Part shown: one piece after another, positions 1-64,000 of the stretch
How positions within the stretch are numbered: position 1 is the stretch's first letter
How the letters are laid out: each line of letters opens with the position of its first letter
NCBI RefSeq assembly: GCF_900113615.1
Contig: NZ_FOPZ01000001.1
Coordinates: forward strand, 1 to 64,000
Source of the DNA: Halorubrum aquaticum
Lineage (GTDB): Archaea > Halobacteriota > Halobacteria > Halobacteriales > Haloferacaceae
Length of the DNA: 64,000 nucleotides
Direction: 5' to 3'
Translations under genes and position numbers: made by a program
The notes under the pieces: model-generated
Databases searched by the model: none
What the model saw: the letters and a program-made list of their open reading frames with translations, nothing else
What the model was told of the DNA's origin: nothing

Positions 1-60
1 ATGTACGCGCCGAGGCAACGAGGCGTTGAGTCCACGAGCACTAACAGACCGAAGCCACAA
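1..60 (+). rRNA. 23S ribosomal RNA, 3' end (partial)
   Basis: The first ~60 bases match the conserved 3' end of haloarchaeal 23S rRNA (GTACGCGCCGAGGCAACGAG, then ACTAACAGACCGAAGCCAC). The gene enters from the left, so only its last bases are present. The 5S gene follows on the same strand, as expected for an archaeal rRNA operon. The exact 3' terminus is estimated. Confidence 0.85.
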
Positions 61-193
61 TCATATGGTCACTAGATATTCCACACTCGCATGAGTTCAG
101 GCGGTAGCTGGATCGCACGTATACACGGTAGTCATTACCGAGACAGGCGTCTCTCCGTCATGGAGAGTTCCGGTTCGAGTCCGGGAGTCGGCA
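61..193 (+). other. 23S-5S internal transcribed spacer with stable hairpins
   Basis: The spacer holds no reading frame of interest but is structured. A 5-bp hairpin lies at 126-140 and a 6-bp hairpin at 151-167; both have the same five-base loop, GTCAT. A third stem-loop at 169-185 has a seven-base loop TTCGAGT and resembles a tRNA T-arm. These are probably processing signals of the rRNA precursor; no complete tRNA cloverleaf could be folded. Confidence 0.5.
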
Positions 194-315
194 TGAAGGC
201 GGCCAGAGCGGTGGGGGCACACCCGTACCCATTCCGAACACGGAAGTTAAGCCCACCCGCGTACCGGGAAGTACTGGAGTGAGCGATCCTCTGGGAACCG
301 CGGCACGCCGCCTCA
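194..315 (+). rRNA. rrf: 5S ribosomal RNA
   Basis: About 122 nt with the haloarchaeal 5S hallmarks: the start GAAGGCGGCC pairs with the end GCCGCCTCAC, and the internal conserved stretches CCCGTACCCATTCCGAACAC, GAAGTTAAGCCCACC and GTACTGGAGTG are present. It lies downstream of the 23S end in the same transcription unit. Ends are assigned from terminal helix pairing and are good to a few bases. No distal tRNA-Cys, seen after 5S in some haloarchaeal operons, was recognised. Confidence 0.93.
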
Positions 316-341
316 CCATTCATCGGGATCATTCCCGTCCA

Positions 342-374
342 AGCCCACGGACACCGTGTCCGTGGGCTTTTTTT
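342..374 (+). terminator. Strong hairpin terminator after the rRNA operon
   Basis: A perfect 12-bp stem (342-353 with 357-368), a three-base loop and seven consecutive T residues (368-374). It begins ~25 nt after the 5S gene, so it should end the rRNA transcript. Hairpin plus T-run is the bacterial intrinsic design; archaeal RNA polymerase responds chiefly to the T-run, so the hairpin may instead protect the RNA end. Confidence 0.75.
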
Positions 375-595
375 CAGTTATATTGTGAGCCGAACGGCCG
401 TCGATCGGTCGGGTCCTGGACGCTCGCTCGTGACGGATCCACTCCGTTCATCCGGATCCCGCTCGATGACCGCGAGACCGTCGTCGGACACGGCTGGCGT
501 TACGTCCGGGTTTGAGCGCCCGGATCCGGACTGAGACGCCGTTTATCGGATGTACGTCGCCCTTGAAGGTCTCAATATTGATTGTTTCACCAATA

Positions 596-604
596 AGTTT
601 ATGG
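596..604 (+). promoter_or_regulatory. TATA-like element for the DUF7504-like gene
   Basis: AGTTTATGG is centred ~31 nt before the ATG at 631, the spacing of a leaderless haloarchaeal transcript. This supports 631 over an upstream in-frame ATG at 550, which would lie ahead of the promoter. The stretch 375-595 before it shows no gene. Confidence 0.45.
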
Positions 605-630
605 TATTTCTGTTTGAAGACAAGACGTTA

Positions 631-1518
631 ATGACCGTCCCGACGACACGTGAGAGCGACGTTACGATCCGGGTCGCGTCTACCGGATCGCCGTCCGTTC
701 GGGACGGGTTAACGGATCGATCGGTCGTCTCGGTCCTGCTGGAGACGGACCTCGAGGCGTGGAGACGTAGCTGGCGCGAACGCGCCGGGGAAACTCCACG
801 ACGGGAGTCCGTCGTCGTCGCGAGTGACGTCTCCCGTAGTGCGGCCGAAACGGCGACTACACAGGTCCTCCCGGAACGGCGTCTCGCGTACACGGTCCTC
901 GGATCGGGCGTCGGGGTCGACCTGATTCTGGAGACGGTTTCCGGGAGTCTCGCGGAGTTCGAGGGTTCCGAGCCGCGAGTGATACTCGACGACCTCGCGC
1001 CGTTCGCGGCCGAACGCGGGGCAGTCGAGGCGGTCGAGGCGGTCGAGGAGCTCGCGACGGCGGCCGCCGAAGTCGACGCGCCGGTCACGATCGGCTGGTC
1101 GCTCACGGCCGAGTCGGCGTCCGTGCTGCCGTCGGTTCTCCAACGGGCCGACGGCATCGAGGGAGTCGATCCGGAGTCGATGGCGGCGATCGACAGGCTC
1201 CAGAACGAGGACCCGACCACGTTCGGATACACGCGACGGTATTGGACCGAGGCCCAGCGCGGTATCGAGTCCTGTTCCCGGAATTACCCGCAATCGAAGC
1301 AGGTCCATGCCGTCCTCTCCGACCCGGAGACGACGCCGAGAACGCTCGGAGCCACGCTGTCCGGGCTCGTTTCGCTGGGGGTGCTCGACACGTGGGCGGA
1401 AACGGTCGGATCGACGCGATACGACCTCACGGCGTACGATCCGTCCCGAATGGCGACCGTCGGCGTCGCGTTCGCGGCGGTCTCCGACGACGAGTCGGCC
1501 CGGCTCCCCGAGGAGTGA
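631..1518 (+). CDS. DUF7504-like protein with C-terminal winged-helix-like region
   Basis: A 295-residue soluble protein. The N-terminal ~150 residues resemble the haloarchaeal DUF7504 group: a strand-helix pattern with a W-RERAG stretch and a VILDDLAPFA segment that looks like a Walker-B-type strand, but no Walker A is seen. The C-terminal ~90 residues (YPQSKQVHAVL, TTPRTLGATLSGLVSLGVLD, RYDLTAYDP) look like a winged helix. A regulatory or signal-processing role is inferred. The ATG at 631 was chosen because a TATA-like element lies ~31 nt upstream. Function is unknown. Confidence 0.6.
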   Translation: MTVPTTRESDVTIRVASTGSPSVRDGLTDRSVVSVLLETDLEAWRRSWRERAGETPRRESVVVASDVSRSAAETATTQVLPERRLAYTVLGSGVGVDLILETVSGSLAEFEGSEPRVILDDLAPFAAERGAVEAVEAVEELATAAAEVDAPVTIGWSLTAESASVLPSVLQRADGIEGVDPESMAAIDRLQNEDPTTFGYTRRYWTEAQRGIESCSRNYPQSKQVHAVLSDPETTPRTLGATLSGLVSLGVLDTWAETVGSTRYDLTAYDPSRMATVGVAFAAVSDDESARLPEE

Positions 1519-1532
1519 CGTGCGCCCGGCGG

Positions 1533-1826
1533 TTATCGCCCGTTTCGGTCGCGTCCTCCCGGAACCGTCAGGTCGTGATCGACGACCGAGCCGTCGGGAT
1601 CGAGCGTGACCGTTCCCAGCGTCACCGTGTCGCCGGTGTCGTACTCGTTCGCGATCGTCTCGAGGACCGACCGTCTGTCGAGGCGCTCCCAGACGACCTC
1701 CGCGACGAGCGACTGGAACGCCTCCGGGTCGGTCCATCCCGAATCGACGTCCGTCGGGACGCGGACGAGAAACCGTAGTTCCTCCTCGGTGACGCGCACG
1801 CCGACTCCGAAGGTGTCCGAACACAT
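1533..1826 (-). CDS. Conserved haloarchaeal hypothetical protein
   Basis: A 97-residue acidic protein without membrane segments. The start is the ATG that opens MCSDTFGVGVRVTEEELRF; longer in-frame starts run into the divergent EamA gene and look unlike haloarchaeal protein. It has an alternating strand-helix-strand pattern (EELRFLVRVP, FQSLVAEVVWERL, TVTLGTVTLD). I do not recognise the family. It is convergent with the DUF7504-like gene (14 bases apart) and divergent from the EamA transporter. Confidence 0.6.
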   Translation of the reverse strand: MCSDTFGVGVRVTEEELRFLVRVPTDVDSGWTDPEAFQSLVAEVVWERLDRRSVLETIANEYDTGDTVTLGTVTLDPDGSVVDHDLTVPGGRDRNGR

Positions 1827-1905
1827 GTCGATCCGTTCGGTCCCGCGGTTCAAACCTCCGTCGACCTCCCGAAAACGGTAACCGGGTTCGCCGGAAAGCG
1901 GTCGT

Positions 1906-2802
1906 GTGACCTCGAGCAGAACCGCTCCGCGCGTGTCTCCGGAGGTGGGACTCGTTACCGCAGTTCTCGCCGTCAGTACGGGGGCCATCCTCGTCAGGTG
2001 GAGCGACGCGCCGAGTTCGGTCGCCGCGTTCTATCGAGTGCTCTTCACCACGCTCCCGCTGCTTCCGGTCGCCGCGTGGCGGTATCGCGATCAGTTCGGT
2101 CGCATCGACCGGCGCGACCTCGGATTCGCGACGCTGTCGGGGGTCGCGCTGGCGCTACACTTCGCCTCGTGGTTCGAGAGCCTTGAGTGGACGAGCGTCG
2201 CGGCGAGCGTCACGCTCGTTCAGGCACAGCCGGTGTTCGTCGCGCTCGGCGCGTGGCTTTTGCTCCGTGAGCGGGTGACTCGACGGATCGCCGTCGGGAT
2301 CGGGGTCGCCGTGGGCGGGATCGTGGCGATGTCGCTCGGTGACTTCCTCGGGGGGGTCCTCGTCGGACCGGCCCCGCTTTACGGCAACGGGTTGGCGCTC
2401 TTCGGGGCGGTGACGGCGGCCGGCTACGTCCTCGCCGGCCGGTCGCTGCGTCAGCGACTCGCGCTGGTCCCGTACGTGGTCGTCGTCTACGGCGTCTGTA
2501 CGGTGTCGCTGCTCGCGCTCGTGCTCGCACAGGGACATCCGCTCTCCGGGTACCCGCCCCGCGAGTGGGCGGTCTTCCTCGGTCTGGCGGTCGGTCCGGG
2601 ACTGTTCGGACACACCGTGATCAACTGGGTGCTCGGGTACCTCGAATCGAGCGTCGTCTCGGTGTCGCTGCTCGGCGAGCCCGTCGGGGCGACGGTCCTC
2701 GCGTTGGTGCTCCTCGGCGAGGCTCCGACCCGCTTCACGGTCGTCGGCGGCGTGATCGTCCTCTCGGGGATCTACTTTACGACCACGGGAACGGATCGGT
2801 GA
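1906..2802 (+). CDS. EamA/DMT-family transporter
   Basis: A 298-residue integral membrane protein with about ten hydrophobic helices in two homologous halves, the layout of the drug/metabolite transporter superfamily (EamA). The first half has the SVAAFYRVLF and SVAASVTLVQAQPVFVALGAW segments and the second the LESSVVSVSLLGEPVGATVL segment. Members export metabolites or amino acids by secondary transport; the substrate cannot be told. Translation starts at a GTG. It ends six bases from the convergent SRPBCC gene. Confidence 0.85.
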   Translation: MTSSRTAPRVSPEVGLVTAVLAVSTGAILVRWSDAPSSVAAFYRVLFTTLPLLPVAAWRYRDQFGRIDRRDLGFATLSGVALALHFASWFESLEWTSVAASVTLVQAQPVFVALGAWLLLRERVTRRIAVGIGVAVGGIVAMSLGDFLGGVLVGPAPLYGNGLALFGAVTAAGYVLAGRSLRQRLALVPYVVVVYGVCTVSLLALVLAQGHPLSGYPPREWAVFLGLAVGPGLFGHTVINWVLGYLESSVVSVSLLGEPVGATVLALVLLGEAPTRFTVVGGVIVLSGIYFTTTGTDR

Positions 2803-2807
2803 GCCGA

Positions 2808-3308
2808 TCAGGCCCTGCCGAACCGCTCCTTCGTCCGCCGGTGTCGGTCCCGGAACATGCCCTCGAAGCCGACCTTCGCGAACGGTCCCGCGGCGTCGCC
2901 GACCGCGCCGAACGGGAGCCGGTACTCGACGGCGTCGACGAGAACCGTCTCGTCCCCGTCGGCGTAGAAGGCGTGGGTGTGTTCCCAGGTCCGGAACGGC
3001 CCGTCGACCATGTCGTCGACGAAGTACGCGCTTCCTTCGACGGGGGCGTCTCCGTCGGGTTCGCGCTCGACGATCCGGGAGATCCACCGCTGGCGGGGTA
3101 CGACGCCGAACGGCCGGATCGACATCCGGATCCGTGAGCCCGCGGTCAGCACCTCGGGATCACGCTCGCCGTCCGGCCCCTCGACGGCTTCGATCCGCAT
3201 GTCCATCCACTCGGGCGTCAACTCGAGCAACCCGTCGACCGTCGAGTGGAACGCCCACACGTCCCCGATGGGGGCGGCTATCCGGGTTCTCCGGCGGTAC
3301 GTCGGCAT
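2808..3308 (-). CDS. SRPBCC (START-like) family protein
   Basis: A 166-residue protein with the helix-grip layout of the SRPBCC superfamily: N-terminal RTRIAAPIGDVWAFH, a central strand-rich region (PGERD-type turn, MSIRPFGVVPRQRWISRIVE), and a C-terminal helix FAKVGFEGMFRDRHRRTKER. Members bind small hydrophobic ligands or act in cyclase/dehydratase steps; the ligand here is unknown. It has no signal peptide. It is divergent from the ogg gene with 134 bases between starts. Confidence 0.8.
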   Translation of the reverse strand: MPTYRRRTRIAAPIGDVWAFHSTVDGLLELTPEWMDMRIEAVEGPDGERDPEVLTAGSRIRMSIRPFGVVPRQRWISRIVEREPDGDAPVEGSAYFVDDMVDGPFRTWEHTHAFYADGDETVLVDAVEYRLPFGAVGDAAGPFAKVGFEGMFRDRHRRTKERFGRA

Positions 3309-3442
3309 ACCCGCTTTACGGTGTCGACGGGGGAAAGCCCCTTCGCCGCTTCGCCCGGGCGTCGTTCCCGATCCCGCGGCCTCCGCTTCCTCCGTCGTCG
3401 GTACCGAAACCCGGATACGCTCGCGTCGCCTCCACGGATCCG

Positions 3443-4369
3443 ATGGAACGAGGAGCGATCGACGTCGCCGACCTCTCGGGTCCCTTCGACCTCCAGGCGA
3501 CCGTCGAGAGCGGACAGAGCTACCTGTGGAACCGCGCCGACGGTCGGACCTACGAGGAGCTTCACGCCCACGGCGGCGACGAGTGGTACGAGACCGTCGT
3601 CTCCCCGATCCCGGGCGTCACCGACGAACGCGTTCCCCTGCGGGTCCGGCAGGTCGGCGGCGTTCGTGACGGGACGATCGAGTGGGAGGCGTCGACGGAC
3701 GCGGTTCCGCTTCTCACCCACCTGCTCCGGCTCGACGACGACCTCGACGCGATCCGCGATTCGATGCCGAACCTTTCCCTGTTGGATCGTGCCTACGACC
3801 GGTACGAGGGGATGCGTCTGGTTCGGGACCCGACGTTTCCCTGCCTCGTCTCGTTCATCTGCTCCGCCCAGATGCGCGTCGCCCGGATCCATGGGATGCA
3901 ACGGAGGCTTCGGGAGACGTACGGGGACGCCGTCGAGCTCGACGGGGAGACGTATCACGCGTTCCCGACGCCGGAAGGGCTCGCGGCTCGGAGCGAGTCC
4001 GACCTCCGTGACCTCTCGCTCGGGTACCGAGCGCCCTACGTCCGACGGACTGCGGAGATGGTCGCGTCCGGAGAGGCGGACCCGAGGGAAGCGCTCGGTC
4101 TCCCGTACGAGGAGGCGCGGGAGTCGCTGACGCGGTTCATCGGCGTCGGCGACAAGGTGGCCGACTGCGTCGCGCTGTTCTCGTTGGGGTTCCTCGAGGC
4201 GGTGCCGCTCGACACGTGGATCCACACGACGATCGAGGAGTACTACCCCGACTGCGACCGCGGATCGTACGCGGAGACGTCCCGTGCCATTCGCGAGCGG
4301 TTCGGCGGGGAGCACGCCGGATACGCCCAGACCTACGTGTTCCATCACCTCCGCGCCGGCGGGGAGTGA
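3443..4369 (+). CDS. ogg: 8-oxoguanine DNA glycosylase (OGG1-type)
   Basis: A 308-residue base-excision repair enzyme predicted to remove 8-oxoguanine and nick by beta-elimination. An OGG1 N-terminal domain covers roughly residues 5-105 (ATVESGQSYLWNR), followed by an HhH-GPD domain. The HhH reads FIGVGDKVADC, with the Schiff-base lysine at K238 and the catalytic aspartate at D257 in AVPLDTWIH. The 19-residue spacing equals that of human K249/D268. The upstream in-frame extension is arginine-rich shadow sequence, so the ATG at 3443 was chosen. Confidence 0.9.
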   Translation: MERGAIDVADLSGPFDLQATVESGQSYLWNRADGRTYEELHAHGGDEWYETVVSPIPGVTDERVPLRVRQVGGVRDGTIEWEASTDAVPLLTHLLRLDDDLDAIRDSMPNLSLLDRAYDRYEGMRLVRDPTFPCLVSFICSAQMRVARIHGMQRRLRETYGDAVELDGETYHAFPTPEGLAARSESDLRDLSLGYRAPYVRRTAEMVASGEADPREALGLPYEEARESLTRFIGVGDKVADCVALFSLGFLEAVPLDTWIHTTIEEYYPDCDRGSYAETSRAIRERFGGEHAGYAQTYVFHHLRAGGE

Positions 4370-4415
4370 CCTCGGCCGAAGCTTCATACTCGTTCGCACG
4401 GTACGTCTTCACGTG

Positions 4416-4796
4416 ATGGACTGTCGAGTCGTCGTGGAGGCCGCCGTTCCCGTTTACGACGTGGAGACCGTCGACGAGGCGGTCCGGATCGCGGTCTCGA
4501 AGACGGGAGAGATGTTGAATCCCGACCTCAACTACGTGGAGATCGACATGGGAAGTCGTACCTCCCCGACGGGAGAGGAGCTCCCGCCGGCGTTCATCGC
4601 GGCCGACGAGGCGCTCGTCGCGCTCGAACTCCGGATGGACGTGTTCAACGTCGACCGCGCCGAACACGCCAGGCGGGTCGCGAGAAAGGAGATCGGCCAA
4701 CGCCTCCGGAACATCCCGCTCAAGGTACTCTCGGTCGAGGAGATCGACGAGGAGGGCGAGACGGATGCGTCGTCGTCGACCGACGAGAGGGAGTGA
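4416..4796 (+). CDS. DUF555 family protein (UPF0212)
   Basis: A 126-residue soluble protein matching the archaeal DUF555/UPF0212 family in length and motifs: VVVEAAVPVYDVET, ISKTGEMLNPDLNYVEI-like, GEELPPAFIAADEALVALEL, ARKEIGQRL. The family is widespread in euryarchaea and has no established function. The C-terminus is an acidic tail. The ATG at 4416 fits the family start and has a weak TATA-like element ~30 nt upstream. It follows ogg by 46 bases. Confidence 0.9.
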   Translation: MDCRVVVEAAVPVYDVETVDEAVRIAVSKTGEMLNPDLNYVEIDMGSRTSPTGEELPPAFIAADEALVALELRMDVFNVDRAEHARRVARKEIGQRLRNIPLKVLSVEEIDEEGETDASSSTDERE

Positions 4797-4864
4797 CGTC
4801 TCCGATTCGCAGGCGTGGTCGTCACTCGGGACGTAACGAACGACGGTAGGCTACTCGACGAATC

Positions 4865-5098
4865 TCAGTCCGCGGTGGGGGCCAGCGGCTCCGATTCCGT
4901 CTCCTCCATCGGCTCCGTGATCCCCTCGGTCAGTTTAAAAACGGCCGCCTTGTGGTCCGTCTTCGATTTGTGAATCGATGTCGGTTTCACGCCGAGCTCC
5001 TCGTACGCGTCGAGGTCGAGGTCGTCGTTCCAGAATTCGCACTGTTTTCGTACCTCGGCCAGAAGGCCGTGAAGGTGGATGAGCTCCTGTTTCTTCAT
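4865..5098 (-). CDS. UPF0058 family protein
   Basis: A 77-residue protein beginning MKKQELIHLHGLLAEVRKQCE, the characteristic start of the archaeal UPF0058 family, followed by LDAYEELGVKPTSIHKSKTDHKAAVFKL and an acidic tail. The function is not established. A TATA element (5125-5133) is centred ~30 nt before the start, indicating a nearly leaderless transcript. Confidence 0.9.
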   Translation of the reverse strand: MKKQELIHLHGLLAEVRKQCEFWNDDLDLDAYEELGVKPTSIHKSKTDHKAAVFKLTEGITEPMEETESEPLAPTAD

Positions 5099-5124
5099 GA
5101 GTAACGGTCCTTTGCTACCGGAGG

Positions 5125-5133
5125 CTTATATTA
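5125..5133 (-). promoter_or_regulatory. TATA box of the UPF0058 gene
   Basis: TAATATAAG on the minus strand is centred ~30 nt upstream of the ATG at 5098, in an otherwise GC-rich region. This is the usual distance for a leaderless haloarchaeal mRNA. Confidence 0.55.
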
Positions 5134-5187
5134 CTATCCTGAGTCTAGTTACCATACCTCCCGTCTATATAGCCCTCGGAAGCCCCG

Positions 5188-5367
5188 TCACTGGAACTGT
5201 CGAACCGCCTCGAGGTCCCGCTCGGTCCGCATGAACTCCGTGAGCCGTCGAGTCGCGTGACAATTGGAACAGCTGAAGTTCGTGCGCAGCTCCGGCAGTT
5301 CGGCCGGATTCTCCTGCCACTCCTTGGTACACTCCGGACACACCAGCCTGACGAACGCTTCGACCAT
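5188..5367 (-). CDS. Small zinc-ribbon protein (DUF7836-like)
   Basis: A 59-residue protein with two Cys pairs, CPEC near residue 11 and CSNC near residue 34, forming a probable zinc ribbon, and a charged C-terminal helix (MRTERDLEAVRQFQ). The start MVEAFVRLVCPEC is typical of a conserved haloarchaeal small zinc-finger family; the DUF number is from memory. The 5' extension in the same frame lacks conserved features. The partner is unknown; such ribbons commonly bind nucleic acids or proteins. Confidence 0.75.
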   Translation of the reverse strand: MVEAFVRLVCPECTKEWQENPAELPELRTNFSCSNCHATRRLTEFMRTERDLEAVRQFQ

Positions 5368-5512
5368 ACGGCCACGTACAGCCCGTCGGATTAAAAACGT
5401 ACGTGACGAGGTCACGTTCCGCACGGTCGTCCCGGAGTCGCGATCCACCCTCGTCGCCGGGGTCCCTCCCCGTCCCTCTCGCCGTCGTCGAGACGAGTTC
5501 TTCGTCGAGCCG

Positions 5513-6523
5513 CTATGCGGTCATGTGGTCGCTGGCCTCGAGCAGCTCCTTGTACCGGTTTCGGATCGTCACTTCCGAGATGTCGGCGACCTCGCTCACC
5601 TGGCTCTGGGTCACCTTTCGGTTCGACAGGAGGGCGGCGGCGTAGACGGCCGAGGCCGCGAGGCCGACCGGCGACTTGCCGCTCGTGATCCCCGCGTCCT
5701 TCGCGCTCTTCAGGAGCTCCCGCGCGAGCCGTTCGACCTCCTCGGGGAGGTCGAGTCGCGAGACGAACCGGGGCACGTAGCTCTCGGGGTCCGCCGGCTG
5801 TACCTCCAAGCCGAGTTCGCGCACGACGTAGCGGTACGTCCGCGTGAGTTCCATCTTGTCGACGCGCGAGACCGCGGTGAACTCGTCGAGACTCCGCGGG
5901 TTGCCGACCTGCCGGGCGGCCGCGTACAGCGCGGCGGTCGCGACGCCCTCGATGGAGCGGCCGGGAAGCAGGTTCTCGCTCAGCGCGCGGCGGTAGATGA
6001 CGGAGGCGGTCTCGCGGACGTTGTCCGGGAGCCCTAACGCCGAGGCCATCCGGTCGATCTCGCCGAGGGCCTGTTTCAGGTTGCGCTCCTTCGAGTTCCG
6101 GGTACGGAAGCGCTCGTTCCAGGTGCGGAGCCGCTGCATCTGTCGCCGCTGTCGGCTGGAAAGCGACTTCCCGTAGCCGTCGCGGTCCTGCCAGCCGATG
6201 TTGGTCGACAGGCCCTTGTCGTGCATCATGTTCGTCGTGGGCGCGCCCACGCGGGACTTGCTGTCCCGCTCCGCGGAATCGAACGCGCGCCACTCCGGTC
6301 CACGGTCGACCGAGTCCTCCTCGACGACGAGCCCGCAGTCTTCACACACCGTCTCGCCGTGTTCGGTGTCCGTCACGAGACGGCCCGTACACTCCGGACA
6401 GCTCGTCACCCGTTCGTTTTCGACGGACTCGCTCTCGGAGTGCTGCTCATCCGTCCGCTCTGAAGCGGCGGATCGATCGACCGTCTCGTCTCGCTCGTAA
6501 CTTCGAATGCGTGTCTCTGTCAT
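5513..6523 (-). CDS. tfb: Transcription initiation factor IIB (TFB), copy 1
   Basis: A 336-residue archaeal TFIIB that bridges TBP-bound promoter DNA and RNA polymerase. The N-terminal zinc ribbon is CPEC with VCEDC ~20 residues later (residues ~42-65), followed by the B-reader region SRVGAPTTNMMHDKGLSTNIGW. Two cyclin folds follow, the first containing GRSIEGVATAALYAAAR and the second KSPVGLAASAVYAAALL and the HTH VTQSQVSEVADISEVTIRNRY. The N-terminus has a variable 40-residue acidic extension. A second copy lies at 31016-31990; haloarchaea usually carry several TFBs with divided promoter preferences. Confidence 0.95.
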   Translation of the reverse strand: MTETRIRSYERDETVDRSAASERTDEQHSESESVENERVTSCPECTGRLVTDTEHGETVCEDCGLVVEEDSVDRGPEWRAFDSAERDSKSRVGAPTTNMMHDKGLSTNIGWQDRDGYGKSLSSRQRRQMQRLRTWNERFRTRNSKERNLKQALGEIDRMASALGLPDNVRETASVIYRRALSENLLPGRSIEGVATAALYAAARQVGNPRSLDEFTAVSRVDKMELTRTYRYVVRELGLEVQPADPESYVPRFVSRLDLPEEVERLARELLKSAKDAGITSGKSPVGLAASAVYAAALLSNRKVTQSQVSEVADISEVTIRNRYKELLEASDHMTA

Positions 6524-6835
6524 GGGTGTTCTCCGATCGAACTCCCGACGAAAATGCGAGGGCCGGGTGTGCCCGATTCGTTAACTAACAGTAAGCGTCT
6601 TCTATATTTAAACTTGTCGTTATTGGAGTGCGCTGTGTACTCTGAGAACTTCGCTACCGCCCGTTATCGACCGTTATAGTTTCCTTTCGTCGATCGTCGT
6701 GTGGCCGTGACACTCGGTAACTCGACCCTGATAGTATATAAATCATTCAGGTAGCGAGGCGGATCCGGTCCGGCGTCTCCACCTCCCGATCCGACCCTCT
6801 CCATCCCTCGATCCGAGCCTTCTCCAGTTTCCGGT
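6524..6835 (-). promoter_or_regulatory. Upstream region of TFB 1 with two AT-rich TATA-like elements
   Basis: A 312-base stretch with no gene. A strong TATA-like run (minus strand TTTAAATATAGA, 6601-6612) lies ~84 nt before the tfb start, implying a ~55-60 nt 5' leader rather than a leaderless mRNA. A second run (6733-6742) lies farther upstream. It may give an alternative tfb transcript or a short RNA. Confidence 0.4.
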
Positions 6836-7144
6836 TCAGTCCCACGTGATCCACACGAGAAACACCAGACCGACCGTCTGAAGGAGGTGAAGTGCCATCA
6901 TGGCGCGCCACGCGACCGACGGGACCGCCTCCGAGGCGAACCACGCCGACAACATCGGGTCGACGAGGTAGATGTAGAGGGCGAGCGCGTTCTCCCCGAG
7001 CAGGAACCCACCGAACATCACGAGTCCGAGGGTGTGTTTCGACCGGAACTGGAGGTAGTTCCGTCCCCACACCCAGACGAGCGCGAGGAGCAGGGCTACG
7101 TTCAACCCTGCGGAGACCCGTGCCACGTCGAACCAGAGACCCAT
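6836..7144 (-). CDS. Small conserved membrane protein
   Basis: A 102-residue protein with three hydrophobic helices (about residues 8-26, 40-60 and 80-99) and few charged residues. The first helix is preceded by MGLWFDVARVSAG; the loop between helices 2 and 3 carries LVDPMLSAWFASEAVPS. I do not recognise a named family. It lies between the MscS channel and TFB 1 on the same strand, with no sign of a shared operon (78 bases from MscS). Confidence 0.65.
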   Translation of the reverse strand: MGLWFDVARVSAGLNVALLLALVWVWGRNYLQFRSKHTLGLVMFGGFLLGENALALYIYLVDPMLSAWFASEAVPSVAWRAMMALHLLQTVGLVFLVWITWD

Positions 7145-7222
7145 CGTATGCCTGCTACCGGGTGCGGGTGTATAATGACTTTCCCAAATGCGTCCCGGTT
7201 TCCCCGTCCGGTCACCCCTCGA

Positions 7223-8179
7223 CTACCGGCTCCGACTCACCGGGAACGCGACCCGCTCGGGGTGATCGTTGAACCGGTCGAGGATCCGCTCGTACAGCTC
7301 GTTTTTCACTCGCTGACCGCGGCGCGGGTGTGTGAGGTACCGGAGGCGAAGCTCGACCCACGACTCTCCCTGTGTCACGTTGACGCTCGGCCCGTCGTGG
7401 ACCTCCAACTCGACGGGCGTCTCCGAGAGCGCGTCCCGATAGGCGGCGATCCCCGCAGCCATCTCCTCGCCGAGCAGCTCCGCGGCCTCCTCACGCATGA
7501 GCCCGCGTGCGAACTCCAGGTCGGTCTCGTAGGCGACCTGGATCGCGACCTCGTTCCACACGTACGGCGAGCCGCCGCCCCCGAAGTTGACCACGTTCGA
7601 GGAGAGCACGACGCTGTTCGGGACGGTCACGACCCGGCCCGACGGCTGGTTCGTGCTGACGAGTTCGCCGTTGATCTCCCAGAGGGTCGTCACGAGGAAC
7701 TCCACCTCGATCACGTCGCCCTTGGCGTCGCCGATCCGGACCCGGTCGCCGACGCCGTACGGCTGCTTGACCGTGATGTACACCCACGCGATGAGCGAGA
7801 GCAGCGGCTGTTGGAGCGCGAACGTGATCGCGAACCCGATGACGCCAAGAGAGAACAACAATCCGAGCCAGTTGTCTGTCAACACCGCGAGCGTTCCGAC
7901 GGTTCCGACGAACCCGAACGCGAGCCGCAGGAGGTTCCGCGTGTTGTACGCCCGGCGTTTGTTCGACGAGCGCATCAACACGTCCGCGAGCAGCCGATAG
8001 GAGCCGAAGAGCAGCGCGAACAGCGCAAGCACGAACGCCGCCCGCTCGACGACGAGGTTCGCGGGGTAGTCGCCGACCGCGGGCCACCCGGCGAGGGGCT
8101 CGGCGGTGCCGACGAACAGACCGATCGCGGCGGCGACGGTCCCGAGGAGCACGGAGCCGAGCGGGATCGATCGTCTCAC
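7223..8179 (-). CDS. mscS: Mechanosensitive ion channel, MscS family
   Basis: A 318-residue channel predicted to release solutes on hypo-osmotic shock. Transmembrane helices lie at roughly 5-25, 45-65 and 85-105, then the pore-lining TM3 region (VIGFAITFALQQPLLSLIAWVYI). The beta domain follows (PYGVGDRVRIGDAKGDVIEVEFLVTTL, then VTVPNSVVLSSNVVNF, the VPN-S signature), and an alpha/beta C-terminal domain. Length and motif order match MscS. Several paralogues per genome are usual in haloarchaea. Confidence 0.92.
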   Translation of the reverse strand: MRRSIPLGSVLLGTVAAAIGLFVGTAEPLAGWPAVGDYPANLVVERAAFVLALFALLFGSYRLLADVLMRSSNKRRAYNTRNLLRLAFGFVGTVGTLAVLTDNWLGLLFSLGVIGFAITFALQQPLLSLIAWVYITVKQPYGVGDRVRIGDAKGDVIEVEFLVTTLWEINGELVSTNQPSGRVVTVPNSVVLSSNVVNFGGGGSPYVWNEVAIQVAYETDLEFARGLMREEAAELLGEEMAAGIAAYRDALSETPVELEVHDGPSVNVTQGESWVELRLRYLTHPRRGQRVKNELYERILDRFNDHPERVAFPVSRSR

Positions 8180-8296
8180 GACGGGTTGTCGGCGGGCGGC
8201 GGCAAAACCGTTGCGACCGACCTCCTCGCCCCTGACCTCGACCGGCCTCTCCGTCTCCGAGTTCGACCGACCGCCGTCAGTCGTCGTCGCGGGCGA

Positions 8297-9571
8297 TCAC
8301 TCGTTTCCGCCGGCGACCAGCGCGACCGCGCCCGCGAGGACCTCGGTCGCGGCCGCACAGTCCGCCCAGTCGGTCCACTCGCGGGGGTTGTGGGAGACCC
8401 CGTCACGGGAGGGCGCGAACAGCAGCGAGGCGTCGGTGACCCGTGCGACCCGCATCGCGTCGTGTGCGGCCCCCGAGTGGAGGTCGATGGCCGACCGGCC
8501 CGCCGCCTCCGCGGAGTCGTGAGCGATCTCCCGGAGTCGGTCGCTCATCGGCTCCGGCAGGACGGTGGACGGGCGCGCGAACTCGGTGTCGACCCCGCGC
8601 TCGCGTTCCAGGCGATCGAGCGACTCGCGGGCCGCCTCCGCGATCGTCTCCATCGACTCGGCCTTCACGTCGCGGACGTCGACGCCGGCCTCGACGCGGC
8701 CGGGCACCACGTTCGTCGCGTTCGGCGAGACCGACAGCGCCCCGACGGTGCCGACGGCGGTCTCGGAGGACTCCGCGACCACGTCGTTGGCGGCGGCCTC
8801 GACGTCGAGCACGAACTCGCTCGCGGCCGCGAGCGCGTCCGTCCGGTCGTCCATCGCGGTCGCGCCCGCGTGGTTCGCCTCCCCGAGGATCGTCGCCTCG
8901 CAGTGGCCGATCCCCGTGATCGTCGTGACGATCCCGGCGTCGACGCCCGCCTCCTCGAGCGTGGTGTCCTGTTCGACGTGGAGCTCGTAGAAGGCGTCCC
9001 AGCCCGCCGGGTCGAGCGTCTCCGTTCCCTCGCCGCGGTAGCCGATCGACTCGAGCGCATCGCCGAGGGCCTCGCCGTCGTCGTTCTCGTAGGCGAGCGC
9101 CTCCTCGAGGTCGGTCTCGCCGGTCGCGACGCTCGAACCCAGCAGCCCGTTCCCGTAGGTCGCGCCCTCCTCCTCGGTGAAGCTGACGACGACGACCGGG
9201 CGGTCGGGCTCGACGCCGGCGTCGCGCATCGCGCGCACGGACTCGAGCGCGGCGTACACGCCGAGCGGGCCGTCGAAGATCCCGCCCTCGGGCACGCTGT
9301 CGAGGTGGCTGCCGCAGGCGACGGGCGCGGCGTCGGGGTCCGCGGAGTCCGGGACCCACTCGCCGGCGACGTTGCCGATCGCGTCCACGGTCACCTCCAT
9401 GCCGGCGTCCTCGAGCCGCTCGACGAAGCGATCGCGGGCCTTCCGGTTCGCCTCGCTGCCGGTGCGGTTCGTTCGACCGTGTGCCTCGGGGTCCTCGAGG
9501 TCGAGCTGTCCGAACGCCGCGTTCGCCTCGATGTCCGCTCTGAGCCGGTCCGCGTCGACTGGGAGTTCCAT
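8297..9571 (-). CDS. M20-family Zn-dependent hydrolase (hydantoinase/carbamoylase type)
   Basis: A 424-residue peptidase-M20-superfamily amidase, most like N-carbamoyl-amino-acid hydrolase, allantoate amidohydrolase or beta-ureidopropionase. Zn-site motifs are GSHLDSVPEGGIFDGPLGV (His and Asp ligands) and SFTEEEG (catalytic and metal-binding Glu), then a dimerisation domain (GEANHAGATAMDDRTDAL). The C-terminus has LHSGAAHDAM and a final GVSHNPREW, both typical of this subgroup. It cleaves a carbamoyl or amide C-N bond; the substrate is unknown. The ATG at 9571 was chosen by family start. Confidence 0.85.
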   Translation of the reverse strand: MELPVDADRLRADIEANAAFGQLDLEDPEAHGRTNRTGSEANRKARDRFVERLEDAGMEVTVDAIGNVAGEWVPDSADPDAAPVACGSHLDSVPEGGIFDGPLGVYAALESVRAMRDAGVEPDRPVVVVSFTEEEGATYGNGLLGSSVATGETDLEEALAYENDDGEALGDALESIGYRGEGTETLDPAGWDAFYELHVEQDTTLEEAGVDAGIVTTITGIGHCEATILGEANHAGATAMDDRTDALAAASEFVLDVEAAANDVVAESSETAVGTVGALSVSPNATNVVPGRVEAGVDVRDVKAESMETIAEAARESLDRLERERGVDTEFARPSTVLPEPMSDRLREIAHDSAEAAGRSAIDLHSGAAHDAMRVARVTDASLLFAPSRDGVSHNPREWTDWADCAAATEVLAGAVALVAGGNE

Positions 9572-9709
9572 ACGCTTACCGTTCCCCGCCGGAATAAAAA
9601 CGGTTCGTCGCTGGCCCGTGCTCGAGTCGGGGAGTCGTCGTCGGTCTGGCGGGTCGCGGTCTCGCCTTCGAGGGAAAAGCACTTGTCGTCGGGAGTCGAC
9701 CGCGGTCGT

Positions 9710-9931
9710 ATGGTACCAGTCGTCCCGCTGCAGGGTGGGATCGTCGCGATCGTCTCCCTGCTCTTCGCCCTCCTGATGTTCGCGGCGCACATCGCGATGA
9801 TCGTCTGGACGTACAGCGACGCACAAAAGCGGAGCGGGCATCCCGCGTTCCTGTGGGCCATCGTGGTCTTCTTCGCGCCGCTGCTCGGCATCGTGCTCTA
9901 CCTGATCCTCGGTCGAGACGGCGGATACTGA
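9710..9931 (+). CDS. Small membrane protein with PLD-nuclease N-terminal-like domain
   Basis: A 73-residue protein of two transmembrane helices (about 8-31 and 44-66) joined by a short charged loop WTYSDAQKRSGHP, ending LILGRDGGY. This two-helix pattern matches the PLDc_N domain, often found as a stand-alone membrane protein in prokaryotes. No catalytic residues are present. It is divergent from the M20 hydrolase (138 bases between starts). Confidence 0.7.
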   Translation: MVPVVPLQGGIVAIVSLLFALLMFAAHIAMIVWTYSDAQKRSGHPAFLWAIVVFFAPLLGIVLYLILGRDGGY

Positions 9932-10038
9932 GGGTCGCGGGTACCGGGATCCGCCCCCATCCCCCCGTCTCGGTACCCTCCCGCACCATCCTCTCACACC
10001 TCACCCTCCCACACCTCACCCTCCCCAGCCTCGCACCC

Positions 10039-10070
10039 GCCGGGCCGCCGGCTCCGCTCGGCGGCCCGGC
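10039..10070. repeat. GC-rich perfect inverted repeat in intergenic DNA
   Basis: Perfect 12-bp arms (10039-10050 and 10059-10070) around an eight-base loop GCTCCGCT, in the 234-base gene-free gap 9932-10165. It is followed by another GC-rich inverted motif near 10081-10118 (CGCGCGA ... TCGCGCG). The same gap has a pyrimidine-rich, CTCACC-rich stretch on its left side. It may act as a bidirectional terminator or belong to an interspersed repeat family. Confidence 0.5.
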
Positions 10071-10165
10071 CGGCGCTCCCTCGCGCGCGACTCGCTGGCG
10101 CTCGTTTCGCGCGCGCCGACGACGAAGGGACCCAGCCTCGCGAAACAAAGGACCCGGCCTCGTGA

Positions 10166-11656
10166 TCACCGCACGTGGAACTCGCCGAGTTCGCGGAGCC
10201 GCCCGGCGAGGTCGTCGCTCAGCGCGTCGCGCTCGACGCGCCACTCCCAGTTGCCGTCGACGGTTCCGGGCTCGTTGAAGCGCGCGTCGCTGCCGAGCCC
10301 GAGCAGGTCCTGGACGGTCGTCATCGCGAGGATCGCCTCCGAACTCCACACCTCCTCGACGATCGCCCACTCGATCGGCCGGTCGCCGCCGTAGCCGAGG
10401 TTGTAGTGGAGCGCGTCGCGCTGCGCGGGCGCGAGGTCCTCGTAGTAGCCGACCCAGGTGTCGGTGTCGTGCGTGGAGGTGTAGCCGACGACGGACTCGG
10501 GATAGTGCATCGGCTGGTACGGGTTGCCCCCTTCGGTCCAGTTCGCGTACTGCGGCACCCGCATCCCGGGGAAGCCGAACTCGGCCATCAGGTCGTCCAT
10601 CCGCGCGTCCTCGAACCCGAGGTCCTCCGCGATGAAGGGAGCCTCGCCGAACTCGCGCTCGACCGCCTCGAAGAGCGCCCGCCCCGGCCCGTCGTTCCAC
10701 TCGCCCGCGGCCGGGTCGTCGGCGTCGGCGGGGATGGCCCAGTACCGAACGAACCCGAGGAAGTGGTCGAGCCGGGCGACGTCCGCCAGATCGAACAGCC
10801 GGCGGAACCGGTCCATCCACCAGCCGTAGTCGTTCTCGGCGAGCCGCTCCCAGTCGTACACCGGGTTCCCCCAGCGCTGCCCGTCGTCGCCGGCGTTCGG
10901 CGGCACACCCGCGACCGCGGCCGGACGGTTCCCCTCGTCGAGCCGGAAGGCCTCGGGGTTCGCCCACACGTCCGCGGAGTCGAGCGCCACGTAGATCGGC
11001 ACGTCGCCGACGATCTCGACGCCCGCCTCGGCGGCGCGGTCGCGGAGCGCCGCCCACTGCCGGTCGAACGTCCACTGGAGGAACTCGTGGTACCGGATCT
11101 CCTCGGCGTGTTCCTCCCGCGCCGCCGCGAGCGCGTCCGGGTCCCGCGTGCGGAGCGGTTCGGGCCACTCGACCCAGGTGTCCTCCGGTCTGGCGGCCGA
11201 GAGCGCCCGGAACAGCGCGTACTCCTCGACCCACGGCTCGCGCTCGCGGAAGGCGTCGAACGTCCCCCCCGCTCCCGTCTCCTCCGCCGCCTCGAACCGA
11301 TCGAACGCGGTTCGCAATAGCGGGAGCTTGTACTCCCGGACCGCCTCGTAATCGACCCGATCGGTCGGGAACTCGGGAACCGGCTCCAGGTCGTCCGCCT
11401 CGAGCCAACCGTCGTCGACGAGTCCTCGGAGGTCGATCAGGAGCGGGTTGCCGGCGAACGCGGAGGGCGACTGGTACGGCGACTCCCCGGCGGCCCCGAT
11501 GGTCGGTCCGAGCGGGCACACCTGCCAGTAGTCGACGCCGGCCTCCCCGAGAAACGAGAGGAAGGCCGCCGCGCCGTCGCCGAGGTCGCCGATCCCGTGT
11601 GGCCCCGGCAGCGACGTGACGTGACAGAACACTCCGTCGGAGCGGTCGAATCGCAT
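10166..11656 (-). CDS. malQ: 4-alpha-glucanotransferase (amylomaltase, GH77)
   Basis: A 496-residue cytosolic enzyme that transfers alpha-1,4-glucan segments between maltodextrins, releasing glucose. GH77 motifs are clear: SLPGPHGIGDLG near the start, then the catalytic triad D297 (ARLDHFLGF), E344 (FIAEDLGF) and D397 (STHDTDTW), spaced almost as in Thermus amylomaltase (293/340/395). The length is typical. The start MRFDRSDGVFCH was preferred over an ATG seven codons upstream. It is the downstream partner of the GH13 amylase on the same strand (69 bases between them). Confidence 0.95.
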   Translation of the reverse strand: MRFDRSDGVFCHVTSLPGPHGIGDLGDGAAAFLSFLGEAGVDYWQVCPLGPTIGAAGESPYQSPSAFAGNPLLIDLRGLVDDGWLEADDLEPVPEFPTDRVDYEAVREYKLPLLRTAFDRFEAAEETGAGGTFDAFREREPWVEEYALFRALSAARPEDTWVEWPEPLRTRDPDALAAAREEHAEEIRYHEFLQWTFDRQWAALRDRAAEAGVEIVGDVPIYVALDSADVWANPEAFRLDEGNRPAAVAGVPPNAGDDGQRWGNPVYDWERLAENDYGWWMDRFRRLFDLADVARLDHFLGFVRYWAIPADADDPAAGEWNDGPGRALFEAVEREFGEAPFIAEDLGFEDARMDDLMAEFGFPGMRVPQYANWTEGGNPYQPMHYPESVVGYTSTHDTDTWVGYYEDLAPAQRDALHYNLGYGGDRPIEWAIVEEVWSSEAILAMTTVQDLLGLGSDARFNEPGTVDGNWEWRVERDALSDDLAGRLRELGEFHVR

Positions 11657-11725
11657 GGCTACGCCTGCGACGGCCACCGACTCAAGCGTTGCGTCCGCGG
11701 TCGGGGGGCTGCCGGCTCCAAGCGG

Positions 11726-13783
11726 TCACGGCTCCGTCGACACGATCGCCACGTCGTCGACGCGGATCCGTTCTTCCCCCTCGGCGTCGGACACGACGCA
11801 GGGGTCCCCCGTGACGACGTTCAACCGCCCGTGGTCGGCGTCGACCGCGACGAGCGCCTCGCCCGGCGCGAAGTTGAGGACGACCACGAGCGCCTCGGAC
11901 CCGTGCTCGCGGCGGAACGCCACCACGTCGTCGGGATGGACCTCGTCGCCGTCGGCGGCGATCGGCCGCTCCCCGGAACCGCCGCCGGCGACGCGGTAGT
12001 CCACCCGCTCGAGGTCGCCCGCGGGCCCGAGCGCCGAGTGGGCGTCGTGGGCGGCCGACAGCCGCGCGTAGCGCTCGCGGACCTCCTCGCGGGCGTGGTC
12101 CCAGGCTATCGGGTCGCGTCGGCCGCGCTGGCCGATCTCCTGGCCCGCGTACACCATCGGCACGCCCGGCAGGGTGAACGTCGCCGCGGCGGCGGCCGCC
12201 GCCGCGGCGTCGCCGCATTCCACGCGATACCGGGTCTCGTCGTGGTTCTCGACGTACTGGAGGAACCCGGCGTGGTCGGGGAAGCCGACCGCGGCGCGCT
12301 TCTCGACCGCGTCGATCACGGACTCCGCCGGCGCGGCCCCGCGGCCGATCTGCCGGAGTTGGAAGTACAGCGTCGCGTCGAAGTGGACGTCGAACATCCC
12401 CTCGTGGAACCGGGGGACGTACGGGATCGTCTCGTCCAGCAACAGGAAGTCCGGGTCGGCCGCCTTCGCTCGGTCCCTGATCTCCCGCCAGAACGAGTCG
12501 GGGACCGCCCACGCCATGTCACAGCGGAAGCCGTCGACGAGCGGGGCCCACTCGTCGACCACGTCGAGGAGGTACCGTCGGACCGTCAGGTTCGCGTGGT
12601 TCAGGTTCGCGATCAGCTCCCAGTCGAAGTAGGTGCCGGGTTCGCCGGAGTCCTGCCACTCGTAGCGGTCGCGGTACGGCGAGTCGGGGTTCCGGTAGGC
12701 GTCGCGGAACCACTCGTGGTCGCGGGCGGTGTGGTTCAACACCAGGTCGAAGAGCACCCGCATCCCGTTGTCGTGGGCGGTCTCGACCAGACGCTCGTAG
12801 TCGTCGCGGTCGCCGAGGTCGTCGGCGATCGCGAAGAAGTCCGTGATGTTGTAGCCGTGCGGCTTCCCGTCGTTCTCGAGCACGGGCGTGAGCCACAGCG
12901 TGTCCACGCCCGACTCGGCGAGTTCGGGGAGCCGCCCCTCGATCGCGGCGAGCGTCTCGCCCTCCTCCGCGTCGGCGAAGGTCCGGACGTACACCTCGTA
13001 GACGGTCGCGTCCGCGGTCCACGCCGGCGGCTGGTTCGGCCGCGTCGTCTCGAAGGCCTCGCCCGCCGTGGGGTCGCCGAACGAGTCGGGTCCCCCGGCG
13101 TCGACCCGATCGATCGAGACGGCGTCGGCGACGCTGACCCGGGCGTCCTCCCCGGGATCGCGGGCGACGGCGACGGCGTGGACGCGGAGCCGGTCCGGAA
13201 CGGACCCGGTCGGCAGCCGGATGGTCGCCCCCGTCGGGTTCTCGGTCACGGTCAACGCGTCTCGCGGGTTCGTCCGTCCGTCCGCGACCGCCGCGGCGAC
13301 GTCGCGGTCGTCGATCACGAACCGCACGGCGAGGTCGTCGGCCGCGAGCGACGAGTCGGGGTTCGGCGTCGCGACCGCGCGCACGACCGCCTCCGTCCCC
13401 TCGATCTCGGCGTCGAGCCGGATCCGTGGGGGGCCGCCCTCACCCGCGAGCCGGCCGGCCCCGTAGTCGATCCCCGCGCGGTCGACGTCGCGATCGCGGA
13501 TCGCCTCGCCGCTGCCGCCGGCGACGTCCACCCCCTCGTAGGCCGCCGGAAACGCCAGCACGGTCAGGAGGTGGTCCCCGTCGGGGGCCGCGAGTCCGAT
13601 CCGGTACTGTCCCGGCACGTCGGGCGTGAACTCGGTCACGGGCTCGGAACCGACCGTCGAGTCGCTCGTCGGCGGGGCGTCCGCGATCCGCCACTCGTAG
13701 CTCCCGGTCGGCTCCGGGTCCCGCGGCGCGAGCTGTACCGTCTCGCCGGTGGAGACGAACCGTGGGGGTCCGGGATGGTGCAT
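11726..13783 (-). CDS. GH13 alpha-amylase family glycosidase with N-terminal beta domain
   Basis: A 685-residue protein. Residues ~1-250 are beta-rich (a PKD/Ig-like segment, then a second sandwich) and probably aid substrate binding. The GH13 barrel follows (VYEVYVRTFAD, LPELAESGVDTLWLTPV, LVLNHTARDHEWF) with nucleophile D422 (GFRCDMAW), acid E451 (LLLDETIP) and transition-state stabiliser D515 (VENHDETR). No signal peptide is seen at MHHPGPPRFVS, so it probably acts inside the cell. It is divergent from the double GH15 gene, forming an alpha-glucan degradation group with malQ. Confidence 0.9.
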   Translation of the reverse strand: MHHPGPPRFVSTGETVQLAPRDPEPTGSYEWRIADAPPTSDSTVGSEPVTEFTPDVPGQYRIGLAAPDGDHLLTVLAFPAAYEGVDVAGGSGEAIRDRDVDRAGIDYGAGRLAGEGGPPRIRLDAEIEGTEAVVRAVATPNPDSSLAADDLAVRFVIDDRDVAAAVADGRTNPRDALTVTENPTGATIRLPTGSVPDRLRVHAVAVARDPGEDARVSVADAVSIDRVDAGGPDSFGDPTAGEAFETTRPNQPPAWTADATVYEVYVRTFADAEEGETLAAIEGRLPELAESGVDTLWLTPVLENDGKPHGYNITDFFAIADDLGDRDDYERLVETAHDNGMRVLFDLVLNHTARDHEWFRDAYRNPDSPYRDRYEWQDSGEPGTYFDWELIANLNHANLTVRRYLLDVVDEWAPLVDGFRCDMAWAVPDSFWREIRDRAKAADPDFLLLDETIPYVPRFHEGMFDVHFDATLYFQLRQIGRGAAPAESVIDAVEKRAAVGFPDHAGFLQYVENHDETRYRVECGDAAAAAAAAATFTLPGVPMVYAGQEIGQRGRRDPIAWDHAREEVRERYARLSAAHDAHSALGPAGDLERVDYRVAGGGSGERPIAADGDEVHPDDVVAFRREHGSEALVVVLNFAPGEALVAVDADHGRLNVVTGDPCVVSDAEGEERIRVDDVAIVSTEP

Positions 13784-13930
13784 GCCGGCCCATCGCCGCC
13801 GGGGGTCTTCGGTGTTGCTCTCGACGCCAAACTGGCGCGCGCTCTCGGGGGTCGAACCGGTCGCCGCGATCGGCCGAGCAGCTTCGCCCGGTCCGTCAAG
13901 GCTTTTGCTCCCGCGACCGGCAGGACTTGC

Positions 13931-16900
13931 ATGCGACTGCGAACCGCGATCACGGAACACAAACGTCGCCGCGGGGAACGCTACTCGACGGAGCGGCCGA
14001 CCACCGTCGGGGCGTTCACCGGCGACGGCGGTCGGCTGGTCCACGTCGGGCCGGACGGCGACGCTCACGACTGTTCGTACGCGCTCTCCGGCGTGGGCGG
14101 CACCGACCGGGTCCGGATCGGGATCGCCGGCAGCGGCGGGGTTCGGTGGCTCGCGGACCTCGAGACCACCCGTCAGCACTACGACGGGGACACCCCGCTC
14201 GTCGAGACCGAATACGACGCCGGTCGGTACACGGTCCACCAGTTCGACCTCGTCGTTGGGGACGCCCACCTCACGCACGTCGTCCTCCGCGGGTCGCCGC
14301 CGGCGAACGCCGACCTCGTCGCCAGCTGCGCGTTCGCGCCCGACATGGTCGAAGGACGCGTCGGCAACCTCGTCCACGAGGGGTCCGGTCCCGAGGGCGG
14401 GGACGTGATCGAGGTGTTCCACCGCCGGGAGCACGACTTCCTCACCGCCTCCACCGGCCTCTCGGCGGCACACGGACAACGGCAGGAGACGATCCCCCAA
14501 CTGCTCGGCGAGGACGACGGGCGGACGCCCCATCGCGGCGAGATCGACGAACGCGAGGACACGAGCCTCACGCCCGACGTCGTCGTGCGGGCCCCCTTCG
14601 AGCGCGACGGGCGGACCGAGCGCGTCACCCTCGTCAGCCGACCCGTCCTCGACGAGAACGGGCCGGGATCGGGCGAATCCGGCGACGGAACGCGGCTCGC
14701 GGAGGAGGCCGACCGCGCCGACCGGCTCGAGGCGGTCTCGCGGATCGCGACCGCCCACGCGGACACCGACAGCGTCCGCGAGGCGGCCGAGGCGCGCGCT
14801 CCGGGAGTCCCCGACTCGGTGCCGCGGGCGTCGACGGTGGCGAGCGACCTCCGCGCGCTCGACCTCCTCGAGTCGGCGTCCGGCGGCCGGATCGCCGGTC
14901 CGGAGTTCGACCACTTCTACGCGACCTCCGGCGGGTACGGCTACACCTGGTTCCGCGACGAGGCGGAGGCCTCGAGCGCCCTGCTCGCCGCGAGCGAGGA
15001 GCTCGATCTGGACGCGCGGGAGGACCTCCTCGCGTCGGCCGCGTTCCTCTGTCGCACCCAGGACGCCGACGGGAGCTGGCCCCACCGCGTCTGGGCCGAC
15101 TCCGGCAAGGTCGCGCCGGGGTGGGCGAACGCCCGGATCGAGTCGGGCGACGGGGCGAGCCCCAACGACCAGCTCGACCAGCCGGCGTCGGTCGTCGCGT
15201 TCCTCGCCGAGCTTCGACGGACGACGGACGTGCCCGAGCCCCTCCGCTCCCGGATCGACGAGGCGATCGGCGACGCGGTCGCGTTCCTCCGGGAGACGAC
15301 CCGTGAGGACGGGCTCCCCCGCCGCTGTCAGAACTGCTGGGAGAACGCGATCGGACGGTTCACGCACACGGGCGCGGCGTACCTCGGTGCCTTCGCGTCC
15401 GTCGCGCGCGCGCCGCTCGACGCGGACCTACGGGCCGCCGCCGCGAGCGCCGCCGACGACGCGGCCGCCGGCCTCCAGAGCCGCTGGATCCCCGAACTCG
15501 AGCGGTTCCCGCAGCGCGCCAGCGACGGCGACGGCGACGAGCGCGCGGACGCCAGCACGTTCGCGCTCGCGGACGCGCTCGCCGAGTACGTCGCGCTCGC
15601 CGAGGAACGCCCGAACGTCGCCGGCGGCGACGCGACCGAGGCGGATCCGTCGCTCGACCCGATCCCCGACGCGGTCGACCTCGACGCGTTCGTCTCGCAG
15701 GTGTCGACGCACGTCCGGACGTCGATCGACTCGCTGGGCCGGGAGACCGAACACGTCGAGGGGCTGGTCCGGTTCGTCGGCGACGACTGGCGGACGGCCG
15801 AACAGGGCGGCGCGAAGGTGTGGTCGATCGCGACGCTGTGGGGCGCGGTCGCCGCCGGGACCGTCGGCGGGATCCTCGAGTCACGGGGCGACGAGCCGGA
15901 GCCGCTCTTCTCCGCGGCCCGGCGGCTGTACTCGCTTTGTGAGTCCGACGGCCCCTTCGCGAACGGCTCCGGGCTGCTCGCTGAGCAGGTCTTCGACGAC
16001 GGCGACCTCGACAGCGCGACTCCGATCGCGTGGGCGCACGCGCTCCGACTGGACGCGACCGCGACGCTCGCGCGACACGGGACGCTTCCGGTGCCGCACG
16101 ACCGGCCGAGCGGGCCGGAGGCCCCGCGGTGGACGACCGGACGGAAGTTCGGCGTCGGCACGCCCGCGGACCACGCCGAGGACGACCCGGTCCCGGTCTG
16201 GTTCACGCTGACCGAGGGGGCGTTGACGGAGGCGCGGTTCCCCCGGATCGACGTGATGAACCTCCGGACGTTCGACTTCCTGATCGCCGACCCGGAGACG
16301 GGCCACACGGTCCGGACCTTCGACGAGACGGGCCACGTGACGACGACGGAGACGATCACGCGGTCCACGGAGCCGAGCGCCGAGGACGCGCTCGCGTACA
16401 GACAGACGATCCGCGAGTCGGGCGACGGACACGGACACAGCTGGACGCTCTCGGTCGAATACGCGGTCGACACCGCGGGCGACGCGATCCTCGCGGACGT
16501 CGAGTTCGAGGGCGCCCGCGCCTACGACGTGTACGCGCTCGCGGACACCACGCTCGCGAACGTCGGGACCGACGACCGCGGGAGCCGCGTCGGCGACGGC
16601 CCGTTCCACCTGCTCGCCCACAGCGACCGCGGGAACCGCCCGCCGGGCAAGCTGGTCGACGACGACGGCGATCCCTTCGACGTCGCGGCCGCGCTCACGG
16701 CCGGCGGCGGGTTCGACTGGGCCAGCGCCCTCGCGGCCGGCGACGACGCGCTGGAGTCGCTGTTCGGGAGCGGCGACCGCGGGGAGGCAAGCGAGACGGC
16801 GAGCGGGAACGTCGTGCTCGCCGGGCTCCTCGGCAGCGGAACGACCGTCTCCGACACGGTCGCGCTCGGGTTCGCGGAGCAGGGGGACACCGCGGCGGCG

Positions 16901-18694
16901 CTCGGCGAGGCGGAGGGCGCGCTCTCGCGCGGCTTCGAGGCGGTCGAGTCGGCGTACGTCGACACGTGGCGCGACTGGCTCGACGGTCGGGAGTACCCGG
17001 ACGCCGTGAGTTCCGACCCCGACCTCGAGGCACAGTACCTGTTCGCGCTGATGACGCTCGCCGCCGTCGAGGACAAGCGTCACGACGGGGCGGGGATCGC
17101 CAGCCCCTCGGTCCCGTGGGGCGAGACGGAGTTCGCCGAGGAGGACCGCGGGTACGGCTACAACTTCGTCTGGTCGCGCGACCTCTATCAGGTGTTCACC
17201 GCGCTGATCGAGGTCGGCGAGGTGGAGCGCGGCGCGGACGCGCTCGCGTACCTCTACAACACCCAACAGGACGACTCCGGCTTCCTCCCGCAGAACACCT
17301 ACATCGACGGCCGGACTCGCTGGGGCGGCGAGCAGATGGACAACATCGCGTTCCCCTCGGTGATGGCGTGGCAGCTGTACGAACACGGGGTGACGCTCTC
17401 GGACGCCGAGTACGACTACGACCAGGTGCGCCGGTCGGTCGGCTACGTGGCGACGAACGGCCCCCAGACCGCCCAGGAGCGCTGGGAGGAGGAGGCGGGC
17501 TACTCGCCCTCGAGCATCGCCGCCGAGATCGCGGGGCTGACGTGTGCGGCCGCGCTCGCGCTCGCGGAGGCCGACCGGCTCGAGGCCGACGGCGGCGACG
17601 CGTCCGGTGCGGTCGACGCGCCGGACTCGGAAGACGACGCGCCGGACCCGGAAGACGACGCGCCGGACCCGGAAGACGACGCGCCGGACCCGGAGTCCCT
17701 CCGCGCCGACGCGCTCGCGTGGCTCGCGCTCGCCGACGACTGGGCCGACCGCGTCGAGGAGTGGTGTGCGACCGACGCCGGCACGGACCGCCACGACGAG
17801 ACGCCCTACTACATCCGGATAACCGCCGACGGCGACCCGAACGCCGGCCGACCGCGGACGATCGCCAACGACGGACCGACCTACGACGAGCGCGAGATCG
17901 TCGACGGCGGCTTCCTCGAGCTCGTCCGGCTCGGCGTGAAGCCCGCCGACGACCCGGTCGTCCGCAACTCGGTCGCCGTCGTCGACGACTCCATCCGGGT
18001 CGACACCCCGCACGGCCCCGCCTGGTACCGCTACATCGGCGACGCCTACGGCGAGCTCGGCTACGGCGACCCCGGCGGCCCGTGGGCGGGCACCGGCGAC
18101 GGGAAGGGACGCCTCTGGCCCATCTTCACCGGCGAGCGCGGCGAGTACGAGCTCCGAGCCCGTGCCGACGGCTCGGACGCCTTCGGCGGCACCGACGAGG
18201 ACGCGTTGGAGCCGGCCTCGCTGCTCGAGACGATGGCCGGGTTCGGCAACGAGGGCCGGATGCTCCCCGAGCAGGTGTGGGACCGCGAGCACCCGACCGA
18301 CTACGGCTGGGAGTTCGGCGAGGGGACCGGGGGGGCGACGCCGCTGGCCTGGTCGATGGCGGGGTTCATCCGGCTGGCACACGGCGTCGACGCCGGCGAG
18401 CCCGTCGAGACGCCGACGGTCGTCCGCGACCGCTTCGTCGAGCGCGACCTGCCCGCGGGCCCGGAGCTGACGGCGACCGCCGAATTCGAGGACGACGGAG
18501 TCGTCGTCTCCGGCGAGACGACCGGCGAGCGGGTCGCAGTCTTCACCGCCGACGGCTCGGCGATCGCGACGCCGACCGACGGCGAGTTCGAGGTCCGCCT
18601 CGCGGACGACGACGCCCGGACCGTCGTGGTCGCCGCCGCCAGCGACGGCGACTTCGAGGCCGCGGGCACGGCCGTCGAGCGGATACGGTTGTAG
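13931..18694 (+). CDS. Double-module GH15 glucoamylase-like protein (1587 aa)
   Basis: A giant predicted glucan 1,4-alpha-glucosidase built from two GH15 units. Unit 1 (~1-710) has a beta-rich N-terminal region, then an (alpha/alpha)6 domain with GGYGYTWFRDE, candidate acid E471 (NCWENAIG) and base E685 (LLAEQVFD). Unit 2 (~735-1500) repeats this: a glucodextranase-N-like beta domain (RKFGVGTPADHAEDDP), GYNFVWSRDLYQVF, acid candidate E1186 (RWEEEAGYSPS) and base E1447 (LPEQVWD). A ~90-residue beta domain ends the protein. Acid/base assignment is by analogy with Aspergillus E179/E400. There is no signal peptide. Unit 2 contains a DDAPDPE tandem repeat. Confidence 0.88.
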   Translation: MRLRTAITEHKRRRGERYSTERPTTVGAFTGDGGRLVHVGPDGDAHDCSYALSGVGGTDRVRIGIAGSGGVRWLADLETTRQHYDGDTPLVETEYDAGRYTVHQFDLVVGDAHLTHVVLRGSPPANADLVASCAFAPDMVEGRVGNLVHEGSGPEGGDVIEVFHRREHDFLTASTGLSAAHGQRQETIPQLLGEDDGRTPHRGEIDEREDTSLTPDVVVRAPFERDGRTERVTLVSRPVLDENGPGSGESGDGTRLAEEADRADRLEAVSRIATAHADTDSVREAAEARAPGVPDSVPRASTVASDLRALDLLESASGGRIAGPEFDHFYATSGGYGYTWFRDEAEASSALLAASEELDLDAREDLLASAAFLCRTQDADGSWPHRVWADSGKVAPGWANARIESGDGASPNDQLDQPASVVAFLAELRRTTDVPEPLRSRIDEAIGDAVAFLRETTREDGLPRRCQNCWENAIGRFTHTGAAYLGAFASVARAPLDADLRAAAASAADDAAAGLQSRWIPELERFPQRASDGDGDERADASTFALADALAEYVALAEERPNVAGGDATEADPSLDPIPDAVDLDAFVSQVSTHVRTSIDSLGRETEHVEGLVRFVGDDWRTAEQGGAKVWSIATLWGAVAAGTVGGILESRGDEPEPLFSAARRLYSLCESDGPFANGSGLLAEQVFDDGDLDSATPIAWAHALRLDATATLARHGTLPVPHDRPSGPEAPRWTTGRKFGVGTPADHAEDDPVPVWFTLTEGALTEARFPRIDVMNLRTFDFLIADPETGHTVRTFDETGHVTTTETITRSTEPSAEDALAYRQTIRESGDGHGHSWTLSVEYAVDTAGDAILADVEFEGARAYDVYALADTTLANVGTDDRGSRVGDGPFHLLAHSDRGNRPPGKLVDDDGDPFDVAAALTAGGGFDWASALAAGDDALESLFGSGDRGEASETASGNVVLAGLLGSGTTVSDTVALGFAEQGDTAAALGEAEGALSRGFEAVESAYVDTWRDWLDGREYPDAVSSDPDLEAQYLFALMTLAAVEDKRHDGAGIASPSVPWGETEFAEEDRGYGYNFVWSRDLYQVFTALIEVGEVERGADALAYLYNTQQDDSGFLPQNTYIDGRTRWGGEQMDNIAFPSVMAWQLYEHGVTLSDAEYDYDQVRRSVGYVATNGPQTAQERWEEEAGYSPSSIAAEIAGLTCAAALALAEADRLEADGGDASGAVDAPDSEDDAPDPEDDAPDPEDDAPDPESLRADALAWLALADDWADRVEEWCATDAGTDRHDETPYYIRITADGDPNAGRPRTIANDGPTYDEREIVDGGFLELVRLGVKPADDPVVRNSVAVVDDSIRVDTPHGPAWYRYIGDAYGELGYGDPGGPWAGTGDGKGRLWPIFTGERGEYELRARADGSDAFGGTDEDALEPASLLETMAGFGNEGRMLPEQVWDREHPTDYGWEFGEGTGGATPLAWSMAGFIRLAHGVDAGEPVETPTVVRDRFVERDLPAGPELTATAEFEDDGVVVSGETTGERVAVFTADGSAIATPTDGEFEVRLADDDARTVVVAAASDGDFEAAGTAVERIRL
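17612..17695 (+). repeat. Four 21-bp in-frame repeats inside the glucoamylase gene
   Basis: Four consecutive 21-bp units, the first diverged, encode a heptad of the type DDAPDPE. They fall in a proline/aspartate-rich insertion (from residue ~1228) between the candidate acid and base of GH15 unit 2, so the insert must loop out of the barrel. The last three units are nearly identical, a sign of recent slippage expansion. Confidence 0.85.
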
Positions 18695-18698
18695 GCGG

Positions 18699-19148
18699 CT
18701 AGCCGAGCGCGACCACGTCGACCTCGTGGGTCCGTTCGCCCACCGTGTCGCCGTCGGCGATGGCGATCTCCACCGTCCCACCGACCGCCTCGCGGACGGC
18801 CTCCCGCCACTCGGCGACCGCCTCGGCGTGTCGCTCGCGGCGGGTCTCCACGTCGGCGTCGGGGAACTCTGCCGCGGTCTCGTCGACCTCTGGATACGGG
18901 GGAACCGTCTCGAGGAACGCGGCCGCATCGACGTGGATCGCTCCGTCGGATCCGTCCATCGAGGCGTCGTCGACCCGGTGGATCCGCGCGCGCATCCGAC
19001 CGGAGTACGGCGGCGTCACCCGCAGGACGACCCGCTTTTCGGTCCGCAGCGTCGCCTCGAGGGCGTTCGCCACGTCCTCGCGATGGACCGCGATCGACCG
19101 GATCCGGGTCGGGTCGGTTCCCTCTCCGGAACGGTCGGGATCAGTCAT
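18699..19148 (-). CDS. Conserved haloarchaeal protein co-encoded with MutS-like ATPase
   Basis: A 149-residue acidic protein with an N-terminal alpha/beta region (IAVHREDVANALEATLRTEKRVVLRVTPPYSGRMR), a helix rich in Glu/Arg/Ala (ETRRERHAEAVAEWREAVREA) and a final strand HEVDVVALG. I do not recognise a characterised family. Its start overlaps the end of the upstream MutS-like gene by eight bases, so the two are translationally coupled and probably work together. It converges on the GH15 gene. Confidence 0.75.
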   Translation of the reverse strand: MTDPDRSGEGTDPTRIRSIAVHREDVANALEATLRTEKRVVLRVTPPYSGRMRARIHRVDDASMDGSDGAIHVDAAAFLETVPPYPEVDETAAEFPDADVETRRERHAEAVAEWREAVREAVGGTVEIAIADGDTVGERTHEVDVVALG

Positions 19149-20937
19149 CCGCCGATCGGTCGTCCTCCGGCGTCCAGCGCGCGTCCGAGAGGGTCCGCTG
19201 GACGGCCTCCTCGCCGACCGCGGCCGCGAGGTGTTCGAACCCGCCGCGGACCGACCGGTCGGTCGCGTTCGCGACGAGCCGCGAGACGATGAACTCCGGG
19301 GTCGACTTCCCGACCGTGCCGAACCGCGGCTGGTAGTCCACGCGCAACTCGAGGTCGTTCGTGAGTCCCTCCGCGAAGATCCCGTCGATCCGGGCCGTCT
19401 CGGGCAGCGGGCTGAGGTCCTCCGCCAGGTGGGTGACGTAGACGCCGAGCGCGCCGCGGTCGACGGTGAGGTCGACGAGGCCGTTGAGGAGGTCCGCGGC
19501 CCGCCCCGGCTCCGTGATCGCCTCGAACTCGTCGACGAGCATCAGGGTCCGCCCCTCCTCGACGAGCGGCGGGACGACGGAGCGCAGCGTCGACTCCAAC
19601 ACCCCGGCGTTGAACGAGGCGTGCCGGCGGTGGAAGACGATCCGGTCGAACGACCCGACCTCCGCCTCCTCGGCCGGCACCGGGAGCCCCATCGACGCCA
19701 GCAGCGTCACCGCACACAGCGTCTCCAGAAGCGTCGTCTTCCCGCCGGAGTTCGCCCCGGTGAGGACGCTCACCCGGTCGCCCGTCGGCGGCGACTCGGC
19801 GTTCGAGACGCCCGCGTCGCCGGCGAGCGAGTGGGTCCCGACCGCGTACGACACCGGCTGGACGGGGTCGTCGACGAAGGGGCTCCGGGCGTTCCGGACC
19901 GCGAGGCCGTCCTCGACGAGTCGCGGACGGACGAGGTCGTACTCTGCGGCGAACCGGCCGAGCGAGAGGTCGACCGCGACGTCGGAGACGACCTCCACGG
20001 CCCGGTCGACGTCGCCGCCGGCGTCGCCGATACGGTCGCGGAGGTCGGCCGCGACGGTCGCCTCCCGGTCGTCGACCGCGGCCGAAAGCTCGTCGACGAG
20101 CCCCCGGAGGGTGGCCGAGACGAAGTCGGCCGCGTCGAGCGCGTCGTCGGGGGCCGCCGCCCGGACCGTCGCCGGGTCGACGCCCGTCTCCGTCGCGACG
20201 TGGTCGACGGTCGCGGCCTCCAGCGCCTCGAAGTCGCGAAGGGAGCCGTCCCGAACCGTCTCGAGCACGTCGAACGCCGAGTCCGCGAGTTCCTCGGCCG
20301 CCGCGAGCCGCTCGCGGAGCCGGTCGAGCTCGTCGTCCGCGCCGGGTGCCACCTCGACGTCGTCGTCGCCGAGGGAGCCGCGCACGTTCCCGAGCGCGTC
20401 CGCGGCCTCCCGGAGCGCGTCGTCGTCGAGGCCGGAGAGCGCATCGAAGGTTCCGCCGGTCAGCCCGACCTCCCGGAGCGCGATCGCGGTCTCGACGGCC
20501 GCCCGGTCGGTGCCGCCGGCCTCGTCGTAGGCGGTGAACGCGCCGACCACGCGCTCGCGGGCGTCGTCGTCGAGACTGCGCCAGGCGTCGCGGGCGGCCA
20601 CGACCTCCTCGAGCCGAGCCTCGATCGCGTCCCGGTCGAGCGAGGGCGTGAGGACGCGGATCCGGTCGGCGGCGTGTTCGGTGAGCGCGTACCCCGCCGC
20701 GAGCGTCAGGAGGTCGTCGTACACCTCGCGCGTGTCGCCGGTCGCGAGGACGCCCATCCCGGCCTCCCCGTTCGCCCGGCGGAGGATCCGCGTCGCGCGC
20801 CCGCGGTGGAGCCCGGCGTCGACGAGCGCCCGAACGTCGGCCGACTCGATCGCCTCGACGGCCCGCTCGACCCCGAGCTCGGCGGTCAGCAGCTCGCTCG
20901 TCTTCGGGCCGATCCCCCAGTAGTCCTCGAGTCGCAT
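19141..20937 (-). CDS. MutS-family DNA-binding ATPase with N-terminal HhH region
   Basis: A 598-residue MutS-related protein. It opens with a helix-hairpin-helix-like segment (YWGIGPKTSELLTAELG), has a long alpha-helical core (~200-350) for the lever/clamp region, and a C-terminal ABC-type ATPase: Walker A TGANSGGKTTLLE with K400, Walker B TLMLVDEF, and a conserved H in YVTHLAEDL. It lacks the mismatch-recognition domain I of MutS1, so it resembles the haloarchaeal MutS5-like group whose role is unsettled. It is coupled to the downstream 149-residue protein. Confidence 0.85.
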   Translation of the reverse strand: MRLEDYWGIGPKTSELLTAELGVERAVEAIESADVRALVDAGLHRGRATRILRRANGEAGMGVLATGDTREVYDDLLTLAAGYALTEHAADRIRVLTPSLDRDAIEARLEEVVAARDAWRSLDDDARERVVGAFTAYDEAGGTDRAAVETAIALREVGLTGGTFDALSGLDDDALREAADALGNVRGSLGDDDVEVAPGADDELDRLRERLAAAEELADSAFDVLETVRDGSLRDFEALEAATVDHVATETGVDPATVRAAAPDDALDAADFVSATLRGLVDELSAAVDDREATVAADLRDRIGDAGGDVDRAVEVVSDVAVDLSLGRFAAEYDLVRPRLVEDGLAVRNARSPFVDDPVQPVSYAVGTHSLAGDAGVSNAESPPTGDRVSVLTGANSGGKTTLLETLCAVTLLASMGLPVPAEEAEVGSFDRIVFHRRHASFNAGVLESTLRSVVPPLVEEGRTLMLVDEFEAITEPGRAADLLNGLVDLTVDRGALGVYVTHLAEDLSPLPETARIDGIFAEGLTNDLELRVDYQPRFGTVGKSTPEFIVSRLVANATDRSVRGGFEHLAAAVGEEAVQRTLSDARWTPEDDRSADD

Positions 20938-21078
20938 GGGTGGACGTCTCGGCGGGGCCGCTTGGTGTTTTCGTCCGTCCGGTTCGATCGCGACGACGCC
21001 GTCCGAGTCGCGCTCCGTTCCATTCCGGTCGACGAGCCGTGACGCCCGGGATTTTCACGTCTGATACTCCGACGCTCG

Positions 21079-21086
21079 CTTTTATC
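21079..21086 (+). promoter_or_regulatory. TATA-like element of the htrII-sopII operon
   Basis: CTTTTATC centred ~33 nt before the ATG of the transducer gene places initiation a few bases upstream of the start codon. It is the only evident promoter for both genes, since the rhodopsin gene follows with a one-base gap. Confidence 0.5.
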
Positions 21087-21115
21087 CGTGGAAAATCCCT
21101 TCGTATCCACTATCG

Positions 21116-22861
21116 ATGGGATTCGAACCGCTATCTCGACTCCGAGCCAGTTACGGCGTGAAGCTCGCGTCGTCGCTGGTCGGGGTGATGGGTGTCTCGG
21201 TCGCGTACGGGGTCGTCGTTTACGCTCGTACGGGGGATCTCGGTCCCGCGGGGGAGGAGGTCAGGTCCGGGCTGGTCGGCATGACGTTACTCGCCGTGAT
21301 AGGGATCGCGCTGATCGGGGTGACCGTGGGGTCGAACACGGTCGTCTCGCTGCGACAGCTCACCCGGAAGGCCGAGCGGATGGCCGACGGCGACCTCGAC
21401 GTCGCTCTCGACACGGGACGGAGCGACGAGATCGGTCGCCTCTTTTCGGCCTTCGACGAGATGCGCGGATCGCTCAAACGCGAGATCCGCGAGGCCGAGG
21501 AGGCGCGGGCGGACGCGGAGGCCGCTCGGCGCGAGGCCGACGAGCGGGCGGCGACGATCGAGCGCAAGGCGACCGCCTACGAGGAGGCGATGCGGGCGCT
21601 CGCCGACGGCGACCTCACCCGCCGGGTCGACCCCGACTGCGAGAGCGACCCGATCCGACGCGTCGGCACCGCGTTCAACGAGATGGCGGCGGAACTCGAG
21701 GGGACGGTCGCGTCGGTCGCGTCGGTCGCGGAGGACACCGCGACCGTCGCCGGGACCGTCGACGACCGGACCGAGAACCTGCGGTCGACGACCGGGACCG
21801 TCTCCGGCGCCGTCTCCGAGATCGCCGACGGGGCACGAACCCAGCGCGACGACCTCCGGGCGACGACCGACGAGGCCGAGTCGCTCGCCTCCTCGGCGGA
21901 GGAGGTGGCGGCGACGGTCACGGAAGTGGCCGAGACGGCCGAACACGCCGCGGCGGTCGGCGAGGAGGGACAGGAGGCGGCGGAGGCCGCCCTCGCGGAG
22001 ATGGACGCGGTCGAGGAGGTCACCTCGGAGACGACGGAGGACATCGAGGCGCTGGCCGAGGAGATCGAGGAGATCGGCGAGGTCGTCGACACGATCGCCG
22101 AGATCGCGGAACAGACCAACATGCTCGCGCTCAACGCCTCGATCGAGGCGGCGCGTTCGGACGCCGACGGCGCGGGCTTCGCGGTCGTCGCCGAGGAGGT
22201 CAAGAGCCTCGCCGAGCGGACCCAGGAGTCCGCCGCCGAGATCGAAGACCGGATCCACGCGGTTCAGGCGCGCGCGGAGGCGGGCGTCGACTCGATAGCG
22301 GAGACCGAAGACCGGATCGAGACCGGCGTCGAGACGGTCGAGACCTCGATCGACGCGCTCGAGCGCCTCGCGGAGGCCTCGGAGCGGACCGACGACAGTA
22401 TGACCGAGATCACCCGCGCGACGGAGTCGCAGGCGGACACGGTCGACACCGTCGTCGGCCACGTCGAGGACGTCGCCGCCATCAGCGCACAGACCGCGAG
22501 CGCGGCCGGCGACGTCACCGGCGCGGTCGACGAACAGGAACGGACCCTCGCCGCCGTCGAGAACGCCGCCGAGGCGCTCTCGAGCCGCGCAGGGCGGCTC
22601 CGAAGCACCGTCGGGAGCTTCGAGTACGACGTCGACGAGGCGGAGGAGATCGAGGGGGCGGAACTCGACCTCGACGGGGATCACGACGCGTCGACGGCGA
22701 CGCCGCCCCCCGACGATCCGGCCTCGCGAGGAACGACGGCCCCCGAGGGAGTGGCGACCTCCGACGGCGGTCGGGACCTTGACCCCGGCGATGGCTCGGA
22801 CCCTCGCGACGATGGATCCGCCTTCGACTTCGCCGACGACGGTCCGGAGGGGGTGAACTGA
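21116..22861 (+). CDS. htrII: Sensory rhodopsin II transducer (HtrII)
   Basis: A 581-residue transducer with two membrane helices (~17-36 and 51-72) joined by only ~14 residues, so there is no extracellular sensor domain, as in Natronomonas HtrII. Two HAMP domains follow (RMADGDLDVAL near 90; ALADGDLTRRV near 165). The cytoplasmic signalling hairpin is at ~325-375 (IAEIAEQTNMLALNASIEAA, FAVVAEEVKSLAERT). The C-terminus is a disordered acidic tail. It is predicted to pass the light signal from the adjacent rhodopsin to CheA/CheW for photophobic swimming. Genes are one base apart in the order htrII-sopII. Confidence 0.92.
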   Translation: MGFEPLSRLRASYGVKLASSLVGVMGVSVAYGVVVYARTGDLGPAGEEVRSGLVGMTLLAVIGIALIGVTVGSNTVVSLRQLTRKAERMADGDLDVALDTGRSDEIGRLFSAFDEMRGSLKREIREAEEARADAEAARREADERAATIERKATAYEEAMRALADGDLTRRVDPDCESDPIRRVGTAFNEMAAELEGTVASVASVAEDTATVAGTVDDRTENLRSTTGTVSGAVSEIADGARTQRDDLRATTDEAESLASSAEEVAATVTEVAETAEHAAAVGEEGQEAAEAALAEMDAVEEVTSETTEDIEALAEEIEEIGEVVDTIAEIAEQTNMLALNASIEAARSDADGAGFAVVAEEVKSLAERTQESAAEIEDRIHAVQARAEAGVDSIAETEDRIETGVETVETSIDALERLAEASERTDDSMTEITRATESQADTVDTVVGHVEDVAAISAQTASAAGDVTGAVDEQERTLAAVENAAEALSSRAGRLRSTVGSFEYDVDEAEEIEGAELDLDGDHDASTATPPPDDPASRGTTAPEGVATSDGGRDLDPGDGSDPRDDGSAFDFADDGPEGVN

Positions 22862-22862
22862 G

Positions 22863-23600
22863 ATGTTCGCGAACGTGACCGTCTGGGCGTGGATCGGCGC
22901 CATCGGGATGCTCGCCGGGACGGCTCCCTCGCTGTGGCTGTGGTACCGGCGGCCCTCGGAGGCGAGGTACTACGCGACGCTCGCCGGGGTCACGGGGATC
23001 GCCGCGGTCGCGTACACCGCGATGGGACTCGGCGTCGGCAACGTCGCCACGCCCGGCGGGACGCTACCGGCCGCGCGGTACGCGGACTGGCTGCTCACGA
23101 CGCCGCTTCTGATCGCGTATCTCGCGCTGCTCGTCAGGACCGACCGGCGAACCATCGCGACGCTGATCGCCGTCGACGTGGTCGTCATCGCGGGCGGCGT
23201 CGTCGCCGTCGCGACCACCGGAACCGTCTCGTGGGCGGCGTTCGCCGTCGCCTCGGTCGCGTACCTCGGGCTCGTGTACGGGCTGCTCGTGAAGCTTCCG
23301 CGATCGGCCGCGGCGCGGGCGGACCGGGTGCGCGCCGTCTTCTACACGCTCCGGAACATCACCGTCGTCCTCTGGACGCTGTACCCCGTCGTCTGGCTGC
23401 TCGCGCCGACCGGGTTCGGCCTGCTCACGCCCGCGACGGAGATGCTGGTGTTCGTCTATCTCGATTTCGTCTCGAAGGTCGGGTTCGCGATCGTCGCCGT
23501 CGCGGGGGCGGACGCGGTCGCGTACGTCGAGGGCGACGCGGCCCGCGAGATCGACGCCGAGACCGAGCGGTCTCGGACGGGCGGGGAAACGGCGGACTGA
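22863..23600 (+). CDS. sopII: Sensory rhodopsin II (phoborhodopsin)
   Basis: A 245-residue seven-helix retinal protein. By direct count it keeps the Natronomonas SRII numbering: R72-Y-A-D75-W (primary acceptor D75), Y174 in TLYPVVW, D201 and retinal lysine K205 in YLDFVSKVGF. The neighbouring transducer gene and the VYLDF-SKVGF helix G support SRII rather than a pump. It differs from Natronomonas SRII, as I recall that sequence, at T204 (Ser here) and D193 (Glu here). A short acidic C-terminal tail is present. It should trigger avoidance of blue-green light. Confidence 0.92.
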   Translation: MFANVTVWAWIGAIGMLAGTAPSLWLWYRRPSEARYYATLAGVTGIAAVAYTAMGLGVGNVATPGGTLPAARYADWLLTTPLLIAYLALLVRTDRRTIATLIAVDVVVIAGGVVAVATTGTVSWAAFAVASVAYLGLVYGLLVKLPRSAAARADRVRAVFYTLRNITVVLWTLYPVVWLLAPTGFGLLTPATEMLVFVYLDFVSKVGFAIVAVAGADAVAYVEGDAAREIDAETERSRTGGETAD

Positions 23601-23654
23601 GCGGTCGGCCTCGACGACCGTTCACCGCGACCGTCGCTCGGTCGCGACCGTCGA

Positions 23655-24803
23655 TCAGCGCGACTGTCGATAGATGAGGTTTCGCTGGATGTCGTTCGCG
23701 CCCTCGTAGATCACCGGGATCCGGGCGTCGCGGTAGACGCGGGCGATCCGGCGGTCGGTGAGGACCGAGCGCCCGCCGTGGAGCTTCATCCCCTTCTCGG
23801 CGCAGTCGACCGCGACCTCGGTGGACTTCGTCTTGGTGAGCGCGGCCCAGTAACCCGCGTCCTCGCCGTTCGCGACCTTCTCGCAGGCGCGCCAGTTGAG
23901 CGCGCGGGCCGACTCGAAGCCGATCCGCATGTCCGAGAGCGTGTGTTGGACCGCCTGGAACTCGTTGACCGTGCGGCCGAACGCGTTGCGGTCGTGGACG
24001 AACTCCTCCGCCTCCTCGATGGCGGCCGCCGCGAGCCCGAGCCCGTGCCCGCCGACGATCACCCGACCGTGGTTGAAGAAGTCCGCGAGCACGTAGAAGC
24101 CGCCGCCCTCGCTGCCGACGACGTTCTCCTCGGGGACGAAGCAGTCCTCGAGGACGATGTGTCCCTGCTTGGAGGCGCGCATTCCCATCTTCTCCGGGAT
24201 GTGTTCGGCCTCGTAGCCCTCCCGGTCGGTCTCGACGATGAACAGAGTGTAGTTGGAGTAGCGGTCGTCGCTCTCGCCCGTCTTCGCGTAGACGGTGAGC
24301 CAGTCGGCCTCGACCGCGTTGCCGACCCAGTACTTCTCGCCGGTGAGCTCGTAGCCCCCCTCGACTTTTTCGGCTTTCGTCGTCATTCCCGCGAGATCGG
24401 AGCCGGTCTCCGGCTCCGAGACTGCGAGCCCCGATATCTGGTCGTTCTCGGCGACCGGCCGGAGGTACGTCTCCTTCTGTTCGTCGGTCCCGTACTGCTC
24501 GAGCATCTCACAGCCGAAGCTGGCGAGCTGGAGGGTGAGGGCGATGCCGGCGTCGGCGCGGTAGAACTCCTCGGCGATCGCGAGCACCTGCGCGAGGTCG
24601 AACCCCTTCCCGCCGTACTCCTCGCCGATGTCCTGTGCGACCAGCCCGGCGTCCATCCCGGCCTCGAGGACCTCCCAGGGGTACTCGCCCGACTCGTAGT
24701 ACGCCTCGGCGTTCGGCGCGATGTGTTCGTCGGCGAAGGCCCGCGCCTCGCGTTTGACGTCTCTCGCTCGTTCCGGCACGACGCTCTCGTCGAGTAGGTC
24801 CAT
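23655..24803 (-). CDS. acd: Acyl-CoA dehydrogenase
   Basis: A 382-residue flavoprotein that oxidises acyl-CoA to trans-2-enoyl-CoA in fatty- or branched-acid degradation. Signatures are LAVSEPETGSDLAGM (FAD/substrate site), GRTVNEFQAVQH, and the C-terminal VIYEGANDIQRNLIYR with the catalytic base E367. The full length is typical. The ATG at 24803 matches the family start; the in-frame upstream sequence overlaps purA. Chain-length specificity cannot be read. It is followed upstream by purA on the same strand (61 bases). Confidence 0.93.
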   Translation of the reverse strand: MDLLDESVVPERARDVKREARAFADEHIAPNAEAYYESGEYPWEVLEAGMDAGLVAQDIGEEYGGKGFDLAQVLAIAEEFYRADAGIALTLQLASFGCEMLEQYGTDEQKETYLRPVAENDQISGLAVSEPETGSDLAGMTTKAEKVEGGYELTGEKYWVGNAVEADWLTVYAKTGESDDRYSNYTLFIVETDREGYEAEHIPEKMGMRASKQGHIVLEDCFVPEENVVGSEGGGFYVLADFFNHGRVIVGGHGLGLAAAAIEEAEEFVHDRNAFGRTVNEFQAVQHTLSDMRIGFESARALNWRACEKVANGEDAGYWAALTKTKSTEVAVDCAEKGMKLHGGRSVLTDRRIARVYRDARIPVIYEGANDIQRNLIYRQSR

Positions 24804-24864
24804 GTCCGCACTCCACCCTCCCGGGGCAAAACCTTCGTGGAACAACGAAGAACGCGGGGTACGT

Positions 24865-26226
24865 TTATTCGTCCGACGCCGCGAACGGGTTCGCCAGCTC
24901 GATCGTCTCCTCGCGGTCCGGCCCGACGCCCACCGCGTACACCGCCGCGTCAGTCTCCTCGGCGACGAACTCCACGTAGGTCCGCGTCGCCTCGGGGAGC
25001 GCCTCGTACCCCTCCGCCGCGACCGCGGTCCAGTCGACTTCCGACCAGGTGTCGAACTCGCGGTAGACCGGCTCACACCGCTCCCACCGCTGGGTCGTCG
25101 TCGGCACGGTGTCGATCCGCTCGCCGTCGAGCTCGTAGCCGACACAGACCTGAAGCTCCTCGAGGTCGGCGAGCACGTCGACGTGGTTGATCGCGACGCC
25201 CGTGAACCCGGAGACGCGCGAGGCGTGGCGTAACATCGGGAGGTCGAGCCAGCCGATCCGCCGCGGCCGCCCGGTGACCGTCCCGAACTCGCCGCCCTTC
25301 TCGCGGATCTCGTCGGCGAGCGCCGCCTCGTGGTCGTCGCCGTCGAGTTCGGTCGGCAGCGGCCCCGCGCCGACCCGCGAGAGGTACGCCTTCACGATGC
25401 CGACGACCTCGCCCGACCCGACGGTCGTGACGCCGACGCCGGAGCCGACGACCGCGCCGCCGGCGGTCGGGTTCGAGGACGTGACGAACGGGTAGTTGCC
25501 GTGGTCGACGTCGATCGAGGTCCCCTGTGCGCCCTCGAAGAGGATCCGGTCGCCCGCCTCTCGACGGCGGTGGAGGAAGTCGCTACAGTTGACGGTCATC
25601 CCGTCGTCGGCGAGCCGCTCGCCGATCGCGAGGTACTCCTCGTAGAGCGCGTCCACGTCGAAGGCGTCCGCGTGCTCGGAATCGGCCACGTCGAGTCCGT
25701 AGACGTTCTCGGCGACGGCCCGGTTGTGCGAGACGGCGTACTCGAGCCGCTCGCGAAGCACGTCCGGCTCGAGCAGGTCGCCGATCCGGATCCCGCGCCG
25801 GCCCGCCTTGTCCTCGTAGGTGGGGCCGATCCCGCGGCCGGTGGTGCCGACCTCGTCGCCGGCGTCGTCGTCGGCTTTGACCTCCTCCTCGATGCCGTCG
25901 AGGACCCGGTGGTACGGGAGGATGACGTGTGCCCGGCGCGCGACCCGGACGTCGGGATCGAGCCCGCGATCGCGGAGCTCATCGATCTCCGAGAAGAGCG
26001 TCCGCGGGTTGACCACGCAGCCGTTGCCCAACACGCCGATCGTGCCCCGAACCGCTCCGCTCGGAACCAGCGATAGCTTGTACTCCTCGCCGCCTTCGAC
26101 GACGGTGTGGCCGGCGTTGTCGCCGCCCTGATAACGGACCACGACGTCCGCGTCCCCTCCCCACCGGTCGACGAGCGCGCCCTTGCCCTCGTCCCCGAGT
26201 TGGGAGCCGACGATGGTGACTGTCAT
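24865..26226 (-). CDS. purA: Adenylosuccinate synthetase
   Basis: A 453-residue GTP-dependent ligase joining IMP and aspartate, the first committed step to AMP. It has the N-terminal loop GSQLGDEGKGALVD (residues 7-20), the NAGHTVV signature, TTGRGIGPTYEDKAGRRGIR, the GTP/Mg region DGAQGT-like FEGAQGTSIDVDHGNYPFVTSS-type stretch (split here), and TGRPRRIGWLDL. The length matches the family. A TATA-like run (minus strand, around 26256) lies ~30 nt before the start. It is divergent from the winged-helix regulator. Confidence 0.95.
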   Translation of the reverse strand: MTVTIVGSQLGDEGKGALVDRWGGDADVVVRYQGGDNAGHTVVEGGEEYKLSLVPSGAVRGTIGVLGNGCVVNPRTLFSEIDELRDRGLDPDVRVARRAHVILPYHRVLDGIEEEVKADDDAGDEVGTTGRGIGPTYEDKAGRRGIRIGDLLEPDVLRERLEYAVSHNRAVAENVYGLDVADSEHADAFDVDALYEEYLAIGERLADDGMTVNCSDFLHRRREAGDRILFEGAQGTSIDVDHGNYPFVTSSNPTAGGAVVGSGVGVTTVGSGEVVGIVKAYLSRVGAGPLPTELDGDDHEAALADEIREKGGEFGTVTGRPRRIGWLDLPMLRHASRVSGFTGVAINHVDVLADLEELQVCVGYELDGERIDTVPTTTQRWERCEPVYREFDTWSEVDWTAVAAEGYEALPEATRTYVEFVAEETDAAVYAVGVGPDREETIELANPFAASDE

Positions 26227-26449
26227 ACCGCTACCCCCTTCCGACCGGGGGGTAAAACAGATTACGGTCCATCGGCGCGATCACCTCACAAACGTGGATC
26301 GTTTTCGGACCAACTCCGGGAAGATGTCGTCGTTCGTGCGCTTCTCGACCGAGCCGCGGCCTCGTCGACGACCGATCGTCGATCCGAACCGTTAACTACT
26401 CGCATGTCAAACCCTAAGCCGGTATTCGCCCCCCGCTTCTCGACAGCAA

Positions 26450-26459
26450 CTTTTAAAAA
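26450..26459 (+). promoter_or_regulatory. TATA box deciding the start of the winged-helix regulator
   Basis: CTTTTAAAAA, the most AT-rich run in the region, is centred 30 nt before the ATG at 26485. An earlier in-frame ATG at 26404 lies upstream of this box and would not be on the transcript. The 258-base gap 26227-26484 otherwise contains the divergent purA promoter and no other gene. Confidence 0.6.
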
Positions 26460-26484
26460 GGGGCATGACGAGTTAACATATGGC

Positions 26485-26790
26485 ATGATAGATCGACTCG
26501 AAAAAGAGGTAGATATGCTGGAGCGGCACCTTCAGGTGCTGCGGATGGTCATCGAGAACGAACCGATCGGGATCGTGAAGATGTCCAACGAGACGGGCTA
26601 CCCCCACCACAAGGTCCGATACTCCCTTCGGGTCCTCGAGGAGGAGAACCTCATCGAGCCCTCCAGTCAGGGAGCCATCACGACCGAGCGCACCCACGAG
26701 TTCGTCGACGAACTCGACGAGAAGCTCGACGACACGGTCGAGAAGCTCGGTTCGATGCGGATCGACGACGCCGCCGAAGTGGAGAACTGA
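26485..26790 (+). CDS. Winged-helix transcriptional regulator (haloarchaeal)
   Basis: A 101-residue protein starting MIDRLEKEVDMLERHLQVL, a dimerising helix, followed by a winged helix (IGIVKMSNETGYPHHKVRYS, then LRVLEEENLIEPSSQGAITT) and a C-terminal acidic helix. It matches a highly conserved haloarchaeal regulator family; its targets are not known to me. The start was set by the TATA box 30 nt upstream, giving a leaderless mRNA. It converges on the 836-residue protein gene. Confidence 0.85.
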   Translation: MIDRLEKEVDMLERHLQVLRMVIENEPIGIVKMSNETGYPHHKVRYSLRVLEEENLIEPSSQGAITTERTHEFVDELDEKLDDTVEKLGSMRIDDAAEVEN

Positions 26791-26881
26791 TCGCCTGAAC
26801 CGATTCGACGCGACGTTCGCCCGCCCGGACGACTGACCGTTTTCCGTCGCCGAGAGCCGCGTTTCCGATACTCCGACCCGG

Positions 26882-29392
26882 TTACAGATCCGGGACCGTC
26901 AGGTGGAACCCGCCCTCGCGCGACTCCACGAGACACAGGTGGTAGCCGCGCTTGCGCGAGAGCTTCACGAAGCTCTTCCGCTTCGATCGGTTGAACAGTC
27001 CGCCGCCGACCGCGTCGCTCGCGGCCTCCAACGCGTCGGGTTCGAAGAAGCTCGCCGTCACCGCGAACGCCCCGGCGAACGCCTCGTTCGACTCCGCTAT
27101 CACCCCGCCGCTCGCGACGAGCGACTCCAGGGTCGCACCCGCCGTCGGCTCCCGCGAGTCGTTGAGCTCGGCGACGAAGAGCGGGTTGCCCATGCGGTCG
27201 CGCAACACCAAGTCGAACGAGCGCTGCTCGCGGGTCTCCTCGCCGTTCTCCCGGATCACGACGGAAACGGAGCCGCCGATCTCGGCGCGATCCACCTCGG
27301 GAAGGGCATCGTAGAGGTCGCGCAGCGCGCTCCCGTTGCCCGTCTCGCCCACCTCGAAGGGGAGCTCCTCGACGAGCCAGCGGGTGAACCCGTACTCCAT
27401 CGTCCCCCGCAGGAACGACTCGAACGGCTCGCCGTCGACGAGGAGTCCCTCCGTCTCGAAGCTCGTGTGGTGTTCGATCCGGAGGTTCTCCCGAAGCTCG
27501 TCGCGGCCCACGGCCCCGTCGTGAGCGTCCTCGAGCGTCGCGCCACCCTTCGAGTCGTACCTGATGAACAGGTTGGTCCCGTCGCGTGCCTCCGCCGGCG
27601 ACAGGCTCCGCTCGCCCTCGGGGAGCCGTGACTCCGCCTGATCGAGCCGATCGCGGAGACGGTCCACCTCGGTGCGGAGCCGCTCGAGTTCGTCCTCGAG
27701 CCGGTCACGCTCGGCTTCGAGTTCGTCCCGCTCGGCCGTCACCTCCTCCAGTTCCTCGCGGATCCGGTCGCGCTCGGATTCGAGCTCGTCCCGCTCGGTC
27801 GCGATCTCCTCGCGAGCGGACTCGGCCGTCGAGAGCGCCGACTCGAGCTCCTCGATCCGCTCGCGAACCTCGTTCGGGGACCGTCCGGAGACGGCGGCCC
27901 GTCCCGAGCCGGACCGCTCCGTCGAGCGGGGACTCGGAGGCGATCCCCCGCGGCCGGCCGCCGACCCGTCCGAGGAAGTCCCGTCGGCTCGCGATCGGCT
28001 TCCCGACCCCTCCCTCGACCCGCCGGTTCGGTTGGAGGGGTCGCCGGTTCGATTCGGGGGGCCGCCCGTCCGATTCGATGAACCGCCGGTCTGTCGATTC
28101 GTGCGCTGGGACGACCCGGTCGGGTCCTCGCCACGCTCGTTGGTCTCGGACGGATCGAGCGCCGGGATCGACTTCGCCTCGCGCCACTGCGCCTCCTCGG
28201 AGAAGACGTCGTCGTCCGGGGATCCGTTCGACCCGGCCGACTCGGTCGACGCAGTCGCCCCGGTCGACGCCTCCGATCGTCGATCGGTCGGCCGGCCCGT
28301 CGTGTCGTCCCGGTTTTCCGTCCCGGCGTCCCGATTCCTCGCCGGGGCGTTCTCCGATCCGGCGGTCGACCGGGACCGGTCGTCGCGGTCGCCGGACTCG
28401 GTCGTGGCCGACGACGGGGTGGACGGTCTCTCGTCGTCGTCCGCGTCGGTCCGTTCCTCGCCTCGGTCCGGCTCCGCCGACGACGAGTCGTCGGGTTCCC
28501 TCGCGGTCGGATCGGTCGAGTCCGCCCGTCTCGGATCGTCGGGTTCCGTCGCGGCAGGTCCGGTTCCCGGTTCCTGTGGCTGCTCGGTGCGATCGGTGCG
28601 ATCGGTGCGGTCGGTGCGGTCGTCGTCGTCGGTCCTGCCGGAGGCGTTCGCCCGGTCCGGGTCTCCGTCGTTGCCGCCCGTGTCCACGTCCTCGTCGTCC
28701 GCATCCGCCCCTTCGGCGGCCCCTGCCTTGACGCCGGCGGCGGCCTCGGATCGGGTCTCGTCGGGTCGCTCGCTCGCGTCTGACCGGGTCTCGTCGGCAC
28801 GATTCTCGTCGGCACTTTCCTTCTCGGCCGCGCCAGCGCCGGCGCCTCGATCCGTCTCGGGGACTTCCCGGACGTCGAGGTCGACCTCGTAGACGGTGTA
28901 GATCCCGACCTCGTCGTTCGCGAGGTCGAACGCGTCCTCGCCGGTCTCGAGCCGTCGCGCGTTCCCGACGAACGCGGCCGCCATCGACTCGCCGGCGGTG
29001 TAGGTGACGTAGTAGTCGCCGGAGAGCACGTTCTCCGAGAGCTCGACGTAGCCGGTGAAGCCGCCCTCCGAGAGCTTCCGGTCCGCCGCCGAGAGCGGCG
29101 TGTCCTTCGTGTAGTACTGTGCGCGCTGTTCGCCGCCCCGTTCCTGCATCGCGAAAAGCACCGGAAGCGCCTCGTGTGGCGCTTCGTAAACCGTTCCGGA
29201 GGCGTCCGCGAACGCGTCGAGATCCGCGTCGACGGTCCCGACGACGCGACCGTCGAGCATGAACAACCACCCGGTGCCGTCGGTCGCCGCGCCGGAGAAG
29301 CCGCGGTCCGCGAACCGACGGAGCCCGTCGAACCCGCCGTCGAACTCCCGCGCGTCCCACCCGGTGATGTCCTCTCTTCGCTGTGCGTCCAT
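26882..29392 (-). CDS. 836-aa modular protein: conserved N- and C-domains, acidic repeat linker, coiled coil
   Basis: I recognise this as a haloarchaeal family of unknown function (possibly DUF7527). Residues ~1-185 form an alpha/beta domain (WLFMLDGRVVGTVDADLDAF). Residues ~190-500 are a disordered D/E/R/T/S-rich linker with short repeats (TDR x4; NRTGG/PNRTG/SNRTGG). Residues ~505-600 are a strong coiled coil (heptads of EELESALS, RDELEAERDRLEDEL). Residues ~620-836 form a second conserved domain (NLFIRYDSKGGATLEDAHDG ... KLSRKRGYHLCLVESREGG). No membrane segment or enzymatic motif is seen. A scaffold or nucleic-acid-associated role is a guess only. Confidence 0.75.
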   Translation of the reverse strand: MDAQRREDITGWDAREFDGGFDGLRRFADRGFSGAATDGTGWLFMLDGRVVGTVDADLDAFADASGTVYEAPHEALPVLFAMQERGGEQRAQYYTKDTPLSAADRKLSEGGFTGYVELSENVLSGDYYVTYTAGESMAAAFVGNARRLETGEDAFDLANDEVGIYTVYEVDLDVREVPETDRGAGAGAAEKESADENRADETRSDASERPDETRSEAAAGVKAGAAEGADADDEDVDTGGNDGDPDRANASGRTDDDDRTDRTDRTDRTEQPQEPGTGPAATEPDDPRRADSTDPTAREPDDSSSAEPDRGEERTDADDDERPSTPSSATTESGDRDDRSRSTAGSENAPARNRDAGTENRDDTTGRPTDRRSEASTGATASTESAGSNGSPDDDVFSEEAQWREAKSIPALDPSETNERGEDPTGSSQRTNRQTGGSSNRTGGPPNRTGDPSNRTGGSREGSGSRSRADGTSSDGSAAGRGGSPPSPRSTERSGSGRAAVSGRSPNEVRERIEELESALSTAESAREEIATERDELESERDRIREELEEVTAERDELEAERDRLEDELERLRTEVDRLRDRLDQAESRLPEGERSLSPAEARDGTNLFIRYDSKGGATLEDAHDGAVGRDELRENLRIEHHTSFETEGLLVDGEPFESFLRGTMEYGFTRWLVEELPFEVGETGNGSALRDLYDALPEVDRAEIGGSVSVVIRENGEETREQRSFDLVLRDRMGNPLFVAELNDSREPTAGATLESLVASGGVIAESNEAFAGAFAVTASFFEPDALEAASDAVGGGLFNRSKRKSFVKLSRKRGYHLCLVESREGGFHLTVPDL
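28584..28619 (-). repeat. Four 9-bp repeats within the acidic linker
   Basis: Four tandem 9-bp units (plus-strand form TCGGTGCGA/G) encode repeated Thr-Asp-Arg in the linker of the 836-residue protein. The unit is a multiple of three, so length changes keep the frame. Confidence 0.8.
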
Positions 29393-29521
29393 TCTTACCG
29401 CTAGTTCGCCAGCACCGACCCAAATACTTTCCGGACCGTGAGACGGCCGTCAGACGCCGGATCGGCCGGATCGGCCGGATCCGATCAGTCGGGTCGGACC
29501 CGCTTCGGTCGGTCGGATCGG

Positions 29522-29587
29522 CTGCTTGTGTCGGTCGGGTCAGCCGCTTGTGTCGGTCGGGTCAGCCGCTTGTGTCGGTCGGTTCGA
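29522..29587. repeat. Three 22-bp tandem repeats in intergenic DNA
   Basis: Three head-to-tail 22-bp units of the form CYGCTTGTGTCGGTCGGGTCAG, the third slightly diverged, lie in the 222-base gap 29393-29614. This is between the promoter side of the 836-residue protein gene and the 3' end of the Nudix gene. Just before them (about 29459-29485) are 9-bp ATCGGCCGG repeats. There are no spacers, so this is not a CRISPR. Confidence 0.85.
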
Positions 29588-29614
29588 CCGCCGAAACGCG
29601 ATGATCGTCCCCGA

Positions 29615-30091
29615 TCACTCCGCGTCCGTCACGGTCTCTATCGCCTCACTGCCCAGGGCGATCACGTCGGCGTCGAACTCGCCCGCCCACAGGTCCTCGG
29701 GAGTGTACCACGACCACGCCTCGGGGTCCGCCTCGTCGTCGCCGGCCGGATCGATCCGGCGGGTCGGGACTCGCGCGTAGAAGAGGTGGTCGATGTGCTG
29801 GTGGCTCACCGACCCGTCGGGATGGACGTCGATGTCGTGGAGCATCTGGTGGGCCGGTTCCGGGAGCGGCCGCCCGTTCGGCGTCTCCACGTCCGCGCGG
29901 TCGGCGACGAGCTCGGCTTCGAGTCCCGTCTCCTCGCGGACCTCCCGTAACGCCGCCTCGTGCGGCAGCTCGTCCCGCTCGATGTGGCCGCCCGGCGGGA
30001 GGCGGATCCCCAGTCGGTCGTGCTCGTGAAGCGCCGTGGCGCCGTCGTTGACGACGTAGGTGGTCGCCGTGAAGTGGCGGGTCGTCTCCAT
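29615..30091 (-). CDS. Nudix hydrolase
   Basis: A 158-residue pyrophosphohydrolase. The Nudix box is complete (GGHIERDE, then REVREETGL, residues ~35-57). The N-terminus METTRHFTATTYVVNDGATAL and the following LHEHDRLGIRLPPGGH fit an ADP-ribose or nucleotide-sugar type fold. The substrate cannot be read from the sequence. The ATG at 30091 was chosen by family start. It is divergent from the IMPase-like gene with 114 bases between. Confidence 0.88.
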   Translation of the reverse strand: METTRHFTATTYVVNDGATALHEHDRLGIRLPPGGHIERDELPHEAALREVREETGLEAELVADRADVETPNGRPLPEPAHQMLHDIDVHPDGSVSHQHIDHLFYARVPTRRIDPAGDDEADPEAWSWYTPEDLWAGEFDADVIALGSEAIETVTDAE

Positions 30092-30205
30092 AGCGATCCG
30101 CTCGCACCGGGACGATTTGTGCGTTCGGGACGCGACCGACGCGGGTTGTCGTCTCCCCGACGCGTACCACCGGGTTCTTTGACCGCGGTGCTCGAACGCC
30201 CGGCG

Positions 30206-30979
30206 ATGACCGATTTGGACGACGTCGAGGCCGTCGCCCGCGCGGCGGTACTGGCCGGCGGCGCGGAGCTTCGGGAGCGGTACCGGAACGGCGACGCCGC
30301 CGGCGAGTACGGCGCGACCGACGTGAAGGCGGCCGCCGACGAGGCGGCGGAGGCGCGGATGCTCCCGGTGGTTCGCCGGGCGTTCCCCGACCACCCGGTC
30401 TTCGCCGAGGAGGCCGGCCGCTTCGACGGGACCGGCCCCTACCGCTGGGTGATCGACCCGCTGGACGGCACGAACGACTTCACGGCGGGGCTGCCGACCT
30501 TCGCCGCGTCAGTTGCGGTTCTCGAGGACGACGAGCCGGCGCTCGCGGCCATCAGACAGCCGGCGACCGAGGAGACGTATCTCGCGCGTCGGGACGCCGG
30601 CGTCACCTACGAGGGCGAACGAGCGACCGCCGAGAGCGACGTCGCCCTCGAGGCCGGCACGGTCGCGACGATCGTCGGACGCGACGTTCCTCGGGAACCC
30701 GACCTCTCCCGGCAGGCCGACGCGATCCGGGAGGCGGTCTCGGGCGAGGTGAAGCGGGTCGTCGACAGCTGGGCCCCGACGGTCCACTCCGGGCTCCTCG
30801 CGCGCGGTCGGCTTCAGGGTCTCGTCCAGTTCCATCCCGACGAGGAGGAGCGCGCGGTGACCGAGCTGTTCGCGGCGGAGGCCGGTGCGGCGGTCCGTCG
30901 GGACGGGCCGCTGTACGTCGCGGCGTCCGACGCGGAGCGGCTGGACGCGTTGTGGGCGGCGATCGACGACGCGCGATGA
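30206..30979 (+). CDS. Inositol monophosphatase-family phosphatase
   Basis: A 257-residue Mg2+-dependent phosphatase-fold protein (inositol monophosphatase / fructose-1,6-bisphosphatase / PAP phosphatase group). It has the metal-binding FAEEAG and the hallmark WVIDPLDGTNDF. The third family motif, WDxAAG near the C-terminus, is not recognisable; a stretch HPDEEERAVTELFAAEAG holds that place, so activity or substrate may differ. It is followed by a 36-base gap to the convergent TFB 2. Confidence 0.85.
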   Translation: MTDLDDVEAVARAAVLAGGAELRERYRNGDAAGEYGATDVKAAADEAAEARMLPVVRRAFPDHPVFAEEAGRFDGTGPYRWVIDPLDGTNDFTAGLPTFAASVAVLEDDEPALAAIRQPATEETYLARRDAGVTYEGERATAESDVALEAGTVATIVGRDVPREPDLSRQADAIREAVSGEVKRVVDSWAPTVHSGLLARGRLQGLVQFHPDEEERAVTELFAAEAGAAVRRDGPLYVAASDAERLDALWAAIDDAR

Positions 30980-31015
30980 AGCGTACGAACGGGTTTCGAG
31001 GATGAGGGAGCGGGG

Positions 31016-31990
31016 TCAGTTCACGGTGATGCCGTCCTCGGCCTCGAGCAGCTCGTGGTAGCGGTTGCGGATGGTGACCTCGGAGATGTTCGCGACCTCG
31101 CTCACCTGGCTCTGGGTCACCTTCTCGTTGGTGAGGAGGGCGGCGGCGTAGACGGCGGCGGCCGCGAGCCCGACCGGCGACTTCCCGGAGTGGATCCCCT
31201 GTGACTTCGCGGTGTCGAGGAGCTGTCGAGCGCGACGCTCCGACTCGTCGGAGAGCCCGAGATCGGAGGCGAACCGGGGCACGTAGCTCTCGGGGTCGGC
31301 GGGCTGGATCTCCAGTTTGAGCTCGCGGACGACGTAGCGGTACGTCCGGGCGATCTCGTCCTTCTCGACGCGGGAGACGCCGGCGATCTCGTCGAGGCTG
31401 CGGGGCGTTCCGGCCTGCCGGGCGGCCGCGTACAGCGCCGAGGTCGCGACCCCCTCGATGGAGCGGCCGGGGAGGAGGTCCTCGTCGAGCGCGCGGCGGT
31501 AGATGACCGAGGCGGTCTCGCGGACGTTGTCGGGAAGCCCTAACGCGGAGGCCATCCGGTCGATCTCGCCGAGCGCCTGTTTGAGGTTGCGCTCCTTCGA
31601 GTCGCGCGTGCGGAAGCGCTCGTTCCAGGTGCGGAGCCGCTGCATCTTCTCGCGCTGCCGACCGGAGAGCGACTTGCCGTAGGCGTCCTTGTCCTGCCAG
31701 CCGATGTTGGTCGACAGGCCCTTGTCGTGCATCATGTTCGTCGTGGGCGCGCCCACGCGGGACTTGCTGTCCCGCTCGGCCGAGTCGAACGCGCGCCACT
31801 CCGGCCCGCGGTCGATCTCGTCCGCCTCGACGACGAGCCCGCAGTCCGCACACACCGTCTCGCCGTGTTCGGTGTCGGTCGCGAGTTGACCGCCACACTC
31901 CGGACAGCGGAGCTCCTCGTCGGCCGACGTTTCGGTCTCCTGTTCGTCTTCGACCTGCTCGGTCGTGTAGGTTCGAACGTTGTCGCTCAT
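31016..31990 (-). CDS. tfb: Transcription initiation factor IIB (TFB), copy 2
   Basis: A 324-residue archaeal TFIIB paralogue, very similar to copy 1 from the zinc ribbon (CPECGG, VCADC) through the B-reader (SRVGAPTTNMMHDKGLSTNIGW is split here at 20), both cyclin folds (GRSIEGVATSALYAAAR; KSPVGLAAAAVYAAALL) and the HTH VTQSQVSEVANISEVTIRNRY-type helix. It differs mainly in the acidic N-terminus and in the second cyclin fold. Gene pairs like this let haloarchaea deploy alternative pre-initiation complexes. A TATA-like element at ~32075-32084 implies a ~60-nt leader. Confidence 0.95.
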   Translation of the reverse strand: MSDNVRTYTTEQVEDEQETETSADEELRCPECGGQLATDTEHGETVCADCGLVVEADEIDRGPEWRAFDSAERDSKSRVGAPTTNMMHDKGLSTNIGWQDKDAYGKSLSGRQREKMQRLRTWNERFRTRDSKERNLKQALGEIDRMASALGLPDNVRETASVIYRRALDEDLLPGRSIEGVATSALYAAARQAGTPRSLDEIAGVSRVEKDEIARTYRYVVRELKLEIQPADPESYVPRFASDLGLSDESERRARQLLDTAKSQGIHSGKSPVGLAAAAVYAAALLTNEKVTQSQVSEVANISEVTIRNRYHELLEAEDGITVN

Positions 31991-32283
31991 TGTGTTTGGT
32001 ACTCGTGGAGGGACCGCGGGACCGAGAGATGGATCTCGATTTCGTTTTCCTCACCCGTCGGTAAGGACGCGAAACATATAAACATTCTCCTCGATCTCGA
32101 ACCTGAAAAGGCCGTCAAACGGGAATGAAACGCCGATACGCTCCGGTTTCGAGAGGTATCGACCGTCGTGTTCTTTCGTGACCGTTCGCGCCGCGCCTTC
32201 CGGAAGTTCCGGTATATATCGTTTTCGTCCACGAGCGGTTCCGCGAGGACAACCGATTTGATGTTCCGTCCGACAGGATCCGC
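31991..32283. promoter_or_regulatory. Divergent promoter region between TFB 2 and Xaa-Pro peptidase
   Basis: A 293-base gene-free stretch. A TATA-like element (minus strand TTTATATG, ~32075-32082) faces TFB 2 at ~89 nt, implying a 5' leader, as also inferred for TFB 1. A second (GGTATATATC, 32211-32220) faces the peptidase at ~70 nt. No RNA gene is evident between them. Confidence 0.4.
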
Positions 32284-33462
32284 ATGGACCGAACGCGACT
32301 CGACCGCCTCCTCGGCGACGTCGACACGGACGGATACTTGCTCGACGCCTCACAGGACGACGCGAACCAACTGTACCTCTCGGGATTCACCGGCCCCGAC
32401 CCCTTCCTCACCCTGTACGCGGACGGGGAGATCCACGCGCTCGTCTCCGGACTCGAGTACGGTCGCGCGCGGACGGAGGCCGCCGTCGACACGGTCGAGC
32501 GCCACGCCGACTACGACTACGAGTACGGTGGACACGAGGAACGGTACGACATGTACGCTCGGTTCGTCCGCGAGAAGGGCGTGGAGTCGGTCTCCGTCCC
32601 GCCGCGCGGTCCGGTCGGCACCGCGGACGCGCTCCGCGACCGGGGGATCGACGTCGTCGTCGACGGCGAGGACACGCTCGGGGAGGTCCGGGCGGTCAAG
32701 ACCGACGAGGAGATCGACGCGATCCGGGATGCCCAGCGAGCGAACGAGGCGGCGATGCGCGCCGCGGAGTCGCTGCTCGCCGAGGCCGACGTGCTCGTCG
32801 ATCCCGACGACGACGCGCTCGAGCCGGGAACGCTCCGTCACGACGGCGAGCCGCTCACCAGCGAGCGGGTCGCCGAGGAGATCGAGGTCGCGCTGTTGCG
32901 GCACGGGTGCGCGCTCGACGAGACCATCGTCGCCGGCGGCGCGCAGGCGGCGGACCCCCACGACCGCGGATCGGGGCCGCTCCGGGCGAACGAGCCGATC
33001 ATCGTCGACGTCTTCCCGCGTTCGAAGGCGACGAAGTACCACGCGGACATGACGCGGACGTTCTGCGTCGGCGAGCCCGACGCCGCGGCCCGCGAGTGGT
33101 ACGACCTCACCGAGCGAGCGCTCGAGACCGCACTCGACGCGGTCGAGCCCGGTGCGACCGGCGAGGACGTCCACGCCGCCGCCTGCGAGGTGTACGAGTC
33201 GGCGGGCGAGCCCACGTTCCGGACCGACCCCGAGACCGAGACCGGGTTCATCCACTCGACGGGCCACGGGATCGGCCTCGATGTCCACGAGTCCCCCAGG
33301 CTCGCGAGCGGTGCCGGCGAGCTGGAGCCGGGCCACGTCGTCACCGTCGAGCCCGGCCTCTACGACCCGGCCGTCGGCGGCGTCCGGCTCGAGGACCTCG
33401 TCGTCGTCACCGAGGACGGCCACGAAAACCTCACCGAGTACCCGCTCGAGTTCGTCGTCTGA
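32284..33462 (+). CDS. pepQ: Xaa-Pro dipeptidase/aminopeptidase (M24)
   Basis: A 392-residue creatinase-fold metallopeptidase that cleaves imido bonds before proline. An N-terminal creatinase-like domain (~1-145) is followed by the pita-bread catalytic domain. The five metal ligands can be placed: Asp in IIVDVFPR, Asp in HADMTRTFCVG, His in STGHGIGLDVHE, Glu in TVEPGLYD and Glu in GVRLEDLVVV. The length is normal. It is cytosolic. It is preceded by a divergent promoter region shared with TFB 2. Confidence 0.92.
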   Translation: MDRTRLDRLLGDVDTDGYLLDASQDDANQLYLSGFTGPDPFLTLYADGEIHALVSGLEYGRARTEAAVDTVERHADYDYEYGGHEERYDMYARFVREKGVESVSVPPRGPVGTADALRDRGIDVVVDGEDTLGEVRAVKTDEEIDAIRDAQRANEAAMRAAESLLAEADVLVDPDDDALEPGTLRHDGEPLTSERVAEEIEVALLRHGCALDETIVAGGAQAADPHDRGSGPLRANEPIIVDVFPRSKATKYHADMTRTFCVGEPDAAAREWYDLTERALETALDAVEPGATGEDVHAAACEVYESAGEPTFRTDPETETGFIHSTGHGIGLDVHESPRLASGAGELEPGHVVTVEPGLYDPAVGGVRLEDLVVVTEDGHENLTEYPLEFVV

Positions 33463-33567
33463 TCGGGCTCGTCCGAGTCGGCTCGTTTCCGGACCGTCGC
33501 TCACGCCGAACCCGGCGACCGCCGCCGAGATCGGAACCCGCTTAGACGCGGGTCCGGTAGGGCCGCC

Positions 33568-34752
33568 GTGAACTGGCGGTACGCACACACGGCGCTCGCG
33601 CTCTGTACCCTCGCGTTCACCGCGACGATGGTCGCGCGGCTGGCGATCAGCCCGCTCGTCCCGGAGATAACCGCGGCCTTCGAGGTCACGAACGCGACCG
33701 TCGGGCTCGCGCTCTCGGGGATGTGGGTCGCGTACGCGCTCTCGCAGTTCCCCTCGGGGATCCTCGGCGACCGCTACGGCGAGCGGACCGTGATCCTCGT
33801 CGCCGTCGGCTCGACCGCGGTCGCCTCGCTGCTCATCGCCACCTCGCCGTCGATCCTCGCGTTCATGCTCTTCACCGTCGTCCTCGGCGCGGGTGCCGGG
33901 CTCCACTACTCGGTCGCGACCACGTTCCTGACCCGGCAGTTCGACGACATCGGGCGCGCGATCGGCGTCCACGTCGCCGGCGGCCCGATCGCCGGGCTCG
34001 CCGCCCCGCCCGCGGCCGCGCTCGTCGGCGCGCGCCACGGCTGGCGGGCCGGCGTCCTGCTCGGCGTCGCCGTCGCGGTCCCCGTGTTCGCGCTGTTCGC
34101 GTGGAAGATCCGGCCGACCGAGCCGCGCCGACCCGACCAACCCATGCGCGAGCGGTTCGCGGTCGGGCCGCTCGCCGAGTTACTCTCGCGGCCGTCGATC
34201 CTCTACACGACCGGCTTGGCGACGCTCGGGGCGTTCACCTGGCAGGCCACCGCCTCCTTCCTGCCGACGTTCCTCGAGGTCGGCGGCGGGCTCTCGGGCG
34301 CACTGTCGGCGCTCCTGTTCTCGCTGTACTTCCTGGTCCACGGCGGGACCCAGCCGCTGACCGGGTCACTCTCCGACCGTATCGGCCGCGACGAGACGGT
34401 GATCCTCACGATGGCGTCCGGCGTCGTCGGGTACGCGCTCCTCGTCGTCGCGACCCGCGACGGGACCGGGCTCGCACCGATCGTCCTCGGCGTCCTCTTC
34501 GTCGGCCTGGCGATGTCGTGGGGGGCCCCGCTCCAGTCGCGGTTCATGGACCTGCTCTCTGACGCCGAGCGCGGGGCCGGATTCGGGCTCGTGCGCACCG
34601 TCTACATGGTGTTCGGCGCGTCCGGCAGCGTCGTCGTCGGGGCGGTCTCCGACGTCGCGGGGTGGACCGTCGCGTTCGGGCTGCTCGCGGCGGTGATGAC
34701 GCTCGGGCTCGTCACGCTGCTGGCGAACCGCACGCTCGGGTTGGGGTACTGA
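33568..34752 (+). CDS. MFS transporter
   Basis: A 394-residue major facilitator with about 12 transmembrane helices and the conserved loop 2-3 motif (GILGDRYGERTVIL). A second copy of this loop appears in the C-terminal half (LTGSLSDRIGRDETVIL), typical of MFS symmetry. Translation starts at a GTG. The substrate is unknown; it may export drugs or metabolites or import organic acids. It is separated from pepQ by 105 bases on the same strand. Confidence 0.88.
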   Translation: MNWRYAHTALALCTLAFTATMVARLAISPLVPEITAAFEVTNATVGLALSGMWVAYALSQFPSGILGDRYGERTVILVAVGSTAVASLLIATSPSILAFMLFTVVLGAGAGLHYSVATTFLTRQFDDIGRAIGVHVAGGPIAGLAAPPAAALVGARHGWRAGVLLGVAVAVPVFALFAWKIRPTEPRRPDQPMRERFAVGPLAELLSRPSILYTTGLATLGAFTWQATASFLPTFLEVGGGLSGALSALLFSLYFLVHGGTQPLTGSLSDRIGRDETVILTMASGVVGYALLVVATRDGTGLAPIVLGVLFVGLAMSWGAPLQSRFMDLLSDAERGAGFGLVRTVYMVFGASGSVVVGAVSDVAGWTVAFGLLAAVMTLGLVTLLANRTLGLGY

Positions 34753-34781
34753 AAGGGAGTGAAGGCGGTCGGGGAGCCGGC

Positions 34782-35018
34782 CTACAGCCGGTCGTCCTCG
34801 AGGCTGCCCGGGTCCTGTGCGGTGTCGAACATGTTGTTCTCCGCCCCGTCGAGCATCTCGTCGCGGGGGTCGTCGTCGACGACGCTGACGTTGTACGCCT
34901 CGATCCCGGAGGCGATCAGTTCCTCTGCGGCCTGTTCTTCAGTGACGAACTCGGAGTCGGCGAGCTGCTGGAAATCGGCGTACACGTCGTCCGAGAGGTT
35001 CAGTTCGAAGGTCGGCAT
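34782..35018 (-). CDS. Small ribbon-helix-helix-like protein (DUF7120-like)
   Basis: A 78-residue acidic protein with an N-terminal strand (MPTFELNLSDDVYADFQQLA), two helices (VTEEQAAEELIASGIEAYNV) and a disordered acidic tail. The strand-helix-helix order resembles haloarchaeal DUF7120 / CopG-type ribbon-helix-helix proteins, which suggests a DNA-binding or antitoxin-like role. No toxin neighbour is seen. A TATA box 27 nt upstream indicates a leaderless mRNA. Confidence 0.7.
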   Translation of the reverse strand: MPTFELNLSDDVYADFQQLADSEFVTEEQAAEELIASGIEAYNVSVVDDDPRDEMLDGAENNMFDTAQDPGSLEDDRL

Positions 35019-35039
35019 GACTCATCCTTTCGGGCGGAC

Positions 35040-35049
35040 ACTTTTAAAC
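35040..35049 (-). promoter_or_regulatory. TATA box of the small RHH-like gene
   Basis: Minus-strand GTTTAAAAGT is centred 27 nt before the ATG at 35018, the exact spacing of a leaderless archaeal promoter. Confidence 0.65.
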
Positions 35050-35201
35050 CCGGTGGCCGGAGCCGGTCGACCGCGATGTGACTCGGTACCCCAAAACACC
35101 TATTCAGGTGTGCGTCGACGACCACGCATGCGCGGGTTCAGTCCTCGAACCGAGACGGTGGCGGCGTCCCGCAGTGGGGCGGCCATGACTCGGTGGAGGC
35201 G

Positions 35202-37118
35202 ATGCGGATGAAGCGACGGCTCCGGGGCACGGCTCTCGCCGTCCTCCTCCTCGTCGGGGTGGCCGCCGGCGTCGGGGCCGCACAGGAGGACCGATACGTT
35301 CGTGGAGAGCCCGAGCTCGACGTGTACGCTCCAGAGCCGACCCTCGCGCCGGGAAGCACGACGGAACTGATCGTACAGGTCGCGAACGACGGCGAGGTTC
35401 ACTCCGGCGCGGCGACGAACCGGGACGTGGTGACGACGGCTCGGAGCGTCACCGTCGAGGTTGCGGACGAGGACGTTCCGTTCACCGTCGAGACGCGCCG
35501 ACGGTCGATCGGCTCGGTCGACGACGGAGCCGTTCGGAACGTCCCGATCACGGTCACCACGCCGGAGGACGTCGAGCGGGGCGAGTACACTCTCGACGTG
35601 GACCTCGAGTACTCGTATACGTCCCAGTACGCGCCGGAAAGCAACGTCGTTCAGGAGCGGTCACGAAGCGTGACCAGGTCGATCGACGTGGTCGTCGACG
35701 ACGGCCCCGCGTTCGACCTCCGAACCGTCGACAGCGACGTTCGGATCGGTGACTCCGGGACCATCGCCGCCGAGATAACGAACCGGGGCGACGGGACGGC
35801 TCGCAACCTCTCCGTCGAACTCGAGGCGACCAGCAGCGACCTCACCCTCGGGGAGACCGCACGCAACACGGTCTACGTCGATCGACTCGAACCCGGAGAG
35901 AACGTGACGCTCAGATACGAGGCGAACGTTCGGTCCGGCGCCGCGCTTCGGGACCTCGCCGTCACGGGAACGGTCCGGTTCACCGACCCGGACGGGGTGC
36001 GCGACGCCCGAACGGGGCTGATCGCCGGCTTACGGCCGGGACCCGAACAGGCCTTCTCGGTGTCGCTGACCGACGCGACCCTCCGAGTCGGCGGCACGGG
36101 GACCGTGCGGGGCGAGATACGGAACGACGGGCCCGCCGACGTGAGCGACGTCGTCGTCGACCTCGACGGGGCACGGCTCGTGTCGTCGAGTCCGACCTAC
36201 GCGGTGGGAGACCTCGCGGTCGGCGAATCCGCGACCTTCCGGTTCCGGGGGACCCTGCCTCCCGACACTGCCGCGGTTCCCCGACGGGTGAACGTAACGA
36301 CCCGATACCGGGATCGGGCCGGCGACGAGCGGTCGAGAGGGAGCGCGCTGTACGTCCCCGTCGCGCCCGAACAGGACTTCGTCGTGTCGGTCACCGAGTC
36401 GTCGCTTCGCGTCGGGGAGACCGGCACGGTACGGGGAACGATCCGGAACGCCGGTCCGGTCAACGCCAGCGACGTCGAACTGGTCCTCGGGGAGGCACGG
36501 TTCGATCCCCGAAACCCGACCTACGCGATCGGCGACCTCGCGGTCGGCGACACCGCGTCCTTCCGGTTCCGTGGAACGGTCCCGTCCGAAGCCGACGCGG
36601 TCCCACAACGGATCGACATCGAGACGCGGTATCGCGGGTCCGTCGGGGACGAGCTGGCGGCCGAGGACTCGCTGTACGTCCCGGTCGCGGCACGTCGAGA
36701 CGCGGTCGCGGTGACGGCGATCGATCCCGGATTCGCCGCCGGAGAGGACGGCGTTCTCGAGCTGGAGGTCGCGAACCGGCGAGACGTCGAGATCCGCGAC
36801 GTGTCCCTCAGGTTGGCCGTCGACGAACCGCTGGAGAGCCAGTTCCGGACGGCGGTGGTCCCGTCGTTACGACCCGGAGAGACCGCCCGCGTCGCGTTCG
36901 ACCTCGAGGTCGACGGCGCCGCACCGGCGAGCCGGTTCCCGGCGACGGTCGAGATAGCGTACGTCGACGGGGACGGGGCCCGCAACACGGCTCGCCCAGC
37001 GACGGTCGCGGTCCCGGTGACCGACGCGGGCGGCGAGGACCTCCCCGTGGAGATCGCCATCTTCGGCGTGCTGCTGCTCCTCGTCGCCGCCGGCGGGTGG
37101 TGGTACTATGCGAGGTGA
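35202..37118 (+). CDS. Membrane-anchored surface protein with repeated CARDB/COG1361-like domains
   Basis: A ~638-residue secreted protein. A Sec signal (RRLRGTALAVLLLVGVAAGV) precedes the mature start near AQED; four beta-sandwich modules of ~108 residues follow (motifs GTVRGEIRNDGP, GDLAVGESATFRFRG). Modules 2 and 3 are near duplicates offset by 324 bp. A C-terminal helix (EIAIFGVLLLLVAAGGWWYY) anchors it with the body outside. It is the first gene of an operon: the ABC ATPase begins 11 bases before its stop. The start is uncertain among GTG 35193, ATG 35202 and ATG 35208. The role is probably surface adhesion or assisting the ABC partner. Confidence 0.8.
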   Translation: MRMKRRLRGTALAVLLLVGVAAGVGAAQEDRYVRGEPELDVYAPEPTLAPGSTTELIVQVANDGEVHSGAATNRDVVTTARSVTVEVADEDVPFTVETRRRSIGSVDDGAVRNVPITVTTPEDVERGEYTLDVDLEYSYTSQYAPESNVVQERSRSVTRSIDVVVDDGPAFDLRTVDSDVRIGDSGTIAAEITNRGDGTARNLSVELEATSSDLTLGETARNTVYVDRLEPGENVTLRYEANVRSGAALRDLAVTGTVRFTDPDGVRDARTGLIAGLRPGPEQAFSVSLTDATLRVGGTGTVRGEIRNDGPADVSDVVVDLDGARLVSSSPTYAVGDLAVGESATFRFRGTLPPDTAAVPRRVNVTTRYRDRAGDERSRGSALYVPVAPEQDFVVSVTESSLRVGETGTVRGTIRNAGPVNASDVELVLGEARFDPRNPTYAIGDLAVGDTASFRFRGTVPSEADAVPQRIDIETRYRGSVGDELAAEDSLYVPVAARRDAVAVTAIDPGFAAGEDGVLELEVANRRDVEIRDVSLRLAVDEPLESQFRTAVVPSLRPGETARVAFDLEVDGAAPASRFPATVEIAYVDGDGARNTARPATVAVPVTDAGGEDLPVEIAIFGVLLLLVAAGGWWYYAR

Positions 37119-38046
37119 TCGCGGAGCCGCCCCGCCGATCGAGACGCACGACCTCACCAAGGAGTACGGCAGCGTGCTCGCGAACGACGCGCTGTCGTTC
37201 GCCGTCGAACGGGGGGAGGTGTTCGGGTTCCTCGGGCCGAACGGCGCCGGGAAGTCGACCACGATCCGGATGCTGCTGGGCCTGATACGGCCGACCTCGG
37301 GCACGGCGACCGTTCTCGGGGCGGACGTCCACGACGAGCCCGCGCTGATCGACGCGAAACGACGCGTCGGGTACCTGCCCGCCCACCTCGGGTTCGACGG
37401 CGAGGTGACCGGCGCGGACGTCCTCGAGTACCACGCGTCGGTCAAGGGCGACGGGCGACTGCCCGAGCTCCTCGAGCTGTTCACGCCGCCCCTCGACCGT
37501 CCGATACGGGAGTACTCGACCGGGAACGAACGGATGCTCGGGTTGATCCAGGCCTTCATGCACGACCCGGACCTCGTGATCATGGACGAGCCCACGTCGG
37601 GACTGGACCCGCTCAAACAGGAGGAGTTCAACGAGTTCGTCAGGGACGAACGGGATCGAGGGACGACCGTGTTCTTCTCGTCGCACGTGCTGAGCGAGGT
37701 GCGACGCATCTGTGACCGGGTCGGGATCATTCGAGAGGGACGCCTCGTGGAACTCGAGAGCGTCGAGACGCTCTTGAGCCAGGGCGGAAAACGGGTCCGG
37801 GTCGTGACGGCGGACGACGCGTACGCCCAGTTGGCGTCGCTCGACGGCGTCGTCGACGTCCGACGTCTCTCCGACGGCGTTCAGTTCATCTACACCGGGG
37901 AGTACAACGCGCTGCTCGCGGCGCTCGTCGAACACGACGTCCGAGAGATAGACGTCTCCGAGCCGCCGCTCGAAGACGTGTTCATCCACTATTACGGGGA
38001 GCACGAGCCGGCGTACGCAGACGAAACGGACGGGACGGATGCTTGA
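37108..38046 (+). CDS. ABC transporter ATP-binding protein (ABC-2/NosF type)
   Basis: A 312-residue ATPase. Walker A GPNGAGKSTT (43-52), Walker B LVIMDEPTSGLDPL and H-loop SSHVLSEV are intact. The signature is YSTGNERM, degenerate against LSGGQ but of the type found in exporter ATPases with YSKGN. The C-terminal ~80 residues (RVRVVTADDAY ... LEDVFIHYYG) are the accessory domain of ABC-2 exporters. It overlaps the surface protein gene by 11 bases and the permease gene by 8 bases, so all three are one translationally coupled operon. Confidence 0.92.
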   Translation: MRGDRGAAPPIETHDLTKEYGSVLANDALSFAVERGEVFGFLGPNGAGKSTTIRMLLGLIRPTSGTATVLGADVHDEPALIDAKRRVGYLPAHLGFDGEVTGADVLEYHASVKGDGRLPELLELFTPPLDRPIREYSTGNERMLGLIQAFMHDPDLVIMDEPTSGLDPLKQEEFNEFVRDERDRGTTVFFSSHVLSEVRRICDRVGIIREGRLVELESVETLLSQGGKRVRVVTADDAYAQLASLDGVVDVRRLSDGVQFIYTGEYNALLAALVEHDVREIDVSEPPLEDVFIHYYGEHEPAYADETDGTDA

Positions 38047-38824
38047 GACCGCCCGGTACGAGGTCGCCCGACGCGTCCGAGGAACGGCGTTTCTGTCGGT
38101 CGGCATCAGCCTCTATGCCGCGTTCATCGTCTGGTATTTCACCGTCCTGGAGGGGGTGGCGGTCGAGGAGGTGTTCGAGGAGCTCCCCCCAGCGATGATG
38201 GAGGCGTTCGGGATCGAGACGCTGTCGACGATCGAGGGCTTCCTCGGGGCGCAGATCTACAACTTCGTCTGGCTGCTCGGCTTGGGCCTGTACTTCGCGT
38301 ACGCCGCAGGTGGGCTCGTCGCGAACGACGTCGAGAGCGGCCGGATGGAGCTCCTGTTGTCGTTCCCGATCGCTCGGTCGCGGCTCCTCGTGGAGAAGTT
38401 CGCCTCGCTCCTCGTCCCCATCGTCGTCGTCAACGCGGTCGCCGGCGGCGTCATCTACCTCCTGGCGGCGTCGATCGGCGAGCGACTGGACGCGACGCAC
38501 CTCGTGTTGACGCACGTGCTGTCGGTTCCGTACTTCCTCGTCTGTGCGGCGATCGGATTGACCTTCTCCGTCGCCGTCGATCGCGCAGCCGTCGCGGAGC
38601 GGGGTGCCGTCGGCGTCGTGTTCGTGCTGTTCCTCGTCGAATCCGTCGTGAGCGGTGCCGGCGACTACGACTGGATCCGGTACGTCAGCCCGACGCACTA
38701 CTACGAGCCGACGCCGCTCCTGATCGACGGGACGCACGACCCGATCGATGCCGGAATACTCCTAGTGGCGTTCCTCGGGCTGGTCCTTCTCAGCCAGGTC
38801 CTCTTCGACCGCCGGGACATCTGA
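38039..38824 (+). CDS. ABC-2 type permease
   Basis: A 261-residue integral membrane protein with about six helices. The N-terminal LETARYEVARRVRGTAFL resembles the NosY/ABC-2 entry helix. The cytosolic loop NDVESGRMELLLSFPIARSRLL is the coupling region typical of ABC-2 permeases. The final loop is YVSPTHYYEPTPLLIDG, then a last helix. It pairs with the upstream ATPase; the exported substrate is unknown. Confidence 0.9.
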   Translation: MLETARYEVARRVRGTAFLSVGISLYAAFIVWYFTVLEGVAVEEVFEELPPAMMEAFGIETLSTIEGFLGAQIYNFVWLLGLGLYFAYAAGGLVANDVESGRMELLLSFPIARSRLLVEKFASLLVPIVVVNAVAGGVIYLLAASIGERLDATHLVLTHVLSVPYFLVCAAIGLTFSVAVDRAAVAERGAVGVVFVLFLVESVVSGAGDYDWIRYVSPTHYYEPTPLLIDGTHDPIDAGILLVAFLGLVLLSQVLFDRRDI

Positions 38825-38903
38825 CGGCCGTGAGCGATCCCGTCGGTCCGAGGACGCCGACCCACGCGCAAGTGGTAAGCCGGTGAGCGTCGATGGCACG
38901 GGC

Positions 38904-39386
38904 ATGAGCGACGCGAGAAAGGTCGCCGTCGAGGAGTTGCCGGACGCGCCGAACCCCACCCGCCACAAGAAGGAGGTCGACGAGGCCCTCGGCGTGACCG
39001 AGTTCGGGTTCAACTACTACGTCGCCGAGCCCGGCCAGCGGCTCCCGTGGGCCACCCACCGACACCCGGACCACGAGGAGCTGTTCTACGTCCTCGAGGG
39101 GGAACTCGCGGTCGAACTGTCCGACGGCGTCCTCCCCGTGACGGCCGGCGAGGCGGTCTTCGTCCCGCCCGAGACGACGAACCTGGCGCGCGCGACCGGC
39201 GAGGGTCCGGCACGCGTCATCGCCGTCGGCGCGCCGAAGGAGGACGACGGCGCGGTCATCGAGGAGGAGTGTCCCGCCTGCGGGGCGGCAAGCGACCGGA
39301 GCTACGAGGTCGACGGCGACGACTACGTGCTCTCGTGTGCGGCCTGCGGGGCGACCGTCGACCGGCTCACGCCCGGCCCGGAGTGA
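38904..39386 (+). CDS. Cupin-domain protein with C-terminal zinc ribbon
   Basis: A 160-residue protein. The cupin barrel has metal-binding histidines in ATHRHPDHEELFYVLEGELA and the second cupin motif PVTAGEAVFVPPETTN. A C-terminal zinc ribbon follows (CPACGAAS, then CAACGATVD). The barrel may bind a sugar or small molecule or act as an isomerase or dioxygenase; the enzyme class cannot be told. The ATG at 38904 was preferred to a GTG seven codons earlier. It is convergent with the phosphatidyltransferase gene. Confidence 0.85.
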   Translation: MSDARKVAVEELPDAPNPTRHKKEVDEALGVTEFGFNYYVAEPGQRLPWATHRHPDHEELFYVLEGELAVELSDGVLPVTAGEAVFVPPETTNLARATGEGPARVIAVGAPKEDDGAVIEEECPACGAASDRSYEVDGDDYVLSCAACGATVDRLTPGPE

Positions 39387-39417
39387 GTCGAACCCGCGTC
39401 GGCGAAGCGGCCGCCGC

Positions 39418-40020
39418 TCACAGGTCCCGCCACGCACCGAAAAAGCGCTGGAGCGCGGTCAGGTGGCCGACGACTGCGAACAGCGCCAACAACAGGCCGA
39501 CGACGTTCAGCCCGGCGACGATCGGGTCGGGGTAGACCGCGGCGACGACGCCGACGATCCCCATCAGCGCGAGCCGGTCCGCGCGTCCGAGCAGCCCGCC
39601 GTACTCGCGGCCGATCCCGACCGCCTGGATCTGCGTGCCCATGTACGACGTCATCAACACGCCGGTCACCGCGAGAAAGCCGAGCGCGTACGCGTCGATC
39701 CCGGCGGTGAAACCCGCGATGACGGCGATGTCGGCGTAACGGTCGAGGACGTGATCCAGCAGGTCGCCGCCGTCGGAGTCGACGCCCTGATCGCGGGCGA
39801 GCGCGCCGTCGACGAGGTCGAGCCAGCCGTTGAGCAACACGAGGAGCGACCCGAGGACGTAGAACGCGGGGTCGGCGACCGCGAACGCGCCGGCCGCGAG
39901 GAGGGCCGCGACGAACGCGAGCACGCTCACCTGGTCGGGCGAGAGGCCGATCCGGTCGGCGGCGGCCACCCACGGGCCGAGCAGCCGGTCCGCGACCGAC
40001 CGGAACCGATCCAGCGTCAC
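39418..40020 (-). CDS. pgsA: CDP-alcohol phosphatidyltransferase (archaetidylinositol-phosphate synthase-like)
   Basis: A 200-residue membrane enzyme with about six helices and the complete CDP-alcohol motif D-G-x2-A-R-x8-G-x3-D-x3-D (DGALAR ... GDLLDHVLD). It transfers an archaetidyl group from CDP-archaeol to an alcohol such as inositol phosphate or glycerol phosphate in polar lipid synthesis. It is downstream of the AK6 kinase and hisC on the same strand, 82 bases from the kinase. Confidence 0.9.
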   Translation of the reverse strand: MTLDRFRSVADRLLGPWVAAADRIGLSPDQVSVLAFVAALLAAGAFAVADPAFYVLGSLLVLLNGWLDLVDGALARDQGVDSDGGDLLDHVLDRYADIAVIAGFTAGIDAYALGFLAVTGVLMTSYMGTQIQAVGIGREYGGLLGRADRLALMGIVGVVAAVYPDPIVAGLNVVGLLLALFAVVGHLTALQRFFGAWRDL

Positions 40021-40102
40021 GCGGGGATCCCCTCCGAGGTCGGGGCCGGGCTCCGGATCGGGGTCGCGATCATGGTTCGACCGTCCGCAACGCCCGCCCG
40101 GT

Positions 40103-40681
40103 TCATAAGTAGTCGGTGAAGTCGACCGTTCCGGCGCTGGGTTCGACCGCGCCCTCGATCGCCTCGCGGACCGCGTCGGCGACGGCCTCCGGCTCCCGGT
40201 CGGTCGTGTCCACCTCGTAGACGTTCTCCATGCCGTGGGCCGCGACGGCCTCCGAGAGGATCACGTCGAGCGCCTCCGATTCGGCGTTCTCCGCCGCGGT
40301 CGCCTCCGACTCGCCGCGCTCGCGGAGTCGCCGCTCGACCGTCTCGGGGTGACACCGCAGGACGACGACCCGGTCGATGTCGAAGTGATGTGCGAGGTGC
40401 GAGTCGAGCACGCCGGTCCAGTCGCCGAGGTGGTCGGCCACCGCGTCGAGGTCGGCGACGAGGGTGTCGCGCTCGTCGTCGCGCTCGGTCCAGAGCTCCT
40501 CGCGCTCCTTGATCCGGTCGTTGAGGTGGACCACGTCGTACTCCGCCTCGAGCAGGGCGGTCGCGGTCGACTTCCCGGTTCCCGGCGTGCCCGTGACGGC
40601 GACGCGATCGGGGTCGTCGGCCTCCGCGCTCGCGGGTCTGTCGGGGCGGTCGTCCGTCGCGTCGCCCGTCTCTCCCGTCAC
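40103..40681 (-). CDS. Adenylate kinase AK6/Fap7 family
   Basis: A 192-residue P-loop kinase: Walker A GTPGTGKST (31-39), then HLNDRIKERELW-like and a C-terminal VDTTDREPEAVADAV. The family makes ADP from ATP and AMP or helps late small-subunit rRNA maturation. The ~25-residue acidic N-terminal extension is unusual relative to bacterial AK. The ATG overlaps the stop of hisC by four bases, a coupled junction. Confidence 0.9.
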   Translation of the reverse strand: MTGETGDATDDRPDRPASAEADDPDRVAVTGTPGTGKSTATALLEAEYDVVHLNDRIKEREELWTERDDERDTLVADLDAVADHLGDWTGVLDSHLAHHFDIDRVVVLRCHPETVERRLRERGESEATAAENAESEALDVILSEAVAAHGMENVYEVDTTDREPEAVADAVREAIEGAVEPSAGTVDFTDYL

Positions 40682-41772
40682 GCTTCCGCCCCGAGTTCGA
40701 GGTCAGCGAGCACCTCGTTGAGCCGCTCGACCGCCTCCCGCGTGTCCTCGCGGGTCCCGGTGGAGATCCGCACGCAGTCGGGGAGGCCGAACGAGGTACA
40801 GTCCCTGATGATGACGCCCCGCTCCCGGGCGGCCTCCGCGACCGCGCTCCCGTCGCCGACCCGCGCGAGCACGAAGTTGCCGGCCGATTCGAACGTCTCC
40901 GCGTCGAGTTCGGCGGCGATGTGCTCGCGAGCCCACCGGGCGGTCTCGACGGACTCCTCGACGTGTGCTTGGTCCTCCAGCGCGGCCAGCGCGGCCCGAC
41001 ACGCCAGCTCGCTCGCCGCGAACGGGGTGTTGACCCGGGCGTACGCCTCGCCCCACTCCTCGGGGACGACGCTGTAGCCGATCCGGAGGCCGGCGAGGCC
41101 GTACGCCTTCGAGAACGTCCGGAGGACGGCGACGTCGTCGCGGTCGTTCACGAGCGGGATCGCGCTGTCGACGTCCGCGAACTCGCCGTAGGCTTCGTCG
41201 ACGACGACGAGGGTCTCCTCGGCGGTCGCGTCCGCGATGGTCTCGATCTCCTCGAGGGGGATCACGGAGCCCGACGGGTTGTGCGGCGAGGTGAGGTAGA
41301 CGATCCGCTCGCCGCCGTACGCGCTCAGGACGCGCTCCGCGGTCTGCGTGAACCCGTCGTCGATCGAGAGGTCGTACGTCTCGACGCCCGCGTGGTGGTA
41401 CCGGGCGGACATCGCGTAGTACGCGAAGCCGGGATCGGGGACCAACACCCGGTCGTCGGGCTCCAGGGCGGCCCGCGAGAGGTAGTCGATCGAGCCGTCG
41501 GCCCCCGGCGACACCCACACCTGTTCGGGCGTCACGTCCCACTCCTCGGCGATCCGGTCGGTGAGGTCCGCGTGCGAGGACTTCGGGTAGGCGTTCACCC
41601 GCTCTGCGTGCTCGCGGATCGCCTCGACGGCCGCCGGACTCGGGCCGTTGGGGTTCTCGTTCGAGGAGAGTTTGATGAGCTCCGACCGGTCGATCCCGAG
41701 CTCGCGGGCGACCTCCTCGACGCCCCTGCCGGGCACGTACGGGGAGTGCTCCGAGAGATCCCGTGGTTGCAT
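40678..41772 (-). CDS. hisC: Histidinol-phosphate aminotransferase
   Basis: A 364-residue type-I fold aminotransferase that makes histidinol phosphate from imidazole acetol phosphate and glutamate. The PLP lysine is K222 in TFSKAYGLAGLRIGY, with SPHNPSGSVIP and a C-terminal DCTSFGLPDCVRISTGTRED. The length is standard. It is the first gene of the hisC / AK6 / pgsA run. No other his genes lie in the window. Confidence 0.94.
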   Translation of the reverse strand: MQPRDLSEHSPYVPGRGVEEVARELGIDRSELIKLSSNENPNGPSPAAVEAIREHAERVNAYPKSSHADLTDRIAEEWDVTPEQVWVSPGADGSIDYLSRAALEPDDRVLVPDPGFAYYAMSARYHHAGVETYDLSIDDGFTQTAERVLSAYGGERIVYLTSPHNPSGSVIPLEEIETIADATAEETLVVVDEAYGEFADVDSAIPLVNDRDDVAVLRTFSKAYGLAGLRIGYSVVPEEWGEAYARVNTPFAASELACRAALAALEDQAHVEESVETARWAREHIAAELDAETFESAGNFVLARVGDGSAVAEAARERGVIIRDCTSFGLPDCVRISTGTREDTREAVERLNEVLADLELGAEA

Positions 41773-41916
41773 GCCCGTGGGTCGGCGGCGGCCGGACTTA
41801 AGGATGACCGAACCGGCCCTCCGCCGACGAACCGAACGTCCGATTCACCGGAAACGTGGTGTGCGATCGGTCCGCATCGTGGGGCGAATCCCCGGCCGGC
41901 GAACCGGGATCCCCTC

Positions 41917-42660
41917 TCAGGGGATCCGGACGTCGTGTTCGAGCGTTCCGACGCCCTCGACGGTGACCTCCACCGTGTCGCCGTCGGAGAGCGGGCCGAC
42001 GCCGTCCGGGGTGCCCGTGGCGATCACGTCGCCCTCCTCCAGCGTCAGGTACGTCGTGATCTCCTCGATCAGCGTCGGCACGTCGAAGATCAGCTGGCCG
42101 AGGTGGCCGTCCTGTTTCTGCTCGCCGTTCACGTGGAGCTCGACGCTCGCCTCCTCCGGCACCTCGTCGGGCGTCGCGACGACGGGACCGAGCGGGGCCG
42201 AGTTGTCGAACGCCTTCCCGCGCACCCAGTTCTGCTCGCGGTTCTGGTCGTCCCGGTTCGAGACGTCGTTCATACAGGTGAACCCCTCGACGACGTCCAT
42301 CGCGTCCTCGGCGGCGACGTCCTTACACGACTCGCCGATCACGACGACGAACTCCGCCTCCCAGTCGATCCGGTCCTTGCCCTCGGGGGCGGTGACGGTG
42401 TCGCCGTGGCCCGCGAGCGCGTTCGGTCCCTTCAAGAAGAGCAGCGGTCGGTCCGGCACGTCGTTGCCGAGCTCAGCGGCGTGTTCGGCGTAGTTGCGGC
42501 CGATACAGACGATCTTCGAGGGATCGACCGGCGGCAGTACGTCGATCTCGGGGTCGTCGAAGTCGTACACGTCGTCGCCGAACGCGACCGTCTCGGTCTC
42601 GGGGTCGTAGCGTCCTTTCCGAACCGATCCGGCCGGGTCACGGAACCGTGCGTAATGCAT
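41917..42660 (-). CDS. Fumarylacetoacetate hydrolase family protein
   Basis: A 247-residue enzyme of the FAH superfamily, probably a 2-hydroxyhepta-2,4-diene-1,7-dioate isomerase, acylpyruvase or oxaloacetate decarboxylase-type hydrolase. Motifs include CIGRNYAEHAAELGN, LFLKGPNALAGHGD, the metal-ligand IDWEAEFVVVIG, TCMNDVSNRDDQ and the ending TGTPDGVGPL. The start MHYARFRD is typical; a longer frame starts at 42729. It is cytosolic and Mg-dependent by family. Confidence 0.9.
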   Translation of the reverse strand: MHYARFRDPAGSVRKGRYDPETETVAFGDDVYDFDDPEIDVLPPVDPSKIVCIGRNYAEHAAELGNDVPDRPLLFLKGPNALAGHGDTVTAPEGKDRIDWEAEFVVVIGESCKDVAAEDAMDVVEGFTCMNDVSNRDDQNREQNWVRGKAFDNSAPLGPVVATPDEVPEEASVELHVNGEQKQDGHLGQLIFDVPTLIEEITTYLTLEEGDVIATGTPDGVGPLSDGDTVEVTVEGVGTLEHDVRIP

Positions 42661-42747
42661 GACCCGATCATCGAAAGTGATGGTTAAAGTCTTCGTGAAT
42701 GGCTCCGTTGTTGCCGGCAGGGAATCCACCCGTGACCGAGGCCGTCC

Positions 42748-43842
42748 TCAACGCTCACGCGCCGCTCCCGTCGTCTCCTTACCCGTCTCCCCGTCCTTCC
42801 GGTCTCGATCCACTCCCGTCGCGTCGTCCGACTCGGTGGCATCCTCCCCGACCTGATCCGCTTCGATGTCGTCCACTTCGATGTCGTCCACCTCGACGTC
42901 GTCAGCCCCGAACAGTTCCCGTCGGGCGCAGTCGGCACAGTAGTGGTTGTACCGCTCGTCGTGAGTCAGGACCGGAACGCCCGCGAGGACGGTCTCGTCG
43001 CGCCGCCGGCGGACGAGCCCCCGGTCGAACGTCTCCCCGCAGACGACGCAGGGTTCCTCGATCCGCTCGGTCGGCCGGACCACCCGGTGGTCGACGCTCC
43101 GGAGCCGGCCGAAGTCCCTGACGCCGTGTCGGCGGTCGAGCCGCCGTCGGACCGGTGGTGCCATGCCGGCGCCGAGCAGGGCGAACCCGACGCCGATCGC
43201 CGCGAACGCCGGCGATCCGCCCGTCGCCGCCACCGCCGCGATCCAGCCACCGATCAACAACAACAGCCCGCTCAACAGATAGGTGGAAACGGTCTCGGCC
43301 GTCCCTCCACCGACGTTCGACGGGGGACGAGGCGTCGTCGAGTCGCCCCGCACGAGCCGGAGCCGTTCGGCCAGTTCGGCGTAGTGCCACCAGCCGTACA
43401 GGAGGTTTCCGATGCCGCCGGTGGTCAGGAACAGGAGGACGTGGATCCCCGTGGATCCGATCCCCCTGTCGACGAGGACGACGCGATCGCCGTCGTCCCG
43501 CTCGATCTCCCAGCCCGCGTCGAGGTGCTCTTGGACCCGCCGGCGGAAGGCGCGCTGGCTCTCGCGTTCGTTCGAGGACGGGGTCGAGCGGGACGCGGAC
43601 GAGCCGGTGTCGGTCCCTCGTCGGGACGTGGACGAGTCACCTCTCGACCGCGCCGCGCCGCAGTTCGAGCAGAACCGGTCGTCGTCGTCGAACCGCTCGC
43701 CGCAGTCTGGGCAGTGCGCGGGGACGGACCGGTCTTCGAGATCGACGCCGCAGTCGGGACAGAAACTCGCGTCGGCCGGCACCGGCTCGCCGCAATCCGG
43801 ACACGCGAACGGCGTACCGTGGTCGCTGGTCTCGGAGGGCAT
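42748..43842 (-). CDS. Zinc-ribbon membrane protein
   Basis: A 364-residue protein: three Cys-rich ribbons at the N-terminus (CPDCGEPVPADASFCPDCG, CPDCGERF ... CSNCG), a disordered Ser/Arg stretch (~85-110), a soluble segment (FRRRVQEHLDAGWEIERDDGDRVVLVDRG, then HVLLFLTTGGIGNLLYGWWHYAELAERLRLV), two hydrophobic helices (~200-245), and a last ribbon (CVVCGE ... CADC). No catalytic site is seen. The start MPSETSDHGTP was preferred to an upstream in-frame start that would read through the 18-bp tandem repeats. Confidence 0.75.
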   Translation of the reverse strand: MPSETSDHGTPFACPDCGEPVPADASFCPDCGVDLEDRSVPAHCPDCGERFDDDDRFCSNCGAARSRGDSSTSRRGTDTGSSASRSTPSSNERESQRAFRRRVQEHLDAGWEIERDDGDRVVLVDRGIGSTGIHVLLFLTTGGIGNLLYGWWHYAELAERLRLVRGDSTTPRPPSNVGGGTAETVSTYLLSGLLLLIGGWIAAVAATGGSPAFAAIGVGFALLGAGMAPPVRRRLDRRHGVRDFGRLRSVDHRVVRPTERIEEPCVVCGETFDRGLVRRRRDETVLAGVPVLTHDERYNHYCADCARRELFGADDVEVDDIEVDDIEADQVGEDATESDDATGVDRDRKDGETGKETTGAARER

Positions 43843-43872
43843 CCGCTCGACGTTCGCGCTCGCGTCGGATAA

Positions 43873-43944
43873 TCGCTTTCGTCCCGAGGATCGCTTTCGT
43901 CCCGAGGATCGCTTTCGTCTCGAGGATCGCTTTCGTCTCGAGGG
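43873..43944. repeat. Four 18-bp tandem repeats upstream of the zinc-ribbon gene
   Basis: Four consecutive 18-bp units (TCGCTTTCGTCCCGAGGA and variants with one or two changes), 31 bases before the zinc-ribbon membrane protein's ATG. They lie just where the promoter of this minus-strand gene should be. The rest of the 220-base divergent gap to the UPF0173 gene has a TATA-like element for that gene near 44027-44036. Confidence 0.85.
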
Positions 43945-44062
43945 TCTCGACGGCGCGTATCCCGGAGGGCTCGGTGGGTTCACGTCCCGCGTGTCGGGCC
44001 GCGGATCCGTCTTCCGCGGCGTCGAGGTTTATTAGTCTTCGCCGTGACGTGGCTCACGCATC

Positions 44063-44788
44063 ATGGAGCTCACTTGGCACGGCCACTCGACGTGGCACGT
44101 CGTCGTCGACGAGACCGAACTACTGATCGACCCGCACTTCGACAACCCGAAGACGGACGTCGACCCCGAGGAGCTCGACCCGGACTACCTCCTCTTGACG
44201 CACGGACACACCGACCACATCTCCGACGCGGACCGGTACGAGGGAGCGACGGTGGTCGCCACCCCGGAGCTGACGGGATACGTTCAGGACACCTTCGGCC
44301 ACGAGGACGCCGTCGGCGGCATGGGGATGAACATCGGCGGCACCGTCGAGTGCGGCGACGCGTGGGTGACGATGGTGCGCGCGGACCACTCGAACGGGAT
44401 CGACACCGGATACGGCACGTCCGCGGGGATGCCCGCCGGCTTCGTGATCGGCGACAAGAAGCCGACCCAGGAGTCGGACCCCGATTGTACGACGTTCTAT
44501 CACGCCGGCGACACCGGCCTCATGTCCGAAATGGTCGACGTGATCGCGCCGTACCTCGAGCCCGACGCGGCCGCGCTGCCCGCCGGCGACCACTTCACGA
44601 TGGGGCCCGCCGGGGCCGGCATCGCCGCCGACTGGGTGGGCGCCGACGTGGTGTTCCCGATGCACTACGACACCTTCCCGCCGATCGAGATCGACACCCG
44701 CGAGTTCGTCAACGAGGTGAAGGCGGCCGGCGCGGCCGCCGAGCCCGTGGTCCTGGAGGGTGACGAGACCTACACGCTCGAGCCCTGA
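44063..44788 (+). CDS. UPF0173 metal-dependent hydrolase (MBL fold)
   Basis: A 241-residue metallo-beta-lactamase-fold hydrolase of the UPF0173 type. The motif HxHxDH is in [13 protein letters not shown], further ligands are in ADHSNG and [12 protein letters not shown], and the last His is in [10 protein letters not shown]. The family is assigned to hydrolases but its substrate is unknown. A TATA-like element at 44027-44036 is centred ~31 nt upstream of the ATG. Confidence 0.93.
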
Positions 44789-44862
44789 AGCCGGGAGGAT
44801 CCGATCCCGAAACGGATCGTATAGGAACCTTTAGGCCGGCGCGAGCCCACCTCGGAGACGAC

Positions 44863-45261
44863 ATGTCCGACATCGAGACCACCACCGTCTGTGAGGAGGG
44901 CTACGCGTGTACGAGCCAGGTCGGCGACTTCGACCTTCAGATCGACGCGACCGACGAGACCGGTCCGAACCCGAACGCCGCGCTCGTCGCGACGTACGCC
45001 TCCTGTTTCATCCCGGCGTTCCGCGTGGGCGGCAGCCAGCGCGGCGAGGACGAGCTCGGCAAGGTCCAGATCGACGCGAGCGCGGAGCTCGACGACGACG
45101 ACGACCTCGCGTCGATCGCCTTCGACCTCCACGTCGAGGCCGACCTCGACGACGACACCGCCGCGGAGCTCGTCGAGCGCGGAGAGGACATCTGTCACGT
45201 CCACTCCGCGGTCCGCGAGGAGCTCCAGGCCGACATCGCGGTCCACTCCGACGCGTTCTGA
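44863..45261 (+). CDS. osmC: OsmC-family protein
   Basis: A 132-residue protein of the OsmC/Ohr fold. The two redox cysteines are C48 in VATYASCFIPAF and the one in EDICHVHSAVREEL. It is predicted to detoxify organic hydroperoxides using thiol reductants. A TATA-like CCTTTAGG lies ~31 nt upstream. It stands alone between UPF0173 and a convergent small membrane gene. Confidence 0.88.
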   Translation: MSDIETTTVCEEGYACTSQVGDFDLQIDATDETGPNPNAALVATYASCFIPAFRVGGSQRGEDELGKVQIDASAELDDDDDLASIAFDLHVEADLDDDTAAELVERGEDICHVHSAVREELQADIAVHSDAF

Positions 45262-45358
45262 GGCGGACCGACTCCCGTCCAGACCGATCTCTTCGAGACC
45301 GTCCGACTCGCTCAGCGTCCGGTCAGTCGCCCGATCCGCCGCCCGGTCAGCCACTCGA

Positions 45359-45553
45359 TCAGCCCGATCTACCGCCCGCGTAGTCGACGACGGCGCTCGA
45401 GGCGACGTAGCCGATGACGCCGACCACGACGGCGGCGGCGACCGCCACGCCGGGCTCGCGGGCGACGACGTACGCCGCGAGGAACGCGACCATCGCGACC
45501 GTGTTCGCACACAGGAGTCGCAGGGTCCGATAGCTCGGTTCGACGACCGACAT
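45359..45553 (-). CDS. Small two-helix membrane protein
   Basis: A 64-residue protein with two hydrophobic helices (about 12-30 and 36-56), N-terminal MSVVEPSYRTLRLLCANT and a C-terminal AGGRSG. No recognised family. It is convergent with osmC. The start is the ATG 147 bases before the divergent gene at 45701; a longer reading frame continues upstream but looks like shadow sequence. Confidence 0.6.
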   Translation of the reverse strand: MSVVEPSYRTLRLLCANTVAMVAFLAAYVVAREPGVAVAAAVVVGVIGYVASSAVVDYAGGRSG

Positions 45554-45700
45554 GTCCGAGAGAACGGTCGACCGCGGGATAAATCCCGGACCGACGCCGA
45601 CAGCGGCCGCCACGCGACGCGTCACGGTCGTCTCGCCCGGATCGTCCGCTCGTCCGCCCGGAGCCACACGTTTATGTGCGATATCGCGGCCACCGGGCGT

Positions 45701-46189
45701 ATGCCATCGAACGGATACGACGCGGAGTCTCGCAGGGGAAGGAGCGAGAGGGACCCATCCGGTACCGGGGCGTCCGGCGATCGACCGGTGAGGGTTGCCG
45801 AGCGCGTGACCGGTGCGGTCGATGCGGTGGATGCGGTCGACCCGGTCGGTATCGCCGACCCGGACGGGGGCGGTCGGCACGGCTCCCGCAACCGCTCGGG
45901 TCTCGGTGCGTACGGCTCCGACCGCTGGGCACGCGTCCTCTCGACCGTCACGCCGGCCGCGATGGTCGCGGCCGTCGGGATCCGGATCGGATCGGCCGGT
46001 CGGCGGTTCGCGCCCGACGTGGCCGCACGCTTCGCCGGCGTCCCGATCGGCGTCGACGCCGCCGTCCTCTCGAGGGTCGCGGGGACCGTTCACGGTCTCT
46101 CGGTTCTCCTCGCCGTCGGCGTCGCCTGTGCGGTCGGCTGGCTCGTCCTGTCGGCGACGGTGCGTCTCGCCGCGGGCACGGTCCGATAG
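45701..46189 (+). CDS. Hypothetical protein with a C-terminal membrane helix
   Basis: A 162-residue protein of unknown family. The N-terminal half is Gly/Arg/Ser-rich and disordered, with a VDAVDAVDPV repeat; the C-terminal half is Ala/Val-rich with one clear helix (SVLLAVGVACAVGWLVLSAT). A TATA-like TTTATG at ~45671-45676 lies 27 nt before the ATG, supporting this start and a leaderless mRNA. GC composition is like the neighbours. It might be only a poorly conserved gene. Confidence 0.5.
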   Translation: MPSNGYDAESRRGRSERDPSGTGASGDRPVRVAERVTGAVDAVDAVDPVGIADPDGGGRHGSRNRSGLGAYGSDRWARVLSTVTPAAMVAAVGIRIGSAGRRFAPDVAARFAGVPIGVDAAVLSRVAGTVHGLSVLLAVGVACAVGWLVLSATVRLAAGTVR

Positions 46190-46256
46190 GGGGACCTCGG
46201 AAGTGAGCTCGAATCCCGCCGGAACGGCTTTGGATCCGGCGACGCAATCACGCCGC

Positions 46257-46817
46257 ATGGTCGCGATGGAATCCGACTCCGAGCTCGAGCGCGGCGACGC
46301 GGCGCCCGAATTCGAGCTACCCGGAACCGACGGCGAGACGTACTCGATCGACTCCTTCGACGTGGACGCGCTGCTCGTGGTGTTCACCTGTAACCACTGT
46401 CCGTACGCGAAGGCGAAGTTCGGCCTCCTCAACGATCTGGCGGCCGAGTACGACGACCTCGCGGTGGTCGGGGTCAACCCGAACGACGCCGAGGAGTACC
46501 CCGGCGACTCCTTCGAAACCATGCGCGAGCGGGTCGCGGACGGCACGATCGCCTACGACGCGTACCTCCGCGACGGGACCGCCGAGGCCGCCGCGGCCTA
46601 CGGCGCGGTGTGTACCCCCGACCCGTTCCTGTTCGGCCGCGAGGACGGCGAGTGGCGGCTCCGGTATCACGGTCGGGTCGACGACGCGTTGAACCCCGAC
46701 GACGAGCCGACGGAGTTCTACATCCGCGACGCGGTCGACGCCGTCCTCGCCGGCGAGGAGGTCCCGCACCCGGACCGGCCCTCGCGGGGCTGTTCGATCA
46801 AGTGGCCCGGGGAGTGA
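46257..46817 (+). CDS. Thioredoxin-fold (AhpC/TSA-like) protein
   Basis: A 186-residue redoxin. It has DAAPEFELPGTDGETYSI, the CxxC active site C45-N-H-C48 in VVFTCNHCPYAKAKF, then VGVNPNDAEEYPGD, a cis-Pro region CTPDPFLFG, and a C-terminal CSIKWPGE. This fits the family of thiol-disulfide oxidoreductases acting on membrane or cytosolic proteins. No signal peptide is seen. Starts at 46257 or 46266 are both possible. Confidence 0.88.
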   Translation: MVAMESDSELERGDAAPEFELPGTDGETYSIDSFDVDALLVVFTCNHCPYAKAKFGLLNDLAAEYDDLAVVGVNPNDAEEYPGDSFETMRERVADGTIAYDAYLRDGTAEAAAAYGAVCTPDPFLFGREDGEWRLRYHGRVDDALNPDDEPTEFYIRDAVDAVLAGEEVPHPDRPSRGCSIKWPGE

Positions 46818-46857
46818 GACGGGGTGGGAGGAGCGGGACGAGGCCCGGGGGGACCCC

Positions 46858-47361
46858 TCAGGCCCGACGCCCCCGCAACGCCGAGCGCCCGCCCAGCAGC
46901 GACAGAACCGCGCCGATCCCGACCGCGAGGAACGGGGCGTTCGACCGCTGCCTCCTGAGGAACGCGTCGCCCGGCGAGTCGGGCGTCACGTACGCCGTGA
47001 CCGTCTCGCCGGCTTGGTACTCCTCGATCGCCTCGCTCGCGGCCGACCGCGTGTCGTACGACCGCTGAACCGACGCCGGATACACGCCGGTCGCGGTGTG
47101 GGTCTCTCCGCGGTAGGCGTACTCGTAGCGAACGAACGGGTAGTAGTCCACGTCCGGGCTCGATCCCGAACTCGTGGAGTCGACGTCGGTCTCGAGGACG
47201 GTCGCCTCGACGGATTCCGCGGTCTCGATCGCCTGTTGCTGCTGGAGGTAGTCGTACCCGCCGTAGCCGGCGATCGCCAGCCCGACGACGAGGAACAACA
47301 GGCCGCCGCGGACGGGGTCGACCTCCCGCCCGGCGACGGTGATGTCGGTGTCCGGGGACAT
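46858..47361 (-). CDS. DUF3592-domain membrane protein
   Basis: A 167-residue protein with an N-terminal helix (GGLLFLVVGLAIAGYGGYDYL), a beta-rich exterior segment (ATVLETDVDSTS, YYPFVRYEYAYRGETHTATGVYP) ending in the DUF3592 pattern YQAGETVTAYVTPDSPGDAFL, and a second helix (APFLAVGIGAVLSLLGG). Function unknown. The start MSPDTDITVAG was chosen over an upstream ATG; its 5' flank is divergent to the MBL-like gene. Confidence 0.8.
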   Translation of the reverse strand: MSPDTDITVAGREVDPVRGGLLFLVVGLAIAGYGGYDYLQQQQAIETAESVEATVLETDVDSTSSGSSPDVDYYPFVRYEYAYRGETHTATGVYPASVQRSYDTRSAASEAIEEYQAGETVTAYVTPDSPGDAFLRRQRSNAPFLAVGIGAVLSLLGGRSALRGRRA

Positions 47362-47447
47362 GCCCGGCGCTCCGCCGTCTCGATCCAAAGGACTGTCGGA
47401 ACTTCGCCGCGGCATGGGTTGAAATGGCTCCCGCCCGAAGGGACCGT

Positions 47448-48146
47448 ATGGGAATGAAGGAGGACGGCGAGCCGGAACTCCACGAGATCGACCGGTTCGA
47501 CCGCGGCGTGGGATGGATCGCGTACCCCGGCGAGACGATGGAGCGGGCGAGCCACGCGCTCGCGGTGCCGAACGAGGAGGGCGGTGACGACGACGTGTGG
47601 GTGATCGACCCGGTCGACGCGCCCGGCCTCGACGACCTGCTCGCGGAGTTCGGCTCGGTCGCGGGCGTCGTCGTCGGGCTCGACCGGCATAAGCGCGACT
47701 CCGGGACGCTCGCGACCCGCCACGACGTGCCCGTCTACGTCCCCGAGTGGATGACGGGCGTGGCCGACGGGATCGACGCCCCGGTACGCCGGTTCGGCGA
47801 CCGGCTGGCCGACTCCGGCTTCGAGTCGATCCGGATCCGCGACTCCACGCTGCCGCCCTGGCAGGAGGTCGGCCTCTTCGACGGGGAGACGCTCGTGGTT
47901 CCCGAGTCGCTCGGCTCGTCGTCGTACTTCCGCGGCGACCGCGAGCGGCTCGGCGTCCATCCGATGCTCCGGCTCACTCCGCCGCGGACGGCGCTCTCCG
48001 GGCTCGACCCCGAACGCGTCCTCGTCGGCCACGGCGTGGGCGTCCTCGAGGACGCGGGCGCGGCGGTCGAGGACGCGCTCGCGGGGTCCCGACGGAAGGC
48101 CCCGGGACTCTACGCGAAGACCCTCCGGTCCGCGTTCGGGATCTGA
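47448..48146 (+). CDS. Degenerate MBL-fold-like protein
   Basis: A 232-residue protein whose order of strands and helices resembles the MBL fold (DDVWVIDPVDAPGLDDLL, then GVVVGLDRHKRDSGTLA, then VFDGETLVVPE-like and the final LVGHGVGVLEDAG). The metal site HxHxDH is replaced by LDRHKRDS, so the protein probably lacks a di-metal centre and is not an active hydrolase. It resembles haloarchaeal MBL-like proteins I have seen annotated only as hypothetical. The start is at ATG 47448 or 47454. Confidence 0.65.
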   Translation: MGMKEDGEPELHEIDRFDRGVGWIAYPGETMERASHALAVPNEEGGDDDVWVIDPVDAPGLDDLLAEFGSVAGVVVGLDRHKRDSGTLATRHDVPVYVPEWMTGVADGIDAPVRRFGDRLADSGFESIRIRDSTLPPWQEVGLFDGETLVVPESLGSSSYFRGDRERLGVHPMLRLTPPRTALSGLDPERVLVGHGVGVLEDAGAAVEDALAGSRRKAPGLYAKTLRSAFGI

Positions 48147-48173
48147 GTGCCCCGTGATCAACGTCGCCCTCCC

Positions 48174-48590
48174 GTGATCCACGTCACTCGCGACCTGTTG
48201 ACGGTGCTTCTCGACCGCGCCGCCGAGCGCGACCCGGCCGCGGTGAGCCTCCGGCTGTCGGCCACTCGAGCGGGGGAGTTCGAGACGGACCTCGGGTTGG
48301 ACCCGGAGACGCCCGTGCTGACGCACTTCACGCTGGAGGGAGTCGGCGGGTCGGTGAACGCGGTGTTCGGCGTCGACCTCGGGACGCCGGCGGGCCGGGG
48401 CGGGGCGCGGTTCCTCTCGCACCCGACCGGTCGACTCGAGGTCTCGAAGACCGACGACCTCGCGGCGGTCGTCGTCGTCGCGGTCCCGCCGTACGACGAC
48501 GACTCCGTCGCCGCGTTCGACCGCGCCGGCGACGGGATCGAGTTGGTCGTCCTCGACGCGACGCCGCCGACGGAGTCCGTCCCCGAGTGA
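48174..48590 (+). CDS. Conserved haloarchaeal hypothetical protein
   Basis: A 138-residue protein starting at a GTG (MIHVTRDLLTVLLDRAAERD). The strand-helix-strand start and later strands (HFTLEGVGGSVNAVFGVDLG, AVVVVAVPPYDDDSVAAFDR) recall an MPN/JAB layout, but no metal motif is visible, so I only note the resemblance. It follows the MBL-like gene closely on the same strand (27 bases), so the two may be co-transcribed. Confidence 0.6.
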   Translation: MIHVTRDLLTVLLDRAAERDPAAVSLRLSATRAGEFETDLGLDPETPVLTHFTLEGVGGSVNAVFGVDLGTPAGRGGARFLSHPTGRLEVSKTDDLAAVVVVAVPPYDDDSVAAFDRAGDGIELVVLDATPPTESVPE

Positions 48591-48649
48591 CCCCCCGCTC
48601 CGTCCCGAAAACCCGAGTTTAAAGGCGGCCGAGCGGTTACGACACGGCG

Positions 48650-48976
48650 ATGGGAGCACGTCCACCAGGCGGCGGCGGGTCCGCGGAACCGGAGGCGATC
48701 GAGTTCGGCATCGCCGCGCTCGACGCCCGGCTGGAGGAGTCGGACCTCACGTTCCCCGCGACGAGCCGGGAGGTCCTCCGGGCGCTGGATCACCCGGAGA
48801 TCCCCTACGACTCGAAGGGACGAACGATCGAGCTGGCGACGGCGCTGGACGAGGTCTCCCGGTCGGAGTTCGAGAACGAGACGGAGCTGCTCGACGCGTT
48901 GTATCCCGTCTTCGACGAGGCACGGCGGGGCGGTCGCGGCTTCCTCGGCGGGATCAGGGACGCGCTTCCCTTCTGA
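48650..48976 (+). CDS. Small conserved haloarchaeal protein
   Basis: A 108-residue acidic protein: Gly-rich start, then an alpha/beta stretch (FGIAALDARLEESDLTFPATSREVLRALDHPEIPYD), a helix (ELATALDEVSRSEFENETELLDALYPVFDEA) and GGIRDALPF. It resembles haloarchaeal small families such as DUF5789 in layout only. A TATA-like GTTTAAAGG at ~48617 lies ~30 nt upstream. No function is assigned. Confidence 0.6.
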   Translation: MGARPPGGGGSAEPEAIEFGIAALDARLEESDLTFPATSREVLRALDHPEIPYDSKGRTIELATALDEVSRSEFENETELLDALYPVFDEARRGGRGFLGGIRDALPF

Positions 48977-49007
48977 GCCCGATTCCCGCTCCGGGGCGTG
49001 GGCCGGT

Positions 49008-49313
49008 CTAGGTCGCCTGCTGTTCCGTCTCGACCTCCGGCTCGTCGGTGCCGGTCTCGAGCCGCTCGATGACGTCGTTGATGAGCACCACGTCGCCGAC
49101 CGCGCGGACCCAGCGGTAGGGGACGATCACGCCGGTGTTGCCGTCGACGCGTCCGGCGAACAGCTCGTGGTTGAGTTCGGCGAGCGCCAGCCCGGTCACC
49201 GACTGCGTGTCGAGATCGAGCCGGACGTCCTCCACCTCGCCGACGAAGACGCCGTTGTTCGAGTACACCTCTCTGCCGACCAGCGACGTGATCTCCTCGG
49301 GAGCAGCGTTCAT
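49008..49313 (-). CDS. PRC-barrel domain protein (CdpB-like)
   Basis: A 101-residue protein almost entirely one PRC barrel: ITSLVGREVYSNNGVFVGEV, then LDLDTQSVTGLALAELN and GVIVPYRWVRAVGDVVLIND, with an acidic tail. Haloarchaeal stand-alone PRC-barrel proteins of this type include CdpB1/CdpB2, which work with SepF and FtsZ in cell division; this one could be either or a paralogue. A TATA box ~28 nt upstream (minus strand GCTTAATAGG) indicates leaderless expression. Confidence 0.8.
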   Translation of the reverse strand: MNAAPEEITSLVGREVYSNNGVFVGEVEDVRLDLDTQSVTGLALAELNHELFAGRVDGNTGVIVPYRWVRAVGDVVLINDVIERLETGTDEPEVETEQQAT

Positions 49314-49335
49314 GTCAGATACGGTCACGAGCGCG

Positions 49336-49345
49336 CCTATTAAGC
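49336..49345 (-). promoter_or_regulatory. TATA box of the PRC-barrel gene
   Basis: Minus-strand GCTTAATAGG is centred 28 nt before the ATG at 49313. Confidence 0.55.
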
Positions 49346-49410
49346 GTTCGTTGTCGAACGACGCCCGTCTGACGCGGGAGCCCGTTCGCCCCGCCCGAAG
49401 ACCGGCTCGG

Positions 49411-49471
49411 GCCGGGAGAACCCGCGTCACGCCGGGAGGAGTCCGCATCAGGCCGGGAGGACCCGCGTCAC
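49411..49471. repeat. Three ~20-bp tandem repeats across the exchanger stop codon
   Basis: Three tandem copies of 20, 21 and 20 bp (GCCGGGAGGACCCGCGTCAC-like). One copy encodes the last residues of the exchanger (VTRVLPA); its TGA stop falls at the junction with the next unit, and a third copy follows in the 3' flank. Confidence 0.8.
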
Positions 49472-50497
49472 GCCCGCGGTCTCGGCGACGACCCACGCGA
49501 CGAAGAGCAGGTACGCGGCGAGCAGGGCGTACGCCTCGAGGGTCGTCAGGGCCAGATCCGTCCGGAGCGCCCCGAAGAGCAGGACCGTCGCGAGCGTGAG
49601 GACGGCGAACATCGGCACGGCCGTCGAGAAGTTCACCGGAACCGCTCCCACGAGGAGCACGCCGACCGGGATGACCACGAGCAGGTCGAAGGTGTTCGAC
49701 CCGAGGACGTTTCCCAGACTGGTCGCGCTGTTGTCGTCCTTGGCGGAGCGGACGCTGACGAGCGTGTCCGGGAGGCTCGTCGCCGCCGCGATGATCGTCA
49801 TGCCGGCGAGGAACTCGGGGATCCCGAAGGTGTGTCCGAGCGACTCGATCGCCGACACCATCGCCTCGACGCTCACGAGGATGACGAGCAGGCCGGCGGC
49901 GAGTCTCCCCCACTCGCGGGGGACGTCGACGTCCGCCCCGCCCGGTTCGGCCTCGTAGTCGCCGGTGTCCTGCCACTGAATGAACAGGTACAGCCCGTAG
50001 ACGAAGAGCGGGATCACCGCGAGCGGGCGGGTGATCGATCCCACGAGTCCCGACCCGCCGGAGACCGGCTCGTAGATGACCGCGAGCGCGAAGGTGATGA
50101 CGAGCACGGAGACCGCGAGCATGTAGAACTGCGCCTCCTTGTACACGATCGTCCGGCTCGAGTCGAGGTCGTCGTCGGTCGCGAGCGACGAGAGCGCGGG
50201 GACCACGAGGACGTTGAAGATCGCGGAGCCGACGATCGCGCCGACCCCCATGTCGAAGATCCCGGCGAGCGCGGTGACGACCACGCTCGCGAACTCGGGA
50301 AAGCTCGACCCGACCGCAACGACGACCGTTCCCTGAACGACCGGCGGGAGGCCGTAGTGCGTCGAGAGGCCCTCCGCCGCCTCCTCGAGCCACCCGCTGC
50401 CGAGCCAGATCAGTCCGCTCGCGGCGACGACCACGAGGACGTTCACGGCCACCGTGTCGGGGAGGACGCCTCCGAGGACCATCGTTTCCCGGAGCAT
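49448..50497 (-). CDS. Sodium/calcium exchanger family protein
   Basis: A 349-residue antiporter with ~10 helices in two inverted halves. Alpha-repeat 1 is VVAVGSSFPEFASVVVTAL and GAIVGSAIFNVLVVPA; alpha-repeat 2 is IIAAATSLPDTLVSVRSA and GNVLGSNTFDLLVVIP. The second repeat has Asp (LPD) where most exchangers keep Glu. It moves Na+, Ca2+, K+ or H+. The start is ATG 50497 or 50482. Its C-terminal codons lie in a 20-bp tandem repeat. Confidence 0.9.
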   Translation of the reverse strand: MLRETMVLGGVLPDTVAVNVLVVVAASGLIWLGSGWLEEAAEGLSTHYGLPPVVQGTVVVAVGSSFPEFASVVVTALAGIFDMGVGAIVGSAIFNVLVVPALSSLATDDDLDSSRTIVYKEAQFYMLAVSVLVITFALAVIYEPVSGGSGLVGSITRPLAVIPLFVYGLYLFIQWQDTGDYEAEPGGADVDVPREWGRLAAGLLVILVSVEAMVSAIESLGHTFGIPEFLAGMTIIAAATSLPDTLVSVRSAKDDNSATSLGNVLGSNTFDLLVVIPVGVLLVGAVPVNFSTAVPMFAVLTLATVLLFGALRTDLALTTLEAYALLAAYLLFVAWVVAETAGVTRVLPA

Positions 50498-50635
50498 CGG
50501 CGAGCGCGCCGATGAAACCACCGGTGTCGGCCGTCGGTCGCCGCGCCGGAGGAATTCGCCGTGCCGGAGGTGCTCGTGTCGGGGGAACTCGCCGACCCCG
50601 GGGGACTTTTGTCGATCCGAGCGCGAGGGAGTCGC

Positions 50636-53600
50636 ATGGCAACACACTCGAGCGGGTCGGAACTCGACCCGCGGGACGGGGGGGACTTCGAGTACACCGG
50701 CGGGGAGGTCGAACGCCCCGACCTCGTCGACGCGCTCGACGGTCGGATCGACGGCGACGTGCGGTTCGACGACTACTCCCGTCGGCTGTACGCCACCGAC
50801 GCGTCCGCCTACGAAGTGACGCCGATCGGCGTGGTCTTCCCGGAGTCGACGGCCGACGTGGCCGCGGTCCAGGAGTACTGCTTCGAGGAGGGGATCCCGG
50901 TGTTGCCGCGCGGCGGCGGCACCTCGCTCGCGGGCCAGACGGTGAACGAGGCGGTTGTCCTCGACTTCTCCAAGGCGATGGACTCGGTGATCGACGCCGA
51001 CCCGGAGGCGCGCACCGCCCGCGTGGAGGCCGGCGCGTACGTCGGCGACCTCAACGCGGCGGTCGAGCCGCACGGCCTGAAGTTCGCGCCCGACCCCGCC
51101 TGGCGCGACAAGTCCGCGGTCGGCGGCGCGATCGGGAACAACTCCACCGGGTCACACTCGCTGAAGTACGGGAAGACCGACCACTACGTCGAGGAGCTGG
51201 AGGTCGTGCTCGCGGACGGGACGGTCGCCACCTTCGGCGACGAGCGGGTCGACGACCTCCGCGAGTCCGCCGACCCCGAGAGCGACGAGCTCCTCCCGCG
51301 GATCCACGCCGAGGTCGTCCGGATCCTCGACGAGGAGGCCGACGCGGTCGACGACCGGTTCCCGGAGATGAAACGCAACGTCTCCGGGTACAACCTCGAC
51401 CGGCTCCTCGCCGAGTACCGCGGCGAGTACGGCGAGGAGGGCGTCGTCAACCTCGGCCGACTCATGGCGGGCAGCGAGGGGACGCTCGCGACGGTGACCG
51501 AGGCGACCGTCTCGCTCGTGGAGATCCCCGAGACGAAGGCGGTGGCGCTTCTCACCTACGGCGACCTCCTCGACGCGATGGAGGACGTCGCGCCGATCCT
51601 GGAACACGACCCCGCCGCCGTCGAGGTGATGGACGACGTGCTGCTCGGACTGGCGGCCGACACGCCCGAGTTCGCGGAGGTCGTCGGCATGCTCCCCGAC
51701 GGAACCGACTCGGTCCTCCTCGTCGAGTTCTACGCCGAGAGCGACGAGGCGGGCCGGCGGAAGGTCGCGGACCTCGTCGCCGACCGCGTCGACGGCGCGG
51801 AGACCGTCGCCGACCCGCGTCCCGACGCCGCGGGGACGACCGCCCAGCCCAAACGGGCGCTGGCGGCCATGGAGGCACACGACCCCGACGAGCGCGACCG
51901 CTTCTGGAAGATGCGGAAGTCGGGGCTCCCGATCCTGCTGTCGCGGACCTCCGACGCCAAGCACATCTCCTTCATCGAGGACTGCGCGATCCCGCCCGAA
52001 CACCTCCCCGAGTACACCCGCGAGTTCCAGGAGATCCTCGAGGACACGGGGACGTTCGCGACGTTCTACGCGCACGCCGGCCCGGGCGTGCTCCACGTCC
52101 GGCCGCTGATCGACACGAAGCAGGTCGACGACGTGGAGACGATGGTGGAGATCGCGGACCGCGTGACCGACGCGGTCGTCCGCCTCGGCGGCTCCGTCTC
52201 CGGCGAGCACGGGGACGGCCACGCGCGGACCCAGTGGAACCGGAAGCTGTACGGCGAGGACCTCTGGGAGGCGTTCCGCGACCTCAAGACCGCCTTCGAC
52301 CCGGACTGGCTGCTCAACCCCGGCAACGTCTGCGGCGACTTCGACATGAGCGAGAACCTCCGGTTCGACGCCGACTACGAGTTCGACGCCGGCTTCGACG
52401 CCGCGATGCAGTGGGACAACGAGAACGGGATGCAGGGGATGGTCGAGCTCTGTCACGGCTGCGGCGGCTGTCGGGGGCCACAGGAGACGACCGGCGGCGT
52501 GATGTGTCCGACCTTCCGCGCCGCGGAGGAGGAGATCCAGTCGACGCGGGGCCGGGCGAACATGCTTCGCGGCGCGATGAACGGGGAACTGCCCGACGAC
52601 CCCACCGACGACGAGTTCGTCACCGAAGTGATGGACCTCTGTGTGGGGTGTAAGGGCTGTAAGGTGGACTGTCCGAGCGGCGTCGACATGGCGAAGCTGA
52701 AAGCCGAGGTCGAACACGCCCACCACGAGGAACACGGTGCGGGCCTGCGGACGCGGCTGCTCGGGAAGTTCGAGTCGCTCGCGCCGCTCGGCTCCCGGTT
52801 CGCCCCGCTGTCGAACCTGCCGGGGAAGCTCCCCGGCGCGGGGGTCGTCCTCGAGAAGACGCTTGGCATCGCGAGCGAGCGCGACCTCCCGACGTTCCGC
52901 TCGGAGAGCCTGATCGACTGGTTCGAGGCCCGCGGCGGCGCGGGCGTCCCGCGCGAGGCGGCCGACCGCGACGTGTTGTTGTTCCCCGACGTGTACACCA
53001 CTTACACGAACCCGGGCGCGGGGAAGGCCGCGGTGCGCGTGCTCGAGGCCGCGAACTGCCACGTGGAGATCCCGGACGTGAAGGGGAGCGGGCGGCCGCC
53101 CCACTCGAAGGGCCTCATCGACGAGTCGCGCGCGATCGCCAGCGACACCGTCGAGGCGGTCGCGCCCGACGTCGAGGCGGGCTGGGACGTGGTCGTCGTC
53201 GAGCCCACCGACGCGGTGATGCTCCAGTCGGACTACGCCGACCTGCTCGGCGGCGACGCGAGCGACGTCTCCGATGAGGCGGTCACGACGGTCGCCGAGG
53301 GGACCTTCGGCGTGATGGAGTACGTCGACGCGCTCCGGCTCGACGAGGCGCTCGCCTTCGACGCGCCCGGAGAGCGGCTCGCCTACCACGGCCACTGCCA
53401 CCAGAAGGCGACGAAGAAGGACCACCACGCGGTGGGCGTGCTCCGGCGCGCCGGCTACGGCGTCGACCCGCTCGACACCACCTGCTGCGGGATGGCCGGC
53501 TCGTTCGGCTACGAGGCGGAACACTACTCCATGAGCAAGGCGATCGGCGAGGACCTCTTCGAGCAGGTCGAGGCGAGCGACGCCGACGCCGTCGTCGCAC

Positions 53601-53695
53601 CCGGCGCGTCCTGTAGCACGCAGCTGAAGGAACGGGACGACGCGGCCGAGGAGCCTCCGCACCCGGTCGAGAAACTGGCGGCGGCGCTCGCCTGA
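50636..53695 (+). CDS. FAD-linked oxidase / Fe-S oxidoreductase fusion (D-lactate or glycolate dehydrogenase type)
   Basis: A 1019-residue protein. An N-terminal FAD_binding_4 domain (LPRGGGTSLAGQT, AVGGAIGNNSTG) and an FAD-oxidase C-terminal domain (GSVSGEHGDGHARTQWN) carry the dehydrogenase. Two [4Fe-4S] sites follow: C606, C609, C612 with C624P, and C669, C672, C675 with C679P. Then come two CCG domains (GHCHQKATKK; TTCCGMAGSFGYEAEH). The layout matches D-lactate/glycolate dehydrogenases of the DLD/GlcD-GlcF fused type, which feed quinones. It is divergent from the exchanger. Confidence 0.92.
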   Translation: MATHSSGSELDPRDGGDFEYTGGEVERPDLVDALDGRIDGDVRFDDYSRRLYATDASAYEVTPIGVVFPESTADVAAVQEYCFEEGIPVLPRGGGTSLAGQTVNEAVVLDFSKAMDSVIDADPEARTARVEAGAYVGDLNAAVEPHGLKFAPDPAWRDKSAVGGAIGNNSTGSHSLKYGKTDHYVEELEVVLADGTVATFGDERVDDLRESADPESDELLPRIHAEVVRILDEEADAVDDRFPEMKRNVSGYNLDRLLAEYRGEYGEEGVVNLGRLMAGSEGTLATVTEATVSLVEIPETKAVALLTYGDLLDAMEDVAPILEHDPAAVEVMDDVLLGLAADTPEFAEVVGMLPDGTDSVLLVEFYAESDEAGRRKVADLVADRVDGAETVADPRPDAAGTTAQPKRALAAMEAHDPDERDRFWKMRKSGLPILLSRTSDAKHISFIEDCAIPPEHLPEYTREFQEILEDTGTFATFYAHAGPGVLHVRPLIDTKQVDDVETMVEIADRVTDAVVRLGGSVSGEHGDGHARTQWNRKLYGEDLWEAFRDLKTAFDPDWLLNPGNVCGDFDMSENLRFDADYEFDAGFDAAMQWDNENGMQGMVELCHGCGGCRGPQETTGGVMCPTFRAAEEEIQSTRGRANMLRGAMNGELPDDPTDDEFVTEVMDLCVGCKGCKVDCPSGVDMAKLKAEVEHAHHEEHGAGLRTRLLGKFESLAPLGSRFAPLSNLPGKLPGAGVVLEKTLGIASERDLPTFRSESLIDWFEARGGAGVPREAADRDVLLFPDVYTTYTNPGAGKAAVRVLEAANCHVEIPDVKGSGRPPHSKGLIDESRAIASDTVEAVAPDVEAGWDVVVVEPTDAVMLQSDYADLLGGDASDVSDEAVTTVAEGTFGVMEYVDALRLDEALAFDAPGERLAYHGHCHQKATKKDHHAVGVLRRAGYGVDPLDTTCCGMAGSFGYEAEHYSMSKAIGEDLFEQVEASDADAVVAPGASCSTQLKERDDAAEEPPHPVEKLAAALA

Positions 53696-53707
53696 GTCGC
53701 TCGACCG

Positions 53708-54727
53708 TTACCCGTCCGGATCGATCCGGTCGCGCACGCGCTCTCGACGCCGCGACAGGAGCGCGCGGATCCCCTTTCCCGGCCCGCCCTCGATCGGCCA
53801 CCCCTTCGTCCGCCACGCCGGCGGCTCCGGCGTGAACGACGGACACGAGCCCGAACACTCCCGGTCGGTGGGACAGCGGTCCTTGGCCGTACAGTGCGGG
53901 ACGAGCGCCCGGCCGGCGCGTCGGAGCTCGAAGTGGCGGCAGTCCGGCCGCATCGTGTCGTGATAGGAGCGCCACCCCTTGCCGTAGGCGCGCTCCGCGA
54001 TCTCCAGCCGGCGGGTAACCGTCTCCGGGTCGCGTCCCTCCGACCCGCTCGGTTCGAGGTCGCTCGGGAGCCAGTCGACGGTCGCGGCATCCGCGTCGAC
54101 GGCGGCCCTCTCGCCCCCGGCGTCGCCGTCGGCGAACGCCGTGGTCAGGATCCCCGCCTCGACCGGCATCGACCGGAGGAGCGCGGGCTCGACGCGGTCC
54201 CCGGTCGCCTCCGTCGCGAGCCAGACCTCGTCGGCGAGGGCGGTCTCGACGTCGTGAGCGAGCTGGTCGGCGAGGGCGTCCGCCGCCGACCGGTCGAGGT
54301 CGGGCTTGTTCTCGATCGCGACGATCCGATCGACCCAGTCCGGATACGGTCTGACGCGACGGATCTCGATCCGGTTACCCCGTCGGCGCTTCTCGATCAC
54401 GTCCCGGCCCGCGGCGCGGTGGACCGCCTGCCGGACGTAGCGCCAGGGGTAGCCCGGGTCCGGGAGCGCGTCGCGGTACCACGCCCACTCCGCCGGGGCG
54501 TCCCGGACGACGTGGAGGAGGTCCGAGTCGAGAGCGCGGTCGCCGAAGGCCCGCCGCGCGGCGTACGCTTCCGGGTCGACCTCGATCACGACGGTGTCCC
54601 AGCGCCGCCGCTTCGTGCCGAGCTGTCGGGAGACGATCGCCGGACGCGGGTCGCCGTCGGGGTACCACGTCAGCTCGACGAACCGACAGACGAGCAGCTC
54701 GTAGCCGAACTCCGCGTCGGGGATCAC
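53708..54727 (-). CDS. DUF5787 family protein
   Basis: A 339-residue haloarchaeal DUF5787 protein. It has FGYELLVCRFVE, AIVSRQLGT, WDTVVIEVDPEAY, then the family core YPDWVDRIVAIENKPDLDRS, LADEVWLATEA and later RLEIAERAYGKGWRSY. A cluster of cysteines follows (CRHFE ... CTAKDRCPTDRECSGSCPSF), suggesting a metal or Fe-S site. The IENKPDL motif and overall layout resemble PD-(D/E)xK nuclease-type folds, but that is inference. A GTG start at 54727 was chosen because the upstream frame overlaps the Nudix gene. Confidence 0.75.
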   Translation of the reverse strand: MIPDAEFGYELLVCRFVELTWYPDGDPRPAIVSRQLGTKRRRWDTVVIEVDPEAYAARRAFGDRALDSDLLHVVRDAPAEWAWYRDALPDPGYPWRYVRQAVHRAAGRDVIEKRRRGNRIEIRRVRPYPDWVDRIVAIENKPDLDRSAADALADQLAHDVETALADEVWLATEATGDRVEPALLRSMPVEAGILTTAFADGDAGGERAAVDADAATVDWLPSDLEPSGSEGRDPETVTRRLEIAERAYGKGWRSYHDTMRPDCRHFELRRAGRALVPHCTAKDRCPTDRECSGSCPSFTPEPPAWRTKGWPIEGGPGKGIRALLSRRRERVRDRIDPDG

Positions 54728-54792
54728 GGGTGTCGGCGTGTGGCGGATGAGCCGATCGGTCCTGACCGCTCGGTCGGCGTCACCGTCCCGGC

Positions 54793-55239
54793 TCAGACGT
54801 AGCCGTCGTCGGCCTCCTCCTGTAGCTCGTCGAGGTACTCGTGGGCCTCCTCGAGGATCTCCCGCGGGCCGTCCTGGGTGATCGTGTTGATCGCCTGGTC
54901 GTAATCGCGCCACTGGAGGTCGCGGTGCTCCTTCGAGAGCTCCGCGCTCGCCTCGAACGATCGGGCGATGAACAGGTGGACCGTCTTGTGGATCGTCTTC
55001 CCTCCGGCCTCGAACACGTAGTCGTACTCACGACGGAAGCCGTCGATGAGGCGGAAATCGTCGATCCCGGCCTCCTCGGACACCTCCCGTATCGCCGTCT
55101 GCTGGAGCTCCTCGTCGCCTTCGATCCCGCCTTTGGGGAACTCCCAGTCCCCCGGTCGGCTCTTCAGGAGCAGGTACTCCCGTTCGCCGCGGGTATCGCG
55201 GAAGAGGATGGCTCCGGAACTGATCGCTTCGACCGTCAT
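54793..55239 (-). CDS. Nudix hydrolase (diadenosine tetraphosphatase type)
   Basis: A 148-residue Nudix protein. The complete box is GGIEGDEE, then REVSEEAGI (residues ~36-58). The N-terminus SSGAILFRDTRGEREYLLLK and WEFPKGG match bis(5'-nucleosyl)-tetraphosphatases. The start MTVEAISSG was preferred over an ATG seven codons upstream. It is divergent from the uS10-type gene with 182 bases between. Confidence 0.9.
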   Translation of the reverse strand: MTVEAISSGAILFRDTRGEREYLLLKSRPGDWEFPKGGIEGDEELQQTAIREVSEEAGIDDFRLIDGFRREYDYVFEAGGKTIHKTVHLFIARSFEASAELSKEHRDLQWRDYDQAINTITQDGPREILEEAHEYLDELQEEADDGYV

Positions 55240-55421
55240 TAGCCTCAGGTAAGCAACCACCAGTAAAGAGGGTGTCGGAATTGCCGGTTCCGAGCCCCTT
55301 TCGAGCGCTCTCGGGCGATCTGCGCGGTTCCGTCGAAACCGGCCGATGACGGCCCCCGGTACCGTCCCCCAGTAGATGTGTTTTTACGCCTCGGGGGACC
55401 ATTCACCCACGACCCCCAGCC

Positions 55422-55754
55422 ATGACCTTCGTCACGAAACTCTCCTTCGCCTCCGGCGACCGCGACGTGCTCGCCGAGACCGTCCAGGAGCTCAAAGACA
55501 CCCTCGAGCGGAAGGGCGCGGAGTGTAAGGGCCCGCACGCCTCACCCCCCGAGACGGTCCGCGTTCCACAGTACAAGCGTCTCCGCGCCGGCGACGAGTT
55601 CTCGCCGTGGCGCTACGACGTGTACAAACGGTCGATGGAGATCCACGGCGCGGACGACATCGCGCGCGACGTCGTCGGCCGCGACTTCCCGGACTCGATC
55701 CACGTCGAGGTCGAGGTCGACCGGAAGAAGCCGCTCGGGCACCGCCGCGACTGA
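55422..55754 (+). CDS. uS10/mL48-family protein (S10 paralogue)
   Basis: A 110-residue protein with the S10 fold signature: FVTKLSFASGDRDVLAETVQ, then ECKGPHASPPETVRVPQYKR and a C-terminal VEVEVDRKKPLGHRRD. Haloarchaea encode the main rpsS10 near EF-1alpha; this resembles a second uS10/mL48 family member seen in haloarchaea. Its location away from the str operon and its Pro/Arg-rich loop argue for a paralogue. The role in ribosomes is not known. Confidence 0.8.
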   Translation: MTFVTKLSFASGDRDVLAETVQELKDTLERKGAECKGPHASPPETVRVPQYKRLRAGDEFSPWRYDVYKRSMEIHGADDIARDVVGRDFPDSIHVEVEVDRKKPLGHRRD

Positions 55755-55824
55755 GTCGCCGTCCGCGTGACCGGACGGACCGGACGGACTTCCATCGAAG
55801 GGGGAGACGCCGACCGCCACTCGA

Positions 55825-55833
55825 CCTTTTAAG
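55825..55833 (+). promoter_or_regulatory. TATA box of the amidohydrolase gene
   Basis: CCTTTTAAG is centred 28 nt before the ATG at 55857, in GC-rich surroundings, indicating a leaderless transcript. Confidence 0.6.
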
Positions 55834-55856
55834 ACATCCGGCGGCGATCGGGGCGT

Positions 55857-57137
55857 ATGAGCGTCCAAACCGACGACGAGTACAGCGAGTTCCGACGCGA
55901 CCTCCACCGCCACCCCGAGCCGGCCTGGTGTGAGTTCTACACCACCGCCCGGATCGTCGAGGCGCTCCGCGAGCGCGACCTCGACGCGATCCACGTCGGG
56001 CCCGACGCCCTCGACGAGGGCTCCCGCCGGAACGTCCCCGATTCTGACGAGCTGGCGAAGTGGGCCGACCGCGCCCGCGAGGCCGGCGCGGACCCAGAGG
56101 TCCTCGATCGACTCGAGGGCGGGTACACCGGCTGCGTCGCGGTCGCGGAGCGCGGCGACGGCCCGGTCGTCGGGCTCAGAGTCGACATCGACGGGCTGCC
56201 GATCCTCGAGTCCGACGAGGGCGACCACGAGCCGGTCGCGGAGGGGTTCCGTTCGGAGAACGAGGGGTACATGCACGCCTGCGGCCACGACTCGCACGCG
56301 ACCATCGGCCTCGGCACCATCGACGCGGTCCTCGACTCCGACTTCTCGGGCACGCTCAAGGTGTTCTTCCAGCCCGGCGAGGAGAAGATCGTGGGCGGGA
56401 AGCCGATGGCCGAGTCCGGCCTCCTCGACGACGTGGAGTACTTCTACGCGGTCCACATCGGGTTGGACCACCCCTCGGGCGAGGTCGTGAGCGGCATCGA
56501 CGGCTTCCTCGCGGTGAACCACTTCCTCGCCGAGTTCGAGGGCGAGCCCTCGCACGCGGGCGCCCGGCCCGAACAGGGGCGGAACACGGTTCAGGCGATG
56601 GCGGCGGCGATACAGAACCTCTACTCGATCCCGCGACACGCCGACGGCGCGACCCGCGTGAACGCCGGGCTCGTCGGCGGCGGCACGGCGACGAACATCA
56701 TCCCCGAGGAGTCCCACATCGAGGGCGAGGTCCGCGGCGAGAGCACGGAACTCGCCGACTACATGTTCGACCACGCCGAGCGGATCCTCCACTCGGCGGC
56801 GGAGATGCACGACTGCGAGGTCGACGTCACCACGATGGGAGCCGCGCCGAGCGCGACCAGCGACGCGGCGCTCTCGGACGTCATCGGCGAGGTCGCTCGC
56901 GACGTGGAAGGCGTGACGAACGTGGTCGAGAGCGCCGACCTCGGCGGCAGCGAGGACGCCACGTTCATGATGGACCACGTTCAGGACCGCGGCGGACTCG
57001 CGTGCTACGTCGGCGTCGGCACCGACCACCCCGGCGGCCACCACACCTCGACGTTCGACGTCGTCGAGAGCGACATCGGGATCGGGATCGACGTGCTCTC
57101 GGCGGCGATCCGACGGGTCGCCGAGACCCGGCCCTGA
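55857..57137 (+). CDS. M20D amidohydrolase
   Basis: A 426-residue metal-dependent aminoacylase-type hydrolase. Family motifs are RDLHRHPEPAW, VGLRVDIDGLPIL, HACGHDSHATIGLG, VFFQPGEEKIVGG and HAGARPEQGRNT, with NIIPEESHIEGEVRG in the dimer domain. It is like AbgA/AbgB aminobenzoyl-glutamate hydrolases or hippurate hydrolase. The insertion near residues 55-85 separates it from the shorter canonical members. It is cytosolic. Confidence 0.9.
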   Translation: MSVQTDDEYSEFRRDLHRHPEPAWCEFYTTARIVEALRERDLDAIHVGPDALDEGSRRNVPDSDELAKWADRAREAGADPEVLDRLEGGYTGCVAVAERGDGPVVGLRVDIDGLPILESDEGDHEPVAEGFRSENEGYMHACGHDSHATIGLGTIDAVLDSDFSGTLKVFFQPGEEKIVGGKPMAESGLLDDVEYFYAVHIGLDHPSGEVVSGIDGFLAVNHFLAEFEGEPSHAGARPEQGRNTVQAMAAAIQNLYSIPRHADGATRVNAGLVGGGTATNIIPEESHIEGEVRGESTELADYMFDHAERILHSAAEMHDCEVDVTTMGAAPSATSDAALSDVIGEVARDVEGVTNVVESADLGGSEDATFMMDHVQDRGGLACYVGVGTDHPGGHHTSTFDVVESDIGIGIDVLSAAIRRVAETRP

Positions 57138-57241
57138 GACCGTTCGAGACGAGGCGATCCGCTCCCGTTCCGCCGCTGATCCAGCCGGCAGGACCCTCGC
57201 TCGACGGTAGGTTTAGGCGGCCGCAGCCCCTCGTATGGGGC

Positions 57242-57520
57242 ATGGAGGCCGTCCTCTGGTACGTCCTCACCGGAACCCGAGGCGGCCCGAATCGGGTCCG
57301 GATCCTGCGGGCGATAGACGAGCGTCCGCGAAACGCCAACCAGCTCGCCGAGCGGCTCGATCTGGACTACACCACGGTCCGACACCACCTCGGCGTGTTG
57401 CGCGATCACGACGTGGTCGAGCGCACCGGCGACGGCTACGGAACGGTGTACTACCCGACGGAGGGAACCCGAAACCACTGGGAGGTCGTCGAGGAGATCG
57501 CCGACGCCTCGCCGGTGTGA
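57242..57520 (+). CDS. ArsR-type winged-helix regulator
   Basis: A 92-residue winged-helix protein. The first helix is NRVRILRAIDERPRNANQLA, the recognition region is LDLDYTTVRHHLGVLRDHDV, and a wing follows (RTGDGYGTVYYP). It lacks the metal-binding cysteines of classic ArsR. The typical length is 90-110. It follows the amidohydrolase by 104 bases on the same strand and converges on the GGR-family gene. The regulated gene is unknown. Confidence 0.85.
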   Translation: MEAVLWYVLTGTRGGPNRVRILRAIDERPRNANQLAERLDLDYTTVRHHLGVLRDHDVVERTGDGYGTVYYPTEGTRNHWEVVEEIADASPV

Positions 57521-57559
57521 CCGACGGGGAACGATCCACAGCGTCGGCGGTCGAGCGGC

Positions 57560-58930
57560 TCAGTACTTGGCCTCCGCGCCGGTCGTCTCGTAGATCCGGT
57601 CCATGATCGCGTCCCGCTCGCGCGTCCAGTTGGCCATCGCGGCGGGGCTCGTCGGGTACGACTCGTAGTGGGAGAGCAGCTCGTCCGCCAGCGACTTCGT
57701 CTGGTAGAAGTTCCGGATGGTTCCCCAGTAGCCGAAGCTCTTGACGGCGGCCTTCAGTTTCAGGCCGAACGACATCGAGGTGGAGCCCTCGTACAGCGCC
57801 TCCGCGAGCTTCTCGCCCGGAAGCGACGCGAGAAGCCCCATCAGGTCGTCGACGTCGACGGCGGTCGAGAGGACGTTGTACACGTCGAGTCCGGCGTAGC
57901 GCCCGCCGAAGTGGTCCATCACGCGCGTGTTGTACCGCCAGAGGTTCTCCTCGCTCACGTCGCCGTCGGAGACGGCCTTGACCGCCTGCTCGCCCGCGTA
58001 CTTCCCGGCGTAGGCCGCGCCCGCGATCCCGCCGCCCGTCGTCGGGTTCACGTGGCCGGCGGCGTCGCCGACGGCCATGTAGCCGGGCGCGACCGCCGAG
58101 TCGTACGGTCGTCGCGTCGGCAGCGCGGCTCCGAGCTTGTCTCGCACCTCCGCGCCCTCGAACTCGGGACGGTTCCGGAGGTCGCGTTTCAGCGCCTCGA
58201 CGAGCTGCATCGGCTCCTCGTTCATCTGGAAGCCCAGCCCGGCGTTGATCTCCGTCGCCGTCCGCGGGAAGTACCAGAGGTATCCCGCGGCGCGGTCGGT
58301 CGCCTTGAACACGAGCGCGTCGTCCCACTCGACGGGTTCGGGGACCTCGACGATCTCGCGGTAGGCCGAACAGAACTGCGAGTATCGGACGTTCGTGTCG
58401 AAGGTGGTCTCCTCGAAGTCGGCCTTGTCCTGAAGCAGCGACAGCGACCCGGCGCCGTCGATGACGAGGTCGCCCTCGTACGTGACCGGGTCGCCCTTGC
58501 GTTTGGCCCGCAGGCCCGTGACCCGCCCGTCGTCGGTCTGGACCACGTCGTTGATGACGGTGTCGTAGTGGAAGTCGACGCCGGCGTCCTCCGCACCTGC
58601 GATGATCCGACGGCCGTACTCCCAGCGGTCGATGACGGCGAGCTCGCCCGGGACGGGGATCTCGAGGACCGTGTCCTCCTGTGGGATCTCGAACCGTCCG
58701 TGGTCGACACCGGTGTTCGTGAACGCCGGTTCGAGCCGTTCCTTCGGGATGGCCTCCGGGAAGGCGTCGGCGCCCTTCAGCGCGTCGCCGCAGGCGATGT
58801 GGCCCGCCTCCTCCTCGTCCTTTCGCTCGACGATGACGACGTCGAGCCCCTCGTTCGCGATCGTCGCGGCGGCGTAACAGCCGGCGGTGCCCGCGCCCGC
58901 CACGACGACGTCGTACTCGTCGATGCTCAT
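57560..58930 (-). CDS. Geranylgeranyl reductase family flavoprotein
   Basis: A 456-residue FAD protein. The Rossmann loop VAGAGTAGCYAAATIA, ERKDEEEAGHIACGD near residue 36, and GDAAGHVNPTTGGGI are diagnostic of the GGR family that saturates isoprenoid chains of archaeal lipids or menaquinone. The C-terminal ~110 residues are helical and family-specific. Whether it reduces digeranylgeranylglyceryl phospholipids or another isoprenoid is not decidable here. Its ATG at 58930 is preceded by 101 gene-free bases. Confidence 0.9.
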   Translation of the reverse strand: MSIDEYDVVVAGAGTAGCYAAATIANEGLDVVIVERKDEEEAGHIACGDALKGADAFPEAIPKERLEPAFTNTGVDHGRFEIPQEDTVLEIPVPGELAVIDRWEYGRRIIAGAEDAGVDFHYDTVINDVVQTDDGRVTGLRAKRKGDPVTYEGDLVIDGAGSLSLLQDKADFEETTFDTNVRYSQFCSAYREIVEVPEPVEWDDALVFKATDRAAGYLWYFPRTATEINAGLGFQMNEEPMQLVEALKRDLRNRPEFEGAEVRDKLGAALPTRRPYDSAVAPGYMAVGDAAGHVNPTTGGGIAGAAYAGKYAGEQAVKAVSDGDVSEENLWRYNTRVMDHFGGRYAGLDVYNVLSTAVDVDDLMGLLASLPGEKLAEALYEGSTSMSFGLKLKAAVKSFGYWGTIRNFYQTKSLADELLSHYESYPTSPAAMANWTRERDAIMDRIYETTGAEAKY

Positions 58931-59031
58931 TACCGTGTCGTCTCCCGCCGCCGGCAAAACTCTTTGTTCCCGTTTCGGTCGTGAAGGCAACGACGGAATG
59001 GGCGAGGAAACCGCCCCTCCGTCCCGGGTAG

Positions 59032-60084
59032 CTACTCCTCGGTCTCGTAGTGGTCGCCGGCGGCCGCGGGGATCCGGGTCCGCCCGACCAACGCGAGCAC
59101 CACGATCACGACGACGTACGGGATCGTCTGGACCAACGTGTCGGGGATCGCGTACCCGAGCTGTTGGAGCCGGATCTGGGTCGCGTCGAGCCCCGCGAAC
59201 AGCACGCCGGCCCCGAGCGTCCCGAGGGGGTTGTAGTTGCCGAACAGGTACGCGACGATGGCGATGAACCCCTTCCCCTGGACCATCGTCTCGCCGGAGC
59301 CGACGAACTGCCCGATCGAGAGCGCGAGCGCCGAGCCGCCGACGCCGGAGAGGACCCCCGAGAGCAACACGCCCGCGTACCGGACGCGGGAGACCGAGAC
59401 GCCCACCGTGTCGAGCGCCTTCGGGTTCTCGCCGGACGCCTGGAGGTGCTTCCCGAAGGCGGTCCGGTTCAGCGTCCACCAGGAGGCGACGGTCGCGACG
59501 AGGACCATGACCGCGGAGTACCGCCACCCAACGCTCGCGCCGAGGTTCGGCGTGTTGACGCCGCCGAAGAAGACGGTCGACATGAACGGCGCGAGCCCCA
59601 AGGCGATCAGCCACACCGCCAGCCCGGCGATGATCTGGTCCGCCTTGAACTCGATACAGACGACGCCGAAGACGCCGGCGAGAAGCGTCGAGGCGACGAT
59701 CCCGGCGAGGAAGCCGATCCAGATCGCCGGAACGCCGAGGACCGCGTTCCCGATCCCGATCACCGACGCGATGTAGACGGAGGCGAACGCCGAGATGATG
59801 AGGAGTCCCTCCAGTCCGATGTTGATCACGCCCGACTTCTCGGCGAAGATGCCGCCGAGCCCGGCGAGCACGATGGGCGCGGCGAGCCGCGCCGTCGACG
59901 CGGCGGTGCCCGTCGAGAAGACGATGCCCGCGAGGTCGCCGGCGACCGACCCCGGGAACAGGAGCCCGAGCAGCCCCAGAACCCCCAGAGTCCCGACGAC
60001 CCCGACGACGAGCGAGCGCACGTACTCGTCGTCGATCAGGTCGTCGAGAAGCGGGACGGGGACGTCCGCGAGCGGGTTACGCAT
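59032..60084 (-). CDS. ABC transporter permease (nucleoside/BMP type), subunit 2
   Basis: A 350-residue permease of the nucleoside/simple-sugar uptake family (NupQ/YufQ-like), with ~9 helices. Diagnostic is IFAEKSGVINIGLEGLLIISAF, plus SGVLSGVGGSALALSIGQF. Its start overlaps the end of the first permease gene by 8 bases, so they are coupled. A starting ATG at 60084 was preferred over one at 60093. Confidence 0.9.
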   Translation of the reverse strand: MRNPLADVPVPLLDDLIDDEYVRSLVVGVVGTLGVLGLLGLLFPGSVAGDLAGIVFSTGTAASTARLAAPIVLAGLGGIFAEKSGVINIGLEGLLIISAFASVYIASVIGIGNAVLGVPAIWIGFLAGIVASTLLAGVFGVVCIEFKADQIIAGLAVWLIALGLAPFMSTVFFGGVNTPNLGASVGWRYSAVMVLVATVASWWTLNRTAFGKHLQASGENPKALDTVGVSVSRVRYAGVLLSGVLSGVGGSALALSIGQFVGSGETMVQGKGFIAIVAYLFGNYNPLGTLGAGVLFAGLDATQIRLQQLGYAIPDTLVQTIPYVVVIVVLALVGRTRIPAAAGDHYETEE

Positions 60085-61444
60085 CGAGCTCACCCCCGTC
60101 GACCGCGGCGGCGCTGCCGGTCCCGTCGCCGGCAGTCCCCTTCGTGTCCGTCCCGTCGTCGGCCCCCTCGCTCCCGTCGTCGTTCCCGGTCGTTCCCGGG
60201 CCTCCCGGCCCGTCCGAGCCCAGCCCGGCGTATCGTCCGGCCATCCGGAAGAACTCCGGCATGGCCACGAAGAGGATGATCAGCCCGCGCAACACGCCGA
60301 CGAGCTCGGTCGGCACGTCGGTCCGGAACCCGATCTCGAGTGCGCCCCCCTTCAGGATGCCGAACAGGAACGCGGCGGGTAACACGCCGAGCGGGTTGTT
60401 CCCCGCCAGGATCGAGACGGTGATCCCGTCGAAGCCGAGGTCGGGAACCGACTCGATCCACCGGCCCTCGGACATCAGCACCCACACCGCGCCGCCGACG
60501 CCGCCGAGCGCGCCCGAGAGCGTCATCGCGCGCACGGTCGTCAGTTTCGCGTTCACGCCGCCGTACTCCGCGGCGGCCGCCTGTACCCCGCTCGTGCGCA
60601 GGTCGTAGCCGAACGGCGTGTGCTCGACGAGGTAGTAGAGCCCGCCGATGGCTCCGACGCCGACGAGCAGCGCGAGCAGCGCGAAGTCGCTGGAGTCCGG
60701 GAACAGCCACGGCGAGAACTGCGCGTACTCGGGGACGTACCGCGTCGCGACGACGGAGGACCCCTCCGCGCGGAACACCTCCAACACCAGCACGTACGCG
60801 ACGTTCGCGGCGACGAAGTTGAGCATGATCGTCGTGATCACCTCGTTGGCGTCGGCATACGCCTTCAACGCGCCGGGTATCGCGCCCCAGAGTCCGCCGC
60901 CGACCGCGCCGGCGAGGGTCCCGACGGCGACGATGACGACCCCGGAGATCGGTCCCGCCGGGAGCAGCGGTGCGAGCGCGAGCACCGTCAGCGCGGTCGC
61001 GAGCGCGCCGACGACGAGCTGGCCCTGCGTCCCGATGTTGAAGAGGCCGGCCCGGAACGCGACCGCGACCGAGAGCCCGGTGAATATCAGAAGCGTCGTC
61101 TCCGAGAGGGTGAGCCCCAGAGAGAGGTTGAACGGCGTCCACGACGGGTTGAAGATCCCCGGCTCGCCGACCGCGAACGGGTAGCCGAGCGCCCCGTTGA
61201 ACAACACGACGTACACCTCGAAGGGGTCATAACAGAACCCCAAGCCGGTGACCGGCATCGTCCAGGCGGCGGTGCTACACTCGGCGATCCGCCCCGAGAC
61301 GAGCACGATGGCGAAGCCGACGGCGATCGACAACAGGATCGCCGCGATGCTGATGAGGATCCGCTCGGCGACGCTGCGGTCGACGAACGGTTCGATCACG
61401 CGACGAGCGGCCGCCGGAAGCCGTCCACCGTCGCGTCGGCTCAC
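60077..61444 (-). CDS. ABC transporter permease (nucleoside/BMP type), subunit 1
   Basis: A 455-residue permease (NupP/YufP-like) with ~10 helices. Diagnostic is VAFRAGLFNIGTQGQLVVGA and LSGALGGVGGAVWVLMSEGR. The ~60-residue Gly/Asp/Thr-rich tail after the last helix (from about GGPGTTGNDDG) is longer than in bacteria and looks disordered. It overlaps the ATPase gene by 4 bases upstream and the second permease gene by 8 downstream. Confidence 0.9.
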   Translation of the reverse strand: MSRRDGGRLPAAARRVIEPFVDRSVAERILISIAAILLSIAVGFAIVLVSGRIAECSTAAWTMPVTGLGFCYDPFEVYVVLFNGALGYPFAVGEPGIFNPSWTPFNLSLGLTLSETTLLIFTGLSVAVAFRAGLFNIGTQGQLVVGALATALTVLALAPLLPAGPISGVVIVAVGTLAGAVGGGLWGAIPGALKAYADANEVITTIMLNFVAANVAYVLVLEVFRAEGSSVVATRYVPEYAQFSPWLFPDSSDFALLALLVGVGAIGGLYYLVEHTPFGYDLRTSGVQAAAAEYGGVNAKLTTVRAMTLSGALGGVGGAVWVLMSEGRWIESVPDLGFDGITVSILAGNNPLGVLPAAFLFGILKGGALEIGFRTDVPTELVGVLRGLIILFVAMPEFFRMAGRYAGLGSDGPGGPGTTGNDDGSEGADDGTDTKGTAGDGTGSAAAVDGGELDA

Positions 61445-63087
61445 GCGTCCACCCCTCCGTCCGCGGCGGTCTCACGGTCCGAACCGGCCCCGCCGTCGCC
61501 CCCGTCCGCACCGCCACCGCCGAGTCCGTCGTCGACCGAGTCGTGGATCGCCGCCCCCGAGACCGTCTCGTCGGCGAGCGTCTCCCCGGCCATCAGCAGG
61601 CCGATCTCCTCTTCGGTCACCGTGGCGGGGTCGACGACGCCGGAGAACTCGCCCTCGTGGATCACGGCGAGCCGGTCGGAGAGGCCCTGGACCTCGTCGA
61701 GCTTCGAGGAGACGAGCAGTATCGCCTTCCCCTCGGCACGCAGTTCGAGGAGACGCTCGTGGAGGAACTCCGTGGAGCCGATGTCGACGCCGCGGGTCGG
61801 GTGGGTCGCGACGACGAGGTCCGGGTTCCGCTCGAACTCCCGGCCCACGATGAACTTCTGCTGGTTGCCCCCGGAGAAGGACTCCGCGTCCGCGTCGGGG
61901 TTCGGCGGCCGAACGTCGTACGCCTCGATCACCGACTCGGCGTGTTCCGTCGACGCGTTCCAGTCGATCCGTCCGCCGGAGGCGAACGGCGGGTCGTGCT
62001 GGCTCCCCAAGATCCCGTTTTGAACCAGGTCGTAGGACATCACCAACCCCTTCTCGTGGCGGTCCTCCGGGACGAACGCCATGCCTCGGTCGATGTGTTC
62101 CCGACGGGTCGCGCCGGCCATCGACTCGCCGAGGTACTCGATCGACCCCGACGTCGGCTTCCGCATCCCCGTGATCGCCTCGACGAGCTGTGACTGTCCG
62201 TTCCCGTCGACGCCGGCGATCCCGAGCACCTCGCCCGCGCGGAGCTCGAAGGAGATCCCCGAGACCGCCTCGACGCCGCGGTCGTCCTCGACACGGAGGT
62301 CCGTCACGCCGAGCACGCGGTCGCCGGGCTCCTGCGGCGTCGTCGCCGGCTCCATCAGCACCTCGCGGCCGACCATCATCTCCGCGAGCTCCTCGCGGGT
62401 CACGTCTCCCGAGGCGACGGTGCCGACGTTGACGCCGTTGCGCAGGACCGTGATCTCGTCGGCGGCCGAGAGCGCCTCGCCGAGCTTGTGCGAGATGAAG
62501 ATTATCGTCTTGCCCTGGTCTGTCAGCTCCTCGAAGACGCCGTACAGCTCCTCGACTTCCTGGGGGGTCAACACCGCGGTCGGCTCGTCCATGATCAGGA
62601 CCTCCGCGCCCCGGTACAGCGCCTTCAGGATCTCGACGCGCTGTTGTTCGCCCACCGAGACGTCCGCGATGGTCGCGTCGGGGTCGACGTCGAAGCCGTA
62701 GCGCTCGCTCAGTTCGACCACCGCCTCGCGGGCGGCCTCCTCGTCGACGCGGAGTCCGCCCCACGTCCGCGGCTCGTTGCCCAAGACGACGTTCTCCCAC
62801 ACCGTCATGGGGTCGACGAGCATGAAGTGCTGGTGGATCATGCCGATCCCGGCGTCGATCGCGTCGCGCGGGGACGCGAACGAGCGCGGTTCGCCGTCGA
62901 CGACGACCGTTCCCTCCGTCGGGCGGTAGAGGCCGTACAACACGTTCATCAGCGTGGTCTTGCCGGCCCCGTTCTCGCCGAGTAAGGCGTGGACGCTCCC
63001 CCGCTCTATCGCGAGGTCCACGTCGTCGTTGGCGACGACCCCGGGGAACCGCTTCGTGATACCGTCAAGGTGGACCGCCGGGTTCAT
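61441..63087 (-). CDS. ABC transporter ATP-binding protein (nucleoside/sugar type, two ABC domains)
   Basis: A 548-residue double ATPase (NupO/YufO-like). Domain 1 has Walker A LLGENGAGKTTLMNVLYG, signature SVGEQQRVEILKAL and Walker B VLIMDEPTAVLTP. Domain 2 has a degenerate Walker A (GVDGNGQSQLVEAITG) and SFSGGNQQKF, as usual for this class. The C-terminus adds an Asp/Gly-rich tail. It is the first gene of the three-gene operon. No substrate-binding lipoprotein (BMP) gene adjoins it. Confidence 0.92.
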   Translation of the reverse strand: MNPAVHLDGITKRFPGVVANDDVDLAIERGSVHALLGENGAGKTTLMNVLYGLYRPTEGTVVVDGEPRSFASPRDAIDAGIGMIHQHFMLVDPMTVWENVVLGNEPRTWGGLRVDEEAAREAVVELSERYGFDVDPDATIADVSVGEQQRVEILKALYRGAEVLIMDEPTAVLTPQEVEELYGVFEELTDQGKTIIFISHKLGEALSAADEITVLRNGVNVGTVASGDVTREELAEMMVGREVLMEPATTPQEPGDRVLGVTDLRVEDDRGVEAVSGISFELRAGEVLGIAGVDGNGQSQLVEAITGMRKPTSGSIEYLGESMAGATRREHIDRGMAFVPEDRHEKGLVMSYDLVQNGILGSQHDPPFASGGRIDWNASTEHAESVIEAYDVRPPNPDADAESFSGGNQQKFIVGREFERNPDLVVATHPTRGVDIGSTEFLHERLLELRAEGKAILLVSSKLDEVQGLSDRLAVIHEGEFSGVVDPATVTEEEIGLLMAGETLADETVSGAAIHDSVDDGLGGGGADGGDGGAGSDRETAADGGVDA

Positions 63088-63195
63088 TCACCCGTATCTC
63101 CGTGTGCGAGGCAAAAAGACCGCGGGTTCGTCTCCGAACCGGTCGTACGTCGCCGACACACGTACCGTTATCCATCCGGCAGCCGAGGCCGCCGT

Positions 63196-64000
63196 ATGGT
63201 CTCGCGATTCTGGCGTATCGTGGCGGCCGTGACGGTCTGGCACGTCGCCGCCAGCGTCTGTTATTACACGGTGTACGCCGGGACCCCGCTCTTTCAGGAC
63301 GCCTTCGATCTGACGGGGCTGGAGGTCGGAATCGTGATCGCCGCGTTGACGCTCGGCTACGCCGTCTCGCTTCTCCCCTTCGGGATCGCGACCGACCGGT
63401 TCGGCGAGAGACGCACGCTGACCGTCGGACTCGTCGGACTCTCCGTCGGCGTCTTCGGGGTCGCGATCGCGCCGACGTATCCGCTGTTGCTGATCGCCGC
63501 CTTCCTCCTCGGATCGATGTACGGGAGCGCGACGCCGGGGACGAACAAGGCGATCTTCGACCGGATCGACCCGGGGAGACAACACCGCGCGATCGGGATC
63601 AAACAGATCGGCCCGACGATCGGGAGCGCGGTCGGCGCGCTCTTAGTGACCGGAACCGCCGGCGTCCTCTTCCCGCGGTTCGGCTTTCTGGTCGCCGCCG
63701 CGGTCGGTTCCCTGGTCGCCGTCGTCTTCTTCAGCGTGTACCGCCGCGAGAGCCCGGGCGAGGCGACGTCCCCCGACTTCCGCGCGCTGTCGTCCAACTC
63801 GGCGTACCTCGTCCTGCTGCTCTCGGGGGTGTGTCTCGGGGCCGCGTTCTACACGACGACCGGCTACGTCACCCTCTTCGTCGGCGAGTCGATCGGCGCG
63901 TCCGTCGCGGTCGCCGGCGCGGTCCTCGCGTCCATGCAGGTCGTCAGCAGCGCCGGAAAGGTCGCCGTGGGGACGCTGGCGGACGTGCTTCCCGGATCGG
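63196..64000 (+). CDS. MFS transporter (partial, runs off the window)
   Basis: The frame is open from the ATG at 63196 to the window edge (268 codons), so it is truncated by the window only. It is hydrophobic with ~9 helices visible and the MFS loop 2-3 pattern FGIATDRFGERRTLTVGL. The motif SMYGSATPGTNKAIFDRI in the middle is typical of Nar/oxalate-like or NarK-type facilitators. It is divergent from the nucleoside-type ABC operon with 108 bases between the starts. The substrate is unknown. Confidence 0.85.
   Translation, partial: MVSRFWRIVAAVTVWHVAASVCYYTVYAGTPLFQDAFDLTGLEVGIVIAALTLGYAVSLLPFGIATDRFGERRTLTVGLVGLSVGVFGVAIAPTYPLLLIAAFLLGSMYGSATPGTNKAIFDRIDPGRQHRAIGIKQIGPTIGSAVGALLVTGTAGVLFPRFGFLVAAAVGSLVAVVFFSVYRRESPGEATSPDFRALSSNSAYLVLLLSGVCLGAAFYTTTGYVTLFVGESIGASVAVAGAVLASMQVVSSAGKVAVGTLADVLPGS

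Follow-up and report, generated by a model that had tools for sequence, protein, structure and literature searches.

The gene analysed here lies on the forward strand of the window, the whole 64,000-nucleotide stretch of Halorubrum aquaticum DNA under study, and encodes one polypeptide made of two GH15 units. Translation of the frame from the ATG at 13931 to the stop codon ending at 18694 revealed no internal stop. According to the list of open reading frames, the same frame is open upstream as far as 11597. A start at that position was dropped, since M1 at 13931 is kept in 32/32 aligned relatives, and this invariance makes 13931 the likely start. A sigma-70 promoter scan of the 5' region, which does not cover archaeal promoters, gave no match.

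The divergent GH13 neighbour and the GH77 gene beyond it (Table 1) form surroundings that fit maltodextrin or glycogen turnover. The neighbourhood was compared across 78 related haloarchaeal loci, recovered by a scan with one genome per species. Of these, 74 have a GH13 homologue close to the double gene and 48 a GH77 homologue, some loci being cut by contig ends. On the other side of the double gene, a 598-aa frame on the minus strand (19141-20937) matches MutS_V (PF00488); its homologues occur near the double gene at 33 of the 78 loci, with titles that are nearly all Halorubrum. Positions 21116-23600 hold a gene for a methyl-accepting chemotaxis transducer, followed directly by a gene of the bacteriorhodopsin family (PF01036), an arrangement that resembles a pair of transducer and sensory rhodopsin. 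In the fetched flanks of the 78 loci the transducer was seen four times and the rhodopsin once.

Table 1. Features of the two-unit GH15 gene and of its GH13 and GH77 neighbours (positions in the window).
Feature	Position	Strand	Basis or property
GH77 4-alpha-glucanotransferase, MalQ type, beyond the GH13 gene	10166..11656	-	domain search
GH13 alpha-amylase-type enzyme, divergent neighbour, 685 aa from ATG	11726..13783	-	domain search
Whole gene, two-unit GH15 protein	13931..18694	+	1,587 aa, ~169 kDa, pI 4.3
Unit 1, residues 1-727	13931..16111	+	domain search, AlphaFold model, PDB matches
W398 codon, aligned with TtGA Trp390 (alpha-1,4 glucoamylase determinant)	15122..15124	+	alignment
E471 codon, general acid of unit 1, CWEN motif	15341..15343	+	alignments
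E685 codon, general base of unit 1, AEQ motif	15983..15985	+	alignments
Unit 2, residues 728-1587, bacterial glucoamylase/glucodextranase type	16112..18691	+	domains, model
Glucodextran_N beta domain of unit 2, residues 730-1017	16118..16981	+	PF09137
(alpha/alpha)6 GH15 catalytic domain of unit 2, residues ~1030-1483	17018..18379	+	domains, model
W1131 codon, aligned with TtGA Trp390	17321..17323	+	alignment
E1186 codon, general acid of unit 2, ERWEEE motif	17486..17488	+	alignments
Tandem repeat of 21 bp in 3.9 copies, encodes the acidic DAPDPED run of unit 2	17614..17694	+	low-confidence model loop
W1385 codon, aligned with glucodextranase (AgGD) Trp582	18083..18085	+	alignment
E1447 codon, general base of unit 2, PEQVWD motif	18269..18271	+	alignments
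C-terminal beta domain, residues ~1505-1587	18443..18691	+	1UG9 alignment (glucodextranase domain B), model

The initial annotation had proposed two complete GH15 units on a single polypeptide, and this was borne out by the intact frame, by the match of both halves to PF00723 (GH15) and by the fold predicted for each. Unit 1 is composed of an N-terminal beta domain (residues ~21-245) followed by an (alpha/alpha)6 catalytic domain (~296-716). Taken alone, it scored 39.3 bits against PF00723 (cut-off 22) and remained below the equivalog cut-off of TIGR01577, the archaeal 'oligosaccharide amylase' (110.6 vs 820.7 bits), in an alignment covering the catalytic half of the unit. Its AlphaFold model, computed from a 32-sequence alignment, reached a mean pLDDT of 83.5 and a pTM of 0.87, and the five top PDB matches of this model were all chains of GH15 enzymes (1UG9, E 1.3e-17; 1LF6; 9JU0). 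Unit 2 alone gave 121.1 bits with PF00723 (cut-off 22) and 163 bits with PF09137, and it was placed below the cut-off of the glucan 1,4-alpha-glucosidase equivalog TIGR01535 (521.3 vs 741.9 bits). The corresponding model, again from a 32-sequence alignment, had a mean pLDDT of 75.8 and a pTM of 0.81 and matched 1UG9 (E 1e-48, 34% identity) and 1LF6 best, with 9JU0, also a GH15 enzyme, among the matches. The concern that one half might lack the GH15 fold is thus answered, the models of both halves matching GH15 structures best.

In unit 2 the likeness to 1UG9, whose domains are named N, A, B and C, extends over query residues 726-1582, from the N domain through domain B. Pfam did not call Glucodextran_B on the C-terminal beta domain (~1505-1587), nor did it find Glucodextran_C (PF09985) in the double protein, the chain of which stops after the B-like domain. 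The pLDDT of the unit 2 model drops under 50 in the active-site loops 396-409, 456-460, 643-666 and 718-741 (unit numbering), so that the placement of the specificity tryptophans described below is alignment-based. The loop containing the DAPDPED repeat varies in length and sequence among other Halorubrum loci.

To look at the catalytic residues, a 78-row GH15 alignment was used, in which the two units stand beside single-unit homologues, outgroups from archaeal GH15 and the two bacterial enzymes of solved structure. Every one of the 78 rows has Glu at the positions of E471/E1186 and of E685/E1447, and the four residues are also invariant across the 32 aligned relatives, in agreement with the earlier proposal that each unit has its own acid/base pair. 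The roles of general acid and general base are those described for this Glu pair in the GH15 literature (PMC12446779). Likewise, the Arg-Asp pairs of subsite -1, R342-D343 and R1083-D1084, are invariant in the 78-row alignment. Judged from these residues, both GH15 units are apparently catalytically active.

With respect to linkage specificity, alpha-1,4-specific glucoamylases have been reported to have a common Trp (TtGA Trp390), and the alpha-1,6-specific enzymes AgGD and KfIG to carry Trp582 and Trp350, respectively, on the opposite side (PMC12446779, a paper on dextran dextrinase). This rule is a correlation drawn from other enzymes. In our alignment, the equivalents of TtGA Trp390, W398 and W1131, are invariant in every unit row, single or double. 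W1385, which is equivalent to AgGD Trp582, is Trp in unit 2 of 20/20 aligned double proteins and in 4/5 single unit-2 proteins, and its column is a gap in unit 1. The initial annotation had suggested that the units could differ in chain-length or linkage preference; different linkage preferences are plausible on this sequence basis, since an aligned counterpart of the glucodextranase Trp is seen in unit 2 only.

A more radical division of labour, in which glucoamylase activity belongs to one unit and the other acts as a trehalase, as an isomaltose/dextran glucohydrolase or as a transglucosidase, appears improbable to us. GH15 does include trehalases, an isomaltose glucohydrolase and a retaining dextran dextrinase (PMC12446779), and the glucodextranase-type Trp of unit 2 is in line with such a division. 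However, the alpha-1,4-type Trp, missing from the glucodextranase 1UG9, is found in both units, and the archaeal proteins L121-L124, judged trehalase-like from their N termini, are located elsewhere in the tree. It is still less probable that a single unit performs catalysis and that the other, with its catalytic residues kept, acts mainly as a substrate-binding or stabilising module. Such a loss of function might be suspected for unit 1, which evolves faster than unit 2 (~42-50% identity to relatives outside the genus, vs ~55-61% for unit 2) and which matches PF00723 weakly (39 bits), but the acid, the base and the residues of subsite -1 show no variation in either unit or among the single-unit homologues.

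The two units had been described as quite different from each other, and the comparison agrees: BLASTP of unit 1 against unit 2 gave an E value of 0.034, and each unit comes from a GH15 lineage of its own. A tree of the catalytic domains places unit 2 with 1LF6, 1UG9 and the archaeal protein L131 (support 100) and joins unit 1 to the haloarchaeal GH15 proteins that have a single unit (support 99). Phylogeny had been suggested as a means to distinguish duplication from fusion, and once run it favoured fusion: forcing all haloarchaeal units into one clade was 65.6 log-likelihood units worse (AU p 0.00015), which rejects a duplication within haloarchaea, even if the meeting of long branches in this tree tempers the test. 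We therefore consider it very unlikely that the halves are tandem duplicates of one haloarchaeal GH15 gene; their overall fold and domain order are indeed alike, but their BLASTP likeness is at noise level and duplication is rejected by the tree and the AU test under the model used, the long branches leaving a small doubt. As to the number of fusion events, the free unit-1 tree placed the double proteins with two changes (three in the mixed tree), and their grouping in a single clade had an AU p of 0.6, so that one fusion event is allowed.

The intact double protein, as a single frame longer than 1,400 residues, was present at 75 of the 78 loci, the exceptions being the broken frames of L030 and L080, both metagenome-derived, and the short contig L076. 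The absence or frameshift of one half in relatives, envisaged in the initial annotation as an argument against a genuine double protein, is thus not what was found. That the fusion is an artefact of assembly or annotation, as the two broken metagenome-derived frames might suggest, can be practically discarded in view of the unbroken frame at 75 loci from many separate isolates, complete genomes among them. Within the family of the window, a unit-1 match was obtained in 77/99 genomes, and in 72/99 (hand count) it lies inside an open frame of at least ~1,500 residues. Across the class, unit 2 was detected in 42/98 genomes. The statement that most GH15 enzymes have one unit may hold generally, but the family of the window is commonly double. 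The rarity that this statement implied is not supported by the data, the double form being standard in many haloarchaea and already known as HVO_1711. Because the double protein is common in haloarchaea and has this published counterpart, it is a known kind of protein, and the window encodes an unexceptional orthologue of a protein that is widespread among haloarchaea.

Some loci showed particular arrangements. On the metagenome contig L075, the double GH15 gene is followed by a single unit-1 gene on the same strand, and in L156 and L157 a single unit-1 gene lies near the double gene on the opposite strand. The protein of L005, titled Halobellus captivus, is 89% identical to that of the window and the other Halobellus loci ~51-52%, possibly a naming or transfer oddity.

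Each unit also exists as a separate protein. A single unit-1 protein is encoded in the window's own genome (L002, G000:C3:217858-219969), and single unit-2 proteins were found in other haloarchaea (L151-L155). The N termini of the latter are Tat-like by eye (RRQFLQG, DRRTLLK, RRRDFLRG, and for L155 RRRYLAA followed by a lipobox-like Cys). A Pfam scan of L151, L152, L154 and L155 detected Glucodextran_C in the first three and not in L155. At the N terminus of the double protein we found no signal peptide, no Tat-like signal and no strongly hydrophobic stretch nearby. Having neither the Tat-like signal nor Glucodextran_C, the double protein is probably cytosolic, a location judged from the N terminus only. 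In L155 a single unit-1 gene is situated ~1.5 kb from the signal-bearing single unit-2 gene, the units being there separate genes.

The reading that we prefer, with a probability of about three in four, is that the double protein is an intracellular two-headed haloarchaeal glucoamylase, orthologous to HVO_1711 of Haloferax. Each unit would cut beta-glucose from the non-reducing ends of maltodextrin in an inverting, single-displacement reaction, E471 or E1186 serving as the general acid and E685 or E1447 as the general base, on chains that the GH13 and GH77 neighbours would supply and reshuffle. The ancestor of unit 2 may have been a secreted enzyme of the glucodextranase type, which would have lost its signal and its C domain and then been joined behind a cytosolic archaeal GH15. 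With both types of Trp, unit 2 might tolerate or prefer alpha-1,6 links more than unit 1. A bolder version, which we find unlikely, is that an exported glucodextranase-type enzyme, once cytosolic and fused to the C-terminal side of the native archaeal glucoamylase, yielded one chain cutting both alpha-1,4 and alpha-1,6 links, unit 1 acting on alpha-1,4 links and unit 2 also on branch points; if this were true, the cell would need no separate exo-debranching step. Our literature search found no activity measurement for any gene-assigned member.

What stands at this locus is a real and well-conserved two-unit GH15 protein, of modest importance. The standard annotation, a single 'glucoamylase', does not reveal that the protein has two active sites and that these differ in origin. 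In the part of the 2021 annotation review that deals with it, HVO_1711 of Haloferax volcanii is listed as a probable glucoamylase (PMC8305020, Table 9), and the bacterial enzyme cited there, Clostridium glucoamylase P29761, is matched to the C-terminal half of HVO_1711; that published note thus ties the bacterial glucoamylase to this half alone. The same entry gives 51% identity between HVO_1711 and a protein of Halorubrum sodomense, a species from which an amyloglucosidase was purified and characterised, its gene being unassigned there (PMC8305020). The H. sodomense genome was found to have the double gene as well as a paralogue made of unit 1 alone, so that the purified amyloglucosidase could be either and its assignment is ambiguous; it is a testable question. 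Searches of the literature on tandem or double GH15 returned no description of a tandem GH15 protein and no report of the two active sites of the double protein assayed separately.

Among known systems, HVO_1711 is the closest: the Haloferax loci of our set have the same double frame and are ~51-52% identical to the window protein, HVO_1711 itself being compared through the part of its published description cited above. The single-unit haloarchaeal GH15 proteins, such as L002, in most cases span unit 1 almost completely, with ~34-46% identity, but they and the TIGR01577 type have one unit, of ~690-760 aa. L151-L155 cover most of unit 2 with ~45-58% identity and have N, A and B or B-like domains; they differ from the double protein by their Tat-like N terminus and by the lack of unit 1. 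The glucoamylase of Thermoanaerobacterium thermosaccharolyticum (1LF6) shares with the units the beta domain, the (alpha/alpha)6 domain and the acid/base Glu pair, and its Trp390 has equivalents in both of them, whereas it is a bacterial protein of a single unit with Tyr at the position of W1385 of unit 2. Finally, the glucodextranase of Arthrobacter globiformis (1UG9/1ULV) aligns with unit 2 in its N, A and B domains through residue 1582, and its Trp582 corresponds to W1385; in contrast to the double protein, it consists of a single unit, retains the C domain and is devoid of the alpha-1,4-type Trp that unit 2 possesses.
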